From the NCBI RefSeq assembly GCF_032163395.1, contig NZ_CP119968.1, forward strand, positions 1,907,501 through 1,971,500: a DNA stretch of 64,000 bases, given 5' to 3'. Below, piece by piece: positions 1-64,000 of the stretch. The notes under the pieces are model-generated. The model searched no databases. It saw nothing but the letters and a program-made list of their open reading frames with translations, and was not told the DNA's origin. A program made the position numbers and the translations under genes. This DNA is from Gloeocapsopsis dulcis. Its GTDB lineage: Bacteria > Cyanobacteriota > Cyanobacteriia > Cyanobacteriales > Chroococcidiopsidaceae. The number at the start of each line of letters is the position of its first letter. Positions within the stretch are counted from its first letter, which is position 1.

Positions 1-300
1 TTTAATTACTTTGATCGCGGCAGCTTAGCAGTTATTGGACGCAATGCAGCGGTTGTAGACTTTGGTTTTGTTAAGTTCTCTGGTTTCTTAGCGTGGCTTA
101 CCTGGGTATTTGTTCACATTTATTTCTTAATTGAATTTGATAACAAACTTGTGGTTCTCCTACAATGGGGTTGGAACTACTGGACGCGCAAACGCGGTGC
201 AAGATTAATCACAGGCGAAGAATCTTTATTGACAGTAGGAGTTGATAGTCAAGGAGATTTCTACACACCAACTAATACTAAATCAGCTATTGAAGTCTGA
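1..300 (+). CDS. ndh: Type II NAD(P)H dehydrogenase, C-terminal part (5' cut by window edge)
   Basis: The open frame runs from the first base to the TGA at 298-300 (99 residues); the start lies outside the window. The sequence begins with a FNYFDRGSLAVIGRNAAV segment, followed by a hydrophobic stretch (FLAWLTWVFVHIYFL), the position where type II NADH:quinone oxidoreductases of the FAD/NAD(P)-binding family carry their C-terminal membrane-anchoring helix. The family oxidises NAD(P)H and reduces quinone at the membrane without pumping protons. The tail is polar. The last 18 bases overlap the 3' end of the convergent nnr gene. The flavin- and NADH-binding folds are not visible, so the assignment rests on the C-terminal block alone. 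Confidence 0.75.
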   Translation, partial: FNYFDRGSLAVIGRNAAVVDFGFVKFSGFLAWLTWVFVHIYFLIEFDNKLVVLLQWGWNYWTRKRGARLITGEESLLTVGVDSQGDFYTPTNTKSAIEV

Positions 301-1869
301 AAATCTATTGACAACAAACATCAAATATTGTGTCAAAGTGAATGCATCTACTCCCATTTCTGTACGTTCATCAGCTGCTAAAATACCAGCTTGAGAATGC
401 CACCACGCAGCAGTTGCGACAATTTCTGGTAAAGGTAAATCTTTAGAAGTTGCCTGTGCAATTAATCCACCCAATAAACCTGTCAGTACATCACCACTAC
501 CACCACGCGCTAAAGCTGGGGTACTTTCAGGATTAATCCATACGCAGTCAGCTTGCGCGATCGCAGTTCTTGCACCTTTCAATAACACAACTGCACTACT
601 TTGTTCGGCTGCTGCAAGTACGGCTGTGATGCGGTCTTTAGTGGGATCAGGAGTATCAGGAAACAATCGCTTAAATTCACCTGCGTGAGGTGTTAAGACG
701 GTGGGTGCTTGTCTGTGTTGCAATGACGGAATCGTATCTAATTGAACAAGAATATTCAAACCATCAGCATCCAAAACTAAAGGGCGATCGCTATCCAACA
801 CCTCTTGTACAATTGGCTTAGCATCTACCGTTAAACCAGGACCACAAGCGATCGCCTCAAACGAACTCAAATCTGTTTTTTCTGGTAATTGCAGTTGCGC
901 GATCGCACCGCTTTCAGTTTCTGGACAACCGACGATTAGGGCTTCAGGTAACTGTGCAGACAACAGTGGTTTAATCGATTCTGGAACTGCAATTGAGAGC
1001 ATTCCAACACCACTTGCTCTTGCACCCAAGCCTGTCAAAATTGCCCCGCCAGTATAACGCCGCGAACCGCAGATTAATAAAAGATGTCCCTGTTTATATT
1101 TATGCGTAACAGGAGAACGCTGGAGAGGAAGAGTTGCGATCGCACTTTCTGGTGTGATGCGTTGGATTTTTGGTGTTTCTAATATTGCTTGGATATCTGC
1201 AAGCGGAATATCAAAATCAATTAACTCTGCTGCACCAACATAATCTAAAGCTTGGTCTTGCAACAATCCTAATTTCCACAACCCTAAACAGAATGTCTGC
1301 GTTGCTTGTACGGCTGTTCCTAGCACTTCCCCAGTATCAGTGTGTAAACCAGAAGGTAAATCAATACTCACAACTGGCTGTGACCATTCATTTAGTTGAT
1401 TGACAATTTGATCGACAGGAGAAAACAGCGATCGCCCTAACCCAAACCCAAACAAACCATCAATAAATAGATCGCATTCTGCTAAAGGTTCCAAAGATTC
1501 ATGAACGGGAATCTTCAAGTTCTTGACATATTGTGCGTGCTGTGAAGTCAAATCTTTTAACTTAGAAAAAGGGCTGCAAACTGCAATCTGATATCCTTGA
1601 AAGTGCAATTCCCGCGCTACGACTAACGCATCACCACCATTATGCCCAGGTCCTACTAATATCCCAACACACGGCGCTTGTGAACGAGGATAAAGCTCTA
1701 GAATGCGATGTGTAATTAGCCCTGCCACTTTCTCCATCAAAGCAGCAACGGGCATTCCCGCAGCAAAGATTCGCCCTTCAATGTCCCGCATCTGCTGCGC
1801 TGTGACAACGATGCGAGAGATTTGTTCGCGTCGTGCCGCAATGTTGGAAAGATGATTTTGATTGAACAT
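283..1869 (-). CDS. nnr: Bifunctional NAD(P)H-hydrate epimerase / ADP-dependent NAD(P)H-hydrate dehydratase
   Basis: A 528-residue fusion that repairs hydrated NADH/NADPH. The N-terminal half (about 20-225) is the YjeF_N epimerase: it has the QMRDIEGRIFAAGMPVAALME helix and the GPGHNGGDALVVAREL loop. The C-terminal half (about 235-520) is the ribokinase-like dehydratase with KYKQGHLLLICGS, the catalytic-region DADGLN, LTPHAGEF and the ATP-site run ARGGSGDVLTGLLGG. Length is normal for the two-domain protein. The start is ATG at 1867-1869. It is convergent with the ndh gene, and the reading frames overlap by 18 bases at their 3' ends. Nothing suggests damage. Confidence 0.93.
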   Translation of the reverse strand: MFNQNHLSNIAARREQISRIVVTAQQMRDIEGRIFAAGMPVAALMEKVAGLITHRILELYPRSQAPCVGILVGPGHNGGDALVVARELHFQGYQIAVCSPFSKLKDLTSQHAQYVKNLKIPVHESLEPLAECDLFIDGLFGFGLGRSLFSPVDQIVNQLNEWSQPVVSIDLPSGLHTDTGEVLGTAVQATQTFCLGLWKLGLLQDQALDYVGAAELIDFDIPLADIQAILETPKIQRITPESAIATLPLQRSPVTHKYKQGHLLLICGSRRYTGGAILTGLGARASGVGMLSIAVPESIKPLLSAQLPEALIVGCPETESGAIAQLQLPEKTDLSSFEAIACGPGLTVDAKPIVQEVLDSDRPLVLDADGLNILVQLDTIPSLQHRQAPTVLTPHAGEFKRLFPDTPDPTKDRITAVLAAAEQSSAVVLLKGARTAIAQADCVWINPESTPALARGGSGDVLTGLLGGLIAQATSKDLPLPEIVATAAWWHSQAGILAADERTEMGVDAFTLTQYLMFVVNRFSDFNS

Positions 1870-2087
1870 GGTTTTAGTCAGAGCTACATTTGACTGCTTA
1901 CTTTCATTTTTCCTAAATTAATCAGTGCGCCACCTGTAAGAAGAGAGAAATTTAATCGCATGTAAGTAGAAAACTGGTAATTGGAAAGAATATTCATTAT
2001 TTGACAAACGACTCTTGTGTAAAAGAGGCGACATTGAGAGAATTATCCATATTTAACTCATCACTTAAAAAACGACCTAAGAAAATA

Positions 2088-2918
2088 ATGAAAAACCTTT
2101 TTCTCAGCACGGCTGTGTTCTTACTCGCCTTTTCTCCAGTTTCTTTAGCAAGCGATCGCCAACTTATAGAGGCAAAAGTTTGCCAGGCGGGAAAGCCAAA
2201 ATGCGTGGAACTTGTTATTCGGAAAATGCAGCAACGCTATCAACCACTTGCAAAGCAGTGCGATCATGATGCTTTGTTTGCCCTCGCCTACTTGCGAACT
2301 ACACAAACCTTTCTCAAAACAATTGATGAAATTAACTACAACAATCCTGCAACTGTCGTTCGGGAAGATGCCTTATTTGCAGATTATTATTTTCGAGCTT
2401 ATGATGCCTACCACACGGGTAAAGGTTATGTTCCCCCAGCTTGGCAAATAGCCTTCGATGCAGCACAGCGTCGCTCAGTATCAGGATCTGGCAATCTTAT
2501 TTTAGGCTTCAATGCCCACATTCAGCGCGACTTGCCGTTTGTACTTTATGAGCTGTATTTACGAGGTCGTCCAGTAAGCTATAAAGACCATATTCGCGTT
2601 AACGAATTTCTTCAACAAGTAAATATACTACCGGAACTAGCGCGTAAGTTCGATCCGACAATTGATGAGGATACACCAGGTGATGCAGATGACTTGCAAC
2701 GGTTTCAACTCATTGCCCAGTGGCGTGAGGGTGCATACCGTAATTTTGAGCGCCTCCGCGATGCAAGTACAAATACTCAACGTATTAAAATAGCAGCAGA
2801 AATTGAAGCACAGACAGCAGCTACTGCTTTCATATTACGACAAGCTTTCAGCTACCCTCCTGGGATAGATAGTTCCGAACGGGATGCTTATTGCCAAGCG
2901 CAGCGAAAACAAAAATAA
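2088..2918 (+). CDS. Secreted DUF5995-family protein, function unknown
   Basis: 276 residues from the ATG at 2088. The frame is open further upstream to a TTG at 2001, but the ATG gives a classical signal peptide (MKNLFLSTAVFLLAFSPVSLAS with an AxA-like cleavage region), so I prefer it. The mature part has the pattern of DUF5995 proteins: an ADYYFRAYDAY helix, PPAWQIAFDAA, then LILGFNAHIQRDLPFVLYE, whose HI/RDL residues recall a metal-binding helical bundle. No biochemical function is known to me for the family. It ends three bases before the 3' end of the convergent ABC ATPase gene. Confidence 0.7.
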   Translation: MKNLFLSTAVFLLAFSPVSLASDRQLIEAKVCQAGKPKCVELVIRKMQQRYQPLAKQCDHDALFALAYLRTTQTFLKTIDEINYNNPATVVREDALFADYYFRAYDAYHTGKGYVPPAWQIAFDAAQRRSVSGSGNLILGFNAHIQRDLPFVLYELYLRGRPVSYKDHIRVNEFLQQVNILPELARKFDPTIDEDTPGDADDLQRFQLIAQWREGAYRNFERLRDASTNTQRIKIAAEIEAQTAATAFILRQAFSYPPGIDSSERDAYCQAQRKQK

Positions 2919-2921
2919 AGT

Positions 2922-3656
2922 CTATTCTTGCCGCAAAATTCCATCTTCCATATATGCTACACGGTCAGCGACATCAATAATGCGCGGGTCATGAGTCACC
3001 ATTAGCACTGTAGAGCCTTCTTCTTTGGCTAATAGCCGCAGTAACTCAATAACATTGTGTCCGCTACGCGAGTCTAAAGCCGCCGTAGGTTCATCTGCCA
3101 TGATTAACCGAGGATTACCCGCTAATGCCCGTGCGATCGCAACCCGCTGCTTTTGCCCACCAGACAAATCGCCTGGTTTATAATTGGCATGACTCGTTAA
3201 ACCTACCTGTTCAAGTAAGTATTTCGCTTGATTTCGTGCTAGCCGTCCTTTGATACCTTTAATATTCAGCACTAATTCCACGTTCTCGGCTGCTGTCAGT
3301 GCTGGAAATAAGTTAAATCCCTGAAAGATAAACCCAATATTTTGCAAGCGAAAGTGTGCTAACTTATCGCGAGACATTTTTGTAATTTCTTCTCCGAGTA
3401 AGTATACACTCCCCGCAGTTGGCGTCAGCAATCCTGCCAAAATAGACAGTAAAGTTGTCTTTCCCGATCCAGATGGTCCCATCAATAGTTGAATATCGCC
3501 AGGAGAAACGTCTAAGTCAATTCCTTTGAGGACTTGAAAGCACTCGCGTCCTGACTTAAAAGCCATCTCTACGCCTTTGGTCAAGATAGCTTTTGTTTTC
3601 CGACTAGTTAGCTTTATCGATGTAGGATCAATCAGGGTACGGCTTGTTGTAGACAC
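2922..3656 (-). CDS. devA: DevA/MacB-type ABC transporter ATP-binding protein (orphan)
   Basis: 244 residues. Walker A GPSGSGKTT (about 60-68), Q-loop FIFQGFNLFP, signature LSGGQKQR, Walker B RLIMADEPTAALD and the H-loop VMVTHD are all present, so an active ATPase is expected. The class is the DevA/LolD/MacB group, whose members energise periplasmic-spanning exporters; in heterocyst formers DevBCA exports glycolipids. Here no membrane (DevC) or adaptor (DevB) gene lies beside it, so the partner is encoded elsewhere. Start is GTG at 3654-3656. A 30-residue extension precedes the usual start of the domain. The gene symbol reflects family resemblance, not proven role. Confidence 0.8.
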   Translation of the reverse strand: MSTTSRTLIDPTSIKLTSRKTKAILTKGVEMAFKSGRECFQVLKGIDLDVSPGDIQLLMGPSGSGKTTLLSILAGLLTPTAGSVYLLGEEITKMSRDKLAHFRLQNIGFIFQGFNLFPALTAAENVELVLNIKGIKGRLARNQAKYLLEQVGLTSHANYKPGDLSGGQKQRVAIARALAGNPRLIMADEPTAALDSRSGHNVIELLRLLAKEEGSTVLMVTHDPRIIDVADRVAYMEDGILRQE

Positions 3657-3996
3657 AATAGACTTATATTGAGGATGATTCAGTACTAAATTACTTCAAT
3701 CTATTCAGTTTTAAGGATCTTAATAATATTAGACGTTGCTTGCCACAAAAAAGATTCTACTGATAGGAACAAATATCGGAATCAAAGTTTTTTGTCATCA
3801 ATCACTTACTACTCCCTGGTATCCTCAGCCCTCAACACTAACCTTTACGTCAAAGATAGACGGCTAATACTCCTTAACAATTACGGCTGTTCCCACTGTG
3901 GGAGTTGTTTGTATAAAGTTACATTAAACATAACTACATGAAAGTTTATGTAAGGGTCAACAGCCCTACTTAAACAGCTCGGTAAAGGAAACTACA
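3657..3996. other. Divergent intergenic region upstream of clpC
   Basis: This 340-bp gap separates the ABC ATPase gene (minus) from clpC (plus) and must hold both promoters. The only clear structure is a perfect 13-bp palindrome, TCCCACTGTGGGA, at 3891-3903, in what is probably the clpC leader. A ribosome-binding sequence AAAGGA lies about seven bases before the clpC ATG. I see no gene here. Confidence 0.5.
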
Positions 3997-6465
3997 ATGT
4001 TTGAATACTTTACAGATAAAGCCATCAAGGTAATCATGCTATCCCAGGAAGAAACACGTCGCCTGGGGCACAACTTGGTAGGAACCGAGCAGATTCTTTT
4101 AGGCTTGATTGGAGAAGGTACGGGAGTAGCAGCAAAAGTGCTGACCGAGCTGGGAGTATCCCTCCAAGATACACGCACAGAAGTCGAGAAAATTATCGGT
4201 AGGGAAAATCGATTTGTCCCTGCTGAACTTCCTTTCACTCCCAAAGTTAAGCGTGTTTTTGAGCAAGCCCTAGCTGAAGCTCGGCAACTCGGAAACAACT
4301 ATATCGATACAGAACACATTTTGTTAGGATTGCTCCGCGAAGGCGACGGAGTAGCAGCAAAAGTCCTCAGTAATTTAGGTATTCACCCAGAGGAAATTCG
4401 CACTGCAGTTATCAAAAAGCATGGAGAGGTAGCGGCGGTTTCTGTTGGTAGCACTGAACGTCGCGGTGGTCGCACTGCAAGTAAAACAGCTACTCTAGAC
4501 GAATTTAGCATCAATTTAACGAAGCTAGCCGCAGAAGGTAAGCTTGACCCAGTTGTTGGACGCGAAAAAGAAATTGAACGCGCGATCCAGATTCTGGGAC
4601 GTCGGACGAAGAATAACCCTGTCTTAATCGGTGAGCCAGGCGTTGGTAAAACTGCGATCGCTGAAGGACTCGCACAACGGATTGTTGCCCAAAGCGTTCC
4701 TGATATCCTGGAAGATCGCCAAGTCGTCAGCCTAGACATGGGCTTACTCATTGCTGGTACGCGCTTCCGTGGTGACTTTGAAGAACGTATCAAAGCAATC
4801 ATGGATGAAATTCGCGCTGCGGGTAACATCATCTTAGTGATTGACGAAATTCACACTTTGATTGGTACTGGTGGTGTTGAAGGTGGTATGGATGCAGCAA
4901 ACCTCCTCAAGCCAGCATTAGCCCGTGGTGAATTGCAATGTCTCGGTGCTACAACACTTGATGAATACCGCAAGCACATCGAACGCGATGCAGCACTTGA
5001 GCGTCGTTTCCAGCCAATTATGGTTGGCGAACCTTCGGTAGATGAAACAATTGAGATTCTGCACGGTTTACGTGCTACTTACGAACAGCATCACCGCGTC
5101 AAAATTACTGATGTCGCGCTACAAGCCGCTGCGAAGCTATCAGATCGTTACATTAGCGATCGCTTTTTACCCGATAAAGCGATCGACTTAATTGATGAAG
5201 CTGGTTCGCGCGTGCGTTTAAGAAACTCGCAAGCATCTGCTACAAGCCAAGTCAAGCGCGAATTAGTACAAGTATCGCGCGATAAAGAAGCCGCAGTTAA
5301 AGCACAAGACTTCGACAAAGCAGGACAAATACGCGATCGCGAGTTAGAACTCGAAGCCCAAATTAAGGCGATTTCTGAAAATCAGAACAAGGATGTCAAC
5401 ACTCCTGTTGTTGATGAAGAAGACATTGCACAGATCGTTGCTTCGTGGACTGGCGTTCCCGTTAATAAGCTGACTGAAACTGAATCTGAGTTGCTGTTGC
5501 ACTTAGAAGACACCTTGCATCAGCGGATTATCGGTCAACAAGAAGCTGTCACCGCAGTTTCTAGAGCTATTCGCCGCGCCAGAGTCGGCTTAAAGAGTCC
5601 CGATCGCCCAATCGCTAGCTTTATCTTCTCAGGTCCTACCGGAGTTGGTAAAACTGAATTAACCAAGGCACTTGCTTCCTATTTCTTCGGTTCAGAAGAA
5701 GCGATGATTCGCCTCGATATGTCCGAGTTTATGGAACGCCACACGGTTTCCAAGCTGATTGGTTCACCTCCAGGATACGTTGGTTACGACGAAGGCGGAC
5801 AACTCACAGAAGCAGTACGTCGCAAACCTTACACCGTAGTGCTATTCGACGAAATTGAAAAAGCACACCCTGATGTCTTCAACATGATGTTGCAAATCAT
5901 GGATGATGGTCGCTTGACTGATGCCAAAGGTCGTACAGTAGACTTCAAGAATACGCTACTGATCATGACTTCCAACATTGGTTCGCGAGTAATCGAAAAA
6001 GGTGGCGGTGGTATAGGTTTTGAGAGTGCTTACAGTCAAAGTGAGTCTAGCTACAATCGCATTCGCAATCTTGTGAATGAAGATCTCAAGCAACAATTCC
6101 GTCCTGAGTTTCTCAACCGCGTAGACGATATTATTGTCTTCCGTCAGTTGACAAAACCAGAAATTACGCAAATCGCAGATATCCTATTACGCGAAGTTTC
6201 CACCCGATTAGTAGAACAAGGAATCGAGCTTGAAGTGACTGCTAGGTTCAAAGATCGCGTAGTACAAGAAGGCTACAATCCCAGCTATGGTGCAAGACCG
6301 TTACGTCGAGCAATCACGCGACTTCTTGAAGACAGCCTAGCTGAAGCAATGCTAGCTGGTGAAATCAAACTTGGAGACACAGCTGTTGTTGATGTTGACG
6401 ATCGCGGCGAAGTGAAGGTAGAAAAAGCAGCCAACAAAGAATTGTTACTATCTTCCGTCAGCTAA
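3997..6465 (+). CDS. clpC: Clp protease ATP-binding subunit ClpC (Hsp100 chaperone)
   Basis: 822 residues, the usual length. Two N-terminal Clp repeats (about 5-75 and 80-150) are followed by the first AAA+ module with Walker [14 protein letters not shown] and a [10 protein letters not shown] Walker B, the UVR-containing middle domain (about 420-460), and a second AAA+ module with [27 protein letters not shown] and sensor residues near [11 protein letters not shown]. ClpC unfolds substrates and feeds them to the ClpP/ClpR core; in cyanobacteria it is the essential Hsp100 and, with NblA, takes part in phycobilisome breakdown (nblA lies at 32.9 kb). The start ATG has an AGGA-type ribosome-binding site. 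A terminator follows directly. Confidence 0.97.
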
Positions 6466-6485
6466 TTACCTAGCTTAGTTCCTAA

Positions 6486-6515
6486 CGCCCCTGGCACTCA
6501 TGCTGGGGTTTTTTT
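6486..6515 (+). terminator. Rho-independent terminator of clpC
   Basis: About 20 bases after the clpC stop there is a GC-rich hairpin (CCCCTGGCA pairing with TGCTGGGG, one bulge) followed by a run of seven T. Confidence 0.8.
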
Positions 6516-6537
6516 ATGTTAATGGTTGCCAATTACC

Positions 6538-6580
6538 AAACCCTTTGTGCTCTTTGTGCCTTTGTGGTTCGTTAAAGTAA
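6538..6580. repeat. Dispersed intergenic repeat (CTTTGTGCCTTTGTGGTTC type), copy 1
   Basis: The block CCTTTGTGCTCTTTGTG, continuing CCTTTGTGGTTCGTTAA, recurs nearly unchanged at 19838-19872. Both copies lie between genes. This phrase is a familiar small dispersed repeat of cyanobacterial intergenic DNA. Confidence 0.6.
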
Positions 6581-6620
6581 ATAATATCATTCCAGTTGCG
6601 TTAACCATGACCCTGCTTCT

Positions 6621-6803
6621 ATGAGTAAGCGAGATACAAAGTCTGGGAAATTTATAACTGATTCTGAGCCAGTCATCAGTAAGCCAATCAGTATTCGTCT
6701 GCCGCCGAGTTTAGAAGCCGAACTACGAGCAGTTGCTGGTGATGCAGTTGCGCCTTGGATTCGAGCAGCGATCGCTGAAAAATTGGCAAGAGACAAACAG
6801 TAG
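6621..6803 (+). CDS. Small ribbon-helix-helix-like protein
   Basis: 60 residues. After a polar N-terminal arm comes ISIRLPPSLEAELRAVAG followed by APWIRAAIAEKLA, the strand-helix-helix pattern of MetJ/Arc (CopG-like) DNA-binding proteins: a beta strand with alternating residues and a predicted two-helix body. No toxin gene is adjacent, so it is probably a stand-alone regulator or an orphan antitoxin. Start is ATG at 6621. Identification is by pattern only. Confidence 0.6.
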   Translation: MSKRDTKSGKFITDSEPVISKPISIRLPPSLEAELRAVAGDAVAPWIRAAIAEKLARDKQ

Positions 6804-6880
6804 AAAATTACGACTTGCTGCAATCCAAAGACAAGTGAGTGCGATCGCTCAACACTTAGGTGTCATCTAATTTGCACAAC

Positions 6881-6908
6881 AAGAAAAAGCGCCCCGTTAC
6901 AGAGCGCT
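6881..6908 (-). terminator. Terminator of the psbA gene at 6946-8040
   Basis: On the minus strand, the stem AGCGCT/AGCGC(C) with an 11-base loop is followed by a T-rich tract (TTTTTCTTG). It lies about 40 bases beyond the psbA stop codon. Confidence 0.8.
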
Positions 6909-6945
6909 GATTAAGCAATCATAGAAGACAAACTTTTAAAATAAC

Positions 6946-8040
6946 CTAGCTGTTAATTGCAGGTGCCGTCATCGCAACTGGTACAACTTCACCTGTAGCT
7001 AAATCAAGCGGAAAGTTGTGTGCATTACGTTCGTGCATCACTTCCATACCCAAGTTGGCGCGGTTTAATACATCAGCCCAAGTGCTAATCACACGTCCTT
7101 GAGAGTCGAGAACGGACTGGTTAAAGTTAAAGCCGTTCAAGTTAAATGCCATAGTACTGATACCCAAAGCAGTAAACCAGATACCAACTACAGGCCATGC
7201 TGCAAGGAAAAAGTGTAGTGTACGACTATTTGCAGTGGTTCCCAAAATAATCTCGTTCGTCCGTCCAATCAGGCGACCAAAGTAACCGTGAGCAGCTACG
7301 ATATTGTAAGTTTCTTCCTCTTGCCCGAACTTGTAGCCGTAGCTTTGAGACTCACTTTCAGTCGTTTCACGCACGAGAGTTGAGGTTACTAGTGAACCGT
7401 GCATTGCACTAAACAGCGCACCACCGAATACACCTGCTACTCCTAGTTGATGGAACGGGTGCATCAAGATGTTGTGTTCTGCTTGGAACACTAACATGAA
7501 GTTGAAAGTGCCACTGATACCTAAAGGCATTCCATCCGAGAAGCTTCCTTGACCAATAGGGTAAATCAAGAATACGGCAGTAGCAGCGGCGACGGGTGCA
7601 GAGTAAGCCACAGCAATCCAAGGACGCATCCCTAGACGGTAGCTGAGTTCCCACTCGCGTCCCATATAGCAAAATACGCCAATGAGAAAGTGGAAAATTA
7701 CCAGTTGATAAGGTCCGCCGTTATACAGCCATTCATCTAAACTTGCAGCTTCCCAAATTGGGTAAAAGTGCAAGCCGATCGCATTCGAGGATGGTACAAC
7801 TGCACCTGAAATGATGTTGTTGCCATACAACAGCGAACCCGCAACAGGCTCCCGAATTCCGTCAATATCAACGGGTGGTGCAGCAATGAAAGCAATGATG
7901 AAACAGGTGGTTGCAGCAAGCAACGTCGGAATCATCAACACGCCAAACCAGCCTACATAAAGGCGATTATCAGTGCTAGTGACCCAATTGCAGAACTGCT
8001 CCCACAGATTCGCGTCGCGTCTCTGTAGAGTCGTTGTCAT
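6946..8040 (-). CDS. psbA: Photosystem II D1 protein with a rewritten QB-site loop
   Basis: 364 residues against the usual 360. The residues expected for a water-oxidising D1 can be found: the tyrosine of LIYPIG (YZ, Tyr161), Asp170 (FSDGMP), Glu189 (FQAEHN), His198 in the MHPFHQLG region, His215 (SAMHGS), His272 (TLHFF) and the C-terminal [14 protein letters not shown] block (His332, Glu333, His337, Asp342, Ala344), followed by a cleavable tail. It has the Glu130 form (GREWEL). The anomaly is between HGYFGRLI and NSR: the canonical FQYASFN (260-266, with Ser264 and Phe265 that hold QB and herbicides) is replaced by [12 protein letters not shown] (own residues 259-270, bases 7231-7266). The change is in frame with normal sequence on both sides. 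The N-terminus is one residue shorter than usual. The gene is divergent from a TetR regulator and has its own terminator. Confidence 0.97.
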
Positions 8041-8092
8041 GATGTTGGATGATGACGTTAAGGTTTACAGTCAGTTTTGATGATTGAATCTA

Positions 8093-8114
8093 ATTAACTG
8101 ACTTGTTAGTTAAT
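8093..8114. promoter_or_regulatory. Palindromic operator candidate in the psbA-tetR intergenic region
   Basis: Half-sites ATTAACTGAC and GTTAGTTAAT are separated by two bases and match in 9 of 10 positions. Size and symmetry fit binding of a TetR-family dimer. It overlaps the predicted -10 of the minus-strand psbA promoter by three bases and extends over the likely transcription start, so bound protein would block psbA. Confidence 0.65.
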
Positions 8115-8140
8115 ATGCCGCAATAAACTTGTTTTGTCAA
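8112..8140 (-). promoter_or_regulatory. Predicted psbA promoter
   Basis: On the minus strand a perfect -35 TTGACA (8135-8140) is followed after 17 bases by CATATT (8112-8117, 4 of 6 matches to the sigma-70 -10). It lies about 70 bases upstream of the psbA ATG. Confidence 0.6.
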
Positions 8141-8179
8141 CACCTCAGTATGTTTCAGTAATAAAAAAGTCTCAAAGCT

Positions 8180-8209
8180 TTGACGGAAAAGCATTTCAGC
8201 GCCTATGAT
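8180..8209 (+). promoter_or_regulatory. Predicted promoter of the tetR-family gene
   Basis: TTGACG (8180-8185), 18-base spacer, TATGAT (8204-8209). It is placed about 40 bases before the GTG start at 8249 and is separate from the psbA promoter, so the two divergent promoters lie back to back. Confidence 0.6.
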
Positions 8210-8248
8210 CGAACAGGATGATGACGTTAAAGGTTTTGAAAAATCGTA

Positions 8249-8920
8249 GTGGTAACTAAAGCAGGAAAAGCAGCAAAGTCAGCTAAACAGGTTCGAGATG
8301 CAGAAGCGACGAAAATAGCAATACTTGATGCAGCCGAAGCAGAATTTGCACAGTACGGTTTAAACGCGGCGAAGACTGAAGAGATTGCTGCGAAGACAGG
8401 CGTCACCAAGGCGATGATTTACTACTATTTCAAGAGTAAAGAAGATCTTTACGTAGCTGTGTTAGAGCGGATATTTTTTGGTAGGTACATGGATTCGATT
8501 CAGTTAGAAGCACTTGAACAGCTACCACCTGAACAAGCACTAGAAAAGCTCATCCGGCGACAAATCGCTACTGATTTTAATTATCCGCACCTTGGTCCGA
8601 TTCAAATTCACGAAGCGCTGCAAAATCAAGGTAAGTATTACAAACACGTTCTCAGCAGCGATCGCGCGCAACAAGTATTTGGCATAGTTACAAAAATTCT
8701 AGAGCGAGGAATGGCAGAAGGATGTTTCCGTAAACTTCATCCACAGCATACTGTGATGAATATCTTAGGAGCTTGTAATTTCTACTTTACTGCCTACGAG
8801 AACTTTAAGTATCTGTGGCAAGGAGTGCCCTTACTGAGTCCAGAAATGGTGGAAGAACACTCTCAAGAAGTTGTTGATTTAATTCTGGCTGGTGTCAGAA
8901 ATCGAGAGCCAAGAAAGTAG
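8249..8920 (+). CDS. TetR/AcrR-family transcriptional regulator, divergent from psbA
   Basis: 223 residues from a GTG start. The N-terminal domain (about 20-70) has the TetR helix-turn-helix: ILDAAEAEFAQYGLNAAKTEEIAAKTGVTKAMIYYYFKSKEDLY in family terms, with the classic TG(V)xKAxIYYYFxSKEDLY recognition end. The C-terminal part is an all-helical ligand/dimer domain of the TetR_C type, rich in aromatic residues (CNFYFTAYENFKYLW). TetR proteins usually repress the neighbouring divergent gene and release on ligand binding; here that gene is the unusual psbA. The palindrome at 8093-8114 is the natural candidate target. The ligand cannot be told from sequence. Confidence 0.9.
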   Translation: MVTKAGKAAKSAKQVRDAEATKIAILDAAEAEFAQYGLNAAKTEEIAAKTGVTKAMIYYYFKSKEDLYVAVLERIFFGRYMDSIQLEALEQLPPEQALEKLIRRQIATDFNYPHLGPIQIHEALQNQGKYYKHVLSSDRAQQVFGIVTKILERGMAEGCFRKLHPQHTVMNILGACNFYFTAYENFKYLWQGVPLLSPEMVEEHSQEVVDLILAGVRNREPRK

Positions 8921-9254
8921 CTATTATAAAATTTTTTAAGTGCTTTTTATTTATTTTATAAATAAACTTAATTTAATTTGTCACATATAGTATTTCGCTT
9001 TCTATAAAAGCGCGATCACTTCCTCTAAAGTTTTTCAGTTTTTGAATTGATTAATACTTCTAATCACAAAATTGCTACTGGCAAGTGCTGTTTTGAATGT
9101 GCGATCGCCCTTGACAAGCTGAAAACAAAAAATTCGGGTATCTACCCTGAAACTTCTCCGGTTTACCCTACCTGTAAAACCATAGTGGCTCGGCATTATA
9201 GAGATGTGCAGCAAATATGATTAAACAAAGCTAAGAGTAAAAGAGAGTTTAAAT
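8921..9254. other. AT-rich intergenic region and hspA leader
   Basis: The first half is very AT-rich with no open frame of note. Nearer hspA there is a perfect inverted repeat GGGTA-TC-TACCC (9136-9147) and then an imperfect one (GGTTTAC with GTAAAACC, about 9160-9182). They lie in the probable promoter/leader of the heat-shock gene, where cyanobacterial hsp17-type mRNAs are known to fold as thermometers. No CIRCE element was seen. Confidence 0.4.
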
Positions 9255-9782
9255 ATGGCACTGATTCGTTGGCAACCTTTCCAAGAAATTGAAGCACTAC
9301 GCCATCAAATGGATCAAGTTCTTGAAGAATTAGCAGGCAATAATCAACAGTCAGAAACATTTTGGAAGCCTGCGGTAGAGTTAAAAGATACTGAAGACAG
9401 CTTAATACTTCGGGCTGAAATTCCTGGAGTAGAAGGTAAAGATTTAGATGTTCAGGTAACAAGAGAAGCTGTGGCAATTCGCGGTGAATATCGTCGTGAA
9501 AAGCAAGCTCAAGAACGTGGTCTTTTCCGCAGTGAATTTCGTTATGGTAAGTTCCAGCGTGTTGTTGGTTTACCTGTTGCTATTCAAAATGACCAAGTAC
9601 AAGCTGAGTTCAAAAATGGCATTTTGACCTTAACACTACCCAAAGTGACAGAGGCTCGTCGTAAAGTAGTTAAAGTCAACATTGCTGATACTGCCACTGC
9701 TACTCCTGAAATTGCTAGTGCGCAACCTGACACTAAGGATCATGCAGACAAAACTGAGGCTGAACCTGCATCAGTTTGGTAG
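9255..9782 (+). CDS. hspA: Small heat-shock protein, Hsp20/alpha-crystallin family
   Basis: 175 residues. The N-terminus MALIRWQPFQEIEALRHQMDQ is typical of cyanobacterial HspA; the alpha-crystallin domain (about 38-135) contains FWKPAVELKDTEDSLILRAEIPGV, the FRSEFRYGKFQRVVGLP segment and the GILTLTLPK end with its I/L-x-L motif. The protein is an ATP-independent holdase that forms oligomers and protects membranes and soluble proteins on heat or light stress. A low-complexity Thr/Ala/Asp/Glu tail of about 30 residues follows the domain. Single gene with its own terminator. Confidence 0.93.
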   Translation: MALIRWQPFQEIEALRHQMDQVLEELAGNNQQSETFWKPAVELKDTEDSLILRAEIPGVEGKDLDVQVTREAVAIRGEYRREKQAQERGLFRSEFRYGKFQRVVGLPVAIQNDQVQAEFKNGILTLTLPKVTEARRKVVKVNIADTATATPEIASAQPDTKDHADKTEAEPASVW

Positions 9783-9830
9783 TAGATGACACCTTATTCT
9801 GATTCTGAGTATATAGTTTCATAACTTAAT

Positions 9831-9877
9831 CGCTGAGTGGTATTAAATTTGTTTTCTAAACTGCTCAGCGTTTTTTT
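9831..9877 (+). terminator. Terminator of hspA
   Basis: CGCTGAG pairs with CTCAGCG across a long AT-rich loop and is followed by seven T. Confidence 0.7.
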
Positions 9878-9962
9878 ATATAGCTTGGCGAATGAATTCG
9901 CTGCTAGACAAACAAAGTCTACCAATTCAGAGTGGTGAAGTGTTGAGTTAGGCAAATTCTTT

Positions 9963-9998
9963 ATAACTCAAAATTCAAAACTCAAAACTCAAAACTTT
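9963..9998. repeat. Short tandem heptamer repeat (CAAAACT/AGTTTTG), copy 1
   Basis: The heptamer TCAAAAC/TCAAAAT is repeated in tandem about four times. Related tracts lie at 35270-35320, 46735-46803 and 59809-59830. These are the short tandemly repeated repetitive sequences common in cyanobacterial intergenic DNA. Confidence 0.8.
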
Positions 9999-10073
9999 GT
10001 TTGGGTAGCCCCCGACTTTAGTTGGAGAGCTTTTAATTATAGGATTTATGACTACAAAGGTAGCAGAAGCACA

Positions 10074-10109
10074 GAGGAGTAATTTTATACTATGTTTGTA
10101 TTACTCCTC
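10074..10109 (+). terminator. Strong hairpin downstream of the WGxxGxxG gene
   Basis: A perfect 10-bp stem (GAGGAGTAAT with ATTACTCCTC, 16-base loop) lies ten bases beyond the stop of the minus-strand gene. The plus-strand side is followed by GTTTTCG; there is no good T-run on either strand, so it may act as an mRNA 3'-stabilising hairpin rather than a classical terminator. Confidence 0.5.
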
Positions 10110-10118
10110 GTTTTCGCC

Positions 10119-10388
10119 TTAATATCTAGGAGTAGTTCCTGACTCGGCTGGATCTCTGTAAGCGACAGTACGTTTTGGCTGACGAAACAGACCAGCTAAA
10201 CCGACTAGACCGAGGAGTCCTAACCATCCCCAGCTATTGTTATCTTCTCTTGTTTCTTGAACCGTTGTTGTGGTTGTTGTATCTGGAGTAGTTGTTGTTG
10301 CAACAGCAGGTAGCGATAAAGGTAGAACAGCTACACTCATGGTAATGATGCTTGCCCCGATCACTTTGGACAAAGAAGAATGTTTCAT
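10119..10388 (-). CDS. WGxxGxxG-type small secreted/membrane protein
   Basis: 89 residues. It has an N-terminal signal peptide (MKHSSLSKVIGASIITMSVAVLPLSLPAVA), a threonine-rich linker (TTTTPDTTTTTT), then the motif NSWGWLGLLGLVGLAGLF, a short glycine-rich hydrophobic helix followed by basic residues (RQPKR) and a polar tail. This layout resembles extracellular proteins sorted by a C-terminal Gly-rich helix plus basic patch and is widespread in cyanobacteria (WGxxGxxG family). Function is unknown. It is a single gene between hspA and a glycosyltransferase. Confidence 0.75.
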   Translation of the reverse strand: MKHSSLSKVIGASIITMSVAVLPLSLPAVATTTTPDTTTTTTVQETREDNNSWGWLGLLGLVGLAGLFRQPKRTVAYRDPAESGTTPRY

Positions 10389-10593
10389 ATTCGAGTCAAC
10401 TTTTTCGTGGAGGTACTTTTAGCTGTTTGAGATGATAATTTTGGTTGGTGTAGCTATGTGAAATTAGCTATAATCTGAGGTTATCAATTTTTACCAAGGC
10501 CTAAATCAATCTTCAGTAATATTCCTAGGTTCTTCTGGATCTAACTGCAGAAGTAAAACAACTATTAATAGCCAGGGCAGCCAAGTTTTTGTC

Positions 10594-11607
10594 ATGACAA
10601 GCAGCGCAGTGCACAATATTCTCTTTATTGAGTTGCTAGGAGGAATCGGCGACGTTTTAATAGCATTGAGTGCAATTCAGGCATTAGCGCGATCGCACTC
10701 TCAAGCTCAAATGACAGTTCTGACGTTACCTCCTGGAGGGAAACTATTAGAAAGCGATCCTCTAATTACTTGTGTTGTCTATGCAGATCGCAACAACCCG
10801 CGAAAATCTGTGGAAAAGTTATTGGCAAGTCAAAATTTTGACTTAATTGTATCAGATACAAATTACGACGGAATTGAGCAAGTTATTCAACAAAGTGGTG
10901 CATTGCATTGTGTAACTAATTTGTGGCGAGAACCACCCACGAATCAACTTGTCAGCGATCGCTTTATTCAGATTTTGTTAGCAGAAAAAGTTATTCACAG
11001 GCAAGCGATCGCAAAAATATATCTCCAGCTACCTTTATTGAAGCAACAACGCGCTCAAGCTGCTTTGTGTCACTATCCTCGTCCACTCGTGTTTTTAATT
11101 CCTGACGCAGGAATGTCAATTAAGCGATGGAATCCTATCAACTTTATCACTTTGGGCAAAGCATTAAGGCAAGCTTATGGTGCAACTTTGCTGATTCCTG
11201 TTGGTGCTGATGTCGAACAAGCCACAACAATTGCCGATGGAATCGGCAATAACGCCTATATCTTTCCCCGTGGTGAACTTGTTGATTTAGCTGCAGCGTT
11301 AGCTTGTGCTTCTTTGATTATTGCTGCTGATACGGGTCCTGCACGAATTGCGGCTGCTTTAAACATACCAACGATCGCGCTTTTTGGTCCTTCCTGGTAC
11401 GGACGTTACAGACAACTACAGCCACACATTAACTTACAGGGTTATCCTCAGTGTCCTGAACGAAATCCGAGCAACTTTACCGAGCAATCTTGCTGGTATA
11501 GTGGAATCTGCCCATTACAGCAACGTTGGGAGAATTGTGTCGATGACATTTCTCCACTTGATGTTTTTGCTGCTGCTGAATCTTTTTTGGGGGTGTGGGG
11601 TGAGTAA
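10594..11607 (+). CDS. Glycosyltransferase family 9 (heptosyltransferase-like)
   Basis: 337 residues. The N-terminal Rossmann-like half begins ILFIELLGGIGDVLIALSAIQAL, the hallmark of ADP-heptose:LPS heptosyltransferases (GT9). The C-terminal half has FLIPDAGMSIKRWNP, the PVGADVEQ motif and the donor-site ASLIIAADTGPARIAAALNIPTIALFGPS, which is diagnostic. It likely adds a sugar to a lipopolysaccharide or other surface glycan at the inner face of the membrane. It stands alone, not in a glycan cluster. It is convergent with topA (six bases between the stops). Confidence 0.88.
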   Translation: MTSSAVHNILFIELLGGIGDVLIALSAIQALARSHSQAQMTVLTLPPGGKLLESDPLITCVVYADRNNPRKSVEKLLASQNFDLIVSDTNYDGIEQVIQQSGALHCVTNLWREPPTNQLVSDRFIQILLAEKVIHRQAIAKIYLQLPLLKQQRAQAALCHYPRPLVFLIPDAGMSIKRWNPINFITLGKALRQAYGATLLIPVGADVEQATTIADGIGNNAYIFPRGELVDLAAALACASLIIAADTGPARIAAALNIPTIALFGPSWYGRYRQLQPHINLQGYPQCPERNPSNFTEQSCWYSGICPLQQRWENCVDDISPLDVFAAAESFLGVWGE

Positions 11608-11613
11608 GACCTC

Positions 11614-14316
11614 CTATTTAGCCTTTGAGCTAGATGCTGTCCTTGTGCGGCTACTAGATTGACTGCGAGTTGTCTTTTTCTTAGTAGTTGAGGATTTTGA
11701 TGCTGATTTTCCGTTACTGCTTGTTGAATTGCGGCGAGTTGATTTTTTACTAGTCGCTTTTGTTGCTAGCAGTTCGAGTGCGATCGCTAGCGTAATATCT
11801 TCTACCGATTTACCTTCGGGCAAGCCAACATTCGTTTTACCATGCTTGACATAGGGACCATAAGGACCATCGTAGATATTCACAGCTTCTCCATCATCAG
11901 GATGCGAACCTAACTCTTTTAAAGGTGTCTTAGTCTTACTCCGACCGCCACTGCGTCCTTTCTTGGGTTCTGATAACAACTCTAAAGCTCTTTCTAAAGT
12001 AACCGTAAAGACATCATCCCCAGCTTTGAGCGATCGATAGTCTTTTCCTTCTTTTCCTTGGTCATGGGCGACATACGGACCAAAAGGACCAATGGAAGCT
12101 TGAATTTTACCACCTGTCGCGGGATGAGTTCCCAAAGTTCGAGGTAGAGATAAAAGCCCAACAGCCTTATCTAGAGTAAGGTTTTCAATAGTCATTCCTT
12201 TAGGGAAAGATGCTGTTTTGGGTTTAGGATTCTCTTCAGTAGCGTCTCCAAGTTGAATATAAGGACCGCGACTACCAATTAGCACGTAAATCGGTTCTCC
12301 TGTTTCAGGATGGCGACCTAATTGATCGGGACCTTCGGTTTTTTGTCGCAGCAATACCTCGACTTGTGCTGGATCTAAATCTGCAGGATTGACATCCTTA
12401 GGAATTGAAGCCGTAACTACTCCATCCCCGTTTTCCACTTCAATGTAAGGACCAAACTTGCCGATGCGGACTTTAGCAGCTAAGTCTTCGAGTTCCACCG
12501 TACGGGCTGTATTTGGATCAATTTGGTTTTCGCGTTCTTTAACAAGAGTTTCTAACCCTGAATCACCCAAATAAAATTCTTGTAAGTAAGGCAGCCAGTA
12601 TACTTCACCTGTGGCAATATCATCTAGCGTTTGCTCCATTTTGGAAGTAAAGCTGGTATTGACCAAGTCAGGGAAATGTTTTTCTAGTAATCCAGTGACG
12701 GCGAAAGCAGTAAACGTAGGAACTAGCGCATTGCTGACAAGTTGAGCATAACCACGGTCAATAATCGTGCCAATAATACTTGCATAAGTACTTGGACGAC
12801 CAATTCCTTCACTTTCTAGTGTTTTGACCAATGAGGCTTCAGTATAACGCGCTGGCGGCTGCGTTTCGTGTTTAATTGCTTCTAGCTTCTTACAATTTGG
12901 GCGATCGCCTACTTTGAGATCTGGCAAAATCACCTCTTGATCTTCCAATGCCGCTTCGGGATCGTCAGATCCTTCGACATAGGCGCGTAAATATCCTGGA
13001 AAATCAATGCGCTTACCACTCGAACGAAATCCTGCGTCTTCTACTTGTAGGTGCATCACAATTTGAGTTTGCTTTGCATCTGCCATTTGGCTAGCAACGG
13101 TACGTTTCCAAATCAAGTCATACAGGGCGAATTCCCGCCCACTTAAACCCGTTTCCTGGGGTGTTCTAAACGTGCTTCCCGCCGGACGAATTGCTTCGTG
13201 GGCTTCTTGTGCGCCTTTACTCTTAGTCGTGTATTGCCGAGGAGAAGGGCTGAGGTATTGCTTCCCGTAAAGTTGTTCGACACAAGTTCGGGCTGCAGCG
13301 ATCGCTTGATCCGATAAATGCACCGAATCAGTCCGCATATAGGTAATATAACCTTGCTCGTACAAACTTTGGGCAGTCCGCATTGTATCCCGTGCCGATA
13401 GTCGCAGTTTACGGTTAGCTTCCTGTTGCAGCGTTGATGTTGTAAACGGCGGTGCAGGTTTGCGCGTGACTGGGCGTTCTTCTAAGTCTGTAACTTTCCA
13501 TTGTTTTCCTTTGAGGCGGTCTTTTAAAGCCTTCGCTTCCGCTTCGTTGAGTAAAACAACCTTACGCCCAGCAATCAGTTTTCCAGTTGCTTCATCAAAA
13601 TCACTACCATTCGCGACCTTTGTTTCACCCAGCGTCACCAATCGTGATTCAAATGCGTTTTTTGACGCACTCCCAGCACTTTCAGCTTCTAATTCTGCCT
13701 TCAAATCCCAATACGTAGCTTGACGGAAAGCACGACGCTGGCGTTCTTTTTCTACCAACAGCCGCACCGCTACCGACTGCACTCGCCCCGCTGATAAACC
13801 CCAAGCAATCTTCTTCCACAGCAGCGGCGACAAAGTATAACCTACAAGTCGATCTAAAATTCTTCTTGTCTCTTGAGCGCGTACCAGTTGTTCGTCAACA
13901 TCACGACAGTTTTTCAACGCCTTGCGGATCGCATCTTGCGTAATCTCGTGAAACACCATCCGCTTGATCGGAACTTTCGGCTTGAGTAGCTGCAATAAAT
14001 GCCAACTGATACTTTCACCTTCGCGGTCTTCGTCCGTTGCAAGTACCAGTTCTTTAGCACTTTTCAGCGCTTCTTTGAGTTGGGTAACAACCTTCTTTTT
14101 ATCTTTGGGGACGATATACAACGGTTCAAAGTCAGCGTCCACATTAACACCCAGCTGCGCCCATTTTTCTCCCTTCACTGCTGCGGGGATATCGCTAGCC
14201 GACTGCGGAAGGTCGCGGATATGACCCATAGACGCTTCCACGCGATAACCATTTGGCAAGTAGTTACGAATGGTACGGGCTTTAGTAGGAGATTCGACGA
14301 TGACCAGAGTTGACAT
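11614..14316 (-). CDS. topA: DNA topoisomerase I (type IA)
   Basis: 900 residues from the ATG at 14314-14316; the frame is open to a TTG four codons earlier, but the ATG gives the family-standard [13 protein letters not shown] start. The TOPRIM domain (1-145) includes the [14 protein letters not shown] acidic motif; the catalytic tyrosine lies in [13 protein letters not shown]. The enzyme relaxes negative supercoils through a 5'-phosphotyrosine. The C-terminus has no zinc fingers; instead there are about four topoisomerase-C repeats of the form LGxHPxTGxxI...GPYGPYV, then an 80-residue Lys/Ser/Thr-rich tail, as in other cyanobacteria. Confidence 0.96.
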
Positions 14317-14823
14317 GGGTTCTTGCAAATAAAATAGCAGCTAGGCTAAACAGACAACTTTAAGGAAATTGCCTCAATTGTCAAGAGGCACTGCTAGAGG
14401 ACAAGGGTAAGAGTGGAGCAACTCCCAATTCAGATTTAAATCCAAATTGTTCTCTTTTAATAGTGATACCCCTAGATCTCTACGTTATAACTAACAAATC
14501 TACCTTCGACAAAAGTTTCTCAAGCTACATTTCAGCTTAATGAGAATTTGTCAGCTCCACAAGTACCCCCGTAAATATAAAAAATATTACTCAAGTGCCA
14601 GAAAAAATACGCAAAAGTCAAATTGCGGCTTTGCTAGAAATAATGCTATGTAATTGAGTGCATTATAAAGATATTTGGTGGTTCTATGTAGTCTAATACA
14701 TTACCCTCCAAGGATTTTAGCGATCGCATACAAAAACAAACTACACAAATAGCAGCACAATCCTACAGAGTTGTCTATCTTATCTAATCTAAAATAAAAA
14801 CAAAACCATTAAAGGCAGGCTTT
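14317..14823. other. Long intergenic region between topA and a Uma2 gene
   Basis: About 500 bp between divergent genes. It contains a GCGATCGC site near 14720 and is AT-rich. I find no convincing gene, RNA or hairpin. Confidence 0.4.
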
Positions 14824-15573
14824 ATGGCAACCCAACTTGAGCAAACCAAAGCGCTACAACTGGTAGTATCTTGGGAAGCGTTGCCCGATGACTTTCAATT
14901 AGAGGATGAACCTGTGGAGAATACAGGTCAGCCAATTTTAGCTGGTGCTTTACGTGAAAGCTTAGAAATTAGTGGTTTTATCCAACCTCAGATGCTGATA
15001 GCATCAAATTTTGGTTTGTGTGCGACTGTCAATGGGCAATTTGTTGTCAAAGCACCTGATTGGGTTTATGTTCCACGAGTGAATCAAGCGTTAGGCGATC
15101 GCAAAAGCTATACGCCCAATTTAGAAGGCGATGTTCCTGAAGTTGTGATGGAATTTTTATCCGACACCGATGGACAAGAATATTCGGTAAAACGAACCTA
15201 TCCACCAGGCAAATGGTTTTTTTACGAGCAAATTTTGCAAGTTCCTAGTTATGTAATTTTTGACCCCAGCAATGGTTTATTGGAATGTTATCAACTGGAG
15301 AATGGGCGCTACGAATTAAAGCAACCCGATGAAAATAGTCGTCATTGGCTTGATTCCATGAGTTTGTTTTTAGGAACTTGGCAAGGAACGAAAGAAGCAC
15401 GAACGGGCTATTGGTTGCGGTGGTGGGATCAAGCAGGTAATTTGTTACCTTGGGCGGTAGAATTGATTGAAATTGAACGCCAACGCGCTGAACAAGAATG
15501 CCAACAAAAAGAACGATTGATCGCTTTTTTGCAATCTCAGGGTATTGATCCGAATAATTTGCCTACGGATTAA
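14824..15573 (+). CDS. Uma2-family putative endonuclease (DUF820)
   Basis: 249 residues. The family pattern is visible: a restriction-endonuclease-like core with the acidic residue in VVKAPDWVYVPR, VPEVVMEFLSDTDG (strand with Glu) and KRTYPPGKWFFYEQILQVPSYVIFDPSNGLLECYQL, then a C-terminal coiled segment (IEIERQRAEQECQQKERLIAFLQSQG) found in the long Uma2 subgroup. Uma2 genes are very numerous in cyanobacteria and their biological role is not established. A decayed relative lies immediately downstream on the other strand. Start is ATG; a weak AAGG precedes it. Confidence 0.85.
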   Translation: MATQLEQTKALQLVVSWEALPDDFQLEDEPVENTGQPILAGALRESLEISGFIQPQMLIASNFGLCATVNGQFVVKAPDWVYVPRVNQALGDRKSYTPNLEGDVPEVVMEFLSDTDGQEYSVKRTYPPGKWFFYEQILQVPSYVIFDPSNGLLECYQLENGRYELKQPDENSRHWLDSMSLFLGTWQGTKEARTGYWLRWWDQAGNLLPWAVELIEIERQRAEQECQQKERLIAFLQSQGIDPNNLPTD

Positions 15574-15680
15574 ATAAGGTAATGGTGTCAAAAATACTGA
15601 AAATATTTGAAGAGTTAACGATCGCTCTATCAAAATTACCCGAAGTTGCGATCGCCAATCACGAACAATAATTTAAACCA

Positions 15681-15968
15681 TCAATCCTGTTTTGGTAACG
15701 AGAAAGATTTCACCGACAAACTAAATCCTGGGACAACATCTTCCCCACTCAAAACTGCTGTTGCTGGATACTGCGTAATCTATTAATCTGCCCTATGTAC
15801 GTTTAATAAGTAAGCCCCTGCTTTATCACGATTAGTAAAAATTCCTCCTGTAGGTGGCATAATCACTAATGTCCCGTCAGCATTTCGCTCAAATCGTAAA
15901 TCTGGATTTTTGGAACTGATTTGCATTAACTCTTGATCAGTTACAGTAGCCCAAGATGAAATCATCAC
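15681..15968 (-). pseudogene. Uma2-family remnant with the middle deleted
   Basis: The N-terminal piece (15786-15968) reads as a Uma2 start, ending LRFERNADGTLVIMPPTGGIFTNRDKAG. It stops at TAA/TAG codons near 15778-15785. The same frame then continues as ITQYPATAVLSGEDVVPG and FSLSVKSFSLPKQD to the TGA at 15681-15683, which is the usual Uma2 C-terminus. The catalytic core of about 100 residues between them is missing, so the gene is dead. A 29-codon open frame on the plus strand (15582-15671) lies beside it and is probably not a gene. Confidence 0.8.
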
Positions 15969-16229
15969 TTTTTACCTTGAATTAAAAATGTAGTGATAAT
16001 TTGGCATTTAACTTAATAATTTGATTGTACCTATAGCTATACAGAATAAATAAGTATTTATTATAAGTGATATATTATACCTGTAGTAGCTTTGAGATTA
16101 GCTCATCAGCGGTGGTAATGAGTGACGACGCAAGAATTACCGAAAAGATGAAACACACATAAAAGAAACCATATGATAGACAATAAAGTTAACACAGCGA
16201 TTGTCTCATAGCTAAAACCTATATCACTC

Positions 16230-17780
16230 ATGGATTTTGCTAATCTTGTAGACCAGTTAAATGCTGGAACAATTTTGCCGGAAGGGATAGTGCTAACTAC
16301 CCTGATGGTAATTGTCATAGGCGATTTGATTGTCGGGCGTAGTGCTTCGCGCTGGATTCCTTATACAGCGATCGCAGGTTTACTCGCCGCAGTCGTCGCG
16401 TTATATCTTCAATGGGATAACCCAAATCCAATTTCATTTCTTGGTGCTTTTAATAGTGACGATCTCAGTATCGTATTTCGCGGCATTATTGCACTATCGA
16501 CTGCGGTAACGATCTTGATGTCGATTCGCTATATTGAGCAATCTGGTACAGCTTTAGCAGAATTCATTGGAATTATGCTGACAGCGACGCTGGGAGGAAT
16601 GTTTTTGTCTGGGGCTTCTGAATTAGTGACAATTTTCATCTCTTTAGAAACCCTAAGTATCTCTTCATACTTGATGACAGGATACACCAAGCGCGATCCC
16701 CGCTCGAATGAAGCTGCACTAAAATACTTGCTCATTGGTGCTTCGAGTACAGGTGTTTTCCTTTACGGCGTCTCTTTACTATACGGTTTATCAGGAGGCG
16801 AAACTCAATTAAGTGCGATCGCTTCGGCAATTGCGGATGCTAACTTGAGTCAATCCCTCGGCTTAGTAATTTCTTTAGTATTTGTGATTGCAGGTGTTGC
16901 CTTCAAAATTTCCGCTGCACCTTTCCACCAGTGGACACCCGACGTTTACGAAGGTTCACCAACTCCTGTTGTTGCGTTTTTATCCGTAGGTTCCAAAGCC
17001 GCAGGATTTGCTTTAGCAATTCGGTTGATGAATAGCGCCTTCCCCTTACTGATCGATGAGTGGCAATTTGTCTTTACCGCGCTTGCTGTACTCAGTATGG
17101 TGCTAGGTAACGTCGTGGCGCTGGCACAAACCAGTATGAAACGGATGCTAGCCTATTCCTCGATTGGACAAGCTGGATTCGTGATGATTGGTTTAATTGC
17201 GGGAACCGAAGCAGGTTACGCCAGTATGGTATTTTACCTTTTGGTCTACCTGTTCATGAACCTGGGAGCATTTACCTGTTTAATTCTGTTTACGCTGCGT
17301 ACAGGCACTGACCAAATTAGTGAATACTCTGGTCTATATCAAAAAGATCCTTTGCTAACGCTGTGTTTGAGTATTTGCTTACTGTCTTTAGGCGGTATTC
17401 CGCCCCTTGCAGGATTCTTTGGTAAGATTTACTTGTTCTGGGCAGGTTGGCAAGCAGGACAATATGGATTAGTTTTACTCGGTTTAGTCACCACAGTAGT
17501 TTCAATTTACTACTACATTCGTGTAGTACGAATGATGGTTGTCAAAGAACCACAAGAAATGTCTGAAGCAGTGAAAACCTATCCAGCAGTACAATGGAAT
17601 TTACCTGGAATGCGACCACTCCAAGTTGGCTTGGTATTAACTTTGGTTGCGACATCTTTAGCAGGCATTTTGTCGAACCCGTTATTTACCTTGGCAAATA
17701 GTTCGATTGCCCACACACCTACGCTGCAAACAACTGTAATTAGCACCCAGCTACCCGCGAAGGAACAGAACAGGGGTTAG
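16230..17780 (+). CDS. ndhB: NAD(P)H-quinone oxidoreductase subunit 2 (NDH-1)
   Basis: 516 residues with about 14 predicted membrane helices. Proton-channel motifs of the antiporter-like subunits are present: [69 protein letters not shown] and [20 protein letters not shown]. NdhB is the single-copy membrane subunit of all cyanobacterial NDH-1 complexes, acting in respiration, cyclic electron flow and CO2 uptake in the thylakoid membrane. Start ATG at 16230. It stands alone, as is usual for ndhB. Confidence 0.97.
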
Positions 17781-17793
17781 ATTAACGAGAAAA

Positions 17794-17852
17794 CGGTCGT
17801 GAATCAAGGAAGTGCTAAACTAGCAAACTTACACTTTTCTACTTCACGACCG
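17794..17852. repeat. Inverted repeat after ndhB
   Basis: CGGTCGTGAA (17794-17803) and TTCACGACCG (17843-17852) form a perfect 10-bp stem around a 39-base loop, 14 bases after the ndhB stop. No T-run follows, so it may be an mRNA-end hairpin or the ends of a lost small element. Confidence 0.55.
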
Positions 17853-17995
17853 AGTTAAAACAAATATTACTAAATTTTTCTAGGTTAAAATACAAGTTTA
17901 TTTTTCAAGAAATGCGCAAAATTAAGTAATTTAGCTTTAAGTATAAAAGCTTACCTTAACAAAATATATTAAGACAAGAATTAATGGTTATTACT

Positions 17996-18386
17996 TTAAT
18001 TAACTAAGCTTAATTGTTCTAGTTGATATTTAGCTAAAGCCAATGCTTCCTGAGCCAACTGAACTTTTTTTCATCTTTTAACACATTGTGCAAACACGAT
18101 AAATAAGCCTCAAAATATTTAGTACGCAAGCTTGGCTCAGAATTTAAATCGTTAAGAAAAGAAAGATCAGATTCGACCATAAAGCGAATGCCTAGCATCG
18201 GAATTGGGCTGCGAAGGGGACGGAAGTTAGGATTACGTAGCCCAGGACTGTTGTTTTGCTTGTGAAATTCTCCTAGCATTAGTCCTGCCTCAACAAAGAA
18301 AGGTTTCAGATGGCGTTGAGCACCATCAATCAATTTAAAAGCTGTCTCAGTACTGATATCAGGAAAAATAAGCATGAGTGCCTTAT
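17996..18386 (-). pseudogene. Truncated and frameshifted conserved gene beside an insertion sequence
   Basis: An open frame at 18034-18375 encodes MLIFPDISTETAF, then LKPFFVEAGLMLGEFHKQ, PGLRNPNFRPLRSPIPMLGIRFMVESDL. This looks like the C-terminal half of a conserved protein (I am reminded of the DUF6875 type, uncertain). Upstream the same frame adds DKAL and then meets a stop just where the insertion sequence begins, so the N-terminal half is gone. At the 3' end, after a run of seven T (18065-18071, A on the coding strand), the frame ends early; adding one A restores a plausible tail VQLAQEALALAKYQLEQL to a stop at 17996. The 5' remainder is not visible beyond the insertion. Confidence 0.6.
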
Positions 18387-19811
18387 CCCTCTTCTGTCAC
18401 TTGCCGAAGCCAACAAGTAGTAGATAAACTCTTTTATCCAGAAGAATAAAAGGGTTTGAATTGATTCATTGCACTAATTAGGTGATTAAATCCAAGCAAT
18501 AAATCAGAATTAGGAAAGATATCTAACCAGGGATAAATCAACCAAAACAGAAAGAGCGGTTGGACAATTAAACGAAGATTATTTAGAGTATTCTTCCATC
18601 CACCTCCATGGTTTCATTGTGGATGATTAGAATAATCTCCAGAATTATCTTCTTGTACATCAGTTTCAATTTGATCGGATTGATGTAAAGCTAAAAAAGC
18701 TGAAGAATTTCAACTAATCATGGTGTAAGCACAAAAAATAATCTCCCACCACTTTTCAATATCCTTAAAATTAGTGAAGCGATAATCTGTCCACCCCAAT
18801 TCCTGTTTACACTGCCGAAAACCATATTCAACCCACGTTCTTAAACCATAGAGATCGCCTAAAGTCTTCTTCAAATTTCCTTGAAGATTAGTCATGATAA
18901 ACGAAGTAGAATTTTCTGGCATTGTTTCTGGGTCAGTAGTTATTTCCCAGTACGTTATGGGTCTTCGTTTACCATAAACTATTTCTCGAATGTATCTGGT
19001 TTCTGATTTTTGGTTACTAAATGTTTTTTCAAATTTACACCACTTATTAGCTCTAACGCTTTGATTGCAAGGCAGCCAGACTCCGTGATTACAACGAAAT
19101 TGCTACTACATAATCAAGCTGATATTCATTCAATTTTTGAATGAATTGGCTACTTTCACCAGACAAACTATCCGTGAGTACCAATTCAATATTAAAACCT
19201 TCTTCAACTAACTCTATTTTGGTTTTATATTTATCTCCTTCTTTTAGCGTCCCCTTTGGTTTAAATACTTTAGCACTTAAAGGAAATGTTATATTGTCAT
19301 AAACTCCATAAGCATTGACTGACACTATTCCATTATCTATTTTTCCTATACTTCCTAGATACTGTCTGGCTACATAATCTGTCTTTTTACCTTTTTTCCT
19401 ATCTCCGGTTTCATCTATTAATACCGTAATTGTCTGACCATTTAATGCTCTTTTTATTTCTTTAATCCTCGGCTCTTCACCTCATTTACTGACCAGTCTG
19501 AATTGGCTATAAAATGATGTAATGACTGGGCTGAGTTTATACTTACTAGTTTGGCTATTTCCGGTAATGATTTTCTTTTTATTAGTGAAATTATCCCTAA
19601 ATGTAAATATTTGAAGCATTAATAATTTCTTACTTCTTTGAACAGGTCTTTGTACTCTGCACAATATTCATCTACGAGCGCACCCAACAGTTGCGCATCC
19701 CTTGGCAAATGTTTCAGGATTTGTAATTCTACATCCATTGCTCTACTTACCTTGTAGAGTTTTATCTTTCCTTCCTTCTATTCATTATCTCCGGAAAGTG
19801 ACAAAAAAGGG
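18387..19811 (-). mobile_element. Decayed IS701-family insertion sequence
   Basis: About 1425 bp. The ends are imperfect inverted repeats: left CCCTCTTCTGTCACTT (18387-18402), right CCCTTTTTTGTCACTT when read inward (19796-19811), 14 of 16 identical, with similarity continuing (CCGAAG/CCGGAG). I see no clean target duplication: TTAT on the left and CTAA on the right. The only gene inside is the broken transposase, so it cannot move by itself. Confidence 0.75.
18434..19738 (-). pseudogene. IS701-family DDE transposase, multiply broken
   Basis: Pieces of one transposase can be read in order on the minus strand. MDVELQILKHLPRDAQLLG starts at 19738 and stops after EVRNY near 19622; a shifted frame continues AFKYLHLGIISLIKRKSLP; then ITVLIDETGDRKKGKKTDYV (first catalytic Asp), IELVLTDSLSGESS (second Asp), a stop near 19089, NHGVWLPCNQSVRANKWCKF, and TWVEYGFRQCKQELGW (catalytic Glu). 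The end is NQFKPFYSSG with a stop at 18434-18436. At least two frameshifts and several stop codons make it a pseudogene. Confidence 0.85.
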
Positions 19812-19837
19812 CTAATAATCATTTGTCTTATATAACC

Positions 19838-19872
19838 TTTGCGCTCTTTGTGTCTTTGTGGTTCATTAATCT
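19838..19872. repeat. Dispersed intergenic repeat (CTTTGTGTCTTTGTGGTTC type), copy 2
   Basis: CCTTTGCGCTCTTTGTG then TCTTTGTGGTTCATTAA; it differs from the copy at 6538-6580 at only a few positions. It lies just outside the insertion sequence. Confidence 0.6.
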
Positions 19873-19936
19873 TCATAATAGTGTCATCTCCACCTTACCC
19901 CTGTACGAGTAAATAAATTCAAGTTACAACTTTTCC

Positions 19937-21169
19937 CTAATCAACTGCCTGCACCGCTTCAATTGCCGCCTCAAGCGCGATCGCCACATGAGTCCAGTGT
20001 GTCCCCCCTTGACAAAAGACAATATATGGCTGCCGTAAAGGACCATCTGCCGAAAATTCCGACGTACTTCCATCAATAAATGTCCCGCCCGCCATCACCA
20101 ACTGACTCTCATAACCATGCATTGCTGCGGGAACCGGATCGAGATAAGAACCAACAGGTGAATTTTGCTGAATTGCCCGACAAAACGCAATTAACTTTTG
20201 TGGCGAACCTAACTTAATTGCTTGAATCACATCGCGACGGGGTGCGAATGGTGCCGGATTCACCGCATACCCCAACTGATCAAATACATATGCTGTCAAG
20301 TGATTTCCTTTCATTGCCTCTCCCACCATTTGCGGCGCGAGAAACAGTCCTTGAAACAGCAAACGATTTTGATCGAACGTCGCACCTCCAGCACTGCCAA
20401 TTCCTGGCGCAGTTAAGCGACAAGCCGCCGCTTCTACCAATTCTGCTTTTCCGGCAACATAACCGCCAGCAGTAACAATCGTCCCCCCAGGATTTTTAAT
20501 CAACGAACCTGCCATTAAATCCGCACCAATAGCAGTTGGTTCGCGATCTTCGATAAATTCACCGTAGCAGTTATCCACAAAGCATACCGTTTCAGGATTT
20601 TGCTGTTTAACAATGCGGATAATTTTTTCAATCTCGGCGATCGCTAAACTCGAACGCCAAGAATAGCCACAAGAGCGCTGAATTAACACCAATCGGGTAT
20701 CATTTTTAATGGCGTTTTTTAACGCGTGCCAATCAACAGTTCCCTCGTCGGTTAGAGATAATTTGCGGTAGCGAATGCCAAACTCAAGAAGGGAACCTTG
20801 ACCAGGAGAACGTAATCCAATGACTTCTTCTAATGTGTCATAGGGGGAACCCACAACTGCCAACATTTCGTCACCAGGACGGAGGACACCATATAACGCA
20901 CACGCGATCGCATGAGTCCCTGAAACAAATTGCACCCGTACTGCTGCGGCTTCGGCTTGTACGATTTCTGCAAAAACGTGGTCTAAAATACCACGCCCCA
21001 AGTCGTCATGACCATAGCCACTTACAGAAGCAAAATGGTGTGTTCCCACATGCTTATTGCGAAATGCACTCAACACACGTTGTAAATTTTGCTTGACTGC
21101 AGCGTCAATTCCAGAAAAAATCGGAGATAGTGCCTGTTCGGCTGCTTGTAGCTGTTCAGAGCTATTCAT
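19937..21169 (-). CDS. Methionine gamma-lyase-like PLP enzyme (aluminium-resistance protein family)
   Basis: 410 residues from the ATG at 21167-21169, preceded at proper distance by GAGG; a GTG two codons earlier is inside that ribosome-binding site. The fold is a type I aminotransferase/Cys-Met metabolism enzyme: FVSGTHAIACALYGVLRPGDEMLAV, DNCYGEF with the cofactor aspartate, and SLIKNPGGTIVTAGGY holding the PLP lysine. This subgroup, often annotated as aluminium-resistance or YnbB-like protein, probably cleaves a sulfur amino acid or a related compound; the true substrate is not known. It is divergent from desC with 71 bp between. Confidence 0.85.
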   Translation of the reverse strand: MNSSEQLQAAEQALSPIFSGIDAAVKQNLQRVLSAFRNKHVGTHHFASVSGYGHDDLGRGILDHVFAEIVQAEAAAVRVQFVSGTHAIACALYGVLRPGDEMLAVVGSPYDTLEEVIGLRSPGQGSLLEFGIRYRKLSLTDEGTVDWHALKNAIKNDTRLVLIQRSCGYSWRSSLAIAEIEKIIRIVKQQNPETVCFVDNCYGEFIEDREPTAIGADLMAGSLIKNPGGTIVTAGGYVAGKAELVEAAACRLTAPGIGSAGGATFDQNRLLFQGLFLAPQMVGEAMKGNHLTAYVFDQLGYAVNPAPFAPRRDVIQAIKLGSPQKLIAFCRAIQQNSPVGSYLDPVPAAMHGYESQLVMAGGTFIDGSTSEFSADGPLRQPYIVFCQGGTHWTHVAIALEAAIEAVQAVD

Positions 21170-21240
21170 TAACACCTCATACTTCTTCTACGCGGTGTTT
21201 ATTATTGCCGAGATTGAGCTGATATATACGAGATAATTGC

Positions 21241-22065
21241 ATGACCATTGCCACCTCTACTAAACCTCCTCTAAATTGGGCGTTTATTTTCTTTATCGCC
21301 TTTGTTCACATTGGTGCTGCGTTTGCCCTACTGCCTAGCAATTTTAGTTGGAGTGCTGTAGGTTTAGCTTTATTACTCCACTGGATAACAGGCGGACTAG
21401 GAATTACGCTAGGATTCCATCGCTTAGTCACCCACCGCAGTTTTCAAACCCCCAAGTGGTTAGAGTATTTCTTTGTTTTCTGCGGTACACTTGCCTGCCA
21501 AGGAGGGGTCTTGGACTGGGTAGGACTACATCGGCTACATCATTTGCACTCGGATCAAGAACCAGATCCCCATGATTCCAATCAAGGTTTTTGGTGGAGT
21601 CACATGGGTTGGATGTTGTTCCACCCACCTATGCAAACTGAAGTTCCCCGCTACATTAAAGATATCGCGGATGACCCAGTGTATCGATTCTTCGATCAGT
21701 ATTTTATTCCTCTTCAGTTTTCCCTCGGACTTTTGCTTTACTTCATCGGCGGTTGGTCTTTCGTCGTTTGGGGAATTTTTGTCCGACTTGTTTTAGTTTG
21801 GCACTGTACCTGGTTTGTCAACAGCGCTAGCCATATTTTTGGTTATAGTACCTACGAATCAAACGATAACTCAAAGAATTGCTGGTGGGTCGCTTTGGTC
21901 ACTTATGGCGAAGGTTGGCACAACAACCATCATGCATTTCAATACTCTGCCCGCCATGGATTGCAATGGTGGGAAATTGATATGACTTGGATGACGATTC
22001 AATTACTGCAAACTTTGGGTCTTGCAACTAAAGTCAAGCTTGTTGCTAAAGAATCCTTGAACTAG
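21241..22065 (+). CDS. desC: Acyl-lipid delta-9 fatty acid desaturase
   Basis: 274 residues. Three histidine clusters of the di-iron site are present: HRLVTH, HRLHH (in GLHRLHHLHSDQEPDPHD) and HNNHH (GEGWHNNHHAFQYSARHG). Membrane segments surround them. The family inserts the first double bond into fatty acids of membrane lipids using ferredoxin and oxygen, which cyanobacteria raise at low temperature. The start ATG lies at 21241. No other desaturase gene is near. Confidence 0.93.
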   Translation: MTIATSTKPPLNWAFIFFIAFVHIGAAFALLPSNFSWSAVGLALLLHWITGGLGITLGFHRLVTHRSFQTPKWLEYFFVFCGTLACQGGVLDWVGLHRLHHLHSDQEPDPHDSNQGFWWSHMGWMLFHPPMQTEVPRYIKDIADDPVYRFFDQYFIPLQFSLGLLLYFIGGWSFVVWGIFVRLVLVWHCTWFVNSASHIFGYSTYESNDNSKNCWWVALVTYGEGWHNNHHAFQYSARHGLQWWEIDMTWMTIQLLQTLGLATKVKLVAKESLN

Positions 22066-22390
22066 GATTGAGGGATCAAAGGACGCTGGCGCAGACCTTC
22101 GGTTCAGAGTTAAGTTAAGAAAATACGCGATCGCTGTTTGGTTTACTTGGGGAAGCCGCAAATCTAGAACAAACAAGCTGTCGAACTTAAATCCCTCATA
22201 AATTGTACTAATTGCATTAATTGAGTTTCCCTAAACCACAGTTTGCGCCAGCATCCCCCTTAAGCCTTAATATATCCCCAACCTCTGACCTCTCCTTTTG
22301 ATCCCCATACTGTTAATTTTCATTTCTCATTGAGAATTGCCAATTTCTTAACGATAAATTAAGACTTATAGGAATTTAGAGGATCGTAAT
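22066..22390. other. Intergenic region after desC
   Basis: About 325 bp without a convincing frame. It has one GCGATCGC-like site near 22128. A GAGG ribosome-binding sequence at its right end serves the small gene at 22391. Confidence 0.4.
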
Positions 22391-22525
22391 ATGGCAACCC
22401 GTAATAAGCTACAGCAGCAAATGACCGACCAGTCAGTTAGTTGGGGTTCTTTAATGCTTCTAGTTTGTGGATTGGGGATCATAATATTTATGATGGTGAT
22501 GTACTCTCAACAAGCATTACCCTAA
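22391..22525 (+). CDS. 44-residue single-span membrane protein
   Basis: Open frame from ATG 22391 to TAA 22523-22525, with GAGG eight bases upstream. The protein has a polar N-terminus (MATRNKLQQQMTDQSVSWG) and one hydrophobic helix (SLMLLVCGLGIIIFMMVMY) and ends QQALP. I do not recognise it as a known photosystem or cytochrome b6f small subunit, though size and layout are like those. It is convergent with proA, ten bases apart. It is too short for a 60-codon ORF cutoff and easily missed. Confidence 0.65.
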   Translation: MATRNKLQQQMTDQSVSWGSLMLLVCGLGIIIFMMVMYSQQALP

Positions 22526-22535
22526 AAAAACTGAA

Positions 22536-23798
22536 TTAAAACTTGCCACTACCTTGAACAATGTGTTTGACCGTTGTTAGCGTCTCTAAGCTAATAAATC
22601 CTCTCCTTTGTCCTCGTTGGTTGGACATACCTAAAAAAACAGCATCACCTTGGGCTGGATTACGCGAAAAGCGTGGAGAAGCATTGATGTAGGTTGAAGC
22701 ACTATTAACTCCCAGGGCAAACTGACGGCTTTCCTGGTAAGACTCGGTGACAATGCAATCAGCATGACCGCTGCTATGTCGATTAATCCACGCGATCGCT
22801 TCTTCTAGGTGATCGACGACTTTAAATGCCACTGTTCGATCTAAATAAGGATCTGCCCACTCAGATTCAGCAGCAAGCTGTAATTCTGGAAATGCTGCTA
22901 CTAATTCCATGTCTCCTTTGATTTGGAAACCCTTTTCTTGTAAATTGTGCCAAAGGCTCACTAAAGATGAAGGTTTACTTGCGCGGTGAATAAGCACCTT
23001 CTCGATTGCATTAACAGGATCGGGTTCGCTTTGATGACTGTCTAAAATAATCGTGCGCGCCATATCAAGACTTCCTGAAGCTGACCAGTAAAGGTAGCAG
23101 TTGCCCATTGCAGAACGCAATACTGGCGCTGTTGCTACTTTAGCAACTTGTTGGATTAAGCTAGGGCGTCCATAGGGAATCACTAAATTTAAGTACCGAT
23201 CCTGCGTCACTAAATCTCGAACAATACCACCACGATCTACCGGCAATAAATTTAAGCATCCTGGCGATAAACCTGCTTCTTCAAGGGCTAACTGTAAAGT
23301 ATTTACAATTGCTGTGTTAGAGTTACTTGCTTCGCTACCACCTTTCAAAATTAAGCTATTACCCGTTTTGATACATAATCCCGCTGCGATCGCAGCTAAC
23401 TCAGGAAATGCTTCATAAATGACTGCAATGACTCCTAATGGCATGAGTTGGCAATACGTTTGCGAGTCTTGTAATTGATAATCAGCATTTCTCACGCGCC
23501 GAATTGGATCGGAGAGTGCAGCAAGCCTTTCTAAAATTTCTACTGCAGCTTGTAAGCGCTTTGGTGTAAGTTTTAGCCAATCTAAGATTAAATCGGGAAC
23601 TGCCATTTCACGGCTAGCTTCCAAATCTAGAGTATTTGCTTCTAATATGTCATTAAATGAATGCTCTAGCGCTTTTGCCATTGCCAGCACAGCGCTACTT
23701 CGTTCGGTTCCCTTAGTGATGCCCAGTCTTAGGGAAGCTTGATAAGCATGATTGGCGACTGTAACTGCATCAGGGGTGTCAAAAGCATCTACTGTCAT
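22536..23798 (-). CDS. proA: Glutamate-5-semialdehyde dehydrogenase (gamma-glutamyl phosphate reductase)
   Basis: 420 residues. Aldehyde-dehydrogenase fold with PLGVIAVIYEAFPELAAIAAGLCIKTGNSLILKGGSEA in family form, VIPYGRPSL, and the region NAIEKVLIHR where the catalytic cysteine of ProA usually lies (CNA in most homologues). Here the residues before NAIEKVL are SEPDPVNAIEKV, so the expected Cys is replaced by Val. The enzyme makes the proline precursor glutamate semialdehyde with NADPH. The end region has NASPRFSRN, normal for ProA-like proteins. The Cys substitution means activity should be checked; this is the shorter ProA-like paralogue class. Confidence 0.85.
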   Translation of the reverse strand: MTVDAFDTPDAVTVANHAYQASLRLGITKGTERSSAVLAMAKALEHSFNDILEANTLDLEASREMAVPDLILDWLKLTPKRLQAAVEILERLAALSDPIRRVRNADYQLQDSQTYCQLMPLGVIAVIYEAFPELAAIAAGLCIKTGNSLILKGGSEASNSNTAIVNTLQLALEEAGLSPGCLNLLPVDRGGIVRDLVTQDRYLNLVIPYGRPSLIQQVAKVATAPVLRSAMGNCYLYWSASGSLDMARTIILDSHQSEPDPVNAIEKVLIHRASKPSSLVSLWHNLQEKGFQIKGDMELVAAFPELQLAAESEWADPYLDRTVAFKVVDHLEEAIAWINRHSSGHADCIVTESYQESRQFALGVNSASTYINASPRFSRNPAQGDAVFLGMSNQRGQRRGFISLETLTTVKHIVQGSGKF

Positions 23799-23802
23799 TT
23801 AA

Positions 23803-24213
23803 TTAACGTCTATAAGTAAGCCATACCATTAACGCTGGTAATACAGCTAATAGTACTGCTACCATTGCCCAAAGGAGAATATTTGTGTTTGTATTATCGG
23901 AGCGTAGTGCCAAAGGCAACCACACAATCAGTAATACCAAAATAATTCCTAATGCTATCGGTAGATATGTCTGTCCAAAACGTGGCTGGGCAACAACCCA
24001 ACGACCTCCCATCCAACGCCACGAACGTTTGTATGGATAAGTTGTGGAAAGCTGTTCTAACAAATAACCTTTGTCTTCTACAACAAATAACTGCTGACAG
24101 CGATCGCAGCCAAATGCCTCAGTCAGTATAATTGGGACTAGATGACCGCGCCTACGGCACGGGCATGGATAGTTTGAACTGAGGTCGATTTTTTTTCCCT
24201 TTTGAGCTTGCAC
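23803..24213 (-). CDS. Conserved membrane protein with N-terminal zinc-ribbon-like motif
   Basis: 136 residues from the GTG at 24211-24213 (a TTG at 24231 would add six). The N-terminal part has CPC...CDRC (SSNYPCPCRRRG and EAFGCDRCQQLF), a four-cysteine set that could bind zinc; two hydrophobic helices follow (LPIALGIILVLLIVWLPLAL and ILLWAMVAVLLAVLPALMVWL). It lies four bases upstream of proA, so the two are probably co-transcribed. Function unknown. No ribosome-binding site decides the start. Confidence 0.65.
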   Translation of the reverse strand: MQAQKGKKIDLSSNYPCPCRRRGHLVPIILTEAFGCDRCQQLFVVEDKGYLLEQLSTTYPYKRSWRWMGGRWVVAQPRFGQTYLPIALGIILVLLIVWLPLALRSDNTNTNILLWAMVAVLLAVLPALMVWLTYRR

Positions 24214-24415
24214 AACAACTAGTAAAGGCAAAAAGTAGCTATCTCACGAGTGTATCTAAATCTGATCCGATATGACCAACTGTATCCTGATGCTTTTTGG
24301 TTTCTTGTTCTACTTTTTACAGTATTTTCCAAAACTTTAGATATCACTTGCTCCTAAGATCTATCCTACGAGCTTTCACTCATCCCGTACTCAATTTTGC
24401 TGTTTATTTTTCTTA

Positions 24416-24487
24416 AGCGGGTAACGCAATTTGAACGCGCGACACTCACCTTGGCAAAGTGACGCTCTACCACTGAGCTATAACTGC
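24416..24487 (-). pseudogene. Defective tRNA-Gly(GCC) copy
   Basis: 72 bases, aligned end to end with the intact tRNA-Gly at 25463-25534. The anticodon loop TTGCCAA and the T-loop remain, but the 5' acceptor strand reads GCAGTTA against a 3' strand TACCCGC, giving two mismatches, and wobbles replace pairs in the anticodon and T stems. It is probably not a working tRNA. Confidence 0.75.
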
Positions 24488-24917
24488 ACAATTAAGAAGA
24501 ACAAGGTGATTGAACAGGAGACTAAAAAATTAGGTAGTTCTGAATAGGTAAAGATAAATAGCTTTAAAGCTGTTATAATTCATTGTAATAATGATAAAAT
24601 ACCAGATAATCCAATGTGGTTCTCTAGCTTTTGAGAAAATAAAGTTTCTTTAGCTACCTGTGAAACTCTTTGACGTAGAGTGCAATTGAAAAGTTCAGTG
24701 TTTACATGAACGAGTTGCAGCATCAAAACTTGAGGAGAGGGTGCCCAGATTTCGCAACTCCTGTGTCAGGCTGTAAAGTTTTAAAGATTAGCTTCAGGGT
24801 TCAAAAAATCAAAATTGTTCTAGGACAGTACGAGCCACTCCGCTTCCTATAATCGTCTAAAGGTAAGGGTTTTCTAGGAGTTTTTGTGTAAAGTTCCTAC
24901 CAAGTTAACACAATTAT
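24488..24917. other. Left part of the islet between the two tRNA-Gly copies
   Basis: About 430 bp with no convincing frame or hairpin. It forms the upstream region of the unknown gene at 24918. Confidence 0.4.
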
Positions 24918-25385
24918 ATGGCTAATAGAGCAATTGGTTATATGACTCTAGTTACAATACCTCCTCCTTGCGAATTAAGGATGAGAGGACAGATCAAAAA
25001 AATACTTGGTTGTATTAGCACAGAGCCTATCAAGGTAGGAGATGACGTTGTAAAGTTACGAGGTTATTGGCTCTGTTACCACGATCTATACCACATTGAG
25101 GTTTCCTGTCTGCAAAGAATTCAAATAGGAAAATACAAGGTTAGCGGAATTCATGGAATTAACTCACCCGTATTCCACGACTCCATTATTATACCAGAGT
25201 ACGACGGGCTATTAGACGAAGCTCGTGTAGCGTTTCATGAATGGCTAACTCGAACATCAGTCTTCAATACATGTAAGGCTATCTGCTGGATACTCTGGCT
25301 AATAACGCAGGGGATAAATCCTGTGGCAGTCTTAATACGTCATGTTAGAGTTCTGCAAAAGGGGTGTCTCGCAAAAACAAAGTAA
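24918..25385 (+). CDS. Hypothetical protein in the tRNA-Gly islet
   Basis: 155 residues from ATG at 24918. I do not recognise it. It starts ANRAIGYMTLVTIPPPCELRM, has several cysteines, a mixed alpha/beta middle (IHGINSPVFHDSIIIPEYDG) and one hydrophobic stretch near the C-terminus (AICWILWLITQGINPVAVLI). No ribosome-binding sequence is obvious. It is the only open frame of size in the 1-kb segment between the defective and intact tRNA-Gly copies, which makes a cargo gene plausible, but it could also be a chance frame. Confidence 0.4.
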   Translation: MANRAIGYMTLVTIPPPCELRMRGQIKKILGCISTEPIKVGDDVVKLRGYWLCYHDLYHIEVSCLQRIQIGKYKVSGIHGINSPVFHDSIIIPEYDGLLDEARVAFHEWLTRTSVFNTCKAICWILWLITQGINPVAVLIRHVRVLQKGCLAKTK

Positions 25386-25462
25386 GAGCGTTCGGTTAGT
25401 ATCCAAGAAACTAAAGTTGCTGGAAGCTGGAACGCCGCAAGCAGATCTTTATTTATTACCTA

Positions 25463-25534
25463 AGCGGGTAACGCGATTCGAACGCGCGACATTCACCTTG
25501 GCAAGGTGACGCTCTACCACTGAGCTATACCCGC
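25463..25534 (-). tRNA. tRNA-Gly (GCC anticodon)
   Basis: The minus strand folds as a full cloverleaf of 72 bases: acceptor GCGGGTA with TACCCGC plus T discriminator, D-arm GCTC...GAGC, anticodon stem TCACC/GGTGA with loop TTGCCAA, and T-arm GCGCG-TTCGAAT-CGCGT. CCA is not encoded. The window also encodes a CCA-adding-type enzyme. Confidence 0.95.
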
Positions 25535-25631
25535 AAAACTTGTGCAATTCTTATCTTCTCAAGTTAACTGCAATTTGTCAACCCCCGTTGAGAGCGCTCC
25601 GCCAATTGCCGCTAATCGCTTTCAAATACTT

Positions 25632-26207
25632 CTAACCCATTGCTTCTGGAGTGACTGAGACATCTGGAGCTTGAGCACTTCTAAGCGCTACCGGTAGTTG
25701 AGTATCTCGATAAGGTTCTGATTCTAACCTAGAGTGCAGTTGACGCATAAGATTACCCATCTCTAAAGCATTCATAGCGTAATCCCAACCTTTATTACTT
25801 TTGACACCTGCTCTTTCTAACGCTTGTTGCATCGTATCAGCCGTCAAAATGCCAAAGACCACGGGTACTCCTGTTTGAAATCCAGCTGCTGCAATTCCTT
25901 TAGCAACTTCACCAGCAACATAATCAAAGTGGGGCGTTTGTCCTCGAATAACAGCACCCAAACAAATAATCGCATCGTAGCGCCGAGATTGGGCAAGTTG
26001 GTGTGCAACTACTGGTACTTCAAAACTTCCTGGAACCCAAATATAATCGACTTGATTACCATGAGGATTAACATCAACACCATGACGCTTCAAGCAATCC
26101 TGGCATCCTTCTAATAACTTTCCTGTGATTAAATCATTAAATCGTCCAATCACGATCGCCAAGCGGAGTGGTTCTGTTTGCGCAAAAGTCCCCTCAAAAA
26201 CTGCCAT
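25632..26207 (-). CDS. ribH: 6,7-dimethyl-8-ribityllumazine synthase
   Basis: 191 residues from the ATG at 26205-26207; the frame is open further upstream but family members begin at MAVFEGTF. Motifs of the lumazine synthase fold: [55 protein letters not shown] (with the catalytic His) and [21 protein letters not shown]. It joins the ribulose-derived butanone phosphate to the pyrimidine in riboflavin synthesis and forms a 60-mer or pentamer. No FMN riboswitch was seen upstream. Confidence 0.96.
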
Positions 26208-26364
26208 AACTATAATTTTGGTACAATCTCGTGTGCTTAATGTCTTGCAAGAGTGAGTGCGATTGCGCACAGCGCAGCGCCGGAGGCGATCGCAGCAAGG
26301 ATGCTGGAATCATGATAAATCTGCTGGATTTTGGATCAGGTTTTACAGCGACCTTACTTGACAA

Positions 26365-26393
26365 CTCAGGGGCAATTAGCAATTGCCCCTGAG
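26365..26393. terminator. Perfect 13-bp hairpin downstream of psbZ
   Basis: CTCAGGGGCAATT and AATTGCCCCTGAG are exact complements around a 3-base loop, about 70 bases after the psbZ stop. There is no T-run on the psbZ strand. It could end or stabilise the psbZ mRNA, or be a protein-binding palindrome. Confidence 0.55.
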
Positions 26394-26461
26394 TACTAGT
26401 GTATCTTGATATTTTTAGTAGAATCGTTTCACAGTGTCTACATTAATCAAGTAGAGCTTCC

Positions 26462-26653
26462 TTAAACAACTAGAAAGTTCAAAGCTCCAACTAAAAAAAC
26501 TAAACCAATCCAAGCAATCGAACCTACCCAAAGCAGCCTTTTGGATTCACCCCAGTATTGAGGCGTAGCGTAAGCAACTGGAACGCCAATCAGCATAGCG
26601 AATGACATGATAACTAGAGCAACTAGAGCTATTTGAAATAAAATTGAGAACAT
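26462..26653 (-). CDS. psbZ: Photosystem II protein PsbZ (Ycf9)
   Basis: 63 residues from the ATG at 26651-26653, with GGGAG nine bases upstream; the five upstream codons of the open frame are excluded. Two membrane helices ([21 protein letters not shown] and [20 protein letters not shown]) flank a short loop with [15 protein letters not shown], which is the PsbZ signature. PsbZ sits at the edge of the PSII core near CP43 and helps PSII supercomplex organisation. Confidence 0.95.
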
Positions 26654-26835
26654 TGGTGCTTCTCCCAAGACAGCAACAAGGTGGACAAAAAAAATGTTGA
26701 GCGTAAAAAACTGACTATCTTTTGATTATTCCTTATTTGTACGCTATCAGAAATGTGATCTTTTTAGGTAAAGAATTAAAGTAAGTAACTAGGGGTGAGG
26801 GGTGAGTGACTACTAAAAAACTAAATTAATGACAA

Positions 26836-29583
26836 ATGGATCTAATTCTGTGTCATACAACAGCAGACTTTGATGCGCTAGGTGCAGCTGTAGGAGTAGC
26901 AAGGTTGTTCCCTGGAGCAAAAATTGTCTTAACTGGTGGTAGCCATCCGGCGGTGCGTGATTTTTTAGCGTTACATCGCGATGAATATCCATTAATTGAG
27001 CGTCGTGCAGTTCATCCCGAACAAATTCGTTCTTTAGTGATAGTAGACACACAAAAACGCGATCGCTTAGGTAAAGCAGCCGAATGGATAGATCTACCGC
27101 AATTAGAAGCAATACACGTTTACGATCATCACGTAGATATTTCGACAGATATTCCTGCGACTCAAACTCAGATTGCTGCTGTTGGCGCAGCTACAACCTT
27201 AGTTGTTGAAGAGTTGCAGCAACATAATGTCAGCCTCAATTCAATTGAAGCAACAGTAATGGCTTTAGGTATTCATGTTGATACTGGATCGCTTACCTTC
27301 GCCCAAGCAACAGCACGCGATGCCATCGCTTTATCGTGGTTAATGCAGCAAGGAGCAAATCTACGTGTCATTCGCGATTATATTGACCCAGGATTGTCTG
27401 CTGAGTTGCAAGAATTACTGACAACTGCCTTAGCTAATCTTCAAACTGACATCGTTGGCGGCTATACTCTAGCCTGGGTCATGTTAGAAACCAAAGGTTA
27501 TGTAACTGGCTTGTCTAGCCTTGCTTCGCAGCTGATGGAAATTACCGAAAGTGACGCGTTAATCTTAGCAGCGCAGCACTTTTTGGAACCTGATGAACGG
27601 TTGACAATCATTGGGCGATCGCGAATTCCTGGCACAAATCTCAATGAAATTTTTCAAGAATTCGGAGGTGGCGGACATTCGCAAGCAGCATCGATTTCGC
27701 TACGGAGTGTCGATGCTATAAAAACCCTAGAAGCCATCTTAGACAAACTCAAAAAACAAACTCCTCAACCACCAACCGCACGCGATTTAATGTCTTCACC
27801 CGTACGGACAATTCGTCCCGAAACGACGATTGGTGAGGCACAGCGTATTTTACTGCGCTATGGTCATTCTGGGTTGTGTGTTGCAGATCCTGAAGGTCAA
27901 CTCGTTGGGATCGTTTCCCGACGGGATCTTGATATTGCGCTGCATCACGGCTTTAGTCATGCACCTGTCAAGGGATACATGAAAACTAATGTCAAAACAA
28001 TTAATCCAGCAACAACATTGCCTGAAATCGAGTCGCTGATGGTGACTTACGATATCGGACGTCTTCCGGTTTTAGATAATTGCGAGTTAGTAGGAATTGT
28101 CACGCGTACCGATGTATTACGCGAAATTCATCAGGAAGAAGCCAATTGGAATCAAGTTGAGCATACTTTACCTAATTATCGACAAGGCGCATATCAACTA
28201 TTGCGCGATCGCCTAGCCCCTCAACTGTGGGAATTACTCACTAAAGCAGCAACGCATGCACAGCAACGCGGTTGGCACTTATATCTTGTTGGTGGTGCGG
28301 TACGAGACTTACTACTGACACACTTTCGCCAAATCAACTCCAGTTCCCCAGAAACAACTGATGACAACTCATCACTCCTGACTGACATTGACTTAGTAGT
28401 AGATGGTTATGTTGCCAACAACGGTACTAGTGCAGGTGTCCAACTCGCACAAGAACTACAGCAAATTTACCCGAATACTCGCCTAGAAGTTCACGGTGCG
28501 TTTCAAACCGCAGCACTTTTATGGCATAAAGACTCAACGTTTGATTCTCTATGGGTAGATATTGCCACAGCAAGAACTGAGTTTTATCCTTACCCAGCAG
28601 CTAATCCCGAAGTTGAAGCAAGTTCAATTCGCCAAGATTTATATCGACGGGATTTTACAATCAACGCTTTAGCAATCAGACTGACATCACCCCGTGCTGG
28701 AGAGTTGCTAGATTTCTTTGGTGGTTTTCTCGATCTCCAAGCCCAGCAAATTCGTGTTTTACACGCCAATAGTTTTATTGAAGATCCCACACGGATTTAT
28801 CGGGCGGTACGGTTTGCCGTACGACTAGATTTTACAATTGAGCCGGAAACTGAAAGCTATATTCGCTACTGCATCGCCAGTGGGATCTACAATCGCGTTC
28901 AAGGAGATAAAATTCCTGCTCTATCTACTCGCCTCAAAGGTGAACTGAAATATATCCTACAAGCACCTTACTGGAAGCGTGCCTTACAGCTACTTTCTGA
29001 TTTGGGTGCACTCAAGTGCATTCACCCTACACTAGAGCCAGACCGCGAATTGTGGCGACAACTTCGCTTGCTAGAACGCTGTTTACAACAAAAACTGGAT
29101 TGGCAACAAAATTTACCTCATTGGTTACTGCGACTCGAAGCGATCGCCGCTCACCTATCACCTGAATACCGCGTTCAGGTAGCAACAAATTTACAACTTC
29201 CTGATGAAAGCATCAAACGCTTAGGATTGCTAAACCAAGCACAAACAGAGGTCGAAGAACTCCTACCTTCTCATCAGCAACCAAGTCAAGTAGTACAGTT
29301 ACTACGCCGTTATGATGTACCCATGCTGATTTTAATTGCTATCCGCACTCACCCTGGTGTGAGGCGTTTAATTTGGCAGTATTTTACTCAGTGGAGCTTG
29401 ATTGAGCCGCCACTCAATGGCAATGACCTAAAAGCTTTAGGCTATAAACCTGGACCTCTGTACCGCGTGATTTTAGACGAATTACTAGCAGCAACCCTCG
29501 ATGGTACTATTGAGCCTAGTGCAAATCCTGAAGAACTCCGTAATTTGGCGATCGCTTTTGTCAAAAACCGTTATCCTCAATAA
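26836..29583 (+). CDS. DHH-phosphoesterase / CBS / tRNA nucleotidyltransferase fusion protein
   Basis: 915 residues in four parts. 1-310: DHH phosphoesterase with HTTADFDALGAA, YDHHVD and a GGGGHSQAAS DHHA1 end. 318-435: two CBS domains (DLMSSPVRTIRPETT and KGYMKTNVKTINPATT) that may bind adenine nucleotides. 470-650: class II nucleotidyltransferase head with YLVGGAVRDLLL, the catalytic DIDLVVDG pair of aspartates and RRDFTINALAIRL. 650-915: RNA-binding neck/body (DPTRIYRAVRFAVRL). Such fusions are normal in cyanobacteria; they add A or CC to tRNA 3' ends, while the DHH part may act as an exonuclease. The tRNA-Gly at 25.5 kb lacks an encoded CCA. Confidence 0.9.
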   Translation: MDLILCHTTADFDALGAAVGVARLFPGAKIVLTGGSHPAVRDFLALHRDEYPLIERRAVHPEQIRSLVIVDTQKRDRLGKAAEWIDLPQLEAIHVYDHHVDISTDIPATQTQIAAVGAATTLVVEELQQHNVSLNSIEATVMALGIHVDTGSLTFAQATARDAIALSWLMQQGANLRVIRDYIDPGLSAELQELLTTALANLQTDIVGGYTLAWVMLETKGYVTGLSSLASQLMEITESDALILAAQHFLEPDERLTIIGRSRIPGTNLNEIFQEFGGGGHSQAASISLRSVDAIKTLEAILDKLKKQTPQPPTARDLMSSPVRTIRPETTIGEAQRILLRYGHSGLCVADPEGQLVGIVSRRDLDIALHHGFSHAPVKGYMKTNVKTINPATTLPEIESLMVTYDIGRLPVLDNCELVGIVTRTDVLREIHQEEANWNQVEHTLPNYRQGAYQLLRDRLAPQLWELLTKAATHAQQRGWHLYLVGGAVRDLLLTHFRQINSSSPETTDDNSSLLTDIDLVVDGYVANNGTSAGVQLAQELQQIYPNTRLEVHGAFQTAALLWHKDSTFDSLWVDIATARTEFYPYPAANPEVEASSIRQDLYRRDFTINALAIRLTSPRAGELLDFFGGFLDLQAQQIRVLHANSFIEDPTRIYRAVRFAVRLDFTIEPETESYIRYCIASGIYNRVQGDKIPALSTRLKGELKYILQAPYWKRALQLLSDLGALKCIHPTLEPDRELWRQLRLLERCLQQKLDWQQNLPHWLLRLEAIAAHLSPEYRVQVATNLQLPDESIKRLGLLNQAQTEVEELLPSHQQPSQVVQLLRRYDVPMLILIAIRTHPGVRRLIWQYFTQWSLIEPPLNGNDLKALGYKPGPLYRVILDELLAATLDGTIEPSANPEELRNLAIAFVKNRYPQ

Positions 29584-29683
29584 GTTCTGCCACCAAAAAT
29601 CTCAAGCTCCCGATACTAGCCACAGCACTAGAGCAGACAGGCAAGTTATAATTTTTGCTGATGCGTGTAAAAAAATATTATTT

Positions 29684-30019
29684 ATGAGTAATCCTTTTGT
29701 CCAAGCTTTTTTTGTTGGCAGAGCTGTTGCTGAAATTTTCAACGAACAGTTAGAAAACACCCTAACAGACACGTTAAGCGAGCTAGGTAAACTTGATGCT
29801 GAACTGAGAGAACGGATGCGCCAGTTTTCTGAGGAAGTCATGGAACGGGCTAACCGAGAAATGGAAGTTACTACTAGAGGTAGAACTTCAACGACAACTT
29901 TTACCCCAGATACACAGCCTGTGGACACACAGGCAATGATTGACGATCTCCGTGCAGAGATTGCTTTATTACGTACAGAAATACAGCGTTATCGCAGTAG
30001 CTCTGGGACAAACAACTAA
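29684..30019 (+). CDS. DUF6825-family cyanobacterial protein
   Basis: 111 residues from the ATG at 29684; the frame is open further back into the preceding gene, but homologues start MSNPFVQAFFVGRA. A hydrophobic/amphipathic N-terminus is followed by a long helix (TLSELGKLDAELRERMRQFSEEVMERA in family form), a Thr-rich linker and a C-terminal coiled coil (MIDDLRAEIALLRTEIQRYRSS). The family is conserved in thylakoid-bearing cyanobacteria and has no proven function that I know. It is about 100 bp downstream of the nucleotidyltransferase gene. Confidence 0.7.
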   Translation: MSNPFVQAFFVGRAVAEIFNEQLENTLTDTLSELGKLDAELRERMRQFSEEVMERANREMEVTTRGRTSTTTFTPDTQPVDTQAMIDDLRAEIALLRTEIQRYRSSSGTNN

Positions 30020-30113
30020 ATATCAGGGTAGATGTGTAAGTGAAAACTTTCTACTAATGATAGTAAATAGTCGTTCTAACCAAATCTCTAGAAAACAAAC
30101 TTAGGAAAGTTGA

Positions 30114-31850
30114 GTGTCTGTTCTTCCTGCTGACTCCGTGAAAACCCTACGGTACACTAATAATTTGGAAACGGGCTACAGAGAAAAGTCTTACCGTTGG
30201 AATCGGGAAAATTACTCTAGCAAACGCCGTTTTGTAGACATCTGGCTGTTTGTCATTCGATTGCTAGCTGGTTTTTGGTACAACAATAAATCATGGAGTT
30301 ATTCAGGTGGAGTTACTGAAGCTAAGCGCAGTGCCAGACGCAAACGACAAGCTAGTTGGATTCGGAATAAACTGTTGGACTTAGGACCAACTTTTATTAA
30401 AGTAGGACAGCTGTTTTCGACACGCGCAGATTTGTTTCCCAGCGAATACGTTGAGGAACTTGCTAAGTTACAAGATAAAGTTCCTGCCTTTAGTTATCCG
30501 CAGGTAGAAGCAATTATTGAACAAGAACTAGGCAAGAAAATCCCTGAACTGTTTAAAAGCTTTGAACCGATTCCTATTGCAGCAGCTAGCTTAGGTCAAG
30601 TTCATAAAGCACAATTACATTCGGGGGAAATTGTTGTTGCTAAGGTACAACGACCTGGATTGCGTAAGCTGTTTGAAATTGATTTAAAAATCCTCCGAGG
30701 AATTACGCAGTATTTTCAAAATCATCCTAAATGGGGACGCGGTCGCGATTGGATTGGTATTTATGAAGAGTGCTGCCGCATTTTGTGGGAAGAAATTGAA
30801 TATATTAATGAAGGACGCAACGCGGATACTTTTCGCCGCAATTTTCGAGCCTCTGATTGGGTAAAAGTCCCCAGAGTTTATTGGCGTTACACATCTTCTA
30901 GAGTACTTACTTTAGAATATGTTCCAGGAATCAAAATTAGCCACTACGAAGCCCTAGAAGCGGCGGGAATCGATAGAAAATTAGTTGCACGTCAAGGTGC
31001 AGAGGCTTACTTACAACAGCTACTTAATGATGGTTTCTTTCATGCCGATCCTCATCCAGGTAACATTGCTGTTAGTCCAGAGGGATCGTTAATATTTTAT
31101 GACTTTGGCATGATGGGGCAGATCAAAACTGGCATCCGCGAACAACTAATGAAGACGTTGTTTGGTATCGCTCAGAAAGATGCTCAACAAGTTATAGATT
31201 CTTTAGTAGCGTTAGGAGCATTAGTACCAACAGACGATATGGGACCAGTACGGCGCTCAGTTCAGTATATGCTCGATCACTTTATGGATAAGCCATTTGA
31301 GAATCAATCAGTGGCAGCAATTAGTGAAGATTTATACGAAATCGCCTACGATCAGCCCTTTCGCTTTCCAGCAACGTTTACCTTTGTGATGCGGGCGTTT
31401 TCAACTTTAGAGGGTGTTGGTAAGGGCTTAGATCCAGAGTTTAATTTTATGGAAGTTGCTAGACCTTTTGCGATGGATCTTATGACTAACGGCAATGGTG
31501 TTGATGGTAATAGCTTTTTAAATGAACTCAGTCGCCAAGCAGCACAGGTAGGTAGCACTGCCTTTGGTCTGCCACGACGTTTAGAAGATACACTAGAAAA
31601 GCTAGAGCGAGGTGATATTCGCGTGCGCGTTCGTTCAATTGAAACTGAGCGACTACTACGTCGTCAAAGTAGCCTGCAATTAGGAACAAACTACGCAATA
31701 ATTATCAGTGCTTTTACTCTGTCCGCTACGCTATTATTCGTCAATCATTATATATGGTTGGCAATAATTGCTGCGGCGATCGCTGCAGCAGTAGGGGTGG
31801 CGCTTGTGCGATTGCTCATCCGCCTTGACCGATACGACCGCATGTATTAA
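30114..31850 (+). CDS. ABC1/UbiB (AarF)-family atypical kinase
   Basis: 578 residues from GTG at 30114 with AGGA upstream. Family marks: the KxGQ motif (GPTFIKVGQLFSTRADLFP), the alanine-rich nucleotide loop AAASLGQVHKA, the lysine of VVAKVQRPG, the DGFFHADPHPGN catalytic loop and the metal-binding IFYDFGMMG. The C-terminus carries two hydrophobic helices that anchor it to the membrane. Members support quinone (ubiquinone, plastoquinone, tocopherol) metabolism in plastids and bacteria as ATPases/kinases. It is followed 15 bp later by the PP2C gene, likely one operon. Confidence 0.93.
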   Translation: MSVLPADSVKTLRYTNNLETGYREKSYRWNRENYSSKRRFVDIWLFVIRLLAGFWYNNKSWSYSGGVTEAKRSARRKRQASWIRNKLLDLGPTFIKVGQLFSTRADLFPSEYVEELAKLQDKVPAFSYPQVEAIIEQELGKKIPELFKSFEPIPIAAASLGQVHKAQLHSGEIVVAKVQRPGLRKLFEIDLKILRGITQYFQNHPKWGRGRDWIGIYEECCRILWEEIEYINEGRNADTFRRNFRASDWVKVPRVYWRYTSSRVLTLEYVPGIKISHYEALEAAGIDRKLVARQGAEAYLQQLLNDGFFHADPHPGNIAVSPEGSLIFYDFGMMGQIKTGIREQLMKTLFGIAQKDAQQVIDSLVALGALVPTDDMGPVRRSVQYMLDHFMDKPFENQSVAAISEDLYEIAYDQPFRFPATFTFVMRAFSTLEGVGKGLDPEFNFMEVARPFAMDLMTNGNGVDGNSFLNELSRQAAQVGSTAFGLPRRLEDTLEKLERGDIRVRVRSIETERLLRRQSSLQLGTNYAIIISAFTLSATLLFVNHYIWLAIIAAAIAAAVGVALVRLLIRLDRYDRMY

Positions 31851-31865
31851 TTTCTTTAGGCAACT

Positions 31866-32585
31866 ATGATGCGCTTCACGGGTCTTAGCAATCCAGGGTT
31901 AGTACGCTTCTCGAATCAGGATGCTTATTACATTGATCCGGAAGGGCGATTTTTTATTGTCGCCGATGGTATGGGCGGTCATACAGGTGGTGAAGAAGCA
32001 AGTCGTATTGCTACACAAGTTATTCGAGATTATCTCCTGCAACATTGGCAGAGCGATCTGGCAACTAAAGTTTTATTGGAAAATGCTTTCAAGCAAGCTA
32101 ATTTAGCGATTGTCCGCGAACAAAAACTGCAGCTGCAATGTAGTGATATGGGCACAACCGCAGTCACTATCGTTTTTCGAGAGCAACAGCCTGCGATCGC
32201 ACATGTTGGTGACTCGCGCCTATATCTGTTTCGGGAAGCAGCATTACAACAAGTGACGACAGATCACACATGGATCAATATGGCTTTACACCAAGGTGAT
32301 ATCTCTAAAGAAGAAGCCCGCAATCATCCTTGGAGACATATTCTCTCGCGCTGCTTAGGTCGAGAAGAGCTAGACCTAGTTGATATTCAGACAATTAATG
32401 TCCAAATAGGCGATCGGCTGCTACTATGCTCTGATGGACTCACAGAAGAACTCTCTGACGAACATATTGCTTTTCAACTTCAATCTAACCCTGCTAACGA
32501 AAAAGCTACTGCAGCCCTGCTAGAAGCTGCTTTAGCAAACGGTGGAAAGGACAATATCACTGTAGTACTTATAGCCCTAGAGTAG
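31866..32585 (+). CDS. PP2C-type serine/threonine protein phosphatase
   Basis: 239 residues. It has the bacterial PrpC/Stp pattern: GLVRFSNQDAY, VADGMGGHTGGEEAS, TTAVTIVFRE, AHVGDSRLYLFR, CSDGLTEEL and GGKDNITVVL, with the metal-binding aspartates all in place. It removes phosphate from Ser/Thr of proteins with Mn or Mg. A Ser/Thr kinase lies 1 kb downstream on the other strand, a possible opposing partner, though not in one operon. Start at 31866 (ATG) or the next codon (ATG). Confidence 0.92.
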   Translation: MMRFTGLSNPGLVRFSNQDAYYIDPEGRFFIVADGMGGHTGGEEASRIATQVIRDYLLQHWQSDLATKVLLENAFKQANLAIVREQKLQLQCSDMGTTAVTIVFREQQPAIAHVGDSRLYLFREAALQQVTTDHTWINMALHQGDISKEEARNHPWRHILSRCLGREELDLVDIQTINVQIGDRLLLCSDGLTEELSDEHIAFQLQSNPANEKATAALLEAALANGGKDNITVVLIALE

Positions 32586-32942
32586 AAAGTTTTGATCGCC
32601 ATTTTGCAGCAATTCTGGATCAAACTAAGTGTTTAGCCAGATGTAGTACTACTTTCATCCTTAATAATCCTAATTTTAAGTATAAATACTCAAAGTTTGT
32701 TCAGCTTGAGCATTTTTACTTGTTTGAGCTTGATAAAACAAACTAAGACTTTCGGAAAGGATACCGACGTGCAGGTTATTTCTTTTGATTTAGAATAACT
32801 ACTCACCAAGGAGTATGTGCAACTTGTCAACTATTTGTTATATTTTGTAAAAATAGACTTAAATGTAGGGAGTGCAACAATCTTTGTTCCTACTTTAGGT
32901 AGAGTGACCAGTAACATTCAATAATCTCGTGTGGAGTTAGAT
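32586..32942. other. Intergenic region upstream of nblA
   Basis: About 357 bp. It must hold the nblA promoter, which in cyanobacteria responds to nitrogen or sulfur starvation. I find no convincing NtcA site: the nearest (GTA, 8 bases, TAA at 32911-32924) lacks the final C and lies too close to the start. Confidence 0.4.
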
Positions 32943-33137
32943 ATGGATAGGCCAATCGAACTTTCTCTTGAACAGCAGTTCAGCATCCGCTCCTTTGAAA
33001 CACAAGTGCAGGATATGAGTCATGAGCAAGCTAAAGACTTTTTAGTCAAGCTTTATCAACAAATGGTAATGCGCGAAGCAACTTACAAGCAGTTACTCAA
33101 GCATCACTGGGGTTTAGAAGGAGGTAGTTGGGCTTAA
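32943..33137 (+). CDS. nblA: Phycobilisome degradation protein NblA
   Basis: 64 residues from the ATG at 32943, chosen because GGAG lies seven bases upstream; the frame is also open from a GTG at 32931. The sequence ELSLEQQFSIRSFETQVQ, then SHEQAKDFLVKLYQQMVMREATYKQLLKHHWG, is a plain NblA: two helices, the longer one with the phycobiliprotein-binding and ClpC-binding C-terminal end. NblA is made under starvation, binds phycobilisome rods and brings ClpC (gene at 4-6.5 kb) to digest them. Confidence 0.95.
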   Translation: MDRPIELSLEQQFSIRSFETQVQDMSHEQAKDFLVKLYQQMVMREATYKQLLKHHWGLEGGSWA

Positions 33138-33528
33138 TTACAAAACCCAAAGTCGCAGTAGGCGACCTCCATCTCTTGCTCGGTTCCAGCAGGGAAAAGA
33201 ACTGGGGGTGTCGGGGCGTCAACTCTGCAAGCAACACCAAAACGCAATCAGTTCATTCAACTCTTCAAGTTTGAGCTGCACTATCAAAAACTCTGTCCAT
33301 CAATACTAAATGGACTCACAGAAGCTTGTTAAGGAATTGCAGTGATCGCAGTATTAAATTAATAGTTAATAACTATAAAACCGCAACAATAAAAAATAGA
33401 GTAGTTGTTACACTTGCTGGGTTCTTCAATGATCTTTTTGAAGACATCTGTGATAAAAAGTCTAGTGCATAGCAACGCAACAGATAGAACACATAAATAA
33501 GTTTTGCAATTGAATCACGAGAAACCGC
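33138..33528. other. Intergenic region after nblA
   Basis: About 390 bp between the convergent nblA and kinase genes. I see no coding frame or strong hairpin. Confidence 0.4.
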
Positions 33529-35055
33529 CTAAGTTTTATAGACTGCTGCCAACTTCATCATGACTTGAGGCTTTATTTTCTCTAACTCTTTTTTAAGAAG
33601 ACCACGACTAAACTGTGGAGAGGCAGTAGATACTGCACATTGGCTCATTGTCATCCACTGCTGTAACAATTGGCGTTGTGCAGGTGCAATTTCTATTTGT
33701 AGACAAGTAAAAGCACGTTGTGGAGATTCTCGCGTAAACAGTAGTATTTTATAATATCCGATTTCGAGCAAAAGCCTGGCGAGTTCTAAACCTTGATGGG
33801 ATTTTAAATCTAAGTAGTAAGGTAGCCATTTAGGTGTATGGTCGTGGCTGTGTAAGACAGTAAGCCACAAAATCATCGGATGGGGAGCATTTAAAAATAA
33901 GAATTGGTTATAACGTGTACCTTGAAGTCGCTTTTCAATTTCTTGCTTTGGTAGCATTACCCATAAAGCGGCAGTCAGTTGGTTGTGTACGTGAATCGGA
34001 TGAGGAAAAACAATATCAGCAATTGGTTTGTTTTTTGGCCAAGAGGGAAGTTCACTGCTACCTGTATTAGTAAATAAACGCTCTTTCTCTGTTATATTTT
34101 GAGGAATGGCAGTTGGCTGAGATGCCAAGTTTTTGTTATTACTTAGAGTAGAAAGTTGTATTGAACTATCCAGTTGCTCTAAAGACGTAATTGTTTGGAG
34201 GATCTCGCTAATATTTTGAGGGCGATCTCTTGAATTTTTAGCTAGACAACTCATGACTAAATCTTCTAACTCTTGTGGTAACTCCAGCAGCGGATTTGTT
34301 TCTCTAAAAGAGTGCGGTGGGTGAAAGTGATGAGCTTTATACCAACCACCAAAAGAATTAGTATTTGCTTTTACAGGCATCTTACCCGTCAACATCTCAA
34401 ACATCATCACACCCAAACTGTAAATATCTGAGCGATTGTCGAGTTCTTTGCCCTCAATTTGTTCAGGAGAGGAATACGCCCAAGTTCCCAGGTAGTAGTT
34501 TGTTTCGGTACTGTTTGATTGAAGTAGTTTCGCTATGCCAAAATCGAGGATCTTAACTAACTCTCCGAAACTGGGGTTAGGTAACACCAAGACATTACTT
34601 GGCTTGATATCGCGGTGAATAATTGGGCAAAGTTCCCCATCAACAGGAATACCTTCATGTGCAGCTTGAAGCCCCAAGCAAAGTTGACGCGCAAAACTCA
34701 GAAATCTTCTCAACGGGATGGGCTGTGAGCGAACAACATCACTTAGACTTTCTCCTTGCAAGTATTCCATGACATAGTATGGAATACTCTTTTCATCTAC
34801 ACCGTAGTCCATAACTCGGACAATGTGAATATTTTTTTGACCAAGAAGCGCGCAAGTTTTGGCTTCTCGCTCAAAGCGTTCCTGCACTCGAATTTTATTA
34901 TTTTGAATCGATAAGGCAAGAAATTTAATGGCAACAGGTACACCACCCAACAATAGGTCATTAGCGAGATAAACTTGACCCATTGCTCCTGTTCCAATGA
35001 GTTCTTGAAGTTGATAACGCTGAGCAATTAAGCGACCAATGTTGAGATCTATCAT
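33529..35055 (-). CDS. Serine/threonine protein kinase (Hanks-type)
   Basis: 508 residues. The N-terminal 290 residues form an intact kinase domain: GTGAMGQVY loop, VAIKFL lysine, IIHRDIKPSNVLVL catalytic loop, ILDFGIAK, YSSPEQIEG and DIYSLGVMMFEMLTG. The rest (about 290-508) has no membrane helix; it ends in a conserved cyanobacterial segment (PHPIHVHNQLTAALWVMLP and LDLKSHQGLELARLLLEIGYYKILLF) of unknown role. It is therefore a soluble kinase. It faces nblA convergently; the PP2C gene is 1 kb away. Confidence 0.92.
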   Translation of the reverse strand: MIDLNIGRLIAQRYQLQELIGTGAMGQVYLANDLLLGGVPVAIKFLALSIQNNKIRVQERFEREAKTCALLGQKNIHIVRVMDYGVDEKSIPYYVMEYLQGESLSDVVRSQPIPLRRFLSFARQLCLGLQAAHEGIPVDGELCPIIHRDIKPSNVLVLPNPSFGELVKILDFGIAKLLQSNSTETNYYLGTWAYSSPEQIEGKELDNRSDIYSLGVMMFEMLTGKMPVKANTNSFGGWYKAHHFHPPHSFRETNPLLELPQELEDLVMSCLAKNSRDRPQNISEILQTITSLEQLDSSIQLSTLSNNKNLASQPTAIPQNITEKERLFTNTGSSELPSWPKNKPIADIVFPHPIHVHNQLTAALWVMLPKQEIEKRLQGTRYNQFLFLNAPHPMILWLTVLHSHDHTPKWLPYYLDLKSHQGLELARLLLEIGYYKILLFTRESPQRAFTCLQIEIAPAQRQLLQQWMTMSQCAVSTASPQFSRGLLKKELEKIKPQVMMKLAAVYKT

Positions 35056-35269
35056 ACGAAGTTAAATCGACCAGTGATAAGGTTTCATGGCACCAGCCAG
35101 TTTTAGCTGTGTAATAGAGAACATCTATATGTTGCTATAAGCAACAAGTTGTCCAAGTAACAAAAACTGAAAAGTACTACACAGACCAATTACAAGACAA
35201 ACTTAACCTTAGTCGCGATAGATCTCCAAGCGGGATTCCACTGAAAAGTTGGCTAGTGGTTAGTGGTTA

Positions 35270-35320
35270 GTTTTGAGTCCTAAAGAGTTTTGAATTTTGA
35301 GTTTTGAGTTTTGAATTGAA
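35270..35320. repeat. Heptamer repeat tract (GTTTTGA), copy 2
   Basis: TTTTGAGTCC then GAGTTTTGAATTTTGAGTT and a further TTGAGTTTTGAATTG. It has the same heptamer as the tract at 9963-9998, in the opposite orientation. It lies just downstream of anmK. Confidence 0.75.
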
Positions 35321-35352
35321 GAAAATAACTCATAACTCTCTTAAGCTCTCTT

Positions 35353-36510
35353 TCACATCGGTAAATGCACTTCTCCGAGTAGCACTTGTTGAGTTGCACC
35401 AGTCGCTTGTGGTAAGTTGCCAGGAAGGTTTAACATTCTCCAGTAAGCAAGAACAGCAAAGGCGATCGCTTCTTTAAAATTGGCACTCAACCCTACTTCG
35501 TCTGTAGTTTGCACGGGTATTGCTGCTAGTGATTCTTGTAATCGGCGTTTTAAGTAAAGATTCCGACTGCCGCCACCACATAGTAAAACGCGATCGGGTA
35601 ACTGCGGTAAAAAAGTTCGGTAACTGTGGACAATTGAAACAACGGTTAATTCTGTGAGAGTTGCTAAAGTATCAGCGGCACTCAAATTGAGTGCTGTGCT
35701 ATCAGCTAAACAATCTTGTAAGTACTCCCAGCCAAAAAGTTCTCTTCCTGTAGATTTTGGTGGTGGTAGTTGAAAATAATCTTGACTTAGCCATTTATCT
35801 ACTAATGTGTAGCTAGGAGTTCCGCTAGCAGCCCAGTTACCATCAGCATCGTAAGTTTGAGTACCATCTGTTAAACAGTGTACTGCCAAATCTAAAAGTG
35901 AATTTCCTGGTCCAGTATCCCAACCGCGCACTTTCTCTAACCAGTGAGGATGCGATCTCGCAGGTAAATAAGCAACATTGCCGATCCCACCAATATTTTG
36001 CACGCAACGCGATTCGTGTGGATGACTCAAAAGGTAAGCATCTACGCGGGGAACCAGGGGCGCACCATGACCTTTTGCTGCAATATCGCCCGCCCGAAAG
36101 TTACTAACAGTCGGAGTTTGAGTTAATTTCGCAATCACACTCCCCCGCCCCAACTGAAGGCTATATCCCAGGGTGTCAGGAAACCCCTCACCCCTTCTCT
36201 TCGGTGGTCGATGATAAACTGTTTGACCGTGCGAGCCGATTAGTTCTACGGAAGGATGATTGATTTGCAAGTGTTGTGCGGCTTGGGCAAAAGTTAATGC
36301 GATCGCATCGTCTAATTCTGCCAATTGTGCCATTGAAAGCGCTTCTCCCGCACAAACTGCGAGGATTTTTTTTCTTAACTCAGCTGGATAAGGATAAGTT
36401 TCTCCCGCTAAGAACTCTACTTTGATGTCTGTATCTGTACCAGAAATATCAACTAAGGCAGCATCAATACCATCAACTGAGGTACCGCTAATTAAGCCAA
36501 TTACAAGCAT
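35353..36510 (-). CDS. anmK: Anhydro-N-acetylmuramic acid kinase
   Basis: 385 residues. Starts [20 protein letters not shown] (ATP-grasp-like phosphate loop of the ASKHA fold), with [61 protein letters not shown] (catalytic Asp region) and [10 protein letters not shown]. The enzyme phosphorylates 1,6-anhydro-MurNAc during peptidoglycan recycling. It lies 24 bp after kdpD and could be read from the same transcript, although the functions are unrelated. Confidence 0.95.
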
Positions 36511-36534
36511 TAATTTATCGACTATATAATTAAT

Positions 36535-37716
36535 TTATCCTGCTGGAGCCACACCATTAAAATCAGCGTTCTTCTCCGAGCCAATGATATGAATATCGAT
36601 GTTTTTCAGCAACCGTACTAATTGTTGCGTAAGAGAACCACGCCAGAGAATTTTCCAACGCGATCGCTGACTTTCTCCAATGACAATCTGGGTAATGCGG
36701 TATTGTTTAGCAACATCGGCGATTGCTTGCGGGATATTGTGGTTTGTGACTCGGATAAAAGTTCCGCCAAATTCTTGACACAGATGTTCGCAAGTTTCGA
36801 TATGTAAGCTTTCCGCTTTAGTTAAAAAGCGATCAGGATCGGCAACAAAGACAGCAGACAAAGGAGCATTCATATAACCAGCAATCCGTGCGCCCCGACG
36901 CAGTAATTGCAGTGAGTTGGGATAGGTGGATACGCAGACTAGAACACGCTCGTGGATGTTGCAAATTTGTCTTGCGAGTTGCTCATTTGGGGCATTAGTA
37001 TTGAGTGCGATCGCATCTTCTTCGACATTATCTGCAACTTCGCGCAGTGCGAGTTCGCGTAAAGCAATTAAGTTGCGGCGTTGAAAAAAGTTAGCGAGTG
37101 CTTGATGAATTTTTTCGGAAGCGTAAATTTTACCTTCGAGTAAACGTTCTTCTAAAGTTTCAGGAGTCACATCAATGACGACTACCTCATCAGCTTTCTC
37201 AATTAAGCGATCGGGAAGGCGTTCTTTGACAACTACACCTGTAATTCTTGCTACTAAGTCATTAAGACTTTCGATGTGCTGAATATTCACTGTTGAGTAG
37301 ACGTCAATACCTGCGGCTAAAATAACTTCCACATCTTGATAGCGCTTTTCACGTTCAGATCCAGGGACATTAGTATGCGCTAATTCGTCGATGAGTGCGA
37401 GTTGCGGCGATCGCGCTAAGATTGCCTCCGTGTCCATTTCCGTTAGTGTCAACCCGCCCCGAACAATCTCCTTACGGGGGATCAGTTCTAATCTATCGGC
37501 TTTTTGTGCGGTTTCCTTACGCCCATGAGTTTCTAATAGCCCAATAACAACATCAATACCTTCTTGTTTAAGTGTGTGGGCTTCTTCGAGCATTCGGTAA
37601 GTTTTACCAACCCCTGGAGCCATGCCGATAAAAATTTTGTGCTTACCTCTACGCGCTGGGCGAAATGTATTCCTTCCAGAAGGTAAAGGTAGAAGAGGTT
37701 CTTTAGTCTTGTTCAC
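36535..37716 (-). CDS. kdpD: KdpD N-terminal-domain protein (short cyanobacterial KdpD, no kinase)
   Basis: 393 residues from a GTG. It holds only the first part of the classical KdpD sensor: the KdpD domain with Walker A GMAPGVGKTYRMLEEA and Walker-B-like LALIDELAHTNVPGS, and a UspA-like domain (about 250-375) ending ITQIVIGESQRSRWKILWRGS. The four membrane helices, GAF and histidine-kinase modules of enteric KdpD are absent, as in short KdpD proteins of Anabaena-type cyanobacteria. No kdpE response-regulator gene is adjacent. It follows kdpABGC but is split from it by hicBA. Confidence 0.9.
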   Translation of the reverse strand: MNKTKEPLLPLPSGRNTFRPARRGKHKIFIGMAPGVGKTYRMLEEAHTLKQEGIDVVIGLLETHGRKETAQKADRLELIPRKEIVRGGLTLTEMDTEAILARSPQLALIDELAHTNVPGSEREKRYQDVEVILAAGIDVYSTVNIQHIESLNDLVARITGVVVKERLPDRLIEKADEVVVIDVTPETLEERLLEGKIYASEKIHQALANFFQRRNLIALRELALREVADNVEEDAIALNTNAPNEQLARQICNIHERVLVCVSTYPNSLQLLRRGARIAGYMNAPLSAVFVADPDRFLTKAESLHIETCEHLCQEFGGTFIRVTNHNIPQAIADVAKQYRITQIVIGESQRSRWKILWRGSLTQQLVRLLKNIDIHIIGSEKNADFNGVAPAG

Positions 37717-37905
37717 TGCAAGCTTTGCCTTATATCAGCGGAAATTCGCTCGATAGCCTAACGACCAAAGTCACGGCTTAACAAAGTGATTAGCTATTGA
37801 CCGTTAGCATTTATTTGATGCTAATTACTAATTAGTAATTGCTCTGACAGGTTTTAACCGCTAAGCTGCTTTCTTTGTCTGATTATTGCAAACCTTGGTT
37901 AGACA

Positions 37906-38130
37906 TCACCGCGACTCTAACATCTCTTCAACTGTCAAATTAATATCAATTGCGATTTGTCGCAGCAACTTAGGTGAAATATCGCGTCCCTTGTGAAAGG
38001 GAACTGTCGTAGCTCGACCATCCGTGTGACGAAACTGCTTGTGTGAGCCTTTCTGACGCACCTCTACAAAGCCAAGGTTCTCCAGTATGCGAACTACCTC
38101 TTGTGGCTTGAGGACAGGTATACTGCTCAT
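37906..38130 (-). CDS. hicA: HicA-type toxin (mRNA interferase)
   Basis: 74 residues. The dsRBD-like fold is clear: LKPQEVVRILENLGFVEVRQ, then GSHKQFRH with the active-site histidine, then TTVPFHKGRDISPKLLRQIAIDINL. HicA cleaves mRNA and is held in check by HicB. It follows hicB after three bases. The pair lies between kdpC and kdpD. Confidence 0.93.
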   Translation of the reverse strand: MSSIPVLKPQEVVRILENLGFVEVRQKGSHKQFRHTDGRATTVPFHKGRDISPKLLRQIAIDINLTVEEMLESR

Positions 38131-38133
38131 TGT

Positions 38134-38343
38134 TTACTGGACAATAATCTGCTGCGTACCGACGAAGGCTGTCTCGAATACTAGTTCTTGATCCTCCAGG
38201 AGCATCTCAATAACCTCACGCAGATTCTCTTGTAACTCCTCCAAGGTTTCGCCTTGGGAGTGTGCTCCAGGAAATCCAGGCACATAACCTACATAGAGGT
38301 TAGTATCCGAATCTCTCTCAATGATAGCAGTGAACATTTTCAT
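38134..38343 (-). CDS. hicB: HicB-type antitoxin
   Basis: 69 residues. It contains the partial RNase H fold FTAIIERDSDTNLYVGYVPGFPGAHSQGETLEELQENLREVIEMLLE in family form, without a C-terminal DNA-binding domain, so autoregulation may need another protein or be absent. It is translated just before hicA; antitoxin-first order is the common one for this short form. ATG at 38341-38343, 49 bp after kdpC. Confidence 0.92.
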   Translation of the reverse strand: MKMFTAIIERDSDTNLYVGYVPGFPGAHSQGETLEELQENLREVIEMLLEDQELVFETAFVGTQQIIVQ

Positions 38344-38392
38344 AGATTCAGGCTCAAGATTTGGAATGTTAATGAAGTTAATTCTACGTATC

Positions 38393-39010
38393 CTACTCTA
38401 GCGGAGCTTGCAGTACGTCTAATTCGCGATTTAAATTCAACACATTCACTCCTGGTTCTCCAAAAATCCACAAAAATCTGCCTTGTGTATGTTTAACAAT
38501 TAAAGGCGCGATTTCATCAGGAGATAAATTACGCGCCTGGGCAACTCGTTCTAGCTGATTGAATGCAGCTTCTACTGTAATATGCGGATCTAGACCGGAA
38601 CCCGAAGCATAAACGAGATCCGCAGTAGGTGAAATCCCGCTTTCTTGCAACTGTGAAGCAGTTTCATTGATGCGTGCGAGTAAATCAGGATTACTCGGAG
38701 CAAAGTTACTCGCACCCGATACACCTGTCCTTTGTCCTATATTTTCTGGATCGCGTTCTTGTTGGGTAAAGCTGCTGTAGTTTACTGAACTGGAGCGACT
38801 TTGGAAATAGCGATCTGATGTAAATGCTTGCCCGATCAACGCAGAACCGACATCTTGTCCTTCGAGGTTTTGCACGATGCTACCGTTAGCTTGAAACGGA
38901 AAGAAAACTTGACCGATAACAATCATTATCAGCGGATAAATCACCGCTGTTAGTAGCCACAGCACAAAAGTTATACGAATTGCTCTTATAATATCTCGCA
39001 CTATAAACAC
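38393..39010 (-). CDS. kdpC: Potassium-transporting ATPase subunit C
   Basis: 205 residues from GTG at 39008-39010, two bases after kdpG. One N-terminal membrane helix (FVLWLLTAVIYPLIMIVIGQVFFP), then the soluble part with the family stretches SALIGQAFTSDRYFQSR, GASNFAPSNPDLL, PTADLVYASGSGLDPHI and VAQARNLSPDEIAPLI. KdpC stabilises the KdpFABC complex and raises ATP affinity of KdpB. Confidence 0.95.
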   Translation of the reverse strand: MFIVRDIIRAIRITFVLWLLTAVIYPLIMIVIGQVFFPFQANGSIVQNLEGQDVGSALIGQAFTSDRYFQSRSSSVNYSSFTQQERDPENIGQRTGVSGASNFAPSNPDLLARINETASQLQESGISPTADLVYASGSGLDPHITVEAAFNQLERVAQARNLSPDEIAPLIVKHTQGRFLWIFGEPGVNVLNLNRELDVLQAPLE

Positions 39011-39012
39011 GA

Positions 39013-39249
39013 TTAATAGCGCTCCGGATGAAAAACGACATCAAGTAAATAAATTGCTAAACCCAAAGTCACTAATCCAAGTAAACCAATTGCCCAAGCC
39101 TGACGACGTTGCACTCCATCAACTGCAGCATAAACTGCTGGCGCGATCGCTAAATTCAAACATAGTGCAACAAAAAGCTGTAAAGGTAATTTTTGTCTGC
39201 GCCACTTCGAGATAAACAACATTCCACCGCATAAAGGCATCATTTTCAT
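39013..39249 (-). CDS. kdpG: KdpG/KdpF-like small membrane subunit of the K+ ATPase
   Basis: 78 residues. Two hydrophobic segments (LQLFVALCLNLAIAPAVYA and AIGLLGLVTLGLAIYLLDVVF); the end YLLDVVFHPERY matches the end of KdpF (PERF). The position between kdpB and kdpC and the larger size fit the KdpG described in Anabaena kdpABGCD operons. It likely takes the place of KdpF in the complex. Two bases separate it from kdpC. Confidence 0.8.
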   Translation of the reverse strand: MKMMPLCGGMLFISKWRRQKLPLQLFVALCLNLAIAPAVYAAVDGVQRRQAWAIGLLGLVTLGLAIYLLDVVFHPERY

Positions 39250-39277
39250 TCTTCTAAATCCAAAATCTAAAATTGGA

Positions 39278-41383
39278 TTACGCTAAACCTATCGCTGCAA
39301 TAATGACATCAATCACCTTAATTGCAATAAACGGGGTAACAACACCACCCAAACCATAAAGTAAAATATTCCGCTGCAAGAGTTGATTTGCGGTTAACGG
39401 TCTAAACTTGACTCCTGTTAAAGCCAAAGGAATTAACGCTGGAATAATCAATGCATTGTAAATAAGTGCGGATAAAACCGCCGATTGGGTACTTGCTAAA
39501 CCCATAATATTTAGCCTATCAATACCAGCAGCAGTAAAAATGACCGGAATAATTGCAAAATACTTGGCGATATCATTCGCGATCGAAAAAGTCGTCAACG
39601 CGCCGCGAGTAATCAGCAGTTGTTTCCCAATCGCAACAATATCAATTAACTTTGTAGGATCTGAGTCTAAATCGACCATATTTGCGGCTTCTTTTGCAGC
39701 TTGAGTCCCCGAATTCATCGCCACACCTACATTGGCTTGTGCTAGTGCGGGAGCATCGTTTGTACCATCTCCCGTCATTGCGACTAATTTTCCGGCGGCT
39801 TGTTCGCGCTGAATTACGGCGATTTTATCTTCGGGAGTTGCTTCAGCAATAAAGTCATCGACGCCTGCTTCTTGAGCAATCACCGCCGCAGTAATTTGGT
39901 TATCACCAGTGAGCATAATTGTTCGCACGCCCATGCGTCGTAACTGGTCAAAACGTTCTTTAATACCAGGTTTGATAATATCTTTAAGATAAATGACACC
40001 ATAAATATCGCCATTGAGTGCAACAGCCAGCGGTGTACCACCCAAACGGGAAATACGTTCATATGCAGCATCAAGATCTGCGGGAATTTGACCATTGCGC
40101 GAACGCACAAATCCTTTAATTGCTTCTACTGCACCTTTGCGTACCTCCACTCCATGGGGTAAATTTGTCCCACTCATGCGTGTCTTGGCAGAAAAGTCAA
40201 CGGCTTCAGCTTGACTCCAGTCAAACTCAAGTGCTGCCCCTAATTTATTTGCTAAACGAACAATTGACTTACCTTCGGGTGTTTGATCGAAGACACTTGC
40301 TGCGAAAGCAACTTTGGCAATATCATCCACAGAATGACCACTAACTGGAATAAATTCTTCGGCTAAACGATTCCCTAGCGTGATAGTTCCCGTTTTGTCC
40401 AAAACAAGCGTATTAACATCTCCACACGCCTCTACTGCCCGTCCAGAGGTCGCAATGACGTTAAATTGAGCGACTCGATCCATTCCCGCAATGCCGATCG
40501 CACTTAGTAATCCACCGATCGTTGTCGGAATTAGTGCAACCAACAAAGCAATCAGAATTGCCACACTCACAGGACTTTGGACATAATTAGCTAACGGTGG
40601 TAGCGTTGCCACGACCAACAGAAATACTAGCGTCAGCACCGCAAGTAAGACGGTTAGTGCAATTTCATTTGGTGTTTTACTGCGTTCTGCACCTTCTACC
40701 AGCGAAATCATGCGATCGATAAAGCCTCTACCAGGATCGGCAGTAATTTGAATTGTGAGTTCGTCAGATATAATCCGCGTACCGCCTGTAACCGAACTGG
40801 CGACATCTGAACCTGGTTCCTTTAACACGGGTGCTGATTCTCCGGTAATTGCAGATTCATCTACGGAAGCAACTCCCGCAATCACTTCGCCATCTGCTGG
40901 AATGAGATCGCCTGCAATGACTTTAATGCGATCGCCCCGCCGTAAGGTGGTGGAAGAAACTTCCTGCGTTGAACCATCGTTTAAAAGTTTCCGTGCTAGG
41001 GTGTCTGATTTTGTTGAGCGTAAAGCGTCGGCTTGCGCTTTGCCGCGTCCTTCGGCGACTGCTTCGGCAAAATTGGCAAACAAAACCGTCAAAAACAAAA
41101 TAATCGCAATCAAGCCATTGAACAGCCGCAGATTTTCACCTGGTACAGTACCAAACAGGGCAGGATAAACTGTGAGCAATGCTGTAATAATCGTACCTAC
41201 CCACACCAAAAACATCACCGGATTTTTTACCATTTGTTGCGGATTCAGCTTGGTAAAAGCGTCTCGGATAGCTCTTTGGTAAAGTCCTTTTCTGCTAACT
41301 TTTGGTGTATGCTTACGTTGCTCGCGAGGACCGCCAGGACGCGGACGCGGGCTTATTGGGGAAGAGGGAGTGGTAGAATCCAT
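39278..41383 (-). CDS. kdpB: Potassium-transporting P-type ATPase subunit B
   Basis: 701 residues from the ATG at 41381-41383. The frame is open to a GTG at 41449 overlapping kdpA, but that extension comes from repeat-like DNA (GGTAATTGGTAATTACC region) and looks non-coding. Motifs: [26 protein letters not shown] with the phosphorylated Asp, [21 protein letters not shown], and about seven membrane helices. Hydrolyses ATP to drive high-affinity K+ uptake through KdpA. An N-terminal Ser/Pro/Arg-rich stretch precedes the first helix. Confidence 0.97.
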
Positions 41384-41441
41384 GGTGAGGAGATGGGAGG
41401 TAATTTGTAATGGGTAATTGGTAATTACCATCAATCTATTG

Positions 41442-43133
41442 TTAGCCACTAATCCTCAGTAGTTGAAAACCTTCGGCGATTGGTCCTAAAGCTAGAACAG
41501 GAAAGAAAGTAAGCACTCCCAATACTAAGATGACTCCTGCTGTAACGCTGGTGAATAATAAAGTATCGGTGCGGAGAGTTCCAGCGGTTTCAGGTACGGG
41601 TTGTTTACGTGCCATACTGTCAGCCAAAAGCAGTAAGGCAATAATTGGGATATAGCGTCCTCCCAAAAGGCTAATACTGGTACTCAGGTTCCACCAAAGT
41701 GTGTCATCTCCTAATTTTTCAAAACCTGAACCATTATTTGCACTTGCTGAGGTGTATTCGTAAACGACCTGCGATAAACCGTGAAATCCTGGGTTACTAA
41801 TGCCAGCTAATGTATAAGAAAAAGATAGTGCGATCGCACTTGGAATTAACACAAAAATTGGGTGAACCAGTAGCACAACACTTGCTAAAACAATTTCTTT
41901 TCTCTCAATTTTACGACCCAAAAATTCTGGAGTACGTCCTACCATTAATCCTGTAATAAACACTGTAAGAATTAGATAGATAAATAGATAAGCTGTACCT
42001 ATTCCTTGACCACCCCAAATTATTTGTAAAAACATATTAAATAAGGTGGAAAAGCTGCCTTTTGGCATTAAAGAATCATGCATTCCATTAACTGCACCGC
42101 ACATTGTTGCTGTTGTACTAACTGCCCATAATGCTGTTTGTGCCCAGCCAAAGCGTACTTCTTTACCTTCTAAATTTGGCTGTTCTCCACTAAAAATTGC
42201 ATTGTTTACAAGTGGATTACCTTGATATTCACCAATTGCTGTTATACCTATCAAAATGATAAATATAATAAACACCATCCCAAATAAAAACCAAGATTGT
42301 TTGGTCTTATTAGCAAAGACACCATAGGTAAAAATTAATGCCATAGGAATAGAAAGCATAGCTATGATTCCTAATAAGTTAGTAAAAGTATTTGGGTTTT
42401 CAAAGGGATGGGCAGAGTTAATACTAAAAAAACCACCACCGTTTTCTCCTAACTGCTTAATCATTTCAAAATGAGCAACGGGTCCTCTTGCAATAACTTG
42501 TGTTGCACCTTCTAAAGTTGTCACTGTTGCAGGAGAGGCTAGGGTTTCTGGTATACCAGCAATTAACAGCAATAGTGCTCCCAGTAGGGATATGGGTAAT
42601 AAAATTCGTGTAATTGAGACAGTCAAATCAACGTAAAAATTACCTAAGCGTCTACCAGTTAATCCTCTAATAAAGGCAATTCCTACGGCTAATCCAGTAG
42701 CAGCAGACGTAAACATTAAAAATCCTAATGCTAGTATTTGACTCGCATAACTATATGTAGTTTCGCCAGAATAATGTTGCTGATTTGTATTAGTAACAAA
42801 AGAAATAGTAGTATGGAGTGCTAAGTCCCATCTAGGTGCGGTTAAATTAGTAAGATTTAAGGGGAAAATGCTTTGTAGCATGAGCATTAAAAAAACAAAA
42901 ATACCCATGACTAAATTACTAACTAAGACAGCTTGAATGTACTGCCTACCAGTCATATTATCTTTATATCGTATTCCAGCAAGAGTAAAGATAGTTCGTT
43001 CTACAGGATTAAAGACGCGATTAAGTACTGTATTTTTTTTAAGAAATACTTGTGCTATATACTTACCAAATACTGGAGCAATGACTACTAAAATTATTAG
43101 TGTTAAGGCAATTTGAATAAATCCTTGTAGCAT
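41442..43133 (-). CDS. kdpA: Potassium-transporting ATPase subunit A (K+ channel-like)
   Basis: 563 residues with ten or more membrane helices. The four selectivity-filter loops of the SKT superfamily can be seen, including [40 protein letters not shown] and [13 protein letters not shown]. It binds and passes K+. First gene of the cluster kdpA-B-G-C-hicB-hicA-kdpD, all on the minus strand. ATG at 43131-43133. Confidence 0.97.
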
Positions 43134-43278
43134 ATGTTATTGACGAGAAGAGTTTATGAAAATAACTGTTCGCTCAAAGGTATAGCAGCTAGAGTAGACC
43201 GTTACCATCACTTAATTCAAGAGCCAAAAGATCTCAAATAAGTTCTATAGTAAATATATTGCCGCTAATTTTTATCTG

Positions 43279-44145
43279 GTGTCTCTACCTCAAAGGTTTC
43301 AACCTGTCGAACTAAACATTCACGTTCAGGGAAACGGTTTCCCAATCCTCTGCTTACACGGTCATCCAGGCTCAGGACGTAGTCTATCTGTGTTTACAAA
43401 CCATTTATCCCAGCGTTTCCGTACTATTGCTCCAGATTTACGCGGATACGGTAGCAGTCGTACGCAACAAAATTTTTCGATGACCGATCACTTGCTGGAT
43501 CTGGAAGCACTAATAGACAGCTTGAAAATTCAGCAGTGCTTAGTCCTCGGATGGTCATTGGGGGGAATTTTGGCGATGGAACTCGCACTAAAATTCCCTG
43601 AACGAGTTAGCGGGCTAATTCTCATCGCAACCGCAGCGCGTCCTAGAAGCAGTCATCCACCGATTAGTTGGCAAGATAATGTGTATACTGGTGTCGCGTC
43701 TATTCTCAATTGGCTACAGCCAAGTTGGCAGTGGAATATTGAGACTTTTGGTAAGCGATCGCTCTACCGCTACCTCATCCAACAACATTCTCCTACTGCC
43801 TATCGCTATCTTGCCACTGACGCGATCGCTGCGTATCTCCAAACTTCTGCTGCTGCGCAACGGGCGTTAAATACTGCTTTACGATCTGGTTATAATCGTT
43901 TGGCAGATTTACATAAAATTGCCTGTCCCAGCTTGATGCTAGCCGGAGCAAGCGATTTTCATATCAGTGCTGAATCGAGCCTAGAAACTGCCCGACACTT
44001 GAAACACTGCCAATGGCACTGCTACCCAAACACCGCGCATCTTTTCCCTTGGGAAATTCCGCAACAGGTATTGAGTGATGTTGATAAATGGATTATCCAA
44101 CACCCAGAAGTTGTTAAGGAGTTCGCTTCTACATCTGACCGCTAA
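43279..44145 (+). CDS. Alpha/beta-fold hydrolase
   Basis: 288 residues from GTG at 43279. Oxyanion region LHGHPGSGRSL, nucleophile elbow GWSLGG (Ser about 94), acid in LAGASDFHIS, and histidine in PNTAHLFPWE complete the catalytic triad. It belongs to the epoxide hydrolase/haloperoxidase-like group; the substrate is unknown. It overlaps the 3' end of the convergent DUF1816 gene by 17 bases. Confidence 0.88.
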   Translation: MSLPQRFQPVELNIHVQGNGFPILCLHGHPGSGRSLSVFTNHLSQRFRTIAPDLRGYGSSRTQQNFSMTDHLLDLEALIDSLKIQQCLVLGWSLGGILAMELALKFPERVSGLILIATAARPRSSHPPISWQDNVYTGVASILNWLQPSWQWNIETFGKRSLYRYLIQQHSPTAYRYLATDAIAAYLQTSAAAQRALNTALRSGYNRLADLHKIACPSLMLAGASDFHISAESSLETARHLKHCQWHCYPNTAHLFPWEIPQQVLSDVDKWIIQHPEVVKEFASTSDR

Positions 44146-44431
44146 AAATTGGTGTAGCTTTGTGCTGAATCATATCTCCTAAGTCATCAGCAACTGTCAA
44201 GCTTTTAGGTTTGCAGCGTTTGACTACTACAGCGATTCCTTGCGCGCCTTCTTGTTCTAAATCTTCTAAATATCCAGCCTTAGCAGCGTTTGCTTCTTTA
44301 ACGCTCAAGAAAGGACCAAAGTAATACGTGCAGTGCGGCTTCTGTGTAACAATTTCTACCCACCAAGCCCAGCCTAAGTTATGAAAGAGATTAGTTAAAA
44401 CTTCTTTAAAACTATTCCAAAATGTTTTCAT
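44129..44431 (-). CDS. DUF1816-domain protein
   Basis: 100 residues. The domain reads WAWWVEIVTQKPHCTYYFGPFLSVKEANAAKAGYLEDLEQEGAQGI in family terms, with the WWVEI and TYYFGPF marks of DUF1816, a small domain frequent in cyanobacteria, sometimes as a CpcD-like partner. Role unknown. The last codons overlap the hydrolase gene on the other strand. Confidence 0.8.
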   Translation of the reverse strand: MKTFWNSFKEVLTNLFHNLGWAWWVEIVTQKPHCTYYFGPFLSVKEANAAKAGYLEDLEQEGAQGIAVVVKRCKPKSLTVADDLGDMIQHKATPIFSGQM

Positions 44432-44538
44432 GGTTTTTGCTGTTTTATCAATTGATTACAGATGTGGCGCGGTCTGCTACTGCTTCTAAATACTTCACAC
44501 TTTGTTATACTCTGTTACGCTTCTTTTTTCAAATTATC

Positions 44539-45477
44539 TTATTTTAAGTTTTCTAAATGAAGCATATTTAACCAACGTTGGCGATAAATTTCATACAGAG
44601 CCATTCCCGCTGCTACTGAGGCATTCAAGCTTGGGGTATTACCCAAAAGTGGAATTGACACCAACACATCACAGCAGCGTTGTGTCAACAAACTCAAACC
44701 TTCTCCTTCAGCACCAATAACTAAAACAATAGATCCTGAAAATTGCACTGTATGGAGTGGTTGGCTTGCTGTTGCGGCTGTACCATAAATCCAAAATCCA
44801 GCTTCTTTGAGTTCTTCTAAAGCCCGACTGAAATTAACGACTCTAGCAACAGGGAAATTTTCTAAAGCACCAGCAGCTGCTTTCATAACGCTAGAGGTAA
44901 TTCCTGCTGCTCGTCTTTGAGGTATAACGAGTCCTTGCGCTCCGATCGCTTCGGCTGTCCGAATAATTGCCCCTAAATTATGGGGATCAGTAATGCCTTC
45001 TACTGCGACAATTACAGGTGACTCTGTAGCCTTAGCTTGATCAATGAGTTCGCCTAAATCGCTATATGCATAAGGCGCAATTTGAGCAGCGATTCCTTGA
45101 TGATTTGCATGATGAGTAATTTGATCCAATCGTTTGGATTCAACTTCATCAATAACTGCACCGTTTTCCTTTGCTTGCGTCACTAACGAATGAAAGCGGG
45201 GATCGTAACGGAGGCGTGAGGTAATCCAAATTCGGTTGAGATGTCTTTGATTTTCTAAAGCAGCTAAAACAGGGTGACGTCCATAGATTAAGTCGTTGTC
45301 TTCTCTTAATGAGGATTCTTCTGTATTATGGGTACGAACAGCAGGTTTTGTTGATGGAACGTCAACCTGCTTCGGAGATTTGAGCAAAGGTTTTGAGATT
45401 GTATTACCCCTGATTTTTACTGGCTTATTTCGCTTTGCTCCGCCCGTAGATCTAAATTTCTGTGGTTTATTAGCCAT
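44539..45477 (-). CDS. rlmB: 23S rRNA (guanosine-2'-O)-methyltransferase RlmB
   Basis: 312 residues. A basic N-terminal tail (1-60), then the substrate-binding L30e-like domain ([31 protein letters not shown]-type motif) and the SPOUT knot: [46 protein letters not shown] and [20 protein letters not shown]. It methylates G2251 of 23S rRNA in E. coli numbering. It is followed upstream on the same strand by the mini-RNase III gene. Confidence 0.93.
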
Positions 45478-45572
45478 TTATATAGTAGTTAAAGTGTTAA
45501 ATTCTGTTGGGCATCCCTATTACTTGAATCTAACCAAAAATCTTAGTCAATTTCAGTATAGAGGGATAATTT

Positions 45573-46052
45573 CTACCACTCATTGCTATCTTGCTCAAAG
45601 TCTAGCTTGTGTAGTAAGTGAGTAAGACGCTGGTAATCAGTGAGATACAGGTAGCCTACTAAAGTTTCTAAACTTGATGCCTGTTGATAAATTTCTGGAT
45701 TCACTCGCTTGGGAGGCTTAGTGGCAGCATTTCGACCGCGACGGACTATATCTAACTCGGTGCTGGTGAGGTAAGGAGTGAGCGATCGCAAATGTAATGC
45801 TTGTGCTTCTGCTCTTACTTGTGCCACTACTAAACGATGATAAGCCTGGGAGCGCTTGGGTGGCAGTAGGTAATAACTCCTAATGTAAAGTTCATAAACT
45901 GCATCTCCTAGATATGCCAAAGCATGGGGAGAAATTGCCTGTAACTGCGACAAATCATCAGCCAAAGTTGGTAGCAGTTGACCTGGCTTAACGGTTATTT
46001 TACTTTCTATTATAGATGAGCCATCAAGTAGCTCTTCCTCCTTTGGGTTCAC
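45573..46052 (-). CDS. mrnC: Mini-ribonuclease III
   Basis: 159 residues from GTG at 46050-46052. It has the RNase III catalytic domain only: ISPHALAYLGDAVYELYIR holds the signature (GDAVYE), with no dsRNA-binding domain, and RRGRNAATKPPKRVNPEIYQQASSLETLVGYLYL follows. In bacteria mini-III matures 23S rRNA ends, and rlmB directly downstream acts on the same RNA, a meaningful pairing. The start has no clear ribosome-binding site. Confidence 0.9.
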   Translation of the reverse strand: MNPKEEELLDGSSIIESKITVKPGQLLPTLADDLSQLQAISPHALAYLGDAVYELYIRSYYLLPPKRSQAYHRLVVAQVRAEAQALHLRSLTPYLTSTELDIVRRGRNAATKPPKRVNPEIYQQASSLETLVGYLYLTDYQRLTHLLHKLDFEQDSNEW

Positions 46053-46146
46053 AATATTAGACGATCCTTGATATCTAAATCAGTGATAAAAACTAAAAAA
46101 CTACGCCGTAATTAATTCGGCTTAGATAATTATTAGCTCTCTATTA

Positions 46147-46183
46147 AAAAATTAAGCTACCCAGATAATACAACCGGATAGCT
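46147..46183 (-). terminator. Terminator of the STAS gene
   Basis: On the minus strand AGCTATCCGG pairs with CTGGGTAGCT (10 bp, two G-U) around a 9-base loop and is followed by TAATTTTTTAA. It lies 24 bases after the STAS stop. Confidence 0.75.
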
Positions 46184-46206
46184 ATGTTAGCTTTTCTGTC
46201 GCCAGG

Positions 46207-46575
46207 TCATGACTGTTTAATATTTTCTAGAGCTACTTCCACTGAAGGTCGCAGGGAGAGAAATTGCTCTAGACGAACCAGTTTAACTGTTTGAGTCACG
46301 CGGGCATTGGTAACAATTTGCGAAGTGCCTCCAGCGCTTTGTGCCTGTTTTGCCAGTTGCACTAGAGCACCCAGGCCTGAACTATCGACGAAGTCAATTT
46401 GCGAAAGATCCAAAATGACATTTCTGGGCCCCTCATCGATACATTTACCAATGACTTTACGAAAGGTTGGCTCAGAAAAAGCGTCTAATAGACCCGTGAA
46501 TCGAAATAATTGGTAGTTATCCCGTGCTTCGCGAGTTCCCCTCAAACTAACTGTGATATTTAGTGGCTCAGCAAT
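46207..46575 (-). CDS. STAS-domain protein (anti-anti-sigma type) with a probable ATT start
   Basis: 122 residues if translation begins at the ATT at 46573-46575, which sits five bases after a perfect AGGAGG (46581-46586). The only conventional start in frame, TTG at 46545, has no ribosome-binding site and would remove the first beta strand (EPLNITVSLRG). The STAS fold is clear: NYQLFRFTGLLDAFSEPTFRKVIG, then VILDLSQIDFVDSSGLGALVQLAKQA with the phosphorylatable Ser in DSSG. Such proteins act in partner-switching pathways with anti-sigma or PP2C proteins. It is a single gene with its own terminator. Confidence 0.85.
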   Translation of the reverse strand: MAEPLNITVSLRGTREARDNYQLFRFTGLLDAFSEPTFRKVIGKCIDEGPRNVILDLSQIDFVDSSGLGALVQLAKQAQSAGGTSQIVTNARVTQTVKLVRLEQFLSLRPSVEVALENIKQS

Positions 46576-46696
46576 AATACCCTCCTATCTAAACCTTAAT
46601 GTAATATGTTTAAAGTCGAGGCTCAAGTATAAAGTCTTTTTTGAGAGCTTGTCTACTATCATGAGGTAGAAATTGGGAAGGTGGGGAAGCAGGGGA

Positions 46697-46803
46697 GTTA
46701 TGAGTGTTGAGTGTTGAGCTTAAGAGAGTTATGAGTTCTTAGTGTTGAGTTTTGAGTTAAGAAACTCTTCAATTCAAAATTCAAAACTCAAAATTCAAAA
46801 CTC
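46697..46803. repeat. Heptamer repeat tract, copy 3, running into the end of carA
   Basis: GAGTGTTGAGTGTTGAGC, then GTTGAGTTTTGAGTTAAG, then CAAAATTCAAAACTCAAAA. The last units overlap the final codons and the TGA of carA (46795-46797). Confidence 0.75.
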
Positions 46804-47949
46804 TTTAGGTTTTGCCTCGCGCATTAACTTGACAAATTGCTCAAATAGATAGTCAGCATCATGTGGTCCAGGGCTAGCTTCTGGGTGATACTGCACCGAA
46901 AATAAAGGCAGTGACTTGTGTCGTAGTCCAGCAACAGTCGAATCATTAAGATTGAGATGAGTGATCTCAATATCAGCATCAGGTAATGAATCAGCGTCGA
47001 TCGCAAAACTATGGTTTTGGCTGGTGATTTCTACACGTTGCTTGAGACCGGCAGGTTGATTAAGACCGCGATGCCCAAACTTGAGTTTAAATGTTTCTGC
47101 ACCGAGAGCTTGACCTAGAATTTGATGCCCCATACAGATGCCAAACATTGGTTTTTGGCTGGCTAGCAGTGCTTTTGTTGTTTCAATTCCTTCTGTCACC
47201 GCTGCGGGATCGCCAGGGCCATTAGAGAGAAAAATTCCGTCAGGGTTGTATTTTAAGATTTCTTCAGCTGGAGTATTCACAGGAACGACAACAATCCGAC
47301 AGCCGTAACTTGCTAAGCGACGGAGGATATTTCGCTTGACACCAAAGTCAATCGCAACTACTGTCAAAGGTTCTGCAGCATTTTCTGGAGTAACAGGCTT
47401 AAATTCCCAGATCGCGGTGGTGGGATCAGACCATTCGTAAACATTAGCAGTTGTGACTTCACGCACCAAATTCAACCCTTTCATGCTGGGAGCTGCCGTC
47501 ACTTGCTCAATTAGCTCAGATTCATCAAGAATTTCAGTGGAAATACCTCCATTCATAGCACCAAAAGCTCGGATTTTGCGGGTCAGAGCGCGGGTGTCGA
47601 TGCCATATATACCTGGAATATTATGCTGCTTAAGATAATCTGGCAAGCTATCAGTTGAGCGCCAATTACTAGGCTTGTTGCAGATATTACGAGCTATGGC
47701 ACCTCGGATCTGTGGTCGATCGGATTCTTCATCTTCTGGATTGACACCAGTATTGCCCAGTTCCGGATAAGTAAAGATGACAATTTGACCGCAGTAACTC
47801 GGATCTGTTAAGACTTCTTGATAGCCTGTCATTCCTGTATTAAAAACAACTTCTCCTATTGTGGTTTCAGAGGCACCAAAAGAAAAACCACGATAAGCAG
47901 TTCCATCTGCAAGGACAAGCAGCGCTGGTTTAGCGTCAAATAGCGACAT
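46795..47949 (-). CDS. carA: Carbamoyl-phosphate synthase small subunit (glutaminase)
   Basis: 384 residues from ATG at 47947-47949 (a TTG two codons earlier is unlikely). The N-terminal domain has [12 protein letters not shown] and [21 protein letters not shown]; the class I amidotransferase domain has the nucleophile in [19 protein letters not shown], and the His-Glu pair in [20 protein letters not shown]. It supplies ammonia from glutamine to CarB for arginine and pyrimidine synthesis. The last codons (KEF and stop) fall inside a heptamer repeat tract. Confidence 0.97.
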
Positions 47950-48065
47950 AAGCAATTAATCTCAAGGCTGGCTGGCATCAGGGTAATTATGCCACGAGTC
48001 AATTATGACTGGGCATTGCTATGTAAGAATGCGATCGCATTTCCTCAACTTAAGCTCCTAAATGA

Positions 48066-48365
48066 CTACTTTCCGCTGTAGTAAAAGGCAATTTCTTTGT
48101 CTTTAAGTGGAGCAAAATCGGCATCAATCAGCATTTGATTAAGTTCTTCTGGGGAAATATGCTTCGCACCAATTCGGACAATTCGCGATCTCATTGTATT
48201 AGAAACACCGCTACGCTGCCTACCTGCTTCTAGTGCCATGACTTGGTGATACAGTTCTAATTTGGCGGGAGGAATGGGAGTTCCATCAAAGTCAATTCCG
48301 GATGCGATCGCTACATCAACTGCATCTGCACCTGTAGTTTGATTCATCGAATTTTGAGAAGTCAT
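48066..48365 (-). CDS. DUF4090-like cyanobacterial protein
   Basis: 99 residues. It contains ADAVDVAIASGIDFDGTPIPPAKLELYHQVMALE, then RQRSGVSNTMRSRIVRIGAKH and LNQMLIDADFAPLKDKEIAFYY, which I recognise as a conserved cyanobacterial/plastid small protein (DUF4090-like, not certain). No function known to me. ATG at 48363-48365; it faces the gene at 48521 divergently. Confidence 0.65.
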   Translation of the reverse strand: MTSQNSMNQTTGADAVDVAIASGIDFDGTPIPPAKLELYHQVMALEAGRQRSGVSNTMRSRIVRIGAKHISPEELNQMLIDADFAPLKDKEIAFYYSGK

Positions 48366-48520
48366 GATGATTGCTGTAACACTCTACGGTTGCATTTTAT
48401 CAGGAGCGATCGCTCTTGCTATAAACTACTGCTGTACTCAGCAAATCGTAGTTTATTACTTTTTTCTGAGCAGGCAAACCATGGGACATCAAACAAACTT
48501 AACGTGGATTTTTCACAAAA

Positions 48521-48988
48521 TTGAGTACACAAACACTTGCCACTGCTAAAGCTTTTGATCTAACCTCTAGCCAAATAGACACCCTCACCATAGTTTTTTC
48601 CATGACTGATTCCTACGTTCCCGATCCACAAAACCGCTCTCTACAAAAAGCAATGACTAACAGGCTAGTAGATGAGTATTTCGATTATTCCGAAAGTTGG
48701 CTCAGAGCTATCTTGAGAATGTGTATTTTTTCTCTAACTCAACTTGGTGGCAAAACTGCATTGCTGATAGAGTGTCCTAATCAAGCAGTTGCTAAACGCC
48801 TGAGTCGCAAAACTTATCCCTTAGAGCAGTTTATGGAATACTTTTCTTCAAGTTACCCCGCGAGTGGGCGTGTTTTAATCTGCTATCAAGATAGTTCTCT
48901 TGCTACTTGGCGGTGTTTTGATACAGAAAGCAATAGTTGGAAAACATGGGAAAACTTACAAATTCCTACAGCATCTGCAGATGGATAG
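48521..48988 (+). CDS. Conserved hypothetical protein, start uncertain
   Basis: 155 residues from a TTG at 48521 or 128 from an ATG at 48602; neither has a clear ribosome-binding site. The body is alpha/beta (MTDSYVPDPQNRSLQKAM, LRAILRMCIFSLTQLGG, KTALLIECPNQAVAKRLSRK, SGRVLICYQDSSLATWRCFD). There are no membrane helices or known motifs. Codon use is like the neighbours, and a bidirectional hairpin follows, so the gene is probably real. Function unknown. Confidence 0.6.
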   Translation: MSTQTLATAKAFDLTSSQIDTLTIVFSMTDSYVPDPQNRSLQKAMTNRLVDEYFDYSESWLRAILRMCIFSLTQLGGKTALLIECPNQAVAKRLSRKTYPLEQFMEYFSSSYPASGRVLICYQDSSLATWRCFDTESNSWKTWENLQIPTASADG

Positions 48989-49046
48989 ATTGTTTAATTT
49001 AATAATTAGAATGTTACATATTGAAAATAAAAATACTACATATACA

Positions 49047-49074
49047 GCCGAGTAAATTGGACGATTTACTCGGC
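49047..49074. terminator. Bidirectional terminator between convergent genes
   Basis: GCCGAGTAAAT and ATTTACTCGGC form a perfect 11-bp stem with a 6-base loop, followed by TTAATTT on the plus strand. It lies between the stops of the genes at 48988 (plus) and 49096 (minus). Confidence 0.75.
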
Positions 49075-49095
49075 TTAATTTAAAAGCTTGCTCAA

Positions 49096-49701
49096 TTAGT
49101 TATTTTTAGCTTGAGAAGAGGTATAAGTAGCTTGGTAATGACTTAATTGCTGATTTTGAGCAGCAGTGCTAATTTCTGCTAATAATTGACTAACTTGCTC
49201 TTGAGTCAACGGCTGTTCTATTAGTTGCTGGTGCTTTGCTATTGTCAACAGTTGTTCTAATTCTTCTACCGATAGGGCGGCAACCTCAGTTTCAGAATCA
49301 GCCTGACTGCACGCAGCTACTTTTAGTATGACTAATATTAAAAACCGCTTTAATGCTGCTTTTTGAGTAGCATTTAACTCTATTTCATTAGCAAATAACT
49401 CTACTTCAGCTAACTCATCTTTAACAGTTACCTGCTTGCCATTAATTTTGGCAGTTCCTAAAATGCCAAGGATTCCACCTAAAAGCGTTCCTATGTACAA
49501 TCCTGTAGTGCCACCTTGCCAAATCGCCCCTGGTGCTACCCAAGCATGACATACGGTTTCTAAGCCCCAAGGTTGAGCTTGGCATTTTTGACTTTGGACT
49601 CTCAAGCTGATTTGACTACCAATATAAGCGCTAACAATTCCGGACGTCAGTGCTACAAATGTACAAACGATAATTCGTTTTGGTTGCCAAAATCCTTTCA
49701 T
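49096..49701 (-). CDS. Membrane protein coupled to ppc, function unknown
   Basis: 201 residues. The N-terminal third has two hydrophobic segments (IIVCTFVALTSGIVSAYIGSQ and GTTGLYIGTLLGGILGILGTA) separated by a cysteine-bearing loop (SQKCQAQPWGLETVCHAW), possibly a disulfide outside. The rest is soluble and helical, with Glu/Gln-rich heptads. Its ATG overlaps the ppc TGA by one base (TGATG), which implies translational coupling. No known family recognised. Confidence 0.65.
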   Translation of the reverse strand: MKGFWQPKRIIVCTFVALTSGIVSAYIGSQISLRVQSQKCQAQPWGLETVCHAWVAPGAIWQGGTTGLYIGTLLGGILGILGTAKINGKQVTVKDELAEVELFANEIELNATQKAALKRFLILVILKVAACSQADSETEVAALSVEELEQLLTIAKHQQLIEQPLTQEQVSQLLAEISTAAQNQQLSHYQATYTSSQAKNN

Positions 49702-52700
49702 CAGCCAGTGTTACGCATGCCAGCAGCAATGCCATTAATTGTAAGCAACGCTCCACGTAGCAGTTCACCTTTACTGTAACGCGAGTGAATCACGCCTGAT
49801 GTTGTATTAGTGCATTGCCGCAGTCGCTTGAGCAAAGAAACTTGTAAAAAGCCTAAAGGCACAATTGTTCCATTACGTAATTGGACAGACTTTTGCAAAA
49901 TCGGATCGCCATCCAAAAGGCGTTTGTGACCAGTGATCGTTGAAACTAAGTCTCGCGTGAGGTAAAATTCTTTGGCAATTTGCTCAAATAGTCTTTCAAA
50001 GCGAGCTAAGTCTTCAGGTTGTGAGAGTTCCTGAACGTAGTGCTTTGCCATTTGAATATCTACTTTTGCCAAAGTCATTTCTACTTTAGAAATCGCCATT
50101 TTAAAGAAAGGCCATTTGAGGTAGAAGTAGCGCAGCAGCTTGAGGTGTTCTTCAGGTTCTTCATTGACGAACTCCTGTAAAGCAGTACCTACGCCGTACC
50201 ATGCTGGTAGAAGAAAACGGCTTTGTGTCCAGCTAAATACCCAAGGAATGGCACGTAACGAACTGAGATCTTTTTTACCACCCTGGCGTCGAGCCGGTCG
50301 AGAACTAATCTGGAGTTGGCTAATTTCATCTATGGGCGTAACTTGATGGAAAAAGTCAATAAAGTCTGGTTGCTCGTAGATTAAAGCGCGATAGTGACTA
50401 CGCGATCGCGCTGCGAGTTCTTCAATGATTTCGTTCCAAGGTTGAATATTATCAAATCCAGTCCGTAACAAGCTTGCTTGTACAACTGCAGTTGTAATGG
50501 TTTCTAGATTATAAACAGCAAGTTCTGGTAAAGAATATTTTGATGCCAAAACTTCTCCCTGCTCAGTAATCTTAATTCTGCCGTTGATACTATGACCAGG
50601 CTGTGCCAAAATCGCTTCATAAGCTGGCCCACCTCCACGACCAACTGAACCACCTCGTCCGTGGAAAATCCGCAACTGCAAACCAAACTCTTCTGCAATT
50701 TGCTGCAATGCTTTTTGGGCTTTATGAATTTCCCAATTACTGCTTAAAAATCCCGAATCTTTATTACTGTCAGAATATCCCAACATGACTTCTTGGAGAT
50801 TTAGTGTCAGTGTTGAAGGAGGGGGCGGTGGTGCTGTTGTAGTATCTTCTGTTTGTGACGGCTGTTGATATCCACCTGCAAGTAATGCACGGTACAAAGG
50901 CAATTCAAACAATTGTTGCATTACCCTTGGTGCTCTAAGTAAATCTTCAACAGTTTCAAATAAAGGCACAACTTGCAGCGTACTTGTGCCTGTTGCGGGA
51001 TCGTATAATCCGGCTTCTTTGGCGAGGAGTAACACTTCTAGCAGGTCACTTACTTCATGACTCATGCTAATAATGTATGTTTGACAGACACTCGAACCAA
51101 ATTCTTGCTGAAGCGATCGCACGACTCTAAATGTTTCAATAACTTCCGCCGTCTGAGGACTAAAAGGTAACTCTGCTGGGATCAAAGGACGACGGGTTTG
51201 TAGTTCTGAAACTAACCATGCAACACGTTCTGCTTCTGATAACTCTTGGTATGAGCGAGGTGTGATTTGCAGATATTGTAAAATTTCATGCAATACATCA
51301 GCATGGCGCGAAGATTCTTGCCGAATGTCAAGATGTGCCAAGTTGAAGTCATAAATTTCTACTTGACAAATCAAATTTTCCAATTCGCGACAACTTAAGC
51401 CTGTTGCTTCTAAATTTCGTTGAATAAGACGTAATTCTGCTAGAAACTCAGCACTATAGCGGTAGATGCCTCGCGAATCACTTTCTGGTTCGATAATTTC
51501 GCGTTGGCGTAAATCTCTGTTGTATAAACGACTATTGCGATCGCGTGTATTTTCTAAACGCTTGAGTAGATAAGATAGTTTGAGACGATACGGCTCTTGT
51601 CGGTAACGCAGTGCTAGTGCCTCATAAACTTCACTCATTTGGGATTGATCTTGTTCCAGCGATTCAAGTAATTCTGGTAAGACATCACTCCAGTGGAGCG
51701 ATAAGCTTAGTAAGTCAATCAGATGCTTCACTGACTGAATATACTTTTCTAGCACCATTTGACGCTGATAGCATGCTGTTTGCCAAGTCACTTGAGAAGT
51801 TACAGAAGGATTGCCATCGCGATCTGCTCCTACCCACGAGCCAAACTTACAGAAATTATGGTTTGGTGCATTGAGTCGGGGAAAAGAACTTGACAGTGCA
51901 TGTTTAAAGCGTTGATGAAGTTGCGGAATCTCATTAAATAAGACTTCCTTAAAGTAGTGCAATGCATACTCTACTTCGTCCAACACTGTGGGCTTAAATT
52001 GATGTAATTCATCTGTTCGCCACCACAGACGAATTTCCTCAGTTAATTGTTCGCGTAACTGGGTAGCTTCCCAGGAGGTTGCTTTATTAAGAAATCCTTG
52101 CTTTTCCTCTAATTGGTCTAATCTTTGTAACAACTTTGCCATGCGTCGCTGTTTTTCACGAATTGTTGGACGCACGATTTCAGTCGGGTGAGCAGTAAAG
52201 ACCATTCTGACATCCAGTTGATTAATCAAACGCTGGATTTGCTGAGGTGGTACGTTCTGCTCTTTTAAATAAGGAAACAAAGCATGAAAAGTACTATGTT
52301 TTTGCTCTTCTGGCTGAATTGCTTGCCAGCTTTTTTCGAGCATTTCTGCTCCAGGTTGTCCATTAAGCGTGTTTTCCAGTCCTACCGGCTGCTCATCTAC
52401 TGGATTTAGGGTTTGTTTGCTAATGCTATTATGCTGCGACGAACGAGCAAGTTGTAGTTGCTGCTCGTAGTGCTGCTCAACAATATTAATCAGTTGAAAA
52501 TACAAAGCAAAAGCGCGTGCAGATCTGATCGCTTCATTCAGATCGAGCTGCGCAATTAACTTAGTTACTTCTGTCGCTTGGTCATTTGTCGCTTGTCCTT
52601 CTGGCGAACATAGGTCACGTAGTTGGTTTAAAAGATTAACCAAGTCTTGACCACAATCTTGCCGCAGAACAGACTCCCACAAGTCCTCCACCAGTTGGAG

Positions 52701-52778
52701 GCGTTGCCGGAGAAACAAATCTAAAGCCGAAGGCACAGTCAATGCCTCATCAGAGGAGAGGTGGATGAGCGAACTCAT
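49701..52778 (-). CDS. ppc: Phosphoenolpyruvate carboxylase
   Basis: 1025 residues, the usual size in cyanobacteria. Active-site pieces are in order: [18 protein letters not shown] (catalytic His), [58 protein letters not shown], and the C-terminal [12 protein letters not shown] that closes the site. A Gln/Asn-rich insertion lies at about 110-165. It makes oxaloacetate from PEP and bicarbonate. Its stop overlaps the start of the following membrane-protein gene. Confidence 0.98.
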
Positions 52779-52867
52779 AGTGTCTGTTCAATTTTAAAGC
52801 CAGGAATATAAATAATTTTATGGGTTAAATTCCCCTCAAGTAGTTGCACAAACAACAAACTTTGGAA

Positions 52868-53116
52868 TTAACTTATGCGCTCATTAATTTGGTGTGTTTT
52901 TTGTGGCTCTGGAAAAGGTAGTATTGGCAGGCGATCGCCGCGTAAAATTTCCTCTGTAGATTGTCCAATAGACTCAATTAATTCTGAGTAGGCTCTGATA
53001 CCTAACATTGCCAATAGCACTGGTCCAGTGCCAATTTGTAACAAAACTTGAGGACTGAGACTAAAAAAGACTAAGTCTATCTCCTGTTGCTTCTTACCCT
53101 GATTCTCAAGTGTCAT
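52868..53116 (-). CDS. Small conserved hypothetical protein
   Basis: 82 residues. A central mildly hydrophobic helix (SLSPQVLLQIGTGPVLLAMLGIRAYSEL) is followed by a polar region with GDRLPILPFPEPQ. I recall nothing definite about it. It lies between ppc and the second psbA and may be the first gene of a unit with ppc (89 bp gap). ATG at 53114-53116. Confidence 0.55.
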   Translation of the reverse strand: MTLENQGKKQQEIDLVFFSLSPQVLLQIGTGPVLLAMLGIRAYSELIESIGQSTEEILRGDRLPILPFPEPQKTHQINERIS

Positions 53117-53411
53117 TTTTGCTTGTATCCACTCAATGAATTTAATTTAAAGTGTTTTTACACTTTTAGTAAGGTTTTATGTTGCGTTCAACTTAACTGT
53201 GGCACGCCCGTCTTGGCTAGCGAACGCAGCAGGTATCCCAGCGCCATATCTAGCAATGGTCAATGTAGTTAGGTCATACAAAACCTAGAACATATTAAGC
53301 CACTAACTTTTGCCCCTGACCTCTGCTATAAGTTGAAGTTTTACTTAATATTTAACAAATTAACTCTTTGGATATAGATTAAACCAGGTAAAGTAATGTA
53401 AATTATAAATA
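53117..53411. other. psbA (second copy) upstream region
   Basis: About 295 bp. TATAAA at 53405-53410 could be a -10, but no good -35 is seen at the right distance. No gene. Confidence 0.4.
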
Positions 53412-53432
53412 CAGGCAAAGCTAATTTGCCTG
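53412..53432 (+). promoter_or_regulatory. Hairpin in the psbA leader
   Basis: CAGGCAAA pairs exactly with TTTGCCTG around a 5-base loop, ending 50 bases before the psbA ATG. psbA leaders in cyanobacteria carry such hairpins that affect mRNA stability. Confidence 0.5.
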
Positions 53433-53482
53433 ATTATTCTTTGATAACTCGTTTTGTAGTTACAGAAAGCAATCATAGAAAA

Positions 53483-54562
53483 ATGACAACAACTCTACAA
53501 AGACGCGAAAGCGCATCATTGTGGGAGCGGTTTTGCAACTGGGTAACATCAACAGATAACCGGCTATACGTAGGCTGGTTTGGCGTGTTAATGATCCCAA
53601 CGCTACTAGCAGCAACAACCTGCTTCATCATCGCCTTCATAGCAGCCCCCGTAGACATCGACGGCATCCGCGAACCAGTAGCAGGTTCATTAATCTACGG
53701 CAACAACATCATCAGTGGAGCAGTAGTACCATCATCAAACGCGATCGGACTACACTTCTACCCAATTTGGGAAGCAGCATCATTAGATGAGTGGCTCTAC
53801 AACGGTGGACCATATCAATTAGTGATCTTCCACTTTTTGATTGGAGTATTCTGCTACATGGGAAGAGAGTGGGAATTATCCTACCGCCTAGGTATGCGGC
53901 CGTGGATTGCCGTAGCCTACTCAGCACCCGTTGCAGCAGCAACAGCAGTATTCTTGATCTACCCAATTGGACAAGGTTCATTCAGCGATGGCATGCCATT
54001 GGGAATCAGCGGCACATTCAACTTCATGTTAGTGTTCCAAGCAGAGCACAACATCCTGATGCACCCATTCCACCAGTTAGGAGTAGCAGGGGTATTCGGT
54101 GGGGCACTGTTCAGTGCGATGCACGGTTCATTGGTAACAAGCTCGTTAGTGCGTGAAACAAGCGAAAGCGAAAGCCAAAACTACGGCTACAAATTTGGAC
54201 AAGAAGAAGAAACATACAACATCGTAGCGGCACACGGTTACTTTGGACGTCTGATCTTCCAATATGCCAGCTTCAACAACAGCCGTGCGTTACACTTCTT
54301 CTTAGCAGCATGGCCAGTAGTGGGCATTTGGTTCACATCGTTGGGCATCAGCACGATGGCGTTCAACCTCAACGGGTTCAACTTCAACCAATCAGTGATT
54401 GACTCGCAAGGTCGCGTGATTGGCACTTGGGCAGATGTACTCAACCGCGCTAACTTGGGGATGGAAGTGATGCACGAGCGCAATGCTCACAACTTCCCAC
54501 TCGACTTGGCTGCGGGAGATGCAATTCCTGTTGCTCTGACTGCTCCTAGCATCAACGGTTAA
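53483..54562 (+). CDS. psbA: Photosystem II D1 protein, second copy, canonical QB site
   Basis: 359 residues from ATG 53483; the open frame extends 19 codons upstream but D1 starts [10 protein letters not shown]. Contrary to the first copy, the DE loop is normal ([22 protein letters not shown]), so Ser264 and Phe265 are present. Ligands Asp170, Glu189, His332, Glu333, His337, Asp342 and the C-terminal Ala344 are in place, and Glu130 indicates the high-light form. One codon is missing: the conserved AAPPVDIDG reads AAPVDIDG, so a proline (56 or 57) next to Asp59/Asp61 is lost. A terminator follows. Confidence 0.97.
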
Positions 54563-54580
54563 GATTTAAGCCTGAAGCTT

Positions 54581-54611
54581 AAAGCGCCCCCGATAAAGGA
54601 GGCGCTTTTTG
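54581..54611 (+). terminator. Terminator of the second psbA
   Basis: AAGCGCC pairs with GGCGCTT (12-base loop) followed by TTTG, 20 bases after the psbA stop. Confidence 0.8.
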
Positions 54612-54689
54612 TTGTTAATACAACTATTTAGGTGCTAGAGGTTCTCCAGAATAGTTAGGATATTTGTAGAGTAATTAAGGAGAACAACA

Positions 54690-55286
54690 ACGGTTTACGC
54701 ACGTCCTTTAGCGCGTTTAATTGAGCAACTACAGCGCTTACCTGGAGTTGGTCCCAAAACTGCCCAGCGCTTGGCATTACACATTTTAAAAAGACCCGAT
54801 GCTGAGGTACAAGCTTTGGCGCAAGCCTTGATTGATGCCAAACAGCAAGTAGGCTTGTGTTCAGTTTGTTTTCACTTGTCAGCAGAGCCAGTATGTGAAA
54901 TTTGTCGCAATACGAATCGTGACGATCATACTATTTGTGTTGTAAGTGATTCTCGCGATGTCATTGCTTTAGAGAAAACGAGAGAGTATCACGGCAAGTA
55001 CCACGTATTAGGTGGTGTGATTTCTCCCATGGATGGAATTGGACCAGAACAGTTAACAATTCAATCGTTAGTTCGGCGAGTTAGTCAGCATAAACCTAAA
55101 GAAATCATTCTGGCTATTAGCCCTAGTGTTGAAGGGGAGACTACTACTTTATATTTGGGTCAGCTATTAAAGCCATTTACTCGGGTGACGCGAATTGCTT
55201 TTGGTTTACCTGTAGGTGGTGATTTGGAGTATGCAGATGAAGTAACTCTTGCAAGAGCACTCGAAGGTAGACGAGAGCTAGATTAA
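54690..55286 (+). CDS. recR: Recombination mediator RecR, with an apparent ACG start
   Basis: 198 residues if it starts at ACG 54690-54692. The frame contains the full family N-terminus [20 protein letters not shown] followed by [12 protein letters not shown] (helix-hairpin-helix), but no ATG, GTG or TTG exists between the upstream stop (54672-54674) and a TTG at 54771 inside that motif. AAGGAG at 54677-54682 lies seven bases before ACG. The rest is standard: the four-cysteine zinc finger ([16 protein letters not shown]), the TOPRIM domain ([14 protein letters not shown]) and the [17 protein letters not shown] end. It works with RecF/RecO to load RecA. Length agrees with the family. Confidence 0.9.
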
Positions 55287-55320
55287 AAGTAAATTCGAAT
55301 ATTTTTTATTTTTTTGTGGG

Positions 55321-55352
55321 TGCTTCTACATTGTTAGAGCATCATTTTTTTT
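55321..55352 (+). terminator. Terminator of recR
   Basis: TGCTTCTA and TAGAGCA form an almost complete stem (one bulge), then eight T after ATCA. Confidence 0.65.
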
Positions 55353-55700
55353 ACTGAACGTTACCAGACTTAGCAATTTATAGGTGAAGTCACAGGCAAA
55401 CCTTATAGAAAGTTCAATGCAATATAGATAGTCTCTATAAAATTTGCGTAAAAAAGACAAACCTACGTAAAAAAACTGATTTCCTCTACTCCAGAATTAA
55501 GGATACTGTAAATGTCAGTAGTACTTAATTTAAAAGTTGATTTAGCTAAAACTGGTATGTTTTTTTCACAAATTTCCGTAACGGTGACAAATTAAACTTT
55601 TGAGGCAGTGAGGGCTTTTTCTTGCAATCTTTTGAGACAATGCCAAGCATAATTTAAACCGTGATTATTGGGGAGTTGGAGTGTTACTTCTTTACGATTC
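55353..55700. other. Intergenic region before the HD-GYP regulator gene
   Basis: About 350 bp, AT-rich. I find no gene or hairpin of note. The exact start of the next gene within its right end is uncertain. Confidence 0.4.
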
Positions 55701-56708
55701 ATGATCTCTACGTTGTACATAGCAAAAAGTTCTCTAGTGAGCCATTTTGATTTAGAACCACCAAAAATTTTGGTAGTTGACGACCATGCAGCAAGCCGGA
55801 TGACTGCAGTTGCTCTTCTGGCAGTAGAAGGATACGAAGTTTTGGAAGCAGACAGTGGTGTTAAAGCACTAGAACTAGTGACACGAAGTCAGCCAGATTT
55901 AGTCTTGCTCGATGTGATGATGCCAGGAATAGATGGCTTTGAAGTTTGCCGTCAACTCAAGCAAGATGAACAAACTCGCTTGATTCCTGTCATTTTTATT
56001 ACTGCTTTGAGTGATAGGCGATCGCGTATTAGCGGAATCGAAGCTGGGGGAGATGACTTTCTGACGAAACCTTTTGATCGGCTAGAATTAGCAGCTCGGG
56101 TCAAATCGCTTGTACGACAAAAAAGCTTAAATGAAGACTTAGATCATGCAGAACAAGTCTTGTTTTCTATTGCTCAGGCAATAGAAAGTCGAGATCCCAA
56201 TACAGGTAATCATTGTCAAAGATTAGTGGAATTGAGTAAAGCTTTTGGAGGATATCTCCAGCTTTCGCGAACACAAATGCGTCATTTGCAGTGGGGAAGT
56301 TATCTGCATGATATTGGTAAAGTCGGAATTCCTGATGCGGTACTGCTCAAGCCAGGAAAATTAACGCCAGAAGAATGGGAGATCATGCGCCAGCACGTTC
56401 TGATCGGTGAAAAGATTTGTTTGCCTTTACGGACGATGCATGGTGTCATTCCCATCATTCGCTATCATCATGAGCGTTGGGATGGTTCTGGCTATCCTGA
56501 TGCTTTAGTAGGAGATGCGATTCCGTATTTGGTTCAGGTGTTTCAAATGATTGATATTTATGATGCCCTGACTAGCGAACGTCCTTATAAACGAGCTTTA
56601 TCGAGCGCAGAAGCACTGCAAGTCATGGAAGAGGAAACAACAAAAGGTTGGCGCAATCCTGAACTTGTTCAGCAGTTTACTGAGTTTATTCGTAGTTTTT
56701 CTAATTGA
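55701..56708 (+). CDS. Response regulator with HD-GYP domain
   Basis: 335 residues from ATG 55701; TTG at 55668 and GTG at 55737 are alternatives and no ribosome-binding site settles it. Receiver domain (about 20-135) with the acidic pair VVDDHA, phosphorylatable Asp in VLLDVMMPG and Lys in LTKPFD. The output domain (about 160-335) has the HD pair LHDIGKVGIPD and the HHERWDGSGYPD block with the GYP triad, so it probably hydrolyses cyclic-di-GMP. No kinase gene is near. Confidence 0.9.
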   Translation: MISTLYIAKSSLVSHFDLEPPKILVVDDHAASRMTAVALLAVEGYEVLEADSGVKALELVTRSQPDLVLLDVMMPGIDGFEVCRQLKQDEQTRLIPVIFITALSDRRSRISGIEAGGDDFLTKPFDRLELAARVKSLVRQKSLNEDLDHAEQVLFSIAQAIESRDPNTGNHCQRLVELSKAFGGYLQLSRTQMRHLQWGSYLHDIGKVGIPDAVLLKPGKLTPEEWEIMRQHVLIGEKICLPLRTMHGVIPIIRYHHERWDGSGYPDALVGDAIPYLVQVFQMIDIYDALTSERPYKRALSSAEALQVMEEETTKGWRNPELVQQFTEFIRSFSN

Positions 56709-56852
56709 ACTACGAAAAAAGTGTTGATTGACGATAGATGTAGCTCAAGAAGACTTAATATCAAGCAGCGCCTTAAGCAATTAGCTGATATCATTAACCC
56801 GACGTATAAAATTTATAAGCTGGTGCTCATAGCCAAAGCTCGATAGCCCATT

Positions 56853-58235
56853 ATGGTAGCGGTAGCAATTTTAGCAGCAGGACGTGGAACACGCATGAAA
56901 TCTTCTCTCCCTAAGGTTCTGCATCCTTTAGGAGGGCGATCAATCGTAGAACAAGTTCTCCACAGTTTACACTCAATTTCACCAACACGATGTCTGGTTA
57001 TTGTTGGCTACCAAGCAGATCAAGTAAAAGCCTCCTTAGCTAAGGTAGACAACATAGCCATTCCATTTGAATTTGTCGAACAGACAGAGCAGCTAGGAAC
57101 GGGTCATGCTATTCAACAAGTCATGCCGTATCTAAAAAACTTTACAGACGATTTACTCGTGCTTAATGGTGATGTTCCTCTGTTACGACCAGAAACGCTA
57201 CAGCAGTTACTACAAACTCACAAAGAGCATCAAAACGCTGCCACAATCCTCACTGCACAATTACCAAATCCGCAAGGGTATGGGCGGGTATTTTGTGATG
57301 AAAGCAATATTGTGCAACAAATTGTAGAAGACCGCGACTGTTCTACTGGACAAAAACAAAATCGTCGCATTAATGCTGGTGTTTATTGCTTTCGGTGGTC
57401 AGATTTAGCTGATGTATTACCACGATTGCAACCTAACAATAACCAAAAAGAGTATTACTTGACAGATACTGTTAATTTCTTAGACCCTGTCATGGCAGTT
57501 GACGTCGAGGACTACCAAGAAATTTTAGGGATTAACGATCGCCAACAGTTGGCAACTGCCTTCAGTATTTTGCAAGAGAGAGTCAAGTCAAAGTGGATGG
57601 CTGCAGGTGTCACGCTGATTGACCCAGCCAGTATTACGATTGATGATACTGTACAAATTCAACCCGATGTCATTATTGAACCGCAAACGCATCTACGAGG
57701 GCAGACAGTTATTCAATCAGGTTGTCGCATTGGACCTGGTAGTTTAGTTGAAAATAGCCACTTGGACGAGAATGTTAGCGTGCTGTATTCTGTCATCACA
57801 GATAGCAAGGTCGCAGCAAATACTCGGATAGGTCCTTATGCTCACTTACGCGGTCATGCGACAGTTGGCACGGGATGTAAAATTGGTAATTTTGTTGAGT
57901 TGAAAAATAGTCAGCTAGGCGATCGCACGAATGTAGCTCATTTGTCTTATTTAGGAGATGCCACACTTGGAACACAAGTCAATATAGGTGCAGGTACGAT
58001 TACTGCCAATTATGACGGCGTACAAAAGCATCCAACGAAGATCGGCGATCGCTCTAAAACTGGTGCCAATAGTGTTTTAGTTGCGCCATTAACAATTGGT
58101 AATGATGTCAACATTGCTGCAGGCTCAGCAGTGACAGAAGATACTCCTGATGATTGTTTAGTTATTGGTCGAGCGCGTCAAGTTGTGAAACCAGGTTGGC
58201 GGTTGAAAAGAAGGAATCAGGGAGAAAAGGAGTAA
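56853..58235 (+). CDS. glmU: Bifunctional UDP-GlcNAc pyrophosphorylase / glucosamine-1-phosphate acetyltransferase
   Basis: 460 residues. The N-terminal uridylyltransferase has [36 protein letters not shown] and [10 protein letters not shown]; the C-terminal left-handed beta helix has hexapeptide repeats and the active-site run [25 protein letters not shown] with the [21 protein letters not shown] end. It provides UDP-GlcNAc for peptidoglycan and surface glycans. ATG at 56853. Confidence 0.96.
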
Positions 58236-58254
58236 GATTTCTCTAGGAATGTAG

Positions 58255-58273
58255 GGTAGGCATCTTGCCTGCC
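58255..58273. repeat. Dispersed hairpin repeat after glmU
   Basis: GGTAGGCA and TGCCTGCC pair around TCT. The phrase GTAGGGTAGGCATCTTGCC is a frequent intergenic repeat in cyanobacteria. Only this copy was found in the window, and no T-run follows. Confidence 0.5.
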
Positions 58274-58335
58274 TATTAGTGCAGTTGAGTTACTTAAGAG
58301 ATTTCGATTGCTGATACTAAAGACTGCAACAAAGA

Positions 58336-58752
58336 ATGGAAGAATTACTAGAGCTTAGGGAACTACTACAGCAAGGCAAGGTTGATGAAGCTTTGCTGTT
58401 GGTAGATGAGTTGGAAGACATGAGCCTAAGTGACAAAATCAATAAAATTGACAGTTATGGGGTGATATTACTGGTTCATCTGATTAAACAGCAGGCAGAA
58501 GGACGCTCAACTCGCTCTTGGGAAATTTCTATTGAAAATGCAGCACGAGAAATCAGAAAACTCAATAAACGCCGCAAAGCAGGTGGCTATTATTTATCGC
58601 CAACACAACTGAGTGAGATCCTCCAAGAAGGATATCAAATTGCACTCAAGCGAGCGTCTGCAGAAGCATTTGAAGGGCGTTTTGAGGCTGAAGAACTAGA
58701 AAGCATGGTTAATCAGCAAGCAATTTTGTCGCAAGCGATCACATTACTTTAA
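58336..58752 (+). CDS. DUF29-family protein
   Basis: 138 residues. Starts MEELLELRELLQQGKVDEALLLVDELEDM, then SYGVILLVHLIKQQAEGRSTRSWEISIENAAREIRKLNKR with the LVHLIKQ..RSTRSW pattern of DUF29, a helical family common in cyanobacteria with no established function. Its last four bases overlap the 3' end of the convergent isoaspartyl peptidase gene. Confidence 0.8.
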   Translation: MEELLELRELLQQGKVDEALLLVDELEDMSLSDKINKIDSYGVILLVHLIKQQAEGRSTRSWEISIENAAREIRKLNKRRKAGGYYLSPTQLSEILQEGYQIALKRASAEAFEGRFEAEELESMVNQQAILSQAITLL

Positions 58753-59690
58753 CAATAGCTTGTCAATTCATCACCGATCCATTCCAACGTATCGCCCACT
58801 TGTTCGCCAGTATGATAGGCAGCGAGTAGCACTTCACTTGTTTTGCCCCAAGCGATCGCACCTGTGGCGTCAATTGCAATTGCGCCTAAATCGCGTCTAT
58901 GTTTGAATGCTTCTGTGAACGAGCGTTGCATCGCTTCTGATAAAGCTAAGCCATCAGTAACACGAACCACAATTCGTGGTGCTAGACATTCATCAATAAT
59001 ATCTTCGCCTATTCCAGTACAACTTACTGCTGCATGGGCTGTTGCATAATTACCAGCAGGCATTGCTGAATCACTAACACGTCCAATGCGCTCAAAGCCT
59101 TTACCACCAGTTGAGGTACCAACTGCTAAGCGTCCTTGGGTATCAAGTGCAACAACGCCAATCGTACCACGTCCGGCATTACTCGATTCTACTAGCTCTT
59201 TTTCGGCAACGACTCCTGCCATTTTTTTCTCAAAATTATCTTCTCTTTCCTGAAGCCATTCTTGTAGCCGCAACTCGATCAAAGCATCATAACTAGGAAT
59301 TTGTAGTTCGCGTAACAATTCTGCTGCGCCATAGTCTGATAACACGCGATCCGCTGAAGTTTGCAAATTACTGGCAAGATCAATAGGGTGCTGTACTCGC
59401 GAAACATTAATCACACCACTAAAGCGCTGATAACTGCCATCCATAAGCGATGCACTCATCCGAATTTGACCATCAGATTGCAGTACCGAACCAGTACCAG
59501 CATTAAAGCGAGGATCGTCTTCTAATAATTGACAGCCAAGGACTATAGCATCAGTAGCCGCTGCACCTGCACGTAACAGTGCATAAACTTCTTCAATCAC
59601 TGCGTAAAGCGATCGCCGAATAATTTCTACTCCGCCTTTACTTTTGAGGGAACTACCAGCCCCGCCATGAATAATTAACTTTGGTTGCAC
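58749..59690 (-). CDS. Isoaspartyl peptidase / plant-type L-asparaginase
   Basis: 313 residues of the Ntn-hydrolase family. The autoproteolysis site is in GRGTIGVVALDTQGRLAVGTSTGG, with Thr of GTIG as N-terminal nucleophile of the beta subunit (about residue 176). IHGGAG at the start and GCQLLEDDPRFNAGTGSVLQ, DSAMPAGNYA and SCTGIGEDII complete the pattern. It removes beta-aspartyl residues or asparagine and also takes part in cyanophycin breakdown. ATG at 59688-59690. Confidence 0.94.
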   Translation of the reverse strand: MQPKLIIHGGAGSSLKSKGGVEIIRRSLYAVIEEVYALLRAGAAATDAIVLGCQLLEDDPRFNAGTGSVLQSDGQIRMSASLMDGSYQRFSGVINVSRVQHPIDLASNLQTSADRVLSDYGAAELLRELQIPSYDALIELRLQEWLQEREDNFEKKMAGVVAEKELVESSNAGRGTIGVVALDTQGRLAVGTSTGGKGFERIGRVSDSAMPAGNYATAHAAVSCTGIGEDIIDECLAPRIVVRVTDGLALSEAMQRSFTEAFKHRRDLGAIAIDATGAIAWGKTSEVLLAAYHTGEQVGDTLEWIGDELTSYC

Positions 59691-59699
59691 TCGTCATCC

Positions 59700-59880
59700 T
59701 AAAATTTTAGATTTGTGATTTTAGATTTTAGATTATCTAGAGAAACGATTTGGTAATGTATGGTGAATGTTGCTCAGATTGTATAGCTATAAGGCTTGGT
59801 AATTGTTCAAAGTTTTGAGTTTTGAGTTTTGTTAGCGTAGCGGTGCGTTAGCACGTTTTAAATTAGAAGAATTTTCTTAA
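59700..59880. repeat. Repeat-rich intergenic stretch, including heptamer copy 4
   Basis: TTTTAGATTTTAGATTATC tandem units near 59715-59740, a GTTTTGA tract at 59809-59830, and a partial palindrome GTTAGCGTAGCGGTGCGTTAG near 59829-59850. No gene. Confidence 0.6.
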
Positions 59881-59923
59881 CTCAACATTCAACATGCTTA
59901 ACGAGTAACTTCCCGTCACCACA

Positions 59924-60076
59924 TTAATCTACATTTGAGCGCCGCCGACGACAACGTTCAGAGCAATATTTTACATCATCCCAACAATCTGCCCATTTTT
60001 TCCTCCAAGTGAAGGAACGTTGACAAATCAGACATTTTTTTGTGGGTAGGTCAGATTTTGCGCGGGTACGAGCCAT
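59924..60076 (-). CDS. DUF2256 mini-protein
   Basis: 50 residues from ATG at 60074-60076 to the TAA at 59924-59926, below the usual ORF cutoff. The sequence has a basic start (MARTRAKSDLPTKKC), CLICQRSFTWRKKWADCWDD, then VKYCSERCRRRRSNVD. The paired cysteines CxxC and CSERC form a zinc-binding set, and the WRKKWxxxWDxVKYCSxRCR pattern is characteristic of DUF2256. The function is not known. It is divergent from trmJ. Confidence 0.9.
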   Translation of the reverse strand: MARTRAKSDLPTKKCLICQRSFTWRKKWADCWDDVKYCSERCRRRRSNVD

Positions 60077-60132
60077 GTTAAGTTATCGATACATTGTTAG
60101 TTTAATTTAAGAGATATTACTGAGCAAGTGTT

Positions 60133-60873
60133 ATGTCAGAAGCTGCCTTAGCTGGAGTGCGAATAGTTTTAGTAGAGCCAGCAGGGGCTTTGAATGTAGG
60201 GGCGATCGCCCGTGTCATGAAGAATTCTGGACTTAAACAACTTGTGTTAGTTGATCCACAGTGCGATCCGTTGTCGCCAGAAGCACAGCAGATGGCAGTT
60301 CATGCAGTAGATATATTAGAAAGCGCAGTCCAAGTAGCAACGTTACCAGAAGCTTTAGTAGACTGTACGCGAGCGATCGCCACAACTGCACGCGATCGCG
60401 ACATAGGAATTACACTAGAACATCCGCGTGATGCACTGCCATGGTTAATTGAGCCACAAAACACTGCACTCATTTTTGGACCAGAATATCGCGGTTTGAG
60501 TAATGAAGAATTAAAATACGCGCAACGCTTTGTTCGCATTCCTACTAGCGATCGCTACCCATCACTCAATCTAGCTGCGGCTGTAGCAATTTGTAGTTAT
60601 GAATTGTTTCAGTGTGTCGTGCAGCCAACACTTAAAGAAACACCCGACTTAGACACAGCTTCCTTCGATGCTTTAGAGGGATACTATCAGCAACTTGAGC
60701 AAGTCTTACTTGAGATTGGTTATCTCTTTCCACATACTGCTGCGAGTCGGATGCAAAAATTTCGCCAAATTTTTAATCGCGCGCAGTTAACAACATCTGA
60801 GGTAGGAATGCTGCGCGGGATTCTCTCTCAAATACACTGGGCATTGCAGCAGAAAACCGAGGAAGAAAGGTAA
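60133..60873 (+). CDS. trmJ: tRNA/rRNA 2'-O-methyltransferase, TrmJ-type
   Basis: 246 residues. SPOUT fold marks: RIVLVEPAGALNVGAIARVMKNSGL, LVLVDPQCDP, TALIFGPEYRGLSNEEL and RYPSLNLAAAVAICSYELF. The C-terminal 80 residues are helical with a LRGILSQIHWAL tail typical of TrmJ. It likely methylates position 32 of tRNA. ATG at 60133. Confidence 0.9.
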   Translation: MSEAALAGVRIVLVEPAGALNVGAIARVMKNSGLKQLVLVDPQCDPLSPEAQQMAVHAVDILESAVQVATLPEALVDCTRAIATTARDRDIGITLEHPRDALPWLIEPQNTALIFGPEYRGLSNEELKYAQRFVRIPTSDRYPSLNLAAAVAICSYELFQCVVQPTLKETPDLDTASFDALEGYYQQLEQVLLEIGYLFPHTAASRMQKFRQIFNRAQLTTSEVGMLRGILSQIHWALQQKTEEER

Positions 60874-61024
60874 ATCTTACATCATACCAGTACAAATGAA
60901 CTATTTTGCGTTATTTTAAGCGCAATTGATCGCCATTTCTTTATAGATTGGTATAAACTAAGTTGCCAACGCCACATATTTCCTAAAAATAAAGCGCAGT
61001 ATTAGGGTGCTTGAGGAGTTAACT

Positions 61025-62581
61025 GTGAAACAGCTGTCTGCTACAGAGTTGAAGGTCTCACACAAAATCCCAGTTCCAGATGTTACAACCGCAGCCCGAC
61101 GGGAGTTCAGCCGTTCCTCGGCTAGCAGTCAGCCAAAGATGAGAAGTAGTAGACATCAAGCAGCAACTACTAAAACGTCATCTGCACAGCCAGCATCTTC
61201 AACAACAGCCAGTAGCAATCGTAAAAAAGTTGACTTGCCGCTGAGTCCACAAGTTATTAATCGTAGTTCTAGGGTAAATCAACCAAACTTTTATACAAAC
61301 CAAAACGACGTTCAGAATGTGGATGTTAGGGAACCATTCATGCGAGTAACACTACCTCAGGAAGTTAATGAGAAAAAACGCGTTATTGCGAAAGACGCGT
61401 TTCCTAGCACTAGTCACACAGTTAACCGAACTTCGACTGCAGCGCCTCTTCGGCATGGGGAACAACGCAGCCATCGCCGCAAAGCTAATGTATTGACAAA
61501 ATCAATAATATATGTATCTAGGCTACTCATTTTAGGTGTAGGTGTGAGCGCGATCGCGGGAACATTATTATCAGTATTAGACCCTACGAACCAAATCAAT
61601 GCAGAAACGCCAACCGCAGAAACACAGCCAGCAGTCACAGAAGTAGCGATAGTTCCAGGCTCAGGGTTGAAGTTGACTCAAGAGATGAGTTCGTTGAAAA
61701 CGACAGTAGAGCAGTTAGCGGCGAAACAAAAAAATTTACTACCAGGAGTCTTTTTCGTTGATTTAGACAGTGGGAGTTATTTAGACATTAATGGTAGCTC
61801 AAATTTTGCTTCTGCCAGCATGATTAAGGTGCCGATCCTTGTCGCCTTTTTCCAAGATGTTGACGCAGGTAAGATTCGCTTAGATGAAAGCCTAACGCTG
61901 AAGAAAGAGTTAATTGGCGGTGGTTCGGGAGATATGCAGTATAAGCCGCTAGAGACAAAATTTACAGCGTTGGAAACTGCAACCAAGATGATTACCATCA
62001 GCGACAATACAGCAACCAACTTACTAATTGAGCGCATGGGTGGGATAGCAGCGTTGAATCAGCGATTTCTGAGTTGGGGGTTGACAGCAACACAAATTCG
62101 CAATCTGCTACCAGATTTAGAAGGAACCAATACAACAAATCCTAAAGACTTAGCGCACTTAATGGCATTAGTCAACCAGGGAGATTTGATGTCATTGCGA
62201 TCGCGCGATCGCTTATTAGATATTATGCGACGCACAGTAACTAACACTTTGCTACCACGTGGTTTGGGTGAAGGAGCGACAATTGCCCACAAAACTGGTG
62301 ATATTGGTTCTTTAGTAGGCGATGTTGGTTTAGTCGATATGCCGAATGGTAAGCGTTATATTGCAGTAGCAATGGTAAAACGTCCTCACAATGATGGTCG
62401 CGCTCAAGAGCTAATTCGTCAAATTTCGCGGGCAGCCTATCAAGAATTTAACAAGCCCAACTTAGATCAAATTTTGCGGACAACACCTTTTGTGACAACA
62501 ACTCCTCCAGCAGCAAATCCAGCAACAAGTGGAACGCCATCTGTAACTACTGAGGAGCAGCAATCTACTTCTAATAGATAA
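61025..62581 (+). CDS. Membrane-anchored serine hydrolase with class A beta-lactamase fold
   Basis: 518 residues from GTG 61025 with GAGGAG six bases before; a GTG at 61007 lies upstream of that site and is less likely. Residues 1-150 are polar, Ser/Arg-rich and probably disordered; one membrane helix follows (IIYVSRLLILGVGVSAIAGTLL, about 160-182); then the outer catalytic domain: S-M-I-K in FASASMIKVPILVAFF (SxxK), ISDNTATNLL (SDN), and IAHKTGDIG (KTG). All catalytic motifs of class A beta-lactamase/PBP-like proteins are there, but the glutamate of the omega loop is not clear. It may act on peptidoglycan or lactams. The tail is Thr/Pro-rich. Confidence 0.85.
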   Translation: MKQLSATELKVSHKIPVPDVTTAARREFSRSSASSQPKMRSSRHQAATTKTSSAQPASSTTASSNRKKVDLPLSPQVINRSSRVNQPNFYTNQNDVQNVDVREPFMRVTLPQEVNEKKRVIAKDAFPSTSHTVNRTSTAAPLRHGEQRSHRRKANVLTKSIIYVSRLLILGVGVSAIAGTLLSVLDPTNQINAETPTAETQPAVTEVAIVPGSGLKLTQEMSSLKTTVEQLAAKQKNLLPGVFFVDLDSGSYLDINGSSNFASASMIKVPILVAFFQDVDAGKIRLDESLTLKKELIGGGSGDMQYKPLETKFTALETATKMITISDNTATNLLIERMGGIAALNQRFLSWGLTATQIRNLLPDLEGTNTTNPKDLAHLMALVNQGDLMSLRSRDRLLDIMRRTVTNTLLPRGLGEGATIAHKTGDIGSLVGDVGLVDMPNGKRYIAVAMVKRPHNDGRAQELIRQISRAAYQEFNKPNLDQILRTTPFVTTTPPAANPATSGTPSVTTEEQQSTSNR

Positions 62582-62715
62582 CGTTCTCACTACTTATATC
62601 AAGCATCAGGGGTAGCAGCTAATTGTGTGCTTTAAAATCTCTTTTGGGTGAGATTGCTCTTAATTGGCTAGTCCTAGTTAACTTAACTGTGGCAAATGCT
62701 TCTGGCATCAATAAA

Positions 62716-63411
62716 CTAACCATTTTGCTTGGCTAATAATTCAGCAGCGATCCATTGTTTTTGGACTGCCAACACCGCAGCTTGAGTGCGATCGCGTACA
62801 CCGAGCTTTTGGATAATAGTATGAACGTGTACCCTAACAGTACCAGGAGTAATATAAAGGGTTGTGGCAATCTCTTGATTCGACCTACCAGCGGCAATTA
62901 GCGCCAGAATTTCTTGTTCGCGCTGCGTTAGTGGCAGGTTTGATCCCTCTACATCATTAGGAGAATGAGCAGTCGTTGAATTATGCTCAAACTTAGCACG
63001 AATCTCTGTAGTTGCAGTTCTATCCCACCAAGAGGCTCCGGCGGCAACTGAGCGGACTGCCAAAATTAAAGCCTCGGCGGAAATTCCTTTCAAACAGTAA
63101 CCCTGCGCTCCAGCTTTGAGCAATCGTGTAATTAGAGACTGCTGCGAATGTGAAGTCAGCACTAAAACTGGTAGTTGAGGATTTTGCTGCTTAATTTGAC
63201 GACAAGCCTCAATACCACCAATTCCTGGCAGCCCTATATCTAGTAACACCACATCCAGCGGATGACGCTTGACCATTTCTACTGCTGTCTCGCCATCCTC
63301 TGCCTCGGCAACAATTTCTAAACCTGTTTCCTGTTGCAATTTTACTTGCAGACCGAGGCGAAACAATTCGTCATCTTCAACTAGTAACAGCCGCAGCGAG
63401 GTAGATAGCAT
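62716..63411 (-). CDS. NarL/FixJ-type response regulator
   Basis: 231 residues from ATG 63409-63411, one base after the stop of the kinase gene; the longer frame upstream is an overlap with that gene. Receiver domain: LLLVEDDELFRLGL, phosphoacceptor in DVVLLDIGLPGIGG, Lys in YCLKGISAE. Output: LuxR-type helix-turn-helix LTQREQEILALIAAGRSNQEIATTLYITPGTVRVHVHTIIQKLG. With the overlapping operon order it forms a two-component pair with the kinase. Confidence 0.93.
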   Translation of the reverse strand: MLSTSLRLLLVEDDELFRLGLQVKLQQETGLEIVAEAEDGETAVEMVKRHPLDVVLLDIGLPGIGGIEACRQIKQQNPQLPVLVLTSHSQQSLITRLLKAGAQGYCLKGISAEALILAVRSVAAGASWWDRTATTEIRAKFEHNSTTAHSPNDVEGSNLPLTQREQEILALIAAGRSNQEIATTLYITPGTVRVHVHTIIQKLGVRDRTQAAVLAVQKQWIAAELLAKQNG

Positions 63412-63412
63412 C

Positions 63413-64000
63413 TTATACAGATAAAAGCGGTTGAAATGGGTAGGCAGGTAATCGAAAGCCGAATAGTGCGCCACGTGGCGTTCGCGTAGCGTCTCCGGAG
63501 GAGATACGATTTTCTGCCCAAATTGTACCGCCGTGAGCTGCAATAATTTGGCGAGTTAAGTACAGTCCTAAACCAGATCCTTTAGCTTGGCGATCACTAT
63601 TTCCCTGGTAAAACCGCTCAAATATGTGCAGCTGTTCTGCGGCTGTAATCCCTAGTCCATTATCTAGCACCTTAACAATTTGATAGTCCGATTGAGATAC
63701 CAATATAACTTCCACCTTACCACCACGTAGAGAATGATTGATGGCATTTGTCAGTAAATTAACGAAGACACGCCCCAGTTGCAGAGCATCGCCCTTTACC
63801 CATAAAGCTCGGCGAAAATTCGACTCTCCGTAGTTCAAGCTGATATGAATTTGACGAGATGAAGCTAAATCCCTTAATGTAGCGATCGCCTCTTCCGCCA
63901 CAGCCACCAAATTAACTGGTGCTAACTGCAATTCCAATCCTTCCGTATCATTGCGATAGACATCCAGCAGTGTCTCCACCAGTTGCAGAGTAGTTTGATG
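63413..64000 (-). CDS. Sensor histidine kinase, C-terminal part (5' cut by window edge)
   Basis: The frame is open to the right edge of the window (HQTTLQLVETLLDVY at the end of the dimerisation helix). It has the N-box VFVNLLTNAINHS, G1 VLDNGLGI, F-box FERFYQG and G2 GSGLGLYLTRQIIAAHGG, so the ATP-binding half is intact. After GGTIWAENRIS the sequence SGDATRTPRGALFG comes from a short dispersed repeat (63477-63506), then FRLPAYPF ends the fold. The stop is at 63413-63415 and the response regulator starts one base later. Confidence 0.9.
   Translation of the reverse strand, partial: HQTTLQLVETLLDVYRNDTEGLELQLAPVNLVAVAEEAIATLRDLASSRQIHISLNYGESNFRRALWVKGDALQLGRVFVNLLTNAINHSLRGGKVEVILVSQSDYQIVKVLDNGLGITAAEQLHIFERFYQGNSDRQAKGSGLGLYLTRQIIAAHGGTIWAENRISSGDATRTPRGALFGFRLPAYPFQPLLSV
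63477..63506. repeat. Dispersed palindromic repeat inside the kinase gene
   Basis: GGCGTTCGCGTAGCGTCTCC followed by GGAGGAGATA. The phrase TTCGCGTAGCGTCTC...GAGA is a very common small dispersed repeat in Nostoc-type genomes. Here it lies in the coding frame of the kinase. Confidence 0.6.

Follow-up and report, generated by a model that had tools for sequence, protein, structure and literature searches.

The window, the whole stretch of 64,000 nucleotides of Gloeocapsopsis dulcis DNA that was analysed, carries a complete psbA gene for a variant D1 protein of photosystem II (PSII), and divergent from this gene lies one for a TetR-family regulator. The locus comprises the following features.

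6946 to 8040 (-): psbA, variant D1 of 364 aa; stop within the coordinates; loop type shared by 11 distinct relatives
7219 to 7221 (-): codon of T270, the residue accompanying the loop; threonine in 11/11 variants and 0/57 ordinary D1s; coordinate counted by hand
7231 to 7266 (-): replaced QB/herbicide loop, 36 bases for 12 residues in place of FQYASFN (260-266), by alignment
8094 to 8113 (strand not applicable): palindrome TTAACTAACAAGTCAGTTAA, proposed TetR operator overlapping the -10, by motif conservation
8112 to 8140 (-): promoter-like pair of psbA, TTGACA (8135-8140), 17 nt, CATATT (8112-8117); consensus match only
8180 to 8209 (+): promoter-like pair of the TetR gene, TTGACG-18-TATGAT; consensus match only
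8249 to 8920 (+): divergent TetR-family regulator, 223 aa, PF00440 and PF17938

The psbA frame has no internal stop, and its product scores 764.9 bits against the TIGR01151 psbA profile, above the curated cut-off of 596.05, which places it among the D1 proteins. The four other psbA copies of the genome, one of which lies in the same window (53483-54559, +), are 87-93% identical to the variant and carry FQYASFN at the loop position in three cases and WQYASFN in one; FQYASFN also stands there in the best PDB D1s among the matches listed. In an ordinary D1 this loop holds the exchangeable quinone and is bound by many herbicides. The earlier note had claimed that FQYASFN, with Ser264 and Phe265 as the QB-holding residues and the site of DCMU and atrazine action, is replaced by a 12-residue loop five residues longer, and reading frame, profile and alignment bear this out. 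The 36 bases of the loop occur once in the genome when up to three mismatches are allowed.

Distribution of the loop type and descent of the gene

A search for like loops among D1 proteins, which the earlier note had proposed, yielded 12 genomes and a conserved loop type, represented by 11 distinct full-length variants and a partial one, the truncated variant of FACHB-471 (L071); counts of variants refer to the 11. An alignment of six loop regions searched against 388 genomes of the order found the loop in nine, at E values of 7e-49 to 8e-41, the next match being an ordinary D1 at 1e-33. Of the nine, seven belong to the 19 genomes sampled from the window's own family; G266 (family f15) and G244 (family f19) make up the rest. 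The trait is rare, since a phylum sample of 386 genomes yielded two at E <= 1e-35, both counted before. Scanning the contigs of GTDB 220 for the motif gave 11 stretches. Six of these are psbA genes of cyanobacteria, namely Leptolyngbyaceae M33_DOE_097, FACHB-471 (truncated at the end of its contig), Coleofasciculus S288, a Chroococcidiopsidaceae MAG, Phormidium tenue FACHB-886 and Gloeocapsopsis crepidinum. In the five non-cyanobacterial stretches the motif was absent from any frame of at least 60 aa. Three of the six cyanobacterial matches share the D1 of G266, G008 and G001, and the total is therefore counted as 12 genomes; the variant of G001, a member of the window's genus, is that of Gloeocapsopsis crepidinum LEGE 06123 (L012, L078). 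The loop consensus is GR[TL]NE[IVAL][IV]LGT[TYAQNR]A, with the loop of G244 diverged and one residue shorter (four residues longer than the ordinary loop, as against five elsewhere). Ordinary-loop copies, with FQ or WQ, are found alongside the variant in 10 of the 12 genomes, the two left being G266, whose second copy breaks off ahead of the loop, and G671. A phage origin was considered and rejected: a scan of viral contigs for the motif matched one contig, with no D1 among its ORFs, and IFQYASFN is present in 80/80 viral D1s among the matches listed, of 599 relatives.

All 11 variants have G260, R261, N, E, L, G, A266, N267 and T270 in common. Across 28 pairs drawn from eight of the 11 variants, representing eight lineages, synonymous difference is 0.76 outside the loop and 0.56 inside it, and non-synonymous difference 0.067 outside and 0.145 inside. 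Judged by these substitution levels, the variant gene is old and constrained, with the constraint on the loop looser than that on the rest of the protein. The trees do not join the variants in a single clade, an arrangement contradicted by the loop-free tree, in which the 11 variants require four changes among 47 rows, and by trees built from the 5' and from the 3' part of psbA, in which they require five and three changes, respectively, among 35 rows. In genome G006 the variant shows 92-100% base identity to an ordinary copy of that genome over windows of 30 codons with starts between codons 16 and 226, with 88% in the first window and 60-86% in windows from codon 241 on; the match covers codons 16-255 and stops at the loop. 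We read this as gene conversion that homogenises the body of the variant with the ordinary D1 of its host and spares the loop. Because G006 shows such a tract, the scatter of the variants among the trees is best read as recombination, with repeated gain of the loop as a formal alternative.

Cofactor ligands and the QB pocket

Retention of the ligands of the Mn cluster, YZ, P680 and the non-haem iron, as the earlier note had described it for this gene, extends to 11/11 variants at each tested position: the Mn-cluster ligands at seven positions, and Y161, H190, H118, H198, H215, H272, E244 and Y246. With the seven Mn-cluster ligands intact in all variants, the view that this is neither a rogue/sentinel D1 nor a chlorophyll f synthase also stands. 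S264 and F265 are both present in 57/57 distinct ordinary D1s (sequences of at least 353 aa, without duplicates), whereas neither is present in any of the 11 variants by alignment, and residue 270, threonine in every variant, is serine or alanine in every one of the same ordinary D1s. These absences, together with the donor-side ligands and the conserved loop, support the reading as a real acceptor-side variant. A threonine is aligned to S264 in 10/11 variants, while an ungapped count from R257 puts the invariant glutamate there, and the position aligned to F265 is occupied by six different residues across the 11 variants. The rest of the pocket is largely kept, with H252 present in 11/11 variants and F255 in 10/11; F211L, M214L, F255L and L275F occur in one variant each, and position 274 is changed in five. 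According to PMC4030317, the distal oxygen of QB is held by S264 and the amide of F265, F255 and F265 pack on the QB ring, and the first proton is thought to be passed by S264 with H252. AlphaFold2 models had a mean pLDDT of 37.0 for the variant (36-row alignment) and 33.5 for the window's ordinary D1, run as a control, values too low to show the geometry of the loop.

Comparison with known D1 proteins places the variant close to the standard (group 4) form (6wj6_A, 7yq7_A), which it resembles in the whole fold by sequence, in all tested cofactor ligands and in the processing site DLA at 342-344, and from which it differs in the 260-266 loop, longer by five residues (four in G244), in T270 and in the dedicated regulator adjoining its gene. 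Herbicide-resistant D1 point mutants, such as S264G, are altered at the same inhibitor contact, but there the change is a single residue and here it is a whole conserved loop in an extra copy that appears to be regulated. The atypical D1s (rogue/sentinel and chlorophyll f synthase; groups G0-G2) are likewise extra psbA paralogues with a special role, but several of the Mn-cluster ligands that the variant keeps are lost in them, according to a 2025 survey of D1 diversity (PMC12096807), which also describes the S264/F265 region as structurally well conserved in its D1 groups. Searches of open-licence PMC papers, judged by title and start of abstract, listed nothing on this loop or on a TetR gene adjoining psbA. 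The variant is thus new as a form of D1, not as a kind of protein, and the module of regulator and psbA is undescribed as far as the searched literature goes.

The adjoining regulator and the palindrome

A TetR homologue or an NB-ARC/WD40 protein is encoded within 1.5 kb of 11/11 distinct variants, as against 1/44 ordinary psbA places; 76 psbA places were collected in total, 65 of them ordinary, and 21 of the latter were dropped for having less than 800 bp upstream. The TetR gene adjoins six variants, including that of L068, where the protein is just 45% identical. Beside the other five (L072, L077, L184, L185, L186) stands a gene for an NB-ARC/WD40-type protein, some 1,160-1,210 aa long, whose N-terminal part is conserved and which carries WD40 repeats. 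Pfam recognises NB-ARC in two of the five (L072, L184), the other three being related by tblastn; the gene is divergent in four cases, and in G244 it is convergent and lies behind psbA. The window's psbA is located between clpC and hsp20 genes and other lineages have other neighbours, and because these outer neighbours differ beyond close relatives, regulator and psbA look like a conserved unit. The lone ordinary-loop psbA with a regulator is at 4211-5290 (-) of L187 (= L102) in genome G008, where the TetR is 50% identical. The D1 encoded there is itself diverged, with the loop LLWQYASFH and changes such as PTSAAVALHF, and represents a second TetR-linked alternative D1. As TetR, by its position, would also control this protein, a strict link between the TetR type and the variant loop is weakened. 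Assignment to a defence system was rejected: PADLOC returned no hit for the TetR, and HEAT-ARM_XIII was all that it gave for the two WD40 proteins submitted to it.

The motif AACTRACnnGTYAGTT lies upstream of psbA in 6/6 TetR-linked variants, two copies being present in L068, and in no other among 73 distinct psbA upstream regions; a divergent TetR gene and a palindrome at the promoter thus occur together in all six. A related palindrome is found upstream of L102. In the window's own genome the palindrome has one exact match, and a wide regulon was rejected, the other matches all having three mismatches and numbering 10, compared with 19 in the control. Three promoter-like sites were found, against a mean of 0.6 in shuffled sequences, and an overlap of the proposed operator with the -10 is a usual position for a repressor. 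The NB-ARC/WD40-linked psbA genes share TAACT, five or six bases, and TAACTG, followed by ACA in four of the five. The AACT steps of this element are about 10 bases apart, and it may be an activator site.

The wider family of the regulator offers some indication of what it may sense. The TetR profile matched 77 of the 388 genomes at E <= 1e-45, and of the best 30 loci six are beside psbA and 24 elsewhere. Among the divergent neighbours of these 24, 13 are Rieske-type proteins (two recognised by Pfam, the others judged by eye on their N-termini), two are HlyD-like (Pfam recognising one), one is a P450 and one an FAD-binding protein; for seven loci no neighbour could be assigned. Such neighbours (Rieske-type, P450, HlyD) would fit regulators that sense foreign small molecules. 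NB-ARC/WD40 proteins, as a family, are associated with ligand sensing. As an observation in its own right, many cyanobacteria carry a relative of the TetR divergent from the gene of a Rieske-type protein of 317 aa (L206-L229).

Function of the variant D1

The explanation that we favour, to which we would give a probability of roughly 0.45, is that the product of the gene is an alternative D1 made on induction, whose QB pocket has been rebuilt and which most likely tolerates natural inhibitors of the QB site. The protein would still be working and water-oxidising, with the distal wall of the pocket probably rebuilt by the loss of S264, F265 and N266 and the substitution of the longer loop GRxNE-LG-A together with T270, and with H215, H252, L218, V219, L271 and the iron ligands retained around it. 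The neighbouring TetR is proposed to bind the palindrome at the -10 and keep the variant psbA off until it binds a small molecule, which would switch the gene on; in other lineages the NB-ARC/WD40 protein would take the regulator's role. The inducer is most likely a natural QB-site inhibitor or something that accompanies one, and the variant D1, entering PSII by normal D1 turnover, would present a target which the inhibitor no longer fits, its pocket still working with plastoquinone. Several PSII inhibitors are reported to be made by cyanobacteria (PMC2525484). The idea of an inhibitor gains indirect support from the regulators adjoining the gene and from the genes beside the regulators' relatives. 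Inducible resistant copies of antibiotic targets are known, and by analogy they too have a sensor adjoining a second copy of the target, whereas the target here is a photosystem subunit and its tolerance is our proposal. Slightly more tentatively, the variants may constitute an undescribed class of D1 in a regulator and psbA module, present in several cyanobacterial lineages, that couples small-molecule sensing to a swap of the QB pocket against natural inhibitors, the loop being protected by selection from gene conversion.

Three observations count against the favoured explanation: L102 shows that this kind of control can go with an ordinary loop too, non-synonymous change is higher in the loop than in the rest of the gene, and seven of the 24 TetR relatives have no assigned divergent neighbour. 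The first of these speaks for the alternative that survives best, although we consider it rather doubtful, in which the protein is a stress-state D1 that tunes the acceptor side of PSII for one condition, such as drying, high light, anoxia or a reduced plastoquinone pool, with the loop shifting the QB potential or slowing exchange to allow safe recombination and the regulators sensing an internal metabolite or redox cue. Cyanobacteria hold multiple D1 forms for differing conditions. D1 groups are set out in PMC12096807, and the window gene is flanked by clpC and hsp20, though its neighbours differ in other lineages. The use of two regulator types, however, would suggest a chemical cue, and the change is limited to the loop that contacts inhibitor and quinone, the remainder being like ordinary D1.

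The loss from all variants of S264 and F265, which are the principal distal contacts of QB according to PMC4030317, and a loop longer by four or five residues, would also suit a PSII whose QB site is filled by the loop and which is built but does no work, serving protection or storage, a role that has been proposed for further alternative D1s. This is unlikely, as most of the remaining pocket residues tested are retained, with H215 and H252 present in every variant, and the same holds for every Mn-cluster ligand tested, for which an idle PSII would have no use. Adaptation of PSII to a different quinone, to which the position of the changed residues around the quinone head would correspond, appears more improbable again, the variant being found beside ordinary D1s both in three of the families sampled from the order and in further cyanobacteria. 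A sequencing error, an assembly artefact or a decaying gene, possibilities against which the earlier note had measured its own reading, has a negligible probability and is, at the sequence level, already refuted by the conservation of the loop across independent assemblies, with open frames, a conserved regulator, and low protein change beside high synonymous change.

The variant suggests that poisons of the photosystem and defences against them have an ecology of their own. At S264 and F265 photosystem II has a contact central to both quinone and inhibitor, and in a selected, regulated-looking D1 that lacks the two residues nature has run an experiment on the requirements of QB binding, protonation and exchange.

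Two minor observations concern the ordinary copies. The psbA at 53483-54559 (+), of 359 aa and with an ordinary loop, is missing one proline of AAPPVD, both of which are present in the other aligned copies. Tryptophan in place of phenylalanine at D1 position 260 (WQYASF) occurs in the genome's own copy at C1:3788972-3790048 (L005) and in L091, L093, L095, L090, L101 and L089, which together span seven genomes of the family, and in the loop-free tree six of the seven cluster, with L089 at their base.
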